DNA of 33,229 nucleotides from Candidatus Limimonas coprohippi (GTDB lineage Bacteria > Bacillota > Clostridia > Oscillospirales > Acutalibacteraceae): assembly GCA_018065925.1 (NCBI GenBank), contig JAGHSI010000045.1:1-33229 (forward strand), written 5' to 3'. This document shows, piece by piece, positions 1 to 33,229 of this stretch. The notes below the pieces were generated by a model. It worked only from the letters and a program-made list of their open reading frames with translations, did not search any database and was not told where the DNA came from. Each line of letters opens with the position of its first letter. Positions within the stretch are counted from its first letter, which is position 1. The translations under genes were made by a program, and so were the position numbers.

Positions 1-23
1 ATTAATGAGTGGGAGGTAGACAA

Positions 24-420
24 ATGGCAACATTACTCAAAAATTGTAAAATTTATGATGGTACTGGCGCAGATGCATTTATGGGCTCCGTCCTCTTTGA
101 AGATGATAAGATTTTAGAGGTTGGCGAAGTTGACGAAACCAAGGCAGATAAGGTGTTTGACCTCGGTGGCAAGTCACTTGCATCTGGATTTATCGACATC
201 CACTCACACAAAAGGCTATGAGGAGTACGAGGGTTACACAGTACACGAACTTGCCAAGAAATATGGCAAGAAGGATCTTGATGAAATCCTTGCTGCAATA
301 CCAAATCAGACACATTCCTTTGGTATTGACAAGGTATTCATCAATGGTACGCTTGTATGTGATGAAAATGTTGTCGATGCAGAAGCATGCAAGACCTCTG
401 GCTATGCATTGACAGTTTAA
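24..420 (+). pseudogene. Remnant of a D-aminoacylase / N-acyl-D-amino-acid deacylase-type amidohydrolase
   Basis: Three pieces of one amidohydrolase survive in order. The ATG at 24 follows a GGGAGGT ribosome site (11-17) and opens an intact N-terminal part (beta-sandwich strand, then GFIDIHSH, the first metal-binding HxH motif). Right after HSH the frame shifts by +1 (about 208-216) and the reading continues as GYEEYEGYTVHELAKKYGK, which resembles the mid-protein E-x-E-G-K-T-L-x-E-I-A segment of this family. It then jumps (about 300) to GIDKVFINGTLV and a GYAL C-terminus, the usual end of these enzymes. Members are about 500 residues; only about 130 codons remain, so most of the TIM barrel with the catalytic Asp and other metal ligands is gone. 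No stop codon breaks the individual fragments, so the loss looks fairly recent. Family assignment is from motif memory; the broken state is directly visible. An assembly error is the alternative. Confidence 0.75.
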
Positions 421-435
421 TGAGGAGAGATAATT

Positions 436-2490
436 ATGCAAAAACAGTATGAACCACTGTTCACACCGTGGAAGATTGGCGAACTTGAAATCAAAAACCG
501 CATAGTACTCGCACCTATGGGCGGCACATGCATTTTTGGTTTTGGTGAGCCAAACCATTTTGATAAAGAAGCGGCACGTCTTATGAAGACAATTGCAGAT
601 AACAACTGCGGCCTTATTATCCCTGGTGTTGCTCCTATCAAGGATCTTGTTGGTGGTGCTTGGCTCTATGAGCACAAGTGGAAATTTAAAGAGCTTAAGA
701 AGTTCATGGACGAAGTCCATAAGACAGGTGCAAAACTCTTTGTTCAAATGACAGCGGGTGTTGGTCGTTCATTTGCTCTTTCAGCTATGATGACAATGCT
801 TATTAACAACAAGATTATCGGTACTGTTGCAAAACCGCTTATGGATCCAGCATATTTGACAACTGCACCATCAGCAGTTCCAAATCGTTGGGCAGAGGAC
901 GTTACATGTCCAGTTATGACCAAAGAGCAAATAGCTGATATAGTTTATGCTTTTGGTGAGACTGCGCGCCTTTGCAAAGAAGCTGGTGTGGATGGCGTAG
1001 AAATACATGCTGTTCATGAGGGATATCTTCTCGATCAGTTTACACTTCCTTATGTTAATTCACGTGATGACGAATACGGTGGATCTTTTGAGAACCGCTA
1101 TCGTTTTGCAGTTGAAATCGTTCAAGAAATCAAGAAAACTTGTGGTAAGGATTATCCAGTTTCTCTTCGCTATTCAGTAGTTTCAAAGACAAAGGGATTC
1201 TGTCAGGGCGCAGTTCCTGGAGAAACTGATTATGTTGAAGTTGGCCGAACAATGGAAGAATCTGAAAAGGCTGCAAAATACCTTCAGGATGCAGGATACG
1301 ACCTTCTTAACTGCGATAATGGTACATATGATGCTTGGTATTGGCCACATCCTCCAATGTATATGCCACAAAACTGCAACCTTGAAGAGGTTAAGCATAT
1401 CAAGAAATTTGTTGACATCCCAGTAGTATGCGCTGGTCGTATGACACTTGATGTTGGTGCAGACGCTGTTAAAAATGGTGAGATTGACGCTGTTGGTATC
1501 GGTCGCCAGTTCCTTGCTGATCCAAAATGGCTCACAAAGGTTTTAGAAGATAGAGAAGAGGATATCAAGCCTTGTCTTTCTTGTCACGCAGCTTGCCTTA
1601 CAATGGCAAAGCATGGTAAATCTGCTAATGACCAGGATCTTATCGAGTCAATCAAGATGTGCCGTTGTGCAATAAACCCTGCTTCAATGCAGTCTAAAAA
1701 ATATGAAATTCACAAGGCTCTAAAGAAAAAGAAAGTTGCCATCATCGGTGGCGGCATCGGTGGCATGGAGGCTGCTCAGCGCCTTAAACTACGTGGTCAT
1801 GAGCCTGTAATCTATGAGAAGTCAGGCGAACTCGGTGGCGTATTTATCGCTGCTGCAGCACCAGATTTCAAAGAGCATGATAAGGCCCTTATCGAGTGGG
1901 AAAAGCGTCAGCTTGACAAGATGGGTATCGAAGTTCATCTCAATACTGAGGTTAAGTCGCTCTCTGACATCAAGGCTGATGAGTACATCATCGCAACAGG
2001 TGCCAAGGCTAGAACATTAAATGTTCCTGGTGCTGAAAAGGCTATGGATGCAACGGATTATCTCCTTGAGAAAAAGAGCGTTGGTGATACAGTAGTAATC
2101 ATTGGCGGTGGTCTTACAGGTTCAGAGATAGGCTATGATTTACACAGAAAGGGCAAGAAGCCAATCATCGTAGAGATGCAGGATGACCTTATGTGTGTTA
2201 AGAATCTTTGCCTTGCAAACTCATCATTCCTTCGCGATTACTTCAAATCAAATAACGTACCTGTTTATCTCAATACTAAAACTAAGGAAATAGGCGATGG
2301 ATACGTTGTTATTGAGACTCTAGAAGGCGAGAAAAAGATCCCATGTGACAGTGTAATCACATCTGTTGGTTATACATCAACCCCTCTTGCAGCTGAAGGC
2401 AAGAACGTTCACCTTATCGGTGACTGCGCAAAGGTTGGTAACCTTAGAACAGCTATTTGGGGCGCTTGGGATATTGCTCAAAAGATTTAA
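436..2490 (+). CDS. NADH:flavin oxidoreductase / enoate reductase family Fe-S flavoprotein
   Basis: A 684-residue protein with the three-domain layout of 2-enoate reductase, 2,4-dienoyl-CoA reductase and the bile-acid BaiCD/BaiH enzymes. Residues 1-370 are an Old Yellow Enzyme TIM barrel (FMN), with the family signature D-G-V-E-I-H-x-x-H-x-G-Y-L-L and the S-R-x-D-x-Y-G-G-S-x-x-N-R segment. Cys380, Cys383 and Cys387 plus Cys409/Cys411 fit the [4Fe-4S] site (family pattern CxxCx3C then a distal C before NP). An FAD Rossmann motif GGGIGG lies near 438-443 and an NAD(P)H motif GGGLTG near 556. The C-terminal IGDC motif binds FAD. Such enzymes reduce activated C=C bonds in anaerobes; the substrate cannot be told from sequence. 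ATG at 436 follows GAGGAGA. It sits 15 nt after the amidohydrolase remnant and 19 nt before ruvC, so it is probably co-transcribed with both. Confidence 0.9.
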   Translation: MQKQYEPLFTPWKIGELEIKNRIVLAPMGGTCIFGFGEPNHFDKEAARLMKTIADNNCGLIIPGVAPIKDLVGGAWLYEHKWKFKELKKFMDEVHKTGAKLFVQMTAGVGRSFALSAMMTMLINNKIIGTVAKPLMDPAYLTTAPSAVPNRWAEDVTCPVMTKEQIADIVYAFGETARLCKEAGVDGVEIHAVHEGYLLDQFTLPYVNSRDDEYGGSFENRYRFAVEIVQEIKKTCGKDYPVSLRYSVVSKTKGFCQGAVPGETDYVEVGRTMEESEKAAKYLQDAGYDLLNCDNGTYDAWYWPHPPMYMPQNCNLEEVKHIKKFVDIPVVCAGRMTLDVGADAVKNGEIDAVGIGRQFLADPKWLTKVLEDREEDIKPCLSCHAACLTMAKHGKSANDQDLIESIKMCRCAINPASMQSKKYEIHKALKKKKVAIIGGGIGGMEAAQRLKLRGHEPVIYEKSGELGGVFIAAAAPDFKEHDKALIEWEKRQLDKMGIEVHLNTEVKSLSDIKADEYIIATGAKARTLNVPGAEKAMDATDYLLEKKSVGDTVVIIGGGLTGSEIGYDLHRKGKKPIIVEMQDDLMCVKNLCLANSSFLRDYFKSNNVPVYLNTKTKEIGDGYVVIETLEGEKKIPCDSVITSVGYTSTPLAAEGKNVHLIGDCAKVGNLRTAIWGAWDIAQKI

Positions 2491-2509
2491 GTTTTAAAGG
2501 AGAAATTCA

Positions 2510-3034
2510 ATGAGAATTCTCGGTGTTGACCCTGGCTATGCTATTGTCGGTTGGGGCATTTTGGATTATGAAAAAGCAAAGTTTTCCATAGTGGATTTTG
2601 GTGCAATTACGACTGATAAAGATACGCCATTTCCAAAAAGACTCGTTGAAATTTATAACGATATGGATTACATAATTAAGCGCTGTCATCCAGAGGCGCT
2701 ATCAATGGAAAAATTGTTCTTTCAGACAAATGTTAAGACGGCAATCGACGTAGCACAGGCGCGCGGCGTACTTTTACTTTGCGCCGAAAACAACGGGATT
2801 CCCGTGTACGAATACACGCCTTTGCAGGTTAAGCAGGCGGTAACAGGTTACGGCAAAGCGGACAAGAAACAGGTCATGCAAATGACCAAAAATATTCTTG
2901 GACTCTCTAAAGTGCCGAAACCAGATGATACCGCCGATGCTCTCGCAATGGCCATTTGTCACGGTCATGTTGGAGGCTCCGGACTTTCTGCTGCGCCTTC
3001 GAGAAGAAAGTTAACTGAAAGAAAAGGAATTTAA
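2510..3034 (+). CDS. ruvC: Crossover junction endodeoxyribonuclease RuvC
   Basis: RuvC resolves Holliday junctions by symmetric nicking in the RuvABC complex. The 174-residue length is normal. The four acidic catalytic residues are visible: Asp7 in ILGVDPG, Glu67 in SMEKLFF, and Asp140 and Asp143 in the KPDDTADALAMA segment. The N-x-x-T-A-x-x-V-x-x-A-R-G-V helix is also present. ATG at 2510 follows AAAGGAG (2496-2502). It is the last gene before a strong terminator, so unlike the common ruvC-ruvA-ruvB operon it is transcriptionally separated from ruvAB by a terminator and a new promoter. The C-terminal 15 residues are basic and probably disordered. Confidence 0.97.
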   Translation: MRILGVDPGYAIVGWGILDYEKAKFSIVDFGAITTDKDTPFPKRLVEIYNDMDYIIKRCHPEALSMEKLFFQTNVKTAIDVAQARGVLLLCAENNGIPVYEYTPLQVKQAVTGYGKADKKQVMQMTKNILGLSKVPKPDDTADALAMAICHGHVGGSGLSAAPSRRKLTERKGI

Positions 3035-3041
3035 AATTTTG

Positions 3042-3074
3042 AAAGCCAAGTTGGGCAACCAACTTGGCTTTTTT
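3042..3074 (+). terminator. Rho-independent terminator after ruvC
   Basis: A perfect 13-bp stem (AAAGCCAAGTTGG / CCAACTTGGCTTT) closes on a GCAA tetraloop (GNRA type, 3055-3058) and runs into a T tract (3069-3074). It starts 7 nt after the ruvC stop codon and is a textbook intrinsic terminator. Confidence 0.95.
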
Positions 3075-3087
3075 ATTATGTAACCAT

Positions 3088-3116
3088 TTGATATTTACTT
3101 TAATGCGTGATATAAT
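3088..3116 (+). promoter_or_regulatory. Promoter of the ruvAB-ecf-truA-pgsA-clpE gene string
   Basis: TTGATA (3088-3093), 17-nt spacer, TATAAT (3111-3116), with an extended -10 TG at 3108-3109. The spacer ends in ATGCGTGA, resembling the ATGCGCGTGT directly before the rpsB -10 box. This leaves a leader of roughly 85 nt before the ruvA GTG. A second AT-rich block (3136-3153) contains TATAAT boxes on both strands around a GCGCGT core and may be a further promoter or an operator. Confidence 0.8.
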
Positions 3117-3206
3117 TACACAGTTATTCATATATTATAATGCGCGTATTATATTTATATGGACTTAGGGAAATAATGGGGAATAAATCTTGAAAGGGGA
3201 ATAAAC

Positions 3207-3809
3207 GTGTTTTTTAGTTTAACTGGAGAACTTGCTTTCACAGATAATAACACTGCTGCAGTTGATTGTAATGGTGTCGCTTATCTCTGCTATGTCTCAT
3301 ACAACACGCTTAAAGAACTTGGACCTATCGGTTCAAAAGTAACGCTCTACACTTATCTTAAAGTTGGTGAGGACGTAATGGACCTCTATGGCTTCTTTGA
3401 TAAGGAGGAACTTGATGCATTTAAACTTCTCATATCTGTCTCTGGTGTTGGACCAAAGGCAGGACTTTCAATACTTTCAGAGATGACCCCATCCCAGCTT
3501 TACCTTGCTATCGCATCGGGCGATGCAAAGTCAATCACCGTTGCGCAGGGCGTAGGCCCTAAGGTTGCTCAGCGAGTTTGCCTTGAACTTAAGGACAAGG
3601 TCGGCAAACTTGGCGGGACAACAGGTGGCGCAACTTTTGCAGCAGCCGTTTCCGCTTCAACTGGAAAGGGCGAAGCACCAAAGGCTATTGCAGCTCTTGT
3701 TGGGCTTGGCTACAGCCAGTCAGAAGCTGCCATAGCGGTTGGCAACTGTGATCCTTCACTTCCAGTTGACCAGATGATTAAACAGGCTTTAAAGCAACTC
3801 TCACGTTAA
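3207..3809 (+). CDS. ruvA: Holliday junction branch migration protein RuvA
   Basis: RuvA is the tetrameric junction-binding subunit that loads RuvB. At 200 residues it has the normal three-domain plan: an N-terminal OB fold (starts FFSLTGEL), two helix-hairpin-helix motifs (SVSGVGPKAG and VAQGVGPKVAQR), a flexible linker rich in Gly, Thr and Ala (about 140-155), and domain III (about 157-200) ending QMIKQALKQLSR that contacts RuvB. The start is GTG at 3207 behind AAAGGGG (3193-3199); the homologous N-terminus aligns to this codon. ruvB follows after 12 nt. Confidence 0.96.
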   Translation: MFFSLTGELAFTDNNTAAVDCNGVAYLCYVSYNTLKELGPIGSKVTLYTYLKVGEDVMDLYGFFDKEELDAFKLLISVSGVGPKAGLSILSEMTPSQLYLAIASGDAKSITVAQGVGPKVAQRVCLELKDKVGKLGGTTGGATFAAAVSASTGKGEAPKAIAALVGLGYSQSEAAIAVGNCDPSLPVDQMIKQALKQLSR

Positions 3810-3821
3810 GGAGGAAGGCAT

Positions 3822-4886
3822 ATGAATACTAGCACATTCAGTCCTGAGGATATGGACTTTGAAGGCAGATATGTTGATCCTCATTATAGTGGACAAGAGG
3901 ATGCCTCAGTAGAACTTTCACTTAGACCTAAGACTTTGAATGACTATATTGGCCAGGAAAAAGTTAAGGAAAATTTAAAAATATACATAGACGCCGCAAA
4001 GAGACGTGGCGAACCTATGGACCATGTCTTGCTTTATGGACCTCCGGGACTTGGCAAAACAACACTCGCAGGTATTATAGCTTCAGAGATGGGCGTAAAT
4101 ATCAGAGTTACTTCAGGTCCAGCAATTGAAAAGCAGGGTGACCTTGTCGCTTTGCTTACAAACCTCGATGATGGCGATGTACTCTTTATTGATGAGATTC
4201 ATCGTCTCTCAAAGCAGATTGAAGAGATCCTTTATCCTGCAATGGAGGATGGCGCTGTCGATCTCATCATTGGTAAAGGACCTTCGGCTCAGTCGATTAG
4301 ACTTGACCTTCCAAGATTTACTTTGGTGGGTGCTACAACAAGAGCAGGTCAAATTGCAGCACCACTCCGTGACCGTTTTGGTGTTATTCTTCGACTTGAA
4401 CTTTATACACCAGACGAACTCGCTGGTATTGTTAAACGCTCTGCTGGAGTGCTTGATATCGGTATCGACGAGGAGGGCGCTTTTGAACTTGCTTCTCGCT
4501 CACGTGGCACACCTCGTATTGCAAATAGACTTTTAAAGCGTGCCCGTGACTTTGCTGAAGTTGTTGGTAATGGAACTATTACTAAAGAGACTGCAGAACT
4601 TGCTCTCGCAAGAATGGAAATCGATCCACTCGGCCTTGATAATATTGACCGACTTCTTCTCACGGCAATGATTAGGAATTATAATGGTGGACCAGTTGGT
4701 CTTGACACTATCGCTGCTGCGATAGGCGAGGAGGCCATAACCATCGAGGACGTGTATGAACCATATCTCATGCAGATAGGTTTCCTCTCACGTACTCCTC
4801 GAGGAAGAGTGGTTACACCGGCAGGTTATAAACACCTCGGTATCCCATATCAGGGAAAAATAGAACAGATAAAGTTTGAGGACTAA
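3822..4886 (+). CDS. ruvB: Holliday junction DNA helicase RuvB
   Basis: RuvB is the AAA+ hexameric motor that drives branch migration. The 354-residue protein shows Walker [10 protein letters not shown], Walker [10 protein letters not shown], sensor 1 (LVGATTRAG), an arginine finger region ([19 protein letters not shown] as sensor 2) and the C-terminal winged-helix DNA-binding domain ([11 protein letters not shown]). Before the conserved [12 protein letters not shown] there is an N-terminal lead of about 35 mostly acidic residues, slightly longer than in many homologues. ATG at 3822 follows AAGGAGG. It is translated with ruvA and is 2 nt from the methyltransferase gene. Confidence 0.97.
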
Positions 4887-4888
4887 GA

Positions 4889-5776
4889 ATGCGAGCTACA
4901 GAATATTGGCAGGATTATGAACTTATTGATTGCTCATCTGGAGAACGTCTTGAGCGTTGGGGTGACATCATTTTAATCCGTCCTGATCCACAGGTAATTT
5001 GGAAAACTCCAAAGACAAATAAATACTGGAAAAATGCGCATGCGCATTATCACCGTTCGACAAAAGGTGGCGGTGAATGGGAGTATTTAAAACCGATTCC
5101 AGATGAGTGGAAGATTAATTACCGTGACTTAACATTCAAAATTAAGCCAATGGGCTTTAAACATACAGGTCTTTTTCCGGAACAGGCAGTCAATTGGGGC
5201 TTCCTTCGCGATGTAATAAGAGAGAACCAGGGTAAAGGCTGCGGTGAGAATGGACAGGTAAAAGTACTTAATTTATTTGCCTATACAGGTGGCGCAACAA
5301 TAGCAGCACTTTCAGAGGATGCAGCTGTAGTTCATGTTGATGCCTCAAAGGGAATGGTTGCTTACGCAAAGGAGAACGCACAGGCATCTGGCCTTCAGGA
5401 TAGATTTTGCCGTTGGCTCGTCGATGACTGCGAAAAGTTCATCGAGCGTGAAATCCGCCGTGGGAACAAATATGACATCATAATAATGGACCCACCTTCA
5501 TATGGTAGAGGACCGGGCGGTGAGGTTTGGCAACTTGAGGATAAAATCTTTGACTTCGTTGACCTTGCATCAAAGGTACTTTCAGATAATCCTCTTATGG
5601 TACTTATAAATTCATACACAACAGGTCTTTCACCATCAGTTATGAGCTATATCTTAGGCTCAACCGTTTCAAAGAAATATGGTGGCAAAGTTACCTGTGA
5701 TGAAATTGGACTTAAAACTACAGACACAAATATGTGTCTTCCTTGTGGAGCTAGTGCAATATGGACAAAGACGTAA
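4889..5776 (+). CDS. Class I SAM-dependent methyltransferase (COG1092-like)
   Basis: A 295-residue protein with a Rossmann methyltransferase domain: motif I VLNLFAYTGGATIAAL at about 126-141, an acidic post-I residue in VVHVDASKGM, and catalytic-loop motif IV DPPSYGRG starting at Asp201. The DPPSxG/R motif with preceding N-terminal extension resembles the RlmI/RlmK group of rRNA cytosine/guanine base methyltransferases, but the PUA domain of RlmI is not evident, so the target is open. It starts 2 nt after ruvB with no separate good ribosome site, suggesting translational coupling, and its 3' end overlaps ecfA1 by 16 nt. Confidence 0.85.
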   Translation: MRATEYWQDYELIDCSSGERLERWGDIILIRPDPQVIWKTPKTNKYWKNAHAHYHRSTKGGGEWEYLKPIPDEWKINYRDLTFKIKPMGFKHTGLFPEQAVNWGFLRDVIRENQGKGCGENGQVKVLNLFAYTGGATIAALSEDAAVVHVDASKGMVAYAKENAQASGLQDRFCRWLVDDCEKFIEREIRRGNKYDIIIMDPPSYGRGPGGEVWQLEDKIFDFVDLASKVLSDNPLMVLINSYTTGLSPSVMSYILGSTVSKKYGGKVTCDEIGLKTTDTNMCLPCGASAIWTKT

Positions 5777-6603
5777 TTTTAAAATTTGATAACGTCTATT
5801 TCACTTATGACGAAGAGACTCAGGATGGTATAGAACCACACTGGGCTGTAAGCGGTGTGTCACTCGATGTACATAAGGGTGACTTTATTGCTGTGCTTGG
5901 TCATAACGGCTCTGGTAAATCAACACTCTCAAAACTGTCAAACGCAATTTTGATTCCCGACAAGGGACAGGTTTCGGTAAATGGTATACCGACAACTGAC
6001 GAGGAACAAACTATGACTATTCGTCAACATGTCGGTATGGTCTTCCAAAACCCCGATAATCAAATTGTCGCTACAGTTGTTGAGGAGGATGTCGCTTTTG
6101 GACCTGAGAACTTAGGACTTGCTCCAGAAGAGATTAGAAAGCGCGTAGATGATGCCTTGAAGGCTGTTGGCATGTACGACTTTCGTGAGATGGAGCCTCA
6201 TAAGCTTTCTGGTGGCCAAAAGCAGAGAATTGCTATTGCCGGCATTATCGCTATGCAACCCGAGTGTATTGTTCTCGACGAGTCTACTGCTATGCTTGAC
6301 CCTAAGGGACGAAAAGAGGTAATGTCGACTATCAAATCACTCCATGATGATTTGGGAATGGCAGTTGTATTTATTACTCACAACATGGATGAGGCTGTAA
6401 TGGCAGATAAGGTCGTGGTTATGGAGAAGGGAAAGATACTTCTTTCGGGCACACCTCGTGAAGTGTTTATGAATGTAGACGAAATAAGACGTGTAGGACT
6501 TGACGTTCCTCAGTCTACACTTCTTTCTATGAGACTGGGGTTAAAAGATGAGGTCTTAACACCAGTTGAATGCGCAGAAGCTATTATTAACGATTGGAAG
6601 TAA
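5761..6603 (+). CDS. ecfA1: ECF transporter ATPase EcfA1
   Basis: ATP-binding subunit of a group II energy-coupling factor transporter, which drives vitamin or metal uptake by interchangeable S components. The 280 residues include Walker A GHNGSGKST (47-55), the Q-loop FQNPDNQIVATVVEEDVAFG, signature LSGGQ (149-153) and Walker B with DESTAMLDPKGR (173 on). A Ser following the catalytic Glu (DES rather than DEP) is typical of EcfA1 and separates it from EcfA2. The C-terminal domain contacts the partner ATPase. It overlaps the methyltransferase gene by 16 nt and ecfA2 follows after 5 nt. Confidence 0.95.
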   Translation: MDKDVILKFDNVYFTYDEETQDGIEPHWAVSGVSLDVHKGDFIAVLGHNGSGKSTLSKLSNAILIPDKGQVSVNGIPTTDEEQTMTIRQHVGMVFQNPDNQIVATVVEEDVAFGPENLGLAPEEIRKRVDDALKAVGMYDFREMEPHKLSGGQKQRIAIAGIIAMQPECIVLDESTAMLDPKGRKEVMSTIKSLHDDLGMAVVFITHNMDEAVMADKVVVMEKGKILLSGTPREVFMNVDEIRRVGLDVPQSTLLSMRLGLKDEVLTPVECAEAIINDWK

Positions 6604-6608
6604 ACAAG

Positions 6609-7472
6609 ATGTCGATTTTAAAAACCGACAATTTAACATTTAAGTATAGTGTGGGTACTCCTTTTGAAGTAACTGCACTTGATTCAGTAAACCTTGAAAT
6701 CGAAGAGGGTGAACTTGTCGCTGTAATTGGCCATACAGGTTCTGGTAAATCAACTCTTATTCAGCATTTCAACGGTCTCTTAAAACCTACCTCTGGTAAA
6801 GTCATCGTCGATGGTCAGGATATTTGGGAGAGTAAAGCTACTCTTAAAGAAGCCCGTTTTAAAGTTGGCCTCTGTTTCCAGTATCCTGAGTATCAACTTT
6901 TTGAGGAGACAGCATTTAAAGATATTGCTTTTGGTCCAAAAAATATGGGCCTCTCTGAAAAAGAGGTGGAGGAGAGAGTTCTCCGTGCTGCTGAGTTTAC
7001 GGGTGTAACATCGGAGATGCTTGATAAGTCACCTTTTGATTTATCAGGTGGCGAGAAGAGACGTGTCGCTATTGCCGGAGTAATGGCAATGGAGCCAAAA
7101 ATCTTAATTCTCGACGAGCCAACATCTGGACTTGACCCAAAGGGTCGCGACCAGATTCTCCATCTCATTCGAAATTATAAAAATGAGACGGGTAGTACAG
7201 TAATGATCGTATCTCATTCGATGGAGGATGTTGCGAGATACGCAACAAAGGTGCTCGTCGTAAACAAATCAAAAATTGTAAGCTACGATACACCGCCTAA
7301 GACTTTCTCAAGAGCTGAAGAACTTGAATCATATGGTCTTGACGTGCCAGAAATAACTAAAGTTTTCTTAGAACTTAAGAAACGTGGACTTCCTGTAAGA
7401 ACAGATGTCTACACTTTGGAATTTGGTCTCAATGAACTTAAAAGACTCCGAGAGGAGGGCTTTAAGTTATGA
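6609..7472 (+). CDS. ecfA2: ECF transporter ATPase EcfA2
   Basis: Second ATP-binding subunit, forming a heterodimer with EcfA1. From ATG 6609 the protein is 287 residues with Walker A GHTGSGKST (41-49), Q-loop CFQYPEYQLFEETAFKDIAFG, signature LSGGEKRRVAIAG and Walker B LDEPTSGLDPKGR. An in-frame TTG at 6594 would add five residues, but ATG at 6609 has the only plausible ribosome site (GGAAG, 6596-6600) and gives the usual N-terminus. The stop codon overlaps the ecfT start (ATGA). Confidence 0.94.
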   Translation: MSILKTDNLTFKYSVGTPFEVTALDSVNLEIEEGELVAVIGHTGSGKSTLIQHFNGLLKPTSGKVIVDGQDIWESKATLKEARFKVGLCFQYPEYQLFEETAFKDIAFGPKNMGLSEKEVEERVLRAAEFTGVTSEMLDKSPFDLSGGEKRRVAIAGVMAMEPKILILDEPTSGLDPKGRDQILHLIRNYKNETGSTVMIVSHSMEDVARYATKVLVVNKSKIVSYDTPPKTFSRAEELESYGLDVPEITKVFLELKKRGLPVRTDVYTLEFGLNELKRLREEGFKL

Positions 7473-8281
7473 GTAATATTTCAATAGGTCAGTTCTTTCC
7501 AGGTAACTCTATAATTCATAGGCTTGATCCTAGAATGAAACTGGTTTTGACTTTTATTTATATTATCGTGATTTTCCTTTGCAAGAATTTCTATGCTTTG
7601 GGAGTTATGGTTTTAAGCCTTTTTGTGATTGTATTGGTTTCAAAGATTCCACTTAAGATAATTGCAAAGAGTATTAAACCGATTTTGATAATTATCATCT
7701 TCACTGCGATTTTAAATGTCTTTTATGTGGATAAAGGAAATATGCTTTTTGAATGGCATTTCCTAAAGGTGACAACTGGTGGTATTTATACAGCCGTCTT
7801 TATGATTGTTAGAATTACTGCACTTGTTGTTGCAAGTTCAATGCTTACTTATACAACGAGCCCAACACTAATAACTGATGGTATTGAGCAACTTCTTTCA
7901 CCACTTAAGTTCATGAAGAATAGTGTTCATACTATCGCAATGATGATGACAATAGCTTTGAGATTCATCCCAACACTTGTGGATGAATTTGAGAAGATTA
8001 CAAACGCGCAGAAGGCGAGAGGCGCCGATCTTGAAACCGGCACTCTACTTGAGAGAGCAAAGGCATTGATACCTGTGCTCGTCCCACTTTTCATAACCTC
8101 ATTTAGACGAGCATATGAGCTTGCCTTTGCCATGGAGTGCCGTTGTTATCACGGCGCCGAGGGCAGAACAAGAATGAAAGTAATGAAGTATTCGAAACTT
8201 GATGTTTTTGCTTCTCTTTTCATCTTGATTTCAACTGGTGGAGTTGTGGCGTTAAATATTTTATTCCCGCATTTAATTTGA
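7469..8281 (+). CDS. ecfT: ECF transporter transmembrane subunit EcfT
   Basis: Membrane scaffold that links the EcfA1/A2 ATPases to substrate-specific S components. The 270-residue protein is strongly hydrophobic, with membrane segments at roughly 25-75, 80-100, 105-130 and at the C-terminus (about 245-265). It carries the two coupling-helix motifs: Ala183-Arg184-Gly185 in AQKARGADLETG and the AMECRCYHGAEGRT segment, where the second ARG-like motif reads CRC. The ATG overlaps the ecfA2 stop codon by 4 nt. No S component is encoded nearby, consistent with a shared (group II) module. Confidence 0.94.
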   Translation: MSNISIGQFFPGNSIIHRLDPRMKLVLTFIYIIVIFLCKNFYALGVMVLSLFVIVLVSKIPLKIIAKSIKPILIIIIFTAILNVFYVDKGNMLFEWHFLKVTTGGIYTAVFMIVRITALVVASSMLTYTTSPTLITDGIEQLLSPLKFMKNSVHTIAMMMTIALRFIPTLVDEFEKITNAQKARGADLETGTLLERAKALIPVLVPLFITSFRRAYELAFAMECRCYHGAEGRTRMKVMKYSKLDVFASLFILISTGGVVALNILFPHLI

Positions 8282-8328
8282 TTGTAAGATTAATTTAAGT
8301 ATGTTTTAAGTTTGACGGGGTATTCGTA

Positions 8329-9081
8329 ATGAGACAGATACTTTTAAAAATTAAATACCTCGGTACAAACTACCATGGTTGGCAAGTACAGGATAATGCT
8401 GTGACTGTCCAGGAGAGGCTTCAAGATGCTGTTGAAGAGATTTTGGGCCAGCGACTTGATTTGACTGGATGCTCGCGTACAGACGCTGGTGTGCATGCTA
8501 ATGAGTACTGCTGCACTATAAAAACAGAATCAGATGTTGACTGCTTTAAACTTCAAGGCGGATTAAATGCGAAACTTCCTGATGACATATCGGTTTTTTC
8601 TGTCTCTGATGTCGACCTTGATTTTCATCCGCGTTATTCCTGTGTGAAGAAACAGTATGTGTATAAGATTTTGAACAGTAGAGCTAAAGATCCTTTCCTT
8701 AATGGCCGTGCGCTTCTTTATCCACAGCCACTTGACGTTGAACTTCTTGATAGATGTGCAAAGGATTTTATTGGAACACATGATTTTACAGCCCTGTCTG
8801 GTTCAAAATGTGAATTGGAGGATTGCACACGCACCATTTTTGATGCATCGGTTGAACGCGATGGCGACCTCGTGACATTTAGTGTCACAGGTGACGGCTT
8901 CCTCTACAACATGGTACGCATCATGGTTGGAACTTTACTCTTCATAAATGAAGGTAAGATAAAGCCGGATGGCATTAGAATAATTCTTGATAAAAAAGAC
9001 AGAGCTGCAGCCGGTAGAACAGCACCAGCACATGGCTTGTACCTAAATAAAGTTTATTATGGAGGTGATGTAAATGAATAA
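8329..9081 (+). CDS. truA: tRNA pseudouridine(38-40) synthase TruA
   Basis: TruA makes pseudouridine at positions 38-40 of tRNA anticodon arms. The 250-residue length is normal. Catalytic Asp52 lies in GCSRTDAGVHA, and the N-terminal YLGTNYHGWQ and later GDGFLYNMVRIMVGTLL motifs are characteristic. It lies 47 nt after ecfT, the position it holds in the conserved ecfA1-ecfA2-ecfT-truA order of Firmicutes. The ribosome site before ATG 8329 is weak (ACGGGG at distance). The 3' end overlaps the next gene by 8 nt. Confidence 0.96.
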   Translation: MRQILLKIKYLGTNYHGWQVQDNAVTVQERLQDAVEEILGQRLDLTGCSRTDAGVHANEYCCTIKTESDVDCFKLQGGLNAKLPDDISVFSVSDVDLDFHPRYSCVKKQYVYKILNSRAKDPFLNGRALLYPQPLDVELLDRCAKDFIGTHDFTALSGSKCELEDCTRTIFDASVERDGDLVTFSVTGDGFLYNMVRIMVGTLLFINEGKIKPDGIRIILDKKDRAAAGRTAPAHGLYLNKVYYGGDVNE

Positions 9082-10237
9082 GAAACATAGAAGGTTTAAC
9101 TTCAAAATTACGAACGGTATGAAGGTGGGCATACGCATTATGCTTACGCTTGTTGTAGTTTTCTTTTTATTCATTATGGCGGCGGAACGCCTCAATATTG
9201 CAACAGTCACCGATATCACCGATAGCCTTAGAAGTTTTATGTCGGGACTCAATCCTGGACCCGGTTATCCATACAATTTGAATTCGGGATCTGTAAAAGA
9301 AATCACAGTTCTTAATGGAGATCTCTTTGTTCTTACTGATCAAGATACCTTTACTCTTGATTCAACTGCGAAACTGATAAAGACTACATCGCATACATAT
9401 TCATCTCCAAAAATGAGTTCAAGAGGTAGCAAGGTTATTTTATACAACCGAAACGGAAATCGTTTTAGAGTTGAAAATAGAACTGATACACTCTTCTCTG
9501 GAGAAACTAAGGACGATGAGAAGATAATTACAGCCGCTATGGGCGCAAAAGGTAATATCGCTATTGCAACATTTTCAGATGATTGCGCATCAAAACTCAA
9601 AGTTTATAGCAACAATTATAAGAGCGAGATATTCTCTTGGTCTTGTGCACAGGATATGATTACATCCCTCGACCTTGCAGATAATGGACGTTATGCAGCT
9701 GTGTCTGTTGTGGGTGCACGTGATGGAGAGATTTATTCAAAAGTTATTGTGTTTGACTTTAACTATTCTGAGCCAAAGGCTGAATTTGAATATCCAGGAA
9801 CAGCAGCTCTTGCAGTACATTTTTCAAAGAATGATAACATTGTTATGATTGGTGACAACTTAACATCGTTCATCAAAGGTCTTAAGAATAAGACAGAACT
9901 TGAATATGGTTCAAGCACGCTTCAAAATTTCACTTTTTCAGAGGATGGCTATACTGCAATAGCACTTGCACAGCACGGAAGTACAAACGATGTCAAGATT
10001 CTCTGTTACTCAAGTGGTCTCTCACAGACATTTGATAGAGATTTTGATAAATCTGTAAAATCGCTTTATATGAGCAACGGCCGTATATCAGCAGTTTTTG
10101 ATGACCAGGTTTGCGTGATTAGGTCCGGTGGCTCAATTCAGAAAAAGTATGATGCTGATAGTTCGGCAATTATGGCTTTTAATCTTGGCAATAGAACTTA
10201 TTTATACTCCGTAGGCGAGATAAAAAAGTGTAAATAA
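9074..10237 (+). CDS. DUF5711-type membrane-anchored beta-propeller-like protein
   Basis: A 387-residue protein with a short basic cytosolic N-terminus, one membrane segment at about 19-37 (MLTLVVVFFLFIMAA) and a large extracytoplasmic part. The outside part is built from repeating short beta-strand units such as VKEITVLNGDLFVLTDQDTFTLD and DMITSLDLADNGRYAAVSVVG, suggesting a WD40-like propeller. This fits DUF5711 proteins of Clostridia as I remember them; no enzymatic motif is visible and the function is unknown. ATG 9074 has a strong GGAGGTGA site (9061-9068) inside the end of truA. It is followed after 15 nt by pgsA, so an envelope role is plausible but only inferred. Confidence 0.8.
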   Translation: MNKKHRRFNFKITNGMKVGIRIMLTLVVVFFLFIMAAERLNIATVTDITDSLRSFMSGLNPGPGYPYNLNSGSVKEITVLNGDLFVLTDQDTFTLDSTAKLIKTTSHTYSSPKMSSRGSKVILYNRNGNRFRVENRTDTLFSGETKDDEKIITAAMGAKGNIAIATFSDDCASKLKVYSNNYKSEIFSWSCAQDMITSLDLADNGRYAAVSVVGARDGEIYSKVIVFDFNYSEPKAEFEYPGTAALAVHFSKNDNIVMIGDNLTSFIKGLKNKTELEYGSSTLQNFTFSEDGYTAIALAQHGSTNDVKILCYSSGLSQTFDRDFDKSVKSLYMSNGRISAVFDDQVCVIRSGGSIQKKYDADSSAIMAFNLGNRTYLYSVGEIKKCK

Positions 10238-10252
10238 GAGGAGATAGTAATT

Positions 10253-10939
10253 ATGGGAAAAATTAGTAAATTTAGTAATCTTGAAGCCCAGTTTGAAGAT
10301 ATGGGAAAGGACGCTTGGACTATTCCTAACCTTTTATCTGTTCTTCGAATTATTGCGATTCCATTCTTTGTTTATTTCTTTGTTACAAAGAGATACTTGA
10401 TAGCGGTTGCAGTAATTTTCATCTCTGGAATAACAGACTTATTTGATGGAAAAATTGCTCGACATTTTAATCAGATTAGTAAACTTGGTAAGCTTCTCGA
10501 TCCAGCAGCAGACAAACTTACAGAGATTACAGTGACCCTCGTATATTTTAGAGAATTCCAGGAGTCTGAGGATAAGGCTCTCAAATTATTCTCATATGTG
10601 TTCTTACTCTTTATCTTAAAGGAACTTTCAATGCTTATTGGAAGCTTTGTACTTTTATCTATGGATATAGTTCCACAGGCTGCCATTATCTATGGTAAAG
10701 TTGCAACAGTTGTCTTTTATTTGGTCATGGGCCTTTTGATGCTGTTTGCTCCAAGCTTTGGTGCAATTTCAAATTTTTGGATTATGCCACATGAACTTCT
10801 CATGATACTTGTTGCCATATCAGCTACATTGACGCTAGTTGCATTTGCTTCATATATCCCAGATGTTGTTGCAAAGATTAAAGCGAAGAAGAATGAAAAA
10901 GATTCAGATACAAATATAGAAACAGAGGAAATAAAATAA
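10253..10939 (+). CDS. pgsA: CDP-diacylglycerol-glycerol-3-phosphate 3-phosphatidyltransferase
   Basis: Integral membrane enzyme that makes phosphatidylglycerol phosphate, the committed step of anionic phospholipid synthesis. The CDP-alcohol phosphotransferase signature is complete: Asp62-x2-Asp65-Gly66-x2-Ala69-Arg70-x8-Gly79-x3-Asp83-x3-Asp87. The 228 residues contain about six hydrophobic segments. The N-terminus has some 20 extra residues before the usual TIPNLLSVLRI start, and the C-terminus is a highly charged Lys/Glu tail. The stop codon directly abuts the ATG of the following ATPase gene. Confidence 0.93.
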   Translation: MGKISKFSNLEAQFEDMGKDAWTIPNLLSVLRIIAIPFFVYFFVTKRYLIAVAVIFISGITDLFDGKIARHFNQISKLGKLLDPAADKLTEITVTLVYFREFQESEDKALKLFSYVFLLFILKELSMLIGSFVLLSMDIVPQAAIIYGKVATVVFYLVMGLLMLFAPSFGAISNFWIMPHELLMILVAISATLTLVAFASYIPDVVAKIKAKKNEKDSDTNIETEEIK

Positions 10940-13270
10940 ATGAAACAGATGCTTTGCGTAAGATGCAAAAAGAACCCAGCTGTTGTTTTTGTGTCTAAAA
11001 TAGATGGCCCTGATGGCCAACAGCAGGGTGAGCCAGAGGGATACTGCATTAAATGTGCCGCTGAACTCAATATCGGTCCTGTTAAGCAGATGATGGACAA
11101 AATGGGTATTAATCCCGACGACATTGATTCAATTTCTGAGCAATTTAGTTCTCTCATGGGATTCAATGATGATGCAGATGATTTTGAAACAGGCGGTTCT
11201 CCATCAATGCCGGACCTCTCGAGCCTTTTCGGTGCACTTGGCAACTTTGGAGGAGCACTTCAAAATGATCCAGACATGGTTGTTTCAAAGAAACCGGAAG
11301 AAGAGAACAATAAAAAAGAACGCCGCAGAAAGCGTGGGGAGAAAGGCGACAGAAAAAAGCGCCGTTATCTCGGCACTTATTGCACGGATCTCACTGAGAA
11401 GGCAAGGGATGGCAAACTTGATGCCATCATTGGCCGTGATCAGGAAATCAGCCGTGCTGTACAGATTCTCTGTCGCCGTTCAAAGAACAATCCTTGCCTC
11501 ATCGGTGAACCTGGTGTAGGTAAAACTGCTATTGCAGAGGGTCTTGCTCTTAGGATTGCGTCTGGCGATGTTCCTGCAAAACTTAAGGATAAGGAAATTC
11601 ACTTACTTGATTTGACTGCACTCGTTGCTGGTACACAGTTCCGTGGGCAGTTTGAGAGCCGTATAAAGGGTCTTATTGAGGAAGTTAAAAAAGAGGGAAA
11701 TATCATTCTCTTTATAGATGAGGTGCATAATCTCGTTGGTACAGGCGATTCTGAAGGTACTATGAATGCTGCCAATATCTTGAAACCAGCTCTCTCTCGT
11801 GGTGAGATTCAGGTTATTGGTGCTACAACGTTCACAGAGTATAGAAAGCATATTGAAAAAGATGCCGCTTTAGAACGACGTTTCCAGCCAATTAAAATTG
11901 ATGAGCCATCAATTGAACAGACTTATGAAGTTCTCTGTGGCATTAAGTCATATTATGAGAACTATCACAGAGTAAAGATTTCTGACTCACTTGTTCACAG
12001 AGCAGTTGTACTCTCTGAACGCTATATTACTGATCGTTTCCTCCCTGATAAGGCTATTGACCTTCTTGATGAGGCTTGTACTTGTGCAAACCTTAGAAAC
12101 AAGGCGATTTCAGAAGCTGAAATCATGGAGAAGGAACTCGCAGATGCAAAGCTTGACCTTCAAGATATGGAGGAAGAAACTGAGGATCCTGATTACGAGG
12201 AACAGGCTAAGACAAAGGCAGAAATTTTAGCTTTTGAGCAGAAACTTCCAGAACTTCAAAAGGCTGCATCAGATAATGAAGTGAAAGAGGAGGACCTTGC
12301 AAAGGTTATTCACCTTTGGACGGGCATTCCGGCAGCAAAAGTTATTGAATCTGACCTTAAAAAGCTTGCTGACCTTGAGGAGAACCTCAAGGCGCACGTA
12401 AAAGGTCAGGACGAAGCTATTCGCGCTGTTGCTGCCGCAGTTAAACGTTCACGTATTCAAATAAATTCACGTAGACGTCCTGCGTCATTCATATTTGTAG
12501 GACCTACAGGTGTAGGTAAGACTGAACTTGTAAAACGTCTCTCTATGGAACTCTTTGATACACCAGAGACTCTTATTCGTCTTGATATGTCTGAGTTCAT
12601 GGAGAAGCATAGTGTCTCAAGAATTATTGGCTCACCTCCAGGATATGTTGGCTACGACGAGGCAGGCCAACTTACTGAGAAGGTTCGCCGTAAACCTTAC
12701 TCTGTAATTCTTTTCGATGAGATTGAAAAGGCGCATCCAGATGTTATGAATATACTTCTTCAGATTCTTGATGAGGGAAAAATCAACGATGCGCAGGGTA
12801 GAACTGTTAACTTTGAAAACACTGTAATTATTATGACCTCTAATGCTGGCTCAGACCGCCGTGAAAACGCTTTGGGATTTGGTAAGACTCAGGATGAGGC
12901 TAATAAGGATAAGGCCATGAAGGCTCTCAAGGACTTCTTAAGACCAGAGTTTATTGGCCGTGTTGATGAAGTTGTTCTATTTAACGATCTCACGGAAGAA
13001 AACTATGCGGATATCGCAAAACTCATGCTTTCAGAGCTTGAAGAACCTCTTCGCGATAAGGGCATTACACTAAAATATGCAGAGGATGTTCCAATGGCTA
13101 TCGTTAAAAAGATGGACTCTGGAGTACGTGGCGCACGTGATCTTCGTAATGTTATTAGAAGGAATATTGAGGATAAAATTGCTGATATTATTATTGAGGC
13201 AGATGGTACTCCTGTGACATGTATTGAAGTGTCTGTTTCAAACGAAGAAATCGTTGTTAAAAGTTGTTGA
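10940..13270 (+). CDS. clpE: ClpE-like AAA+ ATPase with N-terminal zinc finger
   Basis: HSP100 unfoldase of 776 residues. It lacks the double Clp-N repeat of ClpC/ClpB and instead begins with a four-Cys zinc finger (Cys6, Cys9, Cys36, Cys39) as in ClpE and McsA, followed by an acidic and then very basic linker (about 60-142). D1 has Walker A GEPGVGKT (189-196) and IDEVHNL; D2 has Walker A GPTGVGKT (521-528), SPPGYVGY pore loop and FDEIEKAH. A short coiled M-domain lies between them (about 390-435). Leu645-Gly646-Phe647 sits where ClpC/ClpE carry the ClpP-binding VGF loop, so partnership with ClpP is likely. The start ATG directly follows the pgsA stop, with GAGG upstream. Assignment to ClpE rather than ClpC is based on the zinc finger; the symbol is a best guess. 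Confidence 0.85.
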
Positions 13271-13295
13271 CACTCGGCGGTGGGTATGTTAGAAT
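13267..13295 (+). promoter_or_regulatory. Strong promoter of the tRNA cluster
   Basis: Consensus TTGACA (13267-13272), 17-nt spacer, TAGAAT (13290-13295) with an extended -10 TGT (13287-13289). The -35 box overlaps the clpE stop codon (13268-13270). CGGCGGTG (13275-13282) and CACCGTCG (13299-13306) form an inverted repeat flanking the -10 box. The predicted start, near 13302, leaves a leader of about 12 nt before tRNA-Gly. Confidence 0.85.
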
Positions 13296-13313
13296 ATTCA
13301 CCGTCGCAAAGAT

Positions 13314-13387
13314 GCGGGTGTAGTTCAATGGTAGAATCCCAGCCTTCCAAGCTGGTTGTGTGGGTTCGATTCCCATCACCCGCTCCA
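13314..13387 (+). tRNA. tRNA-Gly (anticodon TCC)
   Basis: 74 nt with encoded CCA. The acceptor stem GCGGGTG/CACCCGC is perfect, the anticodon loop CTTCCAA reads TCC at 13346-13348, and the T loop is TTCGATT. First gene of the cluster. Confidence 0.97.
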
Positions 13388-13403
13388 TTTTTTGCGGATA
13401 TAC

Positions 13404-13480
13404 GCGCTGATAGCTCAGTTGGATAGAGCATCTGCCTTCTAAGCAGAGGGTCGGGGGTTCGAATCCCTTTCAGCGTGCCA
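13404..13480 (+). tRNA. tRNA-Arg (anticodon TCT)
   Basis: 77 nt with encoded CCA. The anticodon loop CTTCTAA reads TCT at 13438-13440. Acceptor GCGCTGA pairs with TCAGCGT with a G1-U72 wobble, discriminator G73. The T stem (GGGGG/CCCTT) contains two further G-U pairs. Decodes AGA/AGG. Confidence 0.96.
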
Positions 13481-13483
13481 TAT

Positions 13484-13561
13484 GGTGGGTATAGCGTAGT
13501 TGGTTAACGCGCAAGTTTGTGGCACTTGAGACCATCGGTTCGAATCCGATTATCCACCCCA
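13484..13561 (+). tRNA. tRNA-His (anticodon GTG)
   Basis: 78 nt with encoded CCA and the His-specific extra G(-1) at 13484 facing C73. The anticodon loop TTGTGGC reads GTG at 13519-13521. Only 3 nt separate it from tRNA-Arg. Confidence 0.96.
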
Positions 13562-13569
13562 CAAAGCTG

Positions 13570-13598
13570 AAAGGCGGCTAAAAAGCCGCCTTTCTTTT
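13570..13598 (+). terminator. Intrinsic terminator inside the tRNA cluster
   Basis: A perfect 10-bp stem AAAGGCGGCT/AGCCGCCTTT with an AAAA loop, followed by an interrupted T tract (TTTCTTTT). It lies between tRNA-His and tRNA-Gln, only 7 nt before the latter. Confidence 0.88.
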
Positions 13599-13605
13599 AA
13601 TATTA

Positions 13606-13680
13606 GGGGATGTCGCCAAGGGGTAAGGCAACGGACTTTGACTCCGTGACTCGTAGGTTCAAATCCTGCCATCCCTGCCA
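13606..13680 (+). tRNA. tRNA-Gln (anticodon TTG)
   Basis: 75 nt with encoded CCA. The anticodon loop CTTTGAC reads TTG at 13638-13640. Acceptor GGGGATG pairs with CATCCCT, giving a G1-U72 wobble in place of the usual U1-A72 pair of bacterial tRNA-Gln. It lies between two terminators with no visible promoter of its own. Confidence 0.95.
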
Positions 13681-13723
13681 GATAAAAGAGTCATGCTTTA
13701 TGCGTGGCTCTTTTATCTTTTTT
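13681..13723 (+). terminator. Terminator closing the tRNA cluster
   Basis: A 16-bp stem (13681-13696 with 13702-13717, including two G-U pairs) with a TTTAT loop and a T6 tract at 13718-13723. It starts at the base after the tRNA-Gln CCA. Confidence 0.93.
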
Positions 13724-13724
13724 A

Positions 13725-13733
13725 TGGTATAAT
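13725..13733 (+). promoter_or_regulatory. Extended -10 promoter of the GNAT gene
   Basis: TGGTATAAT (TGn plus perfect -10 TATAAT at 13728-13733) lies directly after the terminator. The expected -35 region (13705-13710, TGGCTC) is poor, so this would be an extended -10 promoter. The predicted start near 13740 is only about 6-7 nt ahead of the ATG at 13747. Confidence 0.6.
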
Positions 13734-13746
13734 ATTAGACGTTGTT

Positions 13747-14487
13747 ATGATTAAATTTATAGAAGAATTAACGGATGAAAAACTTGATACGATAATTAGA
13801 TTTGCTGAGTCTGATTGCCTCGGTGTGCGTTTGCTCGGTCCAATTCTTGCATATGGCACAAAGTATGATTTTTTAAGAATTTGGTTGGGAGAAAATAGTA
13901 ACGGAAAGGTAACAGCCCTTATCACCAAATTCTATGGTGCTGTCACTGCCGTTGCCAGTGAGGATGCTGATATTGAAGAACTTGATGAATTTCTTGAAGT
14001 TATAGGATATTCAGGGCTTTGTTTGAATTACAGATCTGGTGATAAGTATGTCATGAAACTTGAAAAAGGCAAGGATTGTATAGCAAAGACATTAAATACT
14101 TGTAACCTTATTGTGAATAGTAATTATAGGGACTTTTATGGTATAATATCCGAGTGCCACAAAGACTATTCACTTGATAGTTTTGATGAATGGTTTGTTG
14201 ATATAAGCCATAGAGTGAGACATAAAACTGCAGATACGTTTATGCTCTCGGTAGATGATAAATTTGTCTCTACTGTTGCAGCTTTATCTGTCACTGAGAA
14301 ATCTGTCTTTATCACTGCAGTGTCTACATTGCCAAATTATAGGGGCAAGCACTATGCACATTCGCTTATTAAAGCAGTTTGTGAAAAGTATAGTGATAAG
14401 TCGATTTACCTTTTCTGCGTAGAGGATAAAGTTCCTTTCTATGAAAAGGCTGGCTTTATGAATACGGATAAAATTTTTGTGAAATAA
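13747..14487 (+). CDS. GNAT family N-acetyltransferase
   Basis: A 246-residue protein. Its C-terminal part (about 165-246) has the acetyl-CoA binding motif A (TLPNYRGKHYAHSLIKAVC, a Q/R-x-x-G-x-G/A variant) and the ending FYEKAGF typical of GNAT enzymes; the N-terminal 100 residues resemble a second, degenerate GNAT half. The acceptor is unknown. ATG 13747 is chosen because upstream in-frame ATG 13693 lies inside the terminator stem. There is no Shine-Dalgarno sequence, consistent with a very short leader. The downstream phosphohexomutase gene begins 12 nt later. Confidence 0.85.
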   Translation: MIKFIEELTDEKLDTIIRFAESDCLGVRLLGPILAYGTKYDFLRIWLGENSNGKVTALITKFYGAVTAVASEDADIEELDEFLEVIGYSGLCLNYRSGDKYVMKLEKGKDCIAKTLNTCNLIVNSNYRDFYGIISECHKDYSLDSFDEWFVDISHRVRHKTADTFMLSVDDKFVSTVAALSVTEKSVFITAVSTLPNYRGKHYAHSLIKAVCEKYSDKSIYLFCVEDKVPFYEKAGFMNTDKIFVK

Positions 14488-14499
14488 AAGGTGAGCTAA

Positions 14500-16023
14500 A
14501 TGCTAAACGAAATCTATGGACCTCTTAAAAGCGGAACTGATATTCGCGGTACTGCAGCCTCTGGTGTCCCAGGAGAATCGATTAACTTGACTGACGAGGT
14601 GTTGACTGCTATCGGCTATGGCTTTGCTGCGTGGCTTTATGAAAACGTAACTCCACAGTATGGCGAACTTTACACTGTAGCTATTGGCCATGATTCGAGA
14701 GTATCTGCAGAGAGAATTAAGGCAGCTATTCTTCCAACACTTCTTGACTGTGGAATTAATGTCAAAGACTGTGGACTCTCATCAACACCAGCTATGTTTA
14801 TGACTACTGTTGATTTTGATTGTGATGCATCTATTGAGATCACTGCAAGCCATCATCCTTGGAATAAGAATGGACTTAAATTCTTTATTCGTAAGGGTGG
14901 ACTCGAGGGAACTGATATTGAGGCAATCCTTACAAATGCACAGTATGACATAAGACCTGACCTTCCAGAGGATATGCCTAAGGGTACAGTTACTGAGGCA
15001 AATTATATGACAATTTACGCTAAGACCCTTCGTGAGAAAATCTGCAATGACGTAAATGCTGATGATTTTGCTCGTCCTCTTCGTGGCTTTAAAATCGTTG
15101 TTGATGCGGGTAATGGTGTTGGCGGATTTTACGCTGAAAAGGTACTTGCACCTCTTGGCGCTGATGTTGAGGGAAGCCAGTTCCTTGAACCAGGTGGCAT
15201 GTTCCCAAATCACATTCCAAACCCAGAAAATAAGGATGCTATGGCAGCTATCTCAAAAGCTGTACTTGATAATGGCGCTGATCTTGGTGTGATTTTCGAT
15301 ACAGATGTTGACCGCGCCGCATGCGTTGCAGCTGATGGCAAAGAGATTAATAGAAACTCACTTATTGCCCTTGCTTCTGTTATTGCTCTTGAGGGAAATG
15401 AGGGCGGTACTATCGTTACTGATTCTGTAACAAGTTCTGGCCTTAAGCTCTTCATTGAAAATGATCTCGGTGGTAAGCATCATCGCTTCAAGAGAGGTTA
15501 TAAAAACGTTATTAACGAGTCGATTAGACTTAATCGTGAGGAATGTGTAAACTCTCCACTTGCTATTGAGACTTCAGGACACGCAGCAATGCGTGAAAAC
15601 TATTTCCTTGATGATGGCGCTTATCTCATGACTAAGATTATCATCAAGGCTGCTCAAATGCGCAAAGAGGGTAAGACACTTGACTCTCTTATTGAAACTC
15701 TTCAACAGCCGGTTGAGGCTGAGGAGTATAGAGTTAAGATTTTAGCTCATGACTTTAAAGCATATGGCATGAAGGTCCTTCATGATTTTGATGCTTGGCT
15801 TCGCGCAAATGAGGAATATGAAGTTGCAAATGATAGTTTTGAGGGTGTAAGAGCCACAAAACTTGTAGCTGATGGTTGGATGCTTCTTAGACTCTCAGTT
15901 CATGATCCTATCCTTCCACTTAATATTGAGACTAATAAGGCTGGTGCTATCTCAACAATTCTCTACGATGCAAAGGAATTCCTTGCAAAGTACGATGAAC
16001 TTGACATCTCAGCACTTGGATAA
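14500..16023 (+). CDS. Phosphomannomutase/phosphoglucomutase family protein
   Basis: Alpha-D-phosphohexomutase of 507 residues, interconverting hexose 1- and 6-phosphates for cell-envelope sugar nucleotides. All four family loops are present: the phosphoserine loop TASHHP (Thr115-Pro120, Ser117 phosphorylated), the Mg loop DTDVDR (Asp267, Asp269, Asp271), the sugar-binding loop ETSGH (Glu357-His361) and the phosphate loop RLSVHDP (Arg464 on). Whether glucose or mannose phosphate is preferred cannot be told. ATG 14500 follows AAAGGTGAG. Co-transcribed with the GNAT gene and larE. Confidence 0.93.
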   Translation: MLNEIYGPLKSGTDIRGTAASGVPGESINLTDEVLTAIGYGFAAWLYENVTPQYGELYTVAIGHDSRVSAERIKAAILPTLLDCGINVKDCGLSSTPAMFMTTVDFDCDASIEITASHHPWNKNGLKFFIRKGGLEGTDIEAILTNAQYDIRPDLPEDMPKGTVTEANYMTIYAKTLREKICNDVNADDFARPLRGFKIVVDAGNGVGGFYAEKVLAPLGADVEGSQFLEPGGMFPNHIPNPENKDAMAAISKAVLDNGADLGVIFDTDVDRAACVAADGKEINRNSLIALASVIALEGNEGGTIVTDSVTSSGLKLFIENDLGGKHHRFKRGYKNVINESIRLNREECVNSPLAIETSGHAAMRENYFLDDGAYLMTKIIIKAAQMRKEGKTLDSLIETLQQPVEAEEYRVKILAHDFKAYGMKVLHDFDAWLRANEEYEVANDSFEGVRATKLVADGWMLLRLSVHDPILPLNIETNKAGAISTILYDAKEFLAKYDELDISALG

Positions 16024-16040
16024 ATTTTTAAGAGGACTTT

Positions 16041-16763
16041 ATGAGTGAGAACAAACTAAAGCTTGAGAATAAACTTCATGAAATAGCAAAAGATAATAAA
16101 ATTGCACTCGCTTATTCTGGTGGAGTTGATAGCAGTATATTAAAGACTGTCGCAGAACTTGCTGGGATTGATGTCCTGCCACTTACTTTTGATCTCAGCG
16201 AATCGTTGAAATTAAAAGAGGTTAGGATGAATGATAAGGAGCGTTGTTATTATTGCAAATCACTCATGATGAGCACTTTTAAAAGAATCGCAGCGGAGGC
16301 TGGATATGAGGTTCTCTGTGACGGCACGAATGCCGATGATAGAAAACAGTATAGGCCAGGCCTTCGTGCGCTTGAAGAGAACGGTGTTATAAGCCCTATA
16401 GCCGAAGCTGGTATTACAAAAGAGGAACTTCGTGCTATCGGTAAAGAACTTGGTCTTCCTGTCGCAAGTAAGCCATCATCTCCATGTCTTCTCACTCGTT
16501 TCCCATATGGTACTTTCGTTACTGACGAGATGCTTGATGCTGTTGACAACGCCGAAAGGATTGTAAAAGAGGCGGGATTTGAGGCTTGCCGTGTGCGTGT
16601 TTATGGGGCTTTATCAAAGGTTGAAGTGCCAGTAGAGGAAATTGCTCTCGCACAAAAAGAAAACCTCACAGAGAAGCTCTGTGAGGTACTGAGATCTATA
16701 GGCGTTGAAAAAGTTGATTTTGACCCTAAAGGTCTTAGATCTGGAACTATGGATGAGAATTAG
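16041..16763 (+). CDS. larE: Nickel-pincer cofactor sulfur transferase LarE
   Basis: LarE supplies sulfur to pyridinium-3,5-biscarboxylate mononucleotide during synthesis of the nickel-pincer nucleotide cofactor of lactate racemase. The 240-residue protein has the PP-loop SGGVDSS (26-32) for ATP, the NDKERCYYCK motif and the SPCLLTRFPYG motif. Cys69, Cys72 and Cys149 are all present; Cys149 aligns by context with the sacrificial Cys176 of Lactobacillus plantarum LarE, while the CxxC pair suggests the three-Cys, [4Fe-4S]-type LarE. ATG 16041 follows AGAGGA. It converges with larC2: the two stop codons share 16761-16762. Its 3' coding part carries the terminator of the opposite operon. Confidence 0.93.
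   Translation: MSENKLKLENKLHEIAKDNKIALAYSGGVDSSILKTVAELAGIDVLPLTFDLSESLKLKEVRMNDKERCYYCKSLMMSTFKRIAAEAGYEVLCDGTNADDRKQYRPGLRALEENGVISPIAEAGITKEELRAIGKELGLPVASKPSSPCLLTRFPYGTFVTDEMLDAVDNAERIVKEAGFEACRVRVYGALSKVEVPVEEIALAQKENLTEKLCEVLRSIGVEKVDFDPKGLRSGTMDEN
16651..16687 (-). terminator. Terminator of the acn-rex-larBC2 operon, antisense within larE
   Basis: Read on the minus strand, ACCTCACAGAG pairs with CTCTGTGAGGT (11 bp, perfect, 16677-16687 with 16663-16673) around a 3-nt loop and is followed directly by TTTCTTTTT. This is a good intrinsic terminator 73 nt past the larC2 stop. On the plus strand the same hairpin lacks a T tract. Confidence 0.85.
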
Positions 16764-17173
16764 TTTTTATAAATATCATTAATAGAAATATCATTCTCAT
16801 CAGCAAGTCTTTTTACATCTGAATATTCAAGACTGATCTTTTTGATGTCTTCGTATGAGAATTCGTTTGCCTTAACTGTGCCGAACTTTGTCTCTACAGT
16901 TGTTGGCTGTCGATCCATGATAACTCTATCAAGTTCCGAACGTCTCATACCAACAGCGCTTGTATGCTTAAAGATAATCTTAATTAAATCATTTTCCTGC
17001 TCAGGTTTGCACATTACTGAAAGTGCATAAGCTGGGCGGGATTTTTTCATATAAATAGGTGAAAACCAAGCATCTTTTGCACCGGCATCCAGAAGCTTTT
17101 CAAGAGTATAGCCAAGAACTTCGCCGCTACAGTCATCAATGTTTGTCTCAAGGAGAATAATCTTATCAGTCAT
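16760..17173 (-). CDS. larC2: Stand-alone LarC2 domain (nickel-pincer cofactor nickel insertion)
   Basis: A 137-residue protein matching the C-terminal half of LarC, the CTP-dependent nickel insertase of the lactate racemase cofactor. Recognisable are LLETNIDDCSGEVLGYTLEKL, the DAWFSPIYMKKSRP segment and the VGMRRSELDR motif. The N-terminal half (LarC1, with the His-rich nickel-binding region) is not in the window. ATG 17173 is preferred over an in-frame TTG at 17191 because GGAGG lies 8-9 nt before it. It begins 1 nt after the larB stop. In L. plantarum larC1 and larC2 are joined by programmed frameshifting; here no larC1 lies upstream. Confidence 0.88.
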   Translation of the reverse strand: MTDKIILLETNIDDCSGEVLGYTLEKLLDAGAKDAWFSPIYMKKSRPAYALSVMCKPEQENDLIKIIFKHTSAVGMRRSELDRVIMDRQPTTVETKFGTVKANEFSYEDIKKISLEYSDVKRLADENDISINDIYKN

Positions 17174-17174
17174 A

Positions 17175-17855
17175 TTATTTTCCTCCTTCAACCATGGCGT
17201 TTATCTGAGCTGCGCTGTAACCGGCGCCAAAGCCGTTGTCGATGTTGACGACACTTGTTCCCGCAGCACAGGAATTAATCATAGAGAGAAGGGCAGAGAC
17301 GCCTTCAAAGTTGGCGCCGTAACCTATTGATGTAGGAACTGCAATTACTGGTACAGTTACAAGTCCACCGATAACTGTGCAGAGCGCACCTTCCATGCCG
17401 GCAACTGCAACGATAGCAGTTGCTGTTCTAATGTCATCGATTTTATCGAGGAGACGGTGAAGACCGGCAACACCCACATCATAAAACTTCTCTACATTAG
17501 CACCACACATATATGCTGTCACAGCAGCTTCTTCAGCAACAGGGATGTCAGTAGTACCTGCTGTGCAAACAGCAACTTTTCCGACAAGTTTCTCTGGCTC
17601 GCCAATTGTGATACAACGAGCTTGTTCGTGCCATACGGCCTCGGGAATTTCTGCTTTTACAGCCTCATATTGAGCGAGCGTTGCTCTTGTTCCGAGAACA
17701 AGGCCGTTATTCCTGTATAAAGTTTTAAATATTTCTACGCACTGGTCGACTTTTTTGCTCTGACAGAAGACTACTTCTGGAAATCCAGTGCGTCTTTTTC
17801 TGTCAAGATCAAGGCAAGCAAAGTCGCCAACTGCTTCATACATCTTATCTGACAT
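17175..17855 (-). CDS. larB: Nickel-pincer cofactor biosynthesis carboxylase LarB
   Basis: LarB carboxylates and hydrolyses nicotinic acid adenine dinucleotide, the first step of nickel-pincer cofactor synthesis. The 226-residue protein has a PurE-like core with the AGTTDIPVAEEA motif (about 99-110), the VAGMEGALCTVIGG glycine-rich segment and NSCAAGTSVVNIDNGFGAG, where Cys196 corresponds by context to the Cys that forms the substrate adduct. ATG 17855 follows AGGAGA. It lies 10 nt after the Cys-rich gene and is coupled to larC2. Confidence 0.93.
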   Translation of the reverse strand: MSDKMYEAVGDFACLDLDRKRRTGFPEVVFCQSKKVDQCVEIFKTLYRNNGLVLGTRATLAQYEAVKAEIPEAVWHEQARCITIGEPEKLVGKVAVCTAGTTDIPVAEEAAVTAYMCGANVEKFYDVGVAGLHRLLDKIDDIRTATAIVAVAGMEGALCTVIGGLVTVPVIAVPTSIGYGANFEGVSALLSMINSCAAGTSVVNIDNGFGAGYSAAQINAMVEGGK

Positions 17856-17865
17856 AGGTCTTCTC

Positions 17866-18543
17866 CTAGTTTATGATATAAATGCCGGATGATAAAACTA
17901 CTACTTCTTGACCTGCCACACGGAGGTAACGAAGTACTGGCTCTTCAAATTTTTTGTAGTCAGTAGTTATGTAGTTGTCAAGCGAGATTCTTTTGATAGC
18001 TTGTGCGTTTTTACAGCAGACATAAAGATCATTTCCAATACGACTGACAGACATTGGCCTGCCAATGTCTGTAGTTGCTGCGCCACCGATTCTAAAGTCG
18101 ATTCGCTGAAGCTTCTTTGAATAGCGAACGACAGCGTTCTGGTCGGGTACGCAGCACCAAATGCAACTGTCCTCAGGTGCACAACTACGAACTGAACAGT
18201 CGTGGTAGGAGAGGTCCCCTGTCCAAATAAGTGTTCCGTTATAGTCAAATATGCCGATTTCACCTGTAGGATAAACAACGTTGATAAATCCTTCAGGACC
18301 TTCGCATACTGTGCAAGTGAGGTAGTCTTTTACCTGCTGAATTATTTCTACATATCCGCGTCCGAACTTATACTGAGCATAGAAGTTCTTTTTAACCTTT
18401 TGAACTTTGTGTGTAGTGAAGTTAAAGAAGCGGAATGCAACATTTATTCTTCCTCTCTCGTCACGACCATCTGGAATAGCTATAATAAAGCCTTCTGGAT
18501 GTGGCACGATGTCAAGAGGAGTACGACTCATTAATTGTTTCAT
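17866..18543 (-). CDS. Hypothetical Cys-rich beta-propeller-like protein
   Basis: I do not recognise this 225-residue protein. It has no signal peptide or membrane segment. Repeated short beta units ending in a hydrophobic-Asp/Asn turn (GFIIAIPDGRDERG, GFINVVYPTGEIGIFDYNG, CIWCCVPDQNAVVRYS, NDLYVCCKNAQAIKRIS) suggest a propeller or NHL-like fold. Nine cysteines (77, 80, 116, 121, 127, 130, 131, 176, 177), several as CxxC, CC or spaced pairs, are notable for a cytosolic protein and could hold a metal or respond to redox state. It overlaps rex by 4 nt (ATGA) and precedes larB by 10 nt, so it is made with a redox repressor and nickel-cofactor enzymes. Function unknown. Confidence 0.7.
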   Translation of the reverse strand: MKQLMSRTPLDIVPHPEGFIIAIPDGRDERGRINVAFRFFNFTTHKVQKVKKNFYAQYKFGRGYVEIIQQVKDYLTCTVCEGPEGFINVVYPTGEIGIFDYNGTLIWTGDLSYHDCSVRSCAPEDSCIWCCVPDQNAVVRYSKKLQRIDFRIGGAATTDIGRPMSVSRIGNDLYVCCKNAQAIKRISLDNYITTDYKKFEEPVLRYLRVAGQEVVVLSSGIYIIN

Positions 18544-19175
18544 TTCGAATTAATCACCTGATAGCAAAGTGTCATAAGGCTATCGTTGAAGTGCATGTTC
18601 TCAACGATAACTCTTGGATATTTTTCATTGATATTATAGTGCGAGAAGTTCCAAAAACCTTTAATTCCACAATTTTCAACATAGAGTTCGATGTTCTCAA
18701 CAGCTTCATTGTAAGGAATACAAAGAATGGCAACTTCTACGTCGTTCTCTTTACAGAAATCTTCAATGTCAGAAGCAGGACGAATTGGAAGACCACGGAG
18801 TACTTGGCCTGAAAGAGCTTCTTTCTTGTCAAATACACCGATGAGATCAAAGCCACGGGCGTTGAAGTCCATCTGAAGTGCGAGGGCACGACCGAGATTT
18901 CCGGCGCCGATAAGAATAGTCTTAAGGCCAGAATCTACACCGAGAATTTTGCCGATTTCCTTCTGAAGACAATCGATGTTATATCCATATCCTTGCTGGC
19001 CAAAACCGCCGAAACAGTTTAAGTCCTGACGAATCTGTGATGCTGAGAGTCCCATTCTATCTGCAAGTTCACGGCTTGAAATTCTTACCATACCGGCATT
19101 CTTTAAAATGCCAAGGAAACGGTAGTAACGTGGAAGTCTTTTAATTACTGAAATCGAAATGTACTTTGAACCCAT
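18540..19175 (-). CDS. rex: Redox-sensing transcriptional repressor Rex
   Basis: Rex binds DNA when the NADH/NAD+ ratio is low and releases it when NADH is high, controlling fermentation genes. The 211-residue protein has an N-terminal winged helix (RYYRFLGILKNAG, then SSRELADRMGLSASQIRQDL and FGGFGQQGYGY) and a Rossmann domain with GAGNLG (90-95). The C-terminal helix that swaps between protomers is present. ATG 19175 is preferred over an in-frame TTG at 19196 because GAGGTG lies just upstream and the protein then has the usual N-terminus. It is the third gene of the aconitase operon and overlaps the next gene by 4 nt. Confidence 0.96.
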   Translation of the reverse strand: MGSKYISISVIKRLPRYYRFLGILKNAGMVRISSRELADRMGLSASQIRQDLNCFGGFGQQGYGYNIDCLQKEIGKILGVDSGLKTILIGAGNLGRALALQMDFNARGFDLIGVFDKKEALSGQVLRGLPIRPASDIEDFCKENDVEVAILCIPYNEAVENIELYVENCGIKGFWNFSHYNINEKYPRVIVENMHFNDSLMTLCYQVINSK

Positions 19176-19185
19176 TTTTAACACC

Positions 19186-20352
19186 TCATACTTCAAGAGA
19201 CTTTACTGTCTCCATTACATAATTTCCAAATTCTTCACATGAAGCACCATCTTTATGACCGGTGATAACAACCTTTTTCTTTGTCTCAAGGCATATGTTC
19301 ATTGCTTTTGCGAGAAGGTCCGCTTTTTCACTATAGCCGATGTGACGGAGAAGCATTTCTGTTGCTTTAAACATTGAAGCAGGATTTGCATAAGCGCCGT
19401 CGCCACGTTCAATCATTCTTGGTGCTGAACCGTGAATTGCCTCAAACATAGCATAGTGATCACCGATGTTTGCAGAACCTGCTGTACCAACACCACCCTG
19501 AATCTGTGCTGCTTCATCTGTTATGATATCGCCATAGAGGTTAGGGAGGACAACGACCTGGAACTTTGAACGCTTTTCAGTGTTTACAAGGTTTGCGGTC
19601 ATGATGTCAATGAACCATTCCTCAGCTTCAATTCCTGGGTATTCGGCTGCGATTTCATGAGCAATCTTTGAAAATTTGCCATCGGTCTTTTTCATGATAT
19701 TTGCTTTTGTTACGATAGCGACATTTGTCTTACCGTTGTTCTTTGCATAATCAAAAGCTGCACGTACAATACGCTTGGTGCCGAGATCTGTAGTTACTTT
19801 AAAATCAAAAGCAAGTTTTTCGGGAATTTCGATACCCTTTGAACCGAGAACATACTCACCTTCGGTGTTCTCTCTATAGAAGACCCAATCAATACCCTCA
19901 GAAGGAACTGAGACTGGGCGAACGTTGGCATAGAGGTCGAGTTCACGACGCATTGCAACATTTGCACTTTCCATAGTTCCACCAGTTGGTGTTGTTGTAG
20001 GACCTTTTAAAATTACTGGACAAGTTTTAAGAAGGGCAAGTACATCATCTGGGATGGCTTTGCCACAGGCAAGGCGGTTTTCGATTGTGAGACCGTCGAT
20101 GTCAACGAATTTTATCTTTCCGGCAGCGACGTCATCCTCAAGCATAAAACGAAGAAGACGCTCTGCTTCCTTTGAGATGATAGGGCCGATGCCGTCACCA
20201 CCGCAGATACCAATACGTATCTCAGGGAGAGTAGAAAAATCAACCTTAGAAGTATCTGCTGCCATCTTGTCGCAACGTTCGAGCTGGTCGCAGAGGAGAT
20301 TTTTAAAATGCTCTACTGCAGCTTCAACTGCAGGAGTGTTTTCATAACCCAT
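19186..20352 (-). CDS. icd: Isocitrate/isopropylmalate dehydrogenase family protein, probably isocitrate dehydrogenase
   Basis: Beta-decarboxylating dehydrogenase of 388 residues. Substrate residues of isocitrate dehydrogenase are visible: Ser129 and Asn131 in MESANVAMRRELDLYANVRP, Arg135, Arg145, FYRENTEGEY with Arg and Tyr, and the metal site NLYGDIITDEAAQ. The Ser-x-Asn pair favours isocitrate over isopropylmalate. The adenine-binding HGSAPRMIERG loop has neither the Lys-Tyr pair of NADP enzymes nor the Asp-Ile of isopropylmalate dehydrogenase, so the cofactor is unclear. About 44 residues precede the first beta strand (EIRIGICGGDGIGP), longer than simple homologues. It starts 3 nt after aconitase, supporting a citrate to 2-oxoglutarate role. 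Confidence 0.88.
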   Translation of the reverse strand: MGYENTPAVEAAVEHFKNLLCDQLERCDKMAADTSKVDFSTLPEIRIGICGGDGIGPIISKEAERLLRFMLEDDVAAGKIKFVDIDGLTIENRLACGKAIPDDVLALLKTCPVILKGPTTTPTGGTMESANVAMRRELDLYANVRPVSVPSEGIDWVFYRENTEGEYVLGSKGIEIPEKLAFDFKVTTDLGTKRIVRAAFDYAKNNGKTNVAIVTKANIMKKTDGKFSKIAHEIAAEYPGIEAEEWFIDIMTANLVNTEKRSKFQVVVLPNLYGDIITDEAAQIQGGVGTAGSANIGDHYAMFEAIHGSAPRMIERGDGAYANPASMFKATEMLLRHIGYSEKADLLAKAMNICLETKKKVVITGHKDGASCEEFGNYVMETVKSLEV

Positions 20353-20355
20353 AGT

Positions 20356-22284
20356 TTATTTGTTTCCTTTCGTAAACTGGAGAAGGTCGCCAGCTTTTAA
20401 GATTTCTTTCTGTCTATCTGTGAAGATGCCAACAAGAGGAATTTCGATGTTCTTTGTCTCATTAACAAGGACAAATTTGCCGGAGTCAAGTGACTCGAAG
20501 ATGTTCTTTAAGATGAGAGAATCAGTCTGATCAATCTTGTCGTAATCATCTGGGTTTTCGAATGTCAATGGCATAATGCCTGCGTTGATGAGGTTTGCTG
20601 CGTGGATACGAGCAAAACTCTTTGTAATAACGGCTTTTATGCCAAGGTAGAGAGGAACGAGAGCAGCGTGCTCACGAGATGAGCCCTGTCCGTAGTTCGC
20701 ACCACCGATGATGAATCCTTTGCCAGCAGCTTTACAGTTCTCTGCGAATTGCTCATCACACTGTCTAAAGCAGAACTGGGAGAGGAAAGGAATGTTTGAA
20801 CGATAAGGGAGAATCTTTGCGCCTGCAGGCATGATGTGGTCAGTTGTTATGTTGTCACCAACTTTTAAGATGGCAGGAGCTTTAATCTCGTCAGTTAAAA
20901 CGTTTGAGTCTGGGAATGGCTTAATGTTTGGACCATAGAGTACTTCAACTGCGCCTGCTTCTTCTGGAGTAGCAGGAAGTTCAACCATATTATCGTTTAT
21001 AAGGAACTTCTCAGGCATCAAGATGTGAAGTGGCTCTCCGAGCTCACGCGGATCTGTGAGAACGCCAGTGAGGGCAGAAGCAGCAGCTACTTCAGGGCTC
21101 ACGAGGTAGATACCTGCGTCAGCAGTACCCGAACGGCCTTCAAAGTTTCTGTTAAATGTACGGAGTGAAATACCAGCACTATTTGGTGACTGTCCCATAC
21201 CGATACAAGGACCACAAGCTGATTCGAGCACACGCGCGCCAGCATCGATGATGTCTGTAAGTGCACCGCAGGTTGCAAGCATAGAGAGAACCTGCTTTGA
21301 ACCAGGTGCGATAGCAAGGCTTACATTTGGAGCAACTTTCTTACCTTTGAGGATGGCTGCAACCTTGAGCATATCTGAGAGGGAAGAGTTGGTGCAGGAG
21401 CCAATGCAGACCTGATCAACTTTAATCTTTCCGATATCTTTAACCTTACGTACGTTGTCTGGCATATGAGGCATGGCTGCCATTGGCTCGAGCGCTGACA
21501 AGTCAATGTCGATAACCTCATCATATATAGCATCCTCGTCAGCGAGTAGCTCGGTCCAGTCGGAACCTCTGCCCTGAGCCTCGAGGAAGGCTTTTGTAAT
21601 CTCATCAGAAGGGAAGATAGATGTTGTAGCACCGAGCTCTGCACCCATGTTTGTAATAGTTGCACGCTCAGGTACAGAGAGTGTTTTAACGCCAGGACCT
21701 TGGTATTCAATAATCTTACCAACGCCACCCTTAACACTCATAATTCTGAGCACCTCAAGGATTACATCCTTTGCGGCTACATATGGTTGAAGTTCACCAG
21801 TGAGGTTAACTTTTACCATCTTAGGCATGGTTATATAGTACTCGCCGCCACCCATGGCAACGGCAACGTCGAGACCACCAGCGCCCATAGCGAGCATACC
21901 GATACCGCCACCTGTAGGTGTGTGGCTATCAGAACCGATGAGAGTCTTTCCTGGAATACCAAAACGTTCTAAATGTACCTGGTGGCAGATGCCGTTGCCA
22001 GGACGTGAAAAACGAACGCCGCGTTTTTTGCACACGCTTTGAATAAAGCGGTGATCATCAGCGTTCTCAAAACCTGTTTGAAGGGTGTTGTGATCAATAT
22101 AAGCTACTGAGAGTTCGGTTTTAACTCTGTCGATACCCATGGCCTCGAGTTCAAGATATGCCATAGTACCTGTAGCATCCTGTGTAAGAGTTTGGTCGAT
22201 ACGAATTCCAATTTCGTTACCGGCCTTCATTTCACCTGTAACAAGGTGATTACTAATGATTTTTTGACTTAATGTCTGTCCCAA
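20356..22284 (-). CDS. acnA: Aconitate hydratase (single-chain, Aquifex-type)
   Basis: Converts citrate to isocitrate with a [4Fe-4S] cluster. The 642-residue chain combines the large domains with the C-terminal swivel domain, about the length of the Aquifex-type aconitases and shorter than AcnA/AcnB. Cluster ligands are Cys297 (IGSCTNSS), Cys357 and Cys360 (ACGPCIG). The swivel motif GGANYGQGSSREHAA and the N-terminal DQTLTQDATG are clear. The start is TTG at 22284: no ATG lies near, homologues begin MGxTLxxKI exactly here, and AAAGGAG lies about 10 nt upstream. Three palindromic sites and two promoters lie in front. First gene of the acn-icd-rex-larBC2 operon; the gene symbol is approximate. 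Confidence 0.93.
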   Translation of the reverse strand: MGQTLSQKIISNHLVTGEMKAGNEIGIRIDQTLTQDATGTMAYLELEAMGIDRVKTELSVAYIDHNTLQTGFENADDHRFIQSVCKKRGVRFSRPGNGICHQVHLERFGIPGKTLIGSDSHTPTGGGIGMLAMGAGGLDVAVAMGGGEYYITMPKMVKVNLTGELQPYVAAKDVILEVLRIMSVKGGVGKIIEYQGPGVKTLSVPERATITNMGAELGATTSIFPSDEITKAFLEAQGRGSDWTELLADEDAIYDEVIDIDLSALEPMAAMPHMPDNVRKVKDIGKIKVDQVCIGSCTNSSLSDMLKVAAILKGKKVAPNVSLAIAPGSKQVLSMLATCGALTDIIDAGARVLESACGPCIGMGQSPNSAGISLRTFNRNFEGRSGTADAGIYLVSPEVAAASALTGVLTDPRELGEPLHILMPEKFLINDNMVELPATPEEAGAVEVLYGPNIKPFPDSNVLTDEIKAPAILKVGDNITTDHIMPAGAKILPYRSNIPFLSQFCFRQCDEQFAENCKAAGKGFIIGGANYGQGSSREHAALVPLYLGIKAVITKSFARIHAANLINAGIMPLTFENPDDYDKIDQTDSLILKNIFESLDSGKFVLVNETKNIEIPLVGIFTDRQKEILKAGDLLQFTKGNK

Positions 22285-22300
22285 AACTTATAGTCTCCTT

Positions 22301-22357
22301 TAACAAACTTGTTCGTTTTTCTAACAAACTTTGTTAATAATTATAACAATATCGTTA
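22301..22357. promoter_or_regulatory. Array of three TAACAA/TTGTTA palindromes (candidate operators)
   Basis: TAACAA half-sites start at 22301, 22322 and 22344 and each is followed by an inverted half (TTGTTC at 22309, TTGTTA at 22331, TCGTTA at 22352) with 2, 3 and 2 intervening bases. The middle copy, TAACAAACTTTGTTA, is a perfect palindrome. Copies are 21-22 bp apart, two helical turns, so they face the same side of the helix. They cover the -10 to start region of the proximal aconitase promoter and reach almost to its ribosome site. Confidence 0.75.
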
Positions 22358-22371
22358 AATTAGTCATTATA
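22340..22371 (-). promoter_or_regulatory. Two candidate aconitase-operon promoters
   Basis: On the minus strand TATAAT lies at 22345-22340, preceded by an extended-type TGT and by ATGAC-like sequence 16 nt upstream. Its predicted start falls in the middle palindrome. A second TATAAT at 22371-22366 is preceded by ACGCGCGT and an ATGAAA-like -35. Confidence 0.6.
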
Positions 22372-22410
22372 ACGCGCGTATATTTTATTTTCATTTTATT
22401 ACACAATATA

Positions 22411-22439
22411 TTGCGCTATTGCTTCGAGTTTGTTATAAT
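22411..22439 (+). promoter_or_regulatory. Promoter of the ftsK-potABCD operon
   Basis: TTGCGC (22411-22416), 17-nt spacer, TATAAT (22434-22439) with extended -10 TGT (22431-22433). The leader to the ftsK ATG is about 25 nt and includes GAGGTGA. Confidence 0.75.
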
Positions 22440-22471
22440 ATTTTCCGTATATATTGTGTTGAGGTGAAGAA

Positions 22472-25000
22472 ATGGCTACTAAAAAACCAGCAACAAAAAA
22501 GGCGCCAGCTCAGAAAAAAACTCCTGCAAAGAAAAATACTAAGAGCGCGTCTACTACTAAGAAAAATACCCAAAATGGAAAAATGTATATTGAGAGGGAG
22601 AAGAACAAAGAAGCTTCTCGTCAGCGCAACGCAATTATTCTCTTCGCTGTCGCTGCATTTTTGCTCTGCGTAATTATTATTCCAGGTGCAAATGTATGGT
22701 TTTTTATCCATAACGTGTTCTTTGGACTTTTTGGTATTGATGCATTTGTATGGCCTTTCATACTCATGTACCTTGCAATTATGCTCTCGCTTGATAAGCC
22801 TATTGGCAATTTAAAATTCACGGTTATTGTTGCATCTATTCTTGTAATGATGCTCGGTGGTGCTATCCACATCTTTGCATCTGTTGATGATGTGACATGC
22901 TGGTCTGACTTCGCAGACGGAATTAAAAATGCTTATGTTATGGGTAATGAGCCGTCAAACGGTGGCGCAATTGGTGCAATCATCGGCGGCATCCTTCTTT
23001 TGCTCTTTGGAGCAAAGACTCCAGCTGTTGTTACAATTATCATTCTCTGCTTCGTATTCACGATGCTCGTAACAGGTACAACACTCATAGAGTTTTTCAA
23101 GTCAATGTGGAAACCAGTAGAAAAGGGTTCTCAGGTTGCTACTGAGTCATATGAGGCAACAAGACGTATAGTGGAAGAACGTCGTGAGCAGAGACAAGTT
23201 AAGCCAAATGTAGACGTTGATTTAGGACCAGAATTTAATCCAAATGGTTCTGAAGAGGAGACTGTTGAAGTTAAGCCAAAACGTTCAAAGAAGAAGGGCG
23301 AGTCCTTCGGTGAGAACTTGAATATTGTTGAGCCTGTAAAGGAGACACCTGTCGATCTCTCAACAACTGAGCAAAAACCATCAGTTCTTCTCGATGACAT
23401 CATAAAAAAGGCTGCAGCCCAGAACAAACCAATTGAAAAGCCAGTTGAGGATGAAAAACCAACTCTCGCTATTCACGATGAGAATGAAGTAAATGATTAT
23501 AAATTCCCACCATTATCATGTCTCTCACTTCCAAAGCCTACTAACTCTACAAATTCTGAGGCTGAGATGAAAGAAAATGCTCAGAAACTCATTGAGTCGC
23601 TCAGAAGTTTTGGTGTTGAGACTACACTTGTTGATATCTGTCGTGGCCCTTCAGTAACTAGATATGAACTTGCTCCTGCACAGGGCGTACGTATTAGCAA
23701 AATCACTGGTCTTGCTGACGATATCGCTTTAAGTCTCGCAGCAACAAGCATTCGTATTGAAGCACCAATCCCTGGTAAGGCAGCTGTCGGTATTGAGATC
23801 CCAAATAATGGCCGTGATGCTATTAATCTCCGTGAAATCCTTGAGTCTAAGGATTATAAAGACCGTGTAAAGAAGAGCAAACTTACTGTTGCTCTCGGCC
23901 GTGGTATTACTGGCGAGGTACAGACTATGGATATCGCTAAGATGCCTCATATCTTAGTTGCCGGTACAACGGGTTCTGGTAAATCAGTTTGCATGAATGC
24001 AATGATTCTTTCAATTCTCTATAATGCAAATCCAGACGAAGTTAAATTTGTAATGATTGACCCTAAGTCTGTTGAACTTACAGGCTACAACGGCCTTCCT
24101 CACATGCTCGTACCTGTAGTAACGGATCCAAAGAAGGCATCTGGTGCACTTGCGTGGGCTGTTAAAGAGATGCTCAACCGTTATAAAGCATTCTCAGAAA
24201 ATAACGTCCGTGATATCTCTGGTTACAATGAACTTGCAAAGCTTGATCCAGACAAAAAACCAATGCCACAAATCGTTATCTTTATCGATGAGTTCGCAGA
24301 TCTTATGATGGCTGCTGCAAAGGACGTCGAGGACTCTGTGTGTCGTCTTGCACAGATGGCTCGTGCCGCTGGTATGCACCTTGTAATTGCAACTCAGTCT
24401 CCACGTGTAGACGTAATCACTGGTCTTATTAAAGCTAATATTCCTAGCCGACTTGCTCTCAAGGTATCAAATGGTACAGATTCTCGTATTATTCTCGATA
24501 CTATGGGCGCTGAGAAACTTCTCGGAAACGGTGATATGCTATTTAATCCTGTTGGTGCATCAAACCCAATTCGTATCCAAGGCTGCTACGTTCCAGATAG
24601 TGAAATTAAGAGTGTAATTGATTTCATCAAGCAGGAGGGTGAAGCGAATTACAGTGAATCCGTCCTTGAGGAAATTGACAAGCATGCCGCATCATCAGAA
24701 GGCAAGAAAACAGGTGGTGTTGACGCTCCACAGGGTGAAGATGATGGAGATGCACTTCTTCCACAGGCTATAGAAGTTGTGGTAAATGCGCAACAAGCGT
24801 CAACAACCCTTATTCAGCGTAAACTCAAGGTTGGATATGCACGTGCTGCTCGTATTATTGATGAGCTTGAAGAACGTGGAATTATTGGACCATTTGAGGG
24901 CTCAAAACCACGTCAGGTATTGATTACAAGAAATCAGTGGCTTGAGATGAATGCAACCGCTATGGACGCACCTGAGCCAGTTCCAGAAGAAATTGATTAA
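22472..25000 (+). CDS. ftsK: DNA translocase FtsK/SpoIIIE
   Basis: Septum-located pump that moves chromosome DNA through the closing division or sporulation septum. The 842-residue protein starts with a Lys/Ala/Thr-rich low-complexity tail (1-35), then about four membrane segments (53-215), a charged linker (230-350), and the motor. Walker A is GTTGSGKS (498-505), Walker B IVIFIDEFADLM, with the IATQSPRVDVITG segment. The C-terminal gamma winged helix (about 765-825, LLPQAIEVVVNAQQASTTLIQRKLKVGYARAARIIDELEERG, here named by its first and last residues only) reads orienting DNA sequences. potA follows after 9 nt. Confidence 0.95.
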   Translation: MATKKPATKKAPAQKKTPAKKNTKSASTTKKNTQNGKMYIEREKNKEASRQRNAIILFAVAAFLLCVIIIPGANVWFFIHNVFFGLFGIDAFVWPFILMYLAIMLSLDKPIGNLKFTVIVASILVMMLGGAIHIFASVDDVTCWSDFADGIKNAYVMGNEPSNGGAIGAIIGGILLLLFGAKTPAVVTIIILCFVFTMLVTGTTLIEFFKSMWKPVEKGSQVATESYEATRRIVEERREQRQVKPNVDVDLGPEFNPNGSEEETVEVKPKRSKKKGESFGENLNIVEPVKETPVDLSTTEQKPSVLLDDIIKKAAAQNKPIEKPVEDEKPTLAIHDENEVNDYKFPPLSCLSLPKPTNSTNSEAEMKENAQKLIESLRSFGVETTLVDICRGPSVTRYELAPAQGVRISKITGLADDIALSLAATSIRIEAPIPGKAAVGIEIPNNGRDAINLREILESKDYKDRVKKSKLTVALGRGITGEVQTMDIAKMPHILVAGTTGSGKSVCMNAMILSILYNANPDEVKFVMIDPKSVELTGYNGLPHMLVPVVTDPKKASGALAWAVKEMLNRYKAFSENNVRDISGYNELAKLDPDKKPMPQIVIFIDEFADLMMAAAKDVEDSVCRLAQMARAAGMHLVIATQSPRVDVITGLIKANIPSRLALKVSNGTDSRIILDTMGAEKLLGNGDMLFNPVGASNPIRIQGCYVPDSEIKSVIDFIKQEGEANYSESVLEEIDKHAASSEGKKTGGVDAPQGEDDGDALLPQAIEVVVNAQQASTTLIQRKLKVGYARAARIIDELEERGIIGPFEGSKPRQVLITRNQWLEMNATAMDAPEPVPEEID

Positions 25001-25009
25001 GGAGAAAAT

Positions 25010-25693
25010 ATGTCATATTTAGTAGCAAAAGACATATACAAATCCTACGATAGAGAAGAAGTATTAAAGGGTATAAATTTGGAGGTCGACCAAGGGGAGT
25101 TTGTAACTCTCCTTGGCGCTTCTGGTTGTGGCAAGACAACTTTTCTTCGTATCATTGCCGGTCTTGATGCTGCTGACAGCGGCAGCGTATTTCTCGACGG
25201 CAATGATATAACTGGTCTTGCTCCAGAGAAGCGCCAAATAGGAATGTTCTTCCAAAATTATGCGCTCTTTGAGCACATGACTGTTGAGGAGAATATCGCA
25301 TATTCTTTGAAACTTAAGAAACTTCCAAAGGATGAGATAAGCCAAAGGGTAGAAGACATGCTTAAGGTTGTGAAGCTCGAAGGCGAAAACAAGCGCATGC
25401 CGGACATGCTCTCTGGCGGCCAGCGTCAGCGCGTGGCGCTCGCGAGGTCGATTATCTCAACACCAAAGGTGTTGCTCCTCGACGAGCCTCTTGGGGCGCT
25501 TGACGCCGCCCTTAGAAAACGTATGCAGGAGGAACTTAAAGAACTTCAGCACACATTGGGTATAACTTTTATCAATATTACTCATGACCAAGATGAAGCG
25601 CTCATAATGAGCGATAGAATTGCTCTTATAGAAGATGGAATTATAAGAAAGATTGGAAAACCAGATGAAATCAAGGATGAAATCAGACTTTAA
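25010..25693 (+). CDS. potA: Polyamine ABC transporter ATPase PotA (short form)
   Basis: Nucleotide-binding subunit of a spermidine/putrescine importer. The 227 residues comprise a complete ATPase core: Walker A GASGCGKTT (36-44), Q-loop FFQNYALF, signature LSGGQ (134-138), Walker B LLLDEPLGALD, and the switch His in ITHDQDEA. PotA proteins usually run to about 350-380 residues, with a C-terminal TOBE regulatory domain; here the protein stops right after the GKPDEI segment. No remnant of the missing part exists, because potB begins inside the potA 3' end. Function assigned mainly from potBCD. Confidence 0.9.
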   Translation: MSYLVAKDIYKSYDREEVLKGINLEVDQGEFVTLLGASGCGKTTFLRIIAGLDAADSGSVFLDGNDITGLAPEKRQIGMFFQNYALFEHMTVEENIAYSLKLKKLPKDEISQRVEDMLKVVKLEGENKRMPDMLSGGQRQRVALARSIISTPKVLLLDEPLGALDAALRKRMQEELKELQHTLGITFINITHDQDEALIMSDRIALIEDGIIRKIGKPDEIKDEIRL

Positions 25694-26474
25694 AAAAGTC
25701 TTGCCTCTGTATTTGTTCACGGCTTTCTTTGTCATAATTCCTATTGCTTATGCATTTTTCTTGAGCTTTATGACTAGGACTAACACATTCTCTGTTGAAT
25801 ATGTTTTTACCTTGGACAATTACAAAGAACTTTTAAAACCAATTTACTTAACTACTTTTTGGGATAGTTTTAAACTTGCTATTGTAGTGACAACCATAAA
25901 CATTGTTGTCGGCTATCCTGCTGGTCTATTCATGGCCAAACTCCCAGAACGTCAACGCAAATTCTTCTTTGCAGCTTTGACTTTTCCATTCTGGATTAAT
26001 TCGATAGTAAGAATTGCTAGTATTATCATTCTTTTAAGAACTTATACTACAATTCTTTACTCATATTTTGCCGTTGTAATCACAATGGTATATGCGCTTA
26101 TGCCATTTATGATTTACTCGGTATATTCAGCTGGTGTAAAGCTTGATAGGTCTGCACTTGAGGCCGCTCGTATGCTTGGCGCTTCAGAGATTAGGGCTTT
26201 TCTTGACATTACATTGCCACTGACAGCAAAAGGTCTTCTTTCGGGTGTCACTTTGACCTTTGTTCCGAGCATGTGTCTCATTTATATTTCAAACTTGCTT
26301 GGTGGAGGAAAGTTTATTCTTGCTGGTAATCTTATTGAAAATCAGCTGATAAAGACACATAACACTCCTCTTGCTGCTGCTATTTCAGTAGTACTTATGA
26401 TGCTTACTGGACTTGTAATCCTTATCTGTAATAGGCTTGAACCTGTTGCACGTAGAAGGAGGCGAGCAAAGTGA
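25665..26474 (+). CDS. potB: Polyamine ABC transporter permease PotB
   Basis: Inner-membrane permease with about six membrane segments, the first at about 14-34 (LPLYLFTAFFVIIPIAYAFF). The EAA loop that docks with the ATPase reads LEAARMLGASEIRAFLDITLP. From ATG 25665 it is 269 residues. Start choice is uncertain: ATG 25665 has a weak GGAAAA site, ATG 25677 has none at proper distance, and TTG 25653 is also in frame. All choices overlap potA. The stop overlaps the potC GTG start. Confidence 0.9.
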   Translation: MKSRMKSDFKKVLPLYLFTAFFVIIPIAYAFFLSFMTRTNTFSVEYVFTLDNYKELLKPIYLTTFWDSFKLAIVVTTINIVVGYPAGLFMAKLPERQRKFFFAALTFPFWINSIVRIASIIILLRTYTTILYSYFAVVITMVYALMPFMIYSVYSAGVKLDRSALEAARMLGASEIRAFLDITLPLTAKGLLSGVTLTFVPSMCLIYISNLLGGGKFILAGNLIENQLIKTHNTPLAAAISVVLMMLTGLVILICNRLEPVARRRRRAK

Positions 26475-27238
26475 GGAAAAAGATACCACTTATCTATGTT
26501 GCACTTGTAATTGGTGTGCTTTATATTCCTATCATAGTTGCGATAATTTTCAGTTTTAATGACAGTCGTCTTTATACAACTTGGGGAGGGTTTTCTCTTC
26601 GCTGGTATGCGACTTTGTTTAGAGATGAAGATATTTTTATCTCGCTCTTAAATTCTATACTTGTTGCAACTGTATCAAGTGTGCTTTCTGCAATTATTGC
26701 AACGGCAGCTGCACTTGGATTTAGAAAGAAACTTCCGGCGGAAGGATTCTTTAAATCGACATCGATGATCCCAATTTTGGTGCCGGAGATTATACTCGGT
26801 ATGGCATTTCTTGTATTCTTTAGATTTTTAAACTTGCCATTCGGTTTTATAACTCTTGTACTTTCACACATGACATTTTGTATTCCGTATATCTTCCTTC
26901 AAGTCTCAACGAGGGCTGTAGCACTTGATATGTCTAAAACGGAAGCGGCTCGTATGCTCGGAGCAGGACCATTTAGAGCTTTTTTTAATATTACGCTACC
27001 TGATCTTCTTCCAAGCATACTTTCAGGCATATTCTTGGCTTTTGCAATGAGCTTCGATGATGTAGTAATCAGTATGTTTGTTGTTGGACCGAGATTTAAC
27101 ACATTGCCGATTAAGATTTACACTCAGGTTAAGACAGGGATTACTCCTGAGATAAACGCGCTTTGCACTTTGATGCTTTTGGTGACAGTCATCTGTCTCA
27201 CAGCATCGAAAATTATTAAAACGAGGACTAAAATATGA
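26471..27238 (+). CDS. potC: Polyamine ABC transporter permease PotC
   Basis: Second permease subunit, 255 residues, about six membrane segments. The EAA loop is TEAARMLGAGPFRAFFNITLP. The start is GTG at 26471, overlapping the potB stop by 4 nt (GTGA), with GGAGG at 26459-26463. Its TGA overlaps the potD ATG. Confidence 0.93.
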   Translation: MRKKIPLIYVALVIGVLYIPIIVAIIFSFNDSRLYTTWGGFSLRWYATLFRDEDIFISLLNSILVATVSSVLSAIIATAAALGFRKKLPAEGFFKSTSMIPILVPEIILGMAFLVFFRFLNLPFGFITLVLSHMTFCIPYIFLQVSTRAVALDMSKTEAARMLGAGPFRAFFNITLPDLLPSILSGIFLAFAMSFDDVVISMFVVGPRFNTLPIKIYTQVKTGITPEINALCTLMLLVTVICLTASKIIKTRTKI

Positions 27239-28284
27239 AAAGAATAGTTTCAATTTTACTTTGTCTTACATTTCTTTTTTCTTTCGCAGCTTGTGGAAAG
27301 TCTGCCGAGAAGGAACTTGTAATTTATACATGGGCGGGTATGTTCCCAGACGAGGTAATTGATAATTTTGAGAAGGAGACAGGTATAACTGTTATCTACC
27401 AAAATTTCGATACTGATGAGAATATGCTCATGACGCTTGAGACAACAAAAGGCTCGGATTATGACCTTGTAATTGCTGATGACTATATCATTGAACAGGT
27501 TATAAGTGAGGGGCTTGCTCAGAAACTTGATAAGACAAAAATTTCAAATTATGAGAATATCAACCCTACTTTTATGGGCCAGTTCTATGATAAGGATGAT
27601 GCGTATACTGTTCCATATGGTGCTGGCATCATGCAGATTGCATATAACCCAGATAAGGTCAATGTCGATATTAAGGGATATAAAGATCTCTTTGATAAAT
27701 CTCTCGAGGGAAGAGTCGGCGTTGTTGGAAACAACCGCGTAGTTACAGGCCTCATTCTTAAGATGCTTGGCTACTCAATGAATACAGAAAATGAGAATGA
27801 AATTCGTGAGGCGGGAACTAAGCTCAAGGAGCTCGCTCCAAATATTAATCTCATTAAGGACGAATATTTAAACGAAGATCTTCTCGCTGGTACTATCGAT
27901 GTTGCACTCGTATATCAGTCTCAGGCAACATTGACCGCTACAGATGAGAAAGGCTCAAACTTCAAATTTGTAATGCCAGAAGAGGGCTTGGGCTTCGGTG
28001 TTATGGGAATGTTCGTTCCAAGTAATGCAAAAAATTCTGATGCTGCACATAAGTTTATTGACTATATCCTTGATGGTGAAGTTGGAGCTTCTTGCTTCTC
28101 ATGGATGGGATACTGTTCAACTAACTCTGCAGCAGATAAGTATATTGATGACAGTCTTAAATCATTCCTTACACTTCCAGAGAATTTGAACACTGAAAAT
28201 GCGGAGATAGTACAAAATATTTCTGCGGATGCTGCTGATGTTCATGAGGAAATCTGGAACGAATTTGTTAAGAGCTGTAATTAA
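27235..28284 (+). CDS. potD: Polyamine-binding lipoprotein PotD
   Basis: Extracellular substrate-binding protein of the importer, 349 residues. A lipoprotein signal peptide ends in the lipobox FAAC with Cys20, so it is anchored in the outer leaflet of the membrane. The mature part starts with the YTWAGMFPDEVIDNFEKETG segment typical of PotD/PotF (NWxxY/YTW polyamine-binding proteins). The exact polyamine cannot be told. Overlaps potC by 4 nt; the order potA-B-C-D is standard. Confidence 0.94.
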   Translation: MKRIVSILLCLTFLFSFAACGKSAEKELVIYTWAGMFPDEVIDNFEKETGITVIYQNFDTDENMLMTLETTKGSDYDLVIADDYIIEQVISEGLAQKLDKTKISNYENINPTFMGQFYDKDDAYTVPYGAGIMQIAYNPDKVNVDIKGYKDLFDKSLEGRVGVVGNNRVVTGLILKMLGYSMNTENENEIREAGTKLKELAPNINLIKDEYLNEDLLAGTIDVALVYQSQATLTATDEKGSNFKFVMPEEGLGFGVMGMFVPSNAKNSDAAHKFIDYILDGEVGASCFSWMGYCSTNSAADKYIDDSLKSFLTLPENLNTENAEIVQNISADAADVHEEIWNEFVKSCN

Positions 28285-28301
28285 GTAAAAGAAGGTAAAA
28301 T

Positions 28302-30191
28302 ATGTTTCTTCCAATTTGCAAACAGGATATGGAGCAGAGGGGCTGGGATGAGGTCGATTTTGTATATGTCAATGGCGATGCATATGTTGATCATCCAAGC
28401 TTTGGTGCTGCAATAATTACTAGAGTTCTCGAGCATGAGGGCTTTAAAGTTGCATTCCTTGCACAGCCAAATTGGAGAACAACTGATGATTTTATGCAGT
28501 TTGGGGAACCGAGGCTTGGATTCCTTGTGTCCTCGGGTAATATCGATTCGATGGTTGCTCACTATACTGCAGCAAAGAAACCTCGCTCAGATGATGCATA
28601 TACTGAAGGGGGCAAAGCGGGCAAACGCCCTGACCGCGCTGTCACAGTTTATTGCAAAAAGATTCGCGAGGCATATCCAAATGCAAATATTATCATAGGC
28701 GGTCTCGAAGCTTCGCTTCGACGCTTTGCCCATTATGACTACTGGGATGATGAGATTAAACCTTCAATTCTTATAGAGTCTGGTGCAGATATTTTGAGCT
28801 ACGGCATGGGAGAGAAATCAATTGCCCAAATTGCGCATAAACTTGACCAGAATATCCCAATTAGTGAAATAACTGATATTAAGGGAATTTGCTATCTCTG
28901 TGATCCAAAAGATACACCACTTACGGGAAAAGAGTGCCCAAGTTATAAGAACGTTTTAGAGAGTAAGAAAGAATATGCAAATTCTTGTCGCATACAGCAG
29001 GATGAGCAGGACCATATTCGTGGAAAACTCATAAAGCAACGCCACGGGGATAAGATGCTTGTTCAAAACCCTCCAATGGAACCACTTTCAACAGAGGAGT
29101 TTGATGGAGTATATGATCTTCCGTACGAATATACATATCATCCGATTTATAAAGATGGAGTACCTGGTATTGAAGAAGTAAAATTCTCTTTAACTCATAA
29201 CCGCGGATGTTTTGGCGGATGTAATTTCTGTGCAATTCAGCTTCATCAAGGTAGATTTGTATCAAAGCGTAGTAAAGAATCTCTCCTTAAAGAAGCAAGA
29301 CTTATGACGGAGTTTTCTGACTTTAAGGGATATATTCATGATGTCGGTGGACCTACTGCAAACTTTAGAGATCCAAGCTGCGAAAAACAGCTTACAGAAG
29401 GTCTTTGTAAGAACAGAAAGTGCCTTGCGCCGACACCTTGCAAGAACTTAAAGTCAGACCATTCCGAATATATTGATATACTTAGAGAACTTCGAGAATT
29501 ACCAAAAGTAAAGAAGGTTTTCATACGTTCGGGTATTCGATATGACTATCTTCTTGAAGATAAAAAAACTTCATTTACTGAGGATCTTGTAAAGTACCAC
29601 GTAAGTGGACAACTTCGAGTTGCGCCTGAGCACTGCAGTCAGACCGTACTTGATTTTATGGGTAAGCAACATATCGAGAGTTATGAAAGATTTGAGAAGC
29701 AATTCTACTATCTCTCAAGCAAAGTGGGAAAGGAACAGTACCTTGTTCCATATCTCATGTCCAGCCATCCGGGCTCAACTCTTGATGATGCTATTGAGCT
29801 CGCACTTTTCCTTAAGAAACATAAGCTTAGACCTGACCAAGTTCAGGACTTTTATCCAACTCCAGGTACAATTTCTACCTGTATGTTCTACACAGAACTT
29901 GACCCTTATACAGGCGAGCCAATCTATGTTGCAAAAACTTCAAAAGAGAAGTCGCTTCAACGTGCACTTCTTCAGTACTATGATCCAAAGAACAAAGAAT
30001 TAGTACTTGAGGCGCTTAAAAAGGCGAATCGCTATGATCTCATAGGTCCGGCGAAAACTTGCCTTATAAACGCACCAATTCACCGCCCTAATCAACAGAC
30101 AAGGACGGTACAAAATGGACAGAACAGACCAAATAGGAGCCAAAAGCAACAGGGCAAAAGGCAAACAAATAAGAAACAAAAAAGAAAGTAA
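28302..30191 (+). CDS. YgiQ family radical SAM protein
   Basis: A 629-residue member of the YgiQ (UPF0313) family. The radical SAM cluster motif is Cys303-x3-Cys307-x2-Cys310 in RGCFGGCNFC. An N-terminal domain (1-200) with the WDEVDFVYVNGDAYVDHPSFG segment and a C-terminal radical SAM barrel are present; the DVGGPTANF motif and later Cys residues (LCKNRKCLAPTPC) are family features and may hold a second cluster. The reaction is unknown. The last 35 residues are basic, low-complexity (Gln, Asn, Arg, Lys), and their codons overlap the start of the next gene by 77 nt. Ribosome site GAAGG precedes ATG 28302. Confidence 0.93.
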   Translation: MFLPICKQDMEQRGWDEVDFVYVNGDAYVDHPSFGAAIITRVLEHEGFKVAFLAQPNWRTTDDFMQFGEPRLGFLVSSGNIDSMVAHYTAAKKPRSDDAYTEGGKAGKRPDRAVTVYCKKIREAYPNANIIIGGLEASLRRFAHYDYWDDEIKPSILIESGADILSYGMGEKSIAQIAHKLDQNIPISEITDIKGICYLCDPKDTPLTGKECPSYKNVLESKKEYANSCRIQQDEQDHIRGKLIKQRHGDKMLVQNPPMEPLSTEEFDGVYDLPYEYTYHPIYKDGVPGIEEVKFSLTHNRGCFGGCNFCAIQLHQGRFVSKRSKESLLKEARLMTEFSDFKGYIHDVGGPTANFRDPSCEKQLTEGLCKNRKCLAPTPCKNLKSDHSEYIDILRELRELPKVKKVFIRSGIRYDYLLEDKKTSFTEDLVKYHVSGQLRVAPEHCSQTVLDFMGKQHIESYERFEKQFYYLSSKVGKEQYLVPYLMSSHPGSTLDDAIELALFLKKHKLRPDQVQDFYPTPGTISTCMFYTELDPYTGEPIYVAKTSKEKSLQRALLQYYDPKNKELVLEALKKANRYDLIGPAKTCLINAPIHRPNQQTRTVQNGQNRPNRSQKQQGKRQTNKKQKRK

Positions 30192-31074
30192 AACAAATAG
30201 GCATAATCTAACAAAAAGCAAAAGAAAAAATAAAATAGAAATACTAATCAAACGAACGACAGCCGCCATATTTGTCGTCCTGACGCTGGCAATTACGTAT
30301 TTGCCAGGAACGCCGTCTTGGGATGACATTTACGCGGCTGTCGGTCTTTGTTCGGCCACCCAGACGTATGAGCTTGATGACTTAAATGTGTTTTTTATAG
30401 ACGTGGGTCAAGGCGATTCAATACTTGTATATACAGAAGGTTCTTCAATCCTCATAGATACGGGCTCGGAGGGGAATGAGGACAAGATATACAGATTGTT
30501 AAAAGACTTGGATATTGAAACTTTGGACTATCTCATTATTACTCATCAACATGAGGATCATATGGGCTCACAAAAGGGGCTTGAGAGACGCATAAGAATT
30601 AGCAATGAAATCATTCCAAGTTCCACTTCAAAGATGTCGGGTATGACCCTTGAACTTCCCGTAAATGAGAGGGATAAAATTACCTTGAATTTTCTGGGTC
30701 CAATATTTGGTAGTGATAATCAAAACAATATGTCACTTGTCATAAAATTGGTCTATAAAAATACGAGCTTTCTCTTTACGGGTGATGCCGAGGAAGAGGA
30801 GGAGATGAGTCTTGTGAGGCAGTGTGGGGACGCATTAAAATCAGACGTTTTAAAGGTCGGGCATCACGGCTCGGAAAGCTCGTCGACAATGACTTTTTTA
30901 AATATGGTGCAACCGAAGTTTGCCGTCATCTCGGTTGGCGCCGGGAACGATTACGGACACCCGCACGAATCAACCCTTGAGTCGCTTAAAAGGGTGGGTG
31001 CCGAGACCCGTCGCACCGACCGTGACGGCACAGTTCTCTGCACCACAAATGGTGAGAAAGTTGAATTTAAATAA
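30115..31074 (+). CDS. ComEC-like metallo-beta-lactamase fold protein, membrane anchored
   Basis: A 319-residue protein: a strongly basic N-terminal tail (1-47), one membrane segment (about 48-64), then an extracytoplasmic MBL domain related to the C-terminal part of ComEC/Rec2. Metal motifs are HQHEDH (His144, His146, Asp148, His149), FTGDAE and GHHGSESS; VFFIDVGQGDS is the typical opening strand. Stand-alone versions are thought to be nucleases or hydrolases; the substrate is unknown. ATG 30115 follows AAGGA with 9 nt spacing and overlaps the YgiQ gene by 77 nt in another frame. No terminator is visible between it and the rpsB promoter. Confidence 0.85.
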   Translation: MDRTDQIGAKSNRAKGKQIRNKKESKTNRHNLTKSKRKNKIEILIKRTTAAIFVVLTLAITYLPGTPSWDDIYAAVGLCSATQTYELDDLNVFFIDVGQGDSILVYTEGSSILIDTGSEGNEDKIYRLLKDLDIETLDYLIITHQHEDHMGSQKGLERRIRISNEIIPSSTSKMSGMTLELPVNERDKITLNFLGPIFGSDNQNNMSLVIKLVYKNTSFLFTGDAEEEEEMSLVRQCGDALKSDVLKVGHHGSESSSTMTFLNMVQPKFAVISVGAGNDYGHPHESTLESLKRVGAETRRTDRDGTVLCTTNGEKVEFK

Positions 31075-31077
31075 TTC

Positions 31078-31106
31078 TTGCATTATATATATGCGCGTGT
31101 TATAAT
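31078..31106 (+). promoter_or_regulatory. Promoter of rpsB-tsf
   Basis: TTGCAT (31078-31083), 17-nt spacer, TATAAT (31101-31106) with extended -10 TG at 31098-31099. The spacer contains ATGCGCGTGT directly before the -10 box. The predicted start, near 31113, gives a leader of about 120 nt. Confidence 0.85.
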
Positions 31107-31122
31107 TGTCGAGCAATTCGCA

Positions 31123-31200
31123 CGCAAGGCGTAGAACGCTGCTGTTGAACGTCGTGTAAGCAATCGGCGTTGTTAAGCGTTTCTTTAAGACGCACTTGCG
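31123..31200 (+). promoter_or_regulatory. Structured rpsB leader (candidate ribosomal-protein-binding element)
   Basis: CGCAAGGCGT (31123-31132) pairs with ACGC-A-CTTGCG (31190-31200) in a 10-bp helix with one bulged A. Inside it TGCT/AGCA (31140-31143 with 31159-31162) and AACGC with either of two GCGTT copies (31167-31171, 31177-31181) can pair. The element ends 33 nt before the rpsB ATG. No terminator-like hairpin is present, so control, if any, would act on translation or RNA stability. Binding by S2 is only inferred from the autoregulation known for E. coli rpsB. Confidence 0.5.
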
Positions 31201-31233
31201 GAGGTTGAAACATTATTTTTAGGAGGACATAAC

Positions 31234-31971
31234 ATGTCAGTAATTTCAATGAAACAATTGCTTGAAGCTGGTGTACACTTCGGTCACCAGACAAGAAGAT
31301 GGAACCCTAAGATGGCTGAGTACATCTTCACAGAGAGAAATGGTATCTATATCATCGATCTCCAGAAGACAGTTAAGAAGCTCGAGGAAGCTTATAACGT
31401 TGTACGTGACATCTCTGCTGAAGGCGGAGAGATTCTCTTCGTTGGTACAAAGAAGCAGGCTGCGGATTCTGTTAAGGAAGAAGCTATCCGTGCAGGTATG
31501 CCATACGTAAATGCTCGTTGGCTCGGCGGTATGCTCACAAACTTTAAGACAATTCAGAAAAGAATTAAGAGACTTGAACAGCTTCGTGCAATGAGAGAAG
31601 ACGGTACATTCGATCTTCTTCCAAAGAAGGAAGTAGCAAAGCTTGAACTTGAGATTGAAAAGCTCGAGAAGTTCATGGGTGGTATCACAGAGATGAAGAA
31701 GCAGCCAGCTGCTATGTTCATCGTTGACCCACGTAAGGAAAGAATTGCTGTTGCTGAAGCTCACAAGCTCGGTATTCCAATCATTGCTATCGTTGATACA
31801 AACTGTGACCCAGATGAAGTTGATTACGTTATCCCAGGTAACGACGACGCTATTCGCGCAGTAAGACTTATTGCTGGCGCTATGGCTGATGCTATTATCG
31901 AGGGTCGCCAGGGCACAGACGCTCCTGTTGCAGCACCAGCTGCTGAGGAAGCACCAGCAGAGGAGGAATAA
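31234..31971 (+). CDS. rpsB: 30S ribosomal protein S2
   Basis: Ribosomal protein S2, 245 residues, normal length. The signature segments [22 protein letters not shown] and the later [19 protein letters not shown] and [20 protein letters not shown] are clear. The C-terminus is an Ala/Glu-rich tail as in many S2 proteins. ATG 31234 follows AGGAGG (31221-31226). tsf starts 2 nt after its stop, the universal bacterial pairing. Confidence 0.98.
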
Positions 31972-31973
31972 TC

Positions 31974-33080
31974 ATGGCATTTACAGCTCAGGACGTAAAA
32001 GCTCTTCGTGAGAAGACAGGCGTTGGTATGATGGAGTGCAAGAAGGCACTTGTTGAATCTGACGGTGATATGGATAAGGCTATTGATTATCTTCGTGAGC
32101 GTGGACTTGCTGCTGCTACAAAGAAGGCATCAAGAGTTGCTGCTGAAGGCGTAGTACTTGCTTACTTAGATGAAGCTAAGAAAATCGGTGTACTTGTAGA
32201 AGTTAACTCAGAGACAGACTTCGTTGGTAAGAACGAGAAGTTCCAGTCTTTCGTACTTGACGTTGCTAAGACAATCGTTGAGAAGAACCCAGCTGATGTT
32301 GAGGATCTCGTAAACGTTAACCTCATCGGTACTGATAGAACAGTTCAGGAGAACCTTCAGGATCTCATCCTTTCAATTGGTGAGAACATGAAGATTCGTC
32401 GTTTCGCTAGAATCGAAGGTTACACATGCTCATACATCCACGGTGGTGGATCTGTAGGCGTTGTTGTTGAATTTGACGCTAACGATGAAGCATTCGCTAC
32501 AGAAGACTTCAAGGCTATGGGTAAGAACATTGCTATGCAGATTGCTGCTATGCACCCAGAGTACCTTTCACAGGATAGCATCTCAGCTGATGAACTTGCA
32601 AAGATGAAGAATATCATCATCGAGAGCTCACTCAACAAGCCAGATTCTCTTCCAAAGCCAATTCTTACAAAGGTTATCACAGAAGCTATTGATAAGAAAC
32701 TTTGGAGCGATGCAGACATCGCTGCATATGAAGAGCAGAAGAACAACAAGTTCCTCTTCAACTTCCTCTCAGATGAGGCTGTTGCAACACTTGCTTCACT
32801 TGCAGTTGCAGGCAAGGACGAGTTCGTTAACGATAAGATCTTCGCTGGCGCTTTCGATGGCCGTATGAAGAAGCAGATTAAAGAAATCTGTCTTCTCGAG
32901 CAGCCATTCGTACGTACAGACCTCTTCGAAGGTAGCGTAGGCGGCTATGTTGCTGACGTTGCTAAGAAGCTTGGCACAGACATCAAAGTTAAGAACTTCA
33001 CTTGCTTCGTAAAGGGCGAAGGTATTGAAAAGAAAGAAGAGAACTTCGCTGACGAAATCGCAAAGATGGTTAATGGCTAA
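31974..33080 (+). CDS. tsf: Elongation factor Ts
   Basis: Nucleotide exchange factor of EF-Tu. The N-terminal UBA-like part (VKALREKTGVGMMECKKAL) and core motif LVEVNSETDFVGKNEKF, with the TDFV residues that contact EF-Tu, are intact, and it ends with the usual GEGIEKKEENFADEI. At 368 residues it is well above the roughly 285-310 of most homologues: between the HPEYL segment (193) and KEICLLEQPFV (304) there are about 110 residues where B. subtilis has about 50. The extra stretch (about 225-290) is largely helical in character. Codon use and composition are like rpsB, so this is probably a real domain expansion. Confidence 0.95.
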   Translation: MAFTAQDVKALREKTGVGMMECKKALVESDGDMDKAIDYLRERGLAAATKKASRVAAEGVVLAYLDEAKKIGVLVEVNSETDFVGKNEKFQSFVLDVAKTIVEKNPADVEDLVNVNLIGTDRTVQENLQDLILSIGENMKIRRFARIEGYTCSYIHGGGSVGVVVEFDANDEAFATEDFKAMGKNIAMQIAAMHPEYLSQDSISADELAKMKNIIIESSLNKPDSLPKPILTKVITEAIDKKLWSDADIAAYEEQKNNKFLFNFLSDEAVATLASLAVAGKDEFVNDKIFAGAFDGRMKKQIKEICLLEQPFVRTDLFEGSVGGYVADVAKKLGTDIKVKNFTCFVKGEGIEKKEENFADEIAKMVNG

Positions 33081-33121
33081 TAGCTGATTAGAATTTTAAT
33101 TCAACTTAACTAACAAAATTA

Positions 33122-33149
33122 AGGCTCCCAATTTTGGGAGCCTCTTTTT
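33122..33149 (+). terminator. Terminator after tsf
   Basis: A 9-bp stem AGGCTCCCA/TGGGAGCCT with an ATTT loop, followed by C and a T5 tract (33145-33149). It lies 42 nt after the tsf stop. Confidence 0.93.
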
Positions 33150-33150
33150 A

Positions 33151-33179
33151 TTGTTATAATACCTTATATATGTTATATT
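33151..33179 (+). promoter_or_regulatory. Promoter candidate for the gene at the window end
   Basis: TTGTTA (33151-33156), 17-nt spacer, TATATT (33174-33179) with extended -10 TGT. An alternative TGTTATAAT at 33152-33160 has its -35 region inside the terminator stem. Confidence 0.55.
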
Positions 33180-33213
33180 TCTGCGGTTTAAAAATTTTTA
33201 AGGGGAAATTGAA

Positions 33214-33229
33214 ATGGTAGCTAATATTG
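33214..33229 (+). CDS. Start of an unidentified gene (cut by the window end)
   Basis: ATG at 33214 follows AGGGGA (33201-33206) at good spacing and opens MVANI before the window ends. By the common rpsB-tsf-pyrH-frr order pyrH might be expected, but five residues do not show this, and a terminator and new promoter separate it from tsf. Confidence 0.5.

Follow-up and report, generated by a model that had tools for sequence, protein, structure and literature searches.

A structured leader of rpsB in Candidatus Limimonas coprohippi and Firmicutes relatives as a putative S2-responsive element of the rpsB-motif/t44 kind

Introduction

In Escherichia coli, an excess of ribosomal protein S2, helped by S1, represses the rpsB-tsf operon through its leader, a control which has been experimentally established, and the co-repressor role of S1 is known for E. 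coli only (review PMC10931766). An rpsB motif has been described from most Alpha- and Gammaproteobacteria, from Cyanobacteria and from some Firmicutes; in the Firmicutes, its pseudoknot has 3 bp and its P2 is short or missing (Meyer et al. 2009, BMC Genomics 10:268, PMC2704228). This was the only work returned by our literature search for an S2 leader in Clostridia, and a Firmicutes S2 leader is absent from the list of Eckert and Weinberg 2020 (PMC7247131). As far as the literature found shows, S2 control has been documented experimentally only in gammaproteobacteria. Here, the region upstream of rpsB in Candidatus Limimonas coprohippi is compared with these systems; the window refers to the whole analysed stretch of 33,229 nucleotides (contig JAGHSI010000045.1). 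A first-pass annotation, made from the sequence letters, had proposed a structured and possibly new autoregulatory leader at this place.

Organization of the rpsB locus

The leader is followed by two consecutive genes identified by Pfam, rpsB for ribosomal protein S2 (31234–31971, +; PF00318 Ribosomal_S2, E=4.5e-105) and tsf for elongation factor Ts (31974–33080, +; PF00889, E=1.1e-54), which by their position form an operon. Judged by S2, the closest named relatives (83–88% identity) are MAGs that carry the labels Clostridia, Oscillospiraceae or Ruminococcus, which places the window in an uncultured Clostridia lineage of gut or rumen type. Upstream, a gene for a metallo-beta-lactamase-fold protein ends at 31074, followed by a predicted promoter (31078–31106, +) with a -35-like TTGCAT (31078–31083), a 17-nt spacer and an extended -10 element TGT-TATAAT (TG at 31098–31099, TATAAT at 31101–31106). 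The weak -35 element, with three of six consensus matches, explains why the promoter is missing from the consensus-scan list, and the TATAAT and its spacing are kept in the leader alignment of same-genus relatives. Transcription probably starts at about 31113, which would give a leader of about 120 nt.

All leader parts lie on the forward strand. The unpaired 5' flank CGCA (31119–31122; family consensus CRCA) adjoins P1 and is conserved, with positions 5, 7 and 8 of the motif near invariant in 98 leaders. P1 is formed by CGCAAGGCGT (31123–31132) and ACGC-A-CTTGCG (31190–31200) with A31194 bulged, exactly the helix that the first-pass annotation had drawn, and the AACGC (31135–31139) and two GCGTT copies (31167–31171 and 31177–31181) that it had pointed out are likewise present. 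The inner helix P2 pairs 31134–31140 with 31176–31182, and the P3 hairpin (31148–31171) pairs AACGUCG (31148–31154) with CGGCGUU (31165–31171) around the loop UGUAAGCAAU. P1 is followed by an unpaired, conserved GAGG (31201–31204), whose three G residues are invariant in 98 of 98 leaders and which is found in E. coli too, and by the Shine-Dalgarno sequence AGGAGG of rpsB (31221–31226). A direct repeat AGCAAU was observed just 5' of the motif (31112–31117) and in the P3 loop (31159–31164), kept in six genus genomes. The terminator/attenuator check found no terminator in the leader, and a terminator or attenuator reading was ruled out.

Some other features of the window and genome were also noted. 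A gene covering only the C-terminal half of LarC (nickel insertion; profile 237–375) lies at 16763–17191 (-) and adjoins LarB-like and LarE-like genes; its N-terminal counterpart (profile 1–245) is found on another contig (G000:C116:1300-2109, -); being on different contigs, the halves look like separate unlinked genes and not a frameshifted pair. A cluster of four tRNA genes occupies 13314–13677 (+).

Covariation of the leader helices

The folding energy of the 106-nt leader was unremarkable (z=-0.47), and the 78-nt core gave z=-1.98, with 8 of 200 shuffles equally stable; as these energies are not exceptional, the structure was assessed by comparison. Complete rpsB genes were collected from seven genomes of the genus, the window's own among them, and their leaders were aligned. 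Among six same-genus leaders, nine pairs were doubly changed yet still paired, against 4.1 expected by shuffling (0 of 500 shuffles reach nine), and 89.2% of cells were paired, against 31–54% when slid. All three helices, P1, P2 and P3, stay paired through two-sided changes in the genus. P1 changes from CGCAAG/CUUGCG to CGCGAG/CUCGCG or CGCAGG/CCUGCG, and P2 changes from AACGC/GCGUU to AGCACG/CGUGCU; P2, which uses the second GCGTT (31177–31181), has four doubly changed pairs. P3 is 100% paired in the genus; its hairpin with loop AAGCAAUC hardly varies among six genus genomes, in which P1 and P2 drift, is absent from the same-genus leader L007, and may represent a genus-specific S2 contact (31146–31174).

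The same pattern was observed over larger distances. Across 98 leaders, in an alignment that was fitted to a model and so leans towards the structure, 90.5% of the cells of the structure including the pseudoknot were paired (61.9% shuffled, 32–58% slid), 523 cells were doubly changed (170 shuffled), and the covariation score was 0.706 (0.180 shuffled, 0.05–0.11 slid). In the outer five pairs of P1, pairing reached 99.6%, each of them occurring as several pair types, P2 also covaried in this set, and the hairpin equivalent to P3 covaries across the family. Covariation of P1, P2 and P3 was also recovered in a set of 84 leaders that came mostly from a protein search, and in the 98-leader, genus and 84-leader sets alike 0 of 500 shuffles reach the observed number of compensatory double changes. 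The compensatory changes in relatives thus uphold the helices and the structured rpsB leader of the first-pass annotation, and the leader is most likely S2-autoregulatory, which that annotation had raised as a possibility. Applied to MAFFT alignments of distant leaders, RNAalifold recovered only P1, because loop lengths vary among these leaders.

Pseudoknot and spacer

A further pairing, absent from the earlier description, reaches the nucleotides shortly before the Shine-Dalgarno sequence. The UGUU between P2 and P3 (31143–31146), which R2, a covariance model described below, aligns to the family position NGU (usually GGU), pairs and covaries with AACA (31209–31212), 8 nt upstream of the Shine-Dalgarno sequence. 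In the family, GGU is complementary to the ACC that directly precedes the Shine-Dalgarno sequence, and the two vary together, as in CAGGU/ACCUG, CGGU/ACCG and UUGGU/ACCAA. Because a model-fitted alignment favours the structure, an alignment-light test was made: AC was located in the raw linker, and the base following it was compared with the one preceding GU. This N1 position was paired (G-C, U-A or A-U in step) in 86 of 94 leaders, with a shuffle maximum of 80, and in 50 of 62 leaders of an independent set (loci of named genomes fetched only by S2 protein similarity), with a shuffle maximum of 45; the next position outwards showed a weaker excess of pairing. The pseudoknot is only 3–4 bp long, with the strands UGUU/AACA (4 bp) in the window leader and UAGU/ACUA in the same-genus leader L006.

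The U-rich spacer between the pseudoknot and the Shine-Dalgarno sequence (31213–31220) is longer than in most relatives, being 7–10 nt and U-rich in the genus versus mostly 2–4 nt in the 98-leader set, and longer ones are found in a minority of leaders of the independent set too. The highly conserved family block GGUGC, present in the same-genus leader L007 and most of the family, is replaced in the window genus, and so recognition may have changed; the window leader lacks GGUGC and carries the blocks CGCACGC and GCGGAGG. The genus has a derived variant, a modestly new observation, in which the GGU/ACC pseudoknot has become UGUU/AACA and the U-rich spacer has lengthened.

Distribution and relation to t44

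Among 150 family genomes, 138 have rpsB, and reading upstream of the gene in more than 100 of them showed a shared order of CRCA, P1, P2, GGU, P3 hairpin, P2', P1', GAGG, AACC, AGGAGG and start codon. Two covariance models were built, R1 from nine leaders and R2 from 88, both home-made so that their E-values are rough. R1 did not recover the window leader, and R2 matched it at 31115–31226 (28.6 bits, E=2.6e-4) as its sole match in the genome; a search there for a second leader copy gave only a match of 15 nt at the Shine-Dalgarno region. Across a phylum-wide sample of 200 genomes, R2 has exactly one match in each of 159, and the best 30 matches all lie directly upstream of rpsB, 0–14 nt from the rpsB match (one of them, L143, positioned by a separate search). 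The true share lies above 159 of 200, since 18 of the genomes with no listed match were rechecked and 14 of them do match when the rpsB region is searched alone. Part of the family alignment went into R2, whereas the 80 rpsB loci that the S2 protein had retrieved from named genomes did not; 77 of these 80 match R2, including the Bacillaceae Ornithinibacillus, Fictibacillus and Metabacillus. The leader is thus present in most of the Firmicutes sampled, where Rfam misses it, which is modestly new.

The Rfam family RF00127 (t44; gathering cut-off 44 bits) gave no match on the window at the gathering threshold or at E up to 10, and the other Rfam matches in the leader at these thresholds, DUF3800-I and mir-1011, were rejected as chance only. 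No match above the RF00127 cut-off was obtained in 100 family genomes or in 200 phylum genomes, and by Rfam's own cut-off the leader is outside RF00127. Below the threshold, the five best family matches are all rpsB leaders (G045, E=9e-7; G079; G058; G034; and G078), and sub-threshold matches occur in 42 of the 200 phylum genomes, most at R2 coordinates. In the other direction, R2 weakly matches (17.8 bits, E=0.06) the leader of E. coli, in the t44 register; this leader is matched by Rfam t44 and reads CACACACGUAUCGGC..GGGGUGCCC..GGGGUCGG..GAUACGUGGAGGCAUAACCCC. Given that the architecture is that of Meyer et al. 2009 and that the best t44 matches fall on rpsB leaders, the sequence comparison places the leader as a divergent member of the known rpsB-motif/t44 kind and not as a new class. 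The possible newness raised by the first-pass annotation is accordingly dropped, an rpsB motif of this architecture having been published already (PMC2704228). A sub-threshold t44 match was also seen in the control genome of Thermotoga maritima, and this suggests a range of the S2 leader wider than Proteobacteria and Firmicutes.

Proposed control and alternative explanations

The leader is very likely an S2-responsive translational autoregulatory element of the rpsB-motif/t44 class, including pseudoknot-based control, where we infer, by homology with E. coli, that S2 is the ligand, which way the control runs and how the block works. The long interrupted stem of P1 and P2 carries the P3 hairpin, and the NGU between P2 and P3 pairs with the ACN between P1 and the Shine-Dalgarno sequence to form the short pseudoknot. 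Under an excess of S2 over 16S rRNA, the free protein, perhaps together with S1 as happens in E. coli, would bind the leader and stabilise the pseudoknot beside the ribosome-binding site; because the pseudoknot adjoins the Shine-Dalgarno sequence, such S2-stabilised folding could hinder ribosome entry, and translation of rpsB and the downstream tsf would be lowered. A doubtful extension of this reading is an ancient, nearly universal and largely uncatalogued control element of Firmicutes rpsB that was rebuilt in the genus (UGUU/AACA, a new fixed P3, and a U-rich spacer that could recruit S1 or alter pseudoknot control of the ribosome-binding site) into a distinct mode of S2 recognition.

A structured leader sensing something other than S2, mainly an mRNA stability element or a constitutive translation enhancer, is unlikely: folded 5' leaders can protect mRNA and the abundance of Staphylococcus aureus rpsB-tsf mRNA strongly depends on RNase Y, but the RNase Y sites there lie inside and after rpsB, outside the leader (PMC4608709), the homologous E. 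coli leader responds to S2 (review PMC10931766), and the element occurs once per genome, always at rpsB. An unrelated Clostridia class of S2 leader, merely convergent in shape with the proteobacterial rpsB motif, would agree with the window going unmatched by RF00127 at the thresholds used and with 0 of 300 Firmicutes genome searches above the Rfam cut-off; it is very unlikely, given that the best sub-threshold RF00127 matches are exactly the rpsB leaders, that the signature of CACAC before P1, GGUGCC at P3, and GGAGG and AACC after P1 is common with E. coli, and that some Firmicutes were already joined to the rpsB motif by Meyer et al. (PMC2704228).

The two alternative folds suggested by the first-pass annotation, in which AACGC (31135–31139) pairs with either 31177–31181 or 31167–31171, find no support in the covariation. 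Both partners are present in the window and most genus members, and pairing with the first GCGTT is possible in 90% of cells, but this pairing has one doubly changed pair, which 65–74 of 500 shuffles equal, and several compensatory changes were found only for the pairing with 31177–31181; the alternative partner strand is near invariant because it belongs to P3, and such a two-state switch is highly improbable. Chance structure, with conservation due to a promoter or DNA binding, fits the unremarkable folding energy and has next to no probability, as it is already refuted by the compensatory double changes, which no shuffle of 500 reaches, and the -10 element sits upstream of the motif. With an S2-responsive leader preferred, its place before rpsB in most sampled Firmicutes makes S2 autoregulation directly testable in Gram-positive models, where compensatory changes in the pseudoknot can guide mutations, and the leader alignment could extend the Rfam t44 family.

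Comparison with known systems

The L13 leader of Bacteroidia, whose operon includes rpsB, and the S4 leader of Clostridia are likewise ribosomal-protein leaders from comparative genomics, but they differ in ligand and gene (Eckert and Weinberg 2020, PMC7247131). With t44 (RF00127), the rpsB leader and S2 operator of E. coli, the Firmicutes leaders have in common the rpsB-tsf operon and the blocks CACAC-P1-...-GGUGCC-P3-...-P1'-GGAGG..AACC, and the E. coli pseudoknot GGGGU/ACCCC occupies the same place as that of Firmicutes; a long AU-rich spacer before the Shine-Dalgarno sequence is another likeness of E. coli. In contrast, the pseudoknot of the proteobacterial form is longer (5 bp), and the Firmicutes tested all fall below the curated cut-off. 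Of the rpsB motif, the position before rpsB, the long interrupted P1 with covariation, the P3 hairpin at the top with a short or absent P2 arm, and the pseudoknot from J2-3 to the 3' extension after P1 were all found here, whereas the window genus differs in having UGUU/AACA for GGU/ACC, no GGUGC consensus, a fixed P3 hairpin with the AAGCAAUC loop and a longer U-rich spacer.
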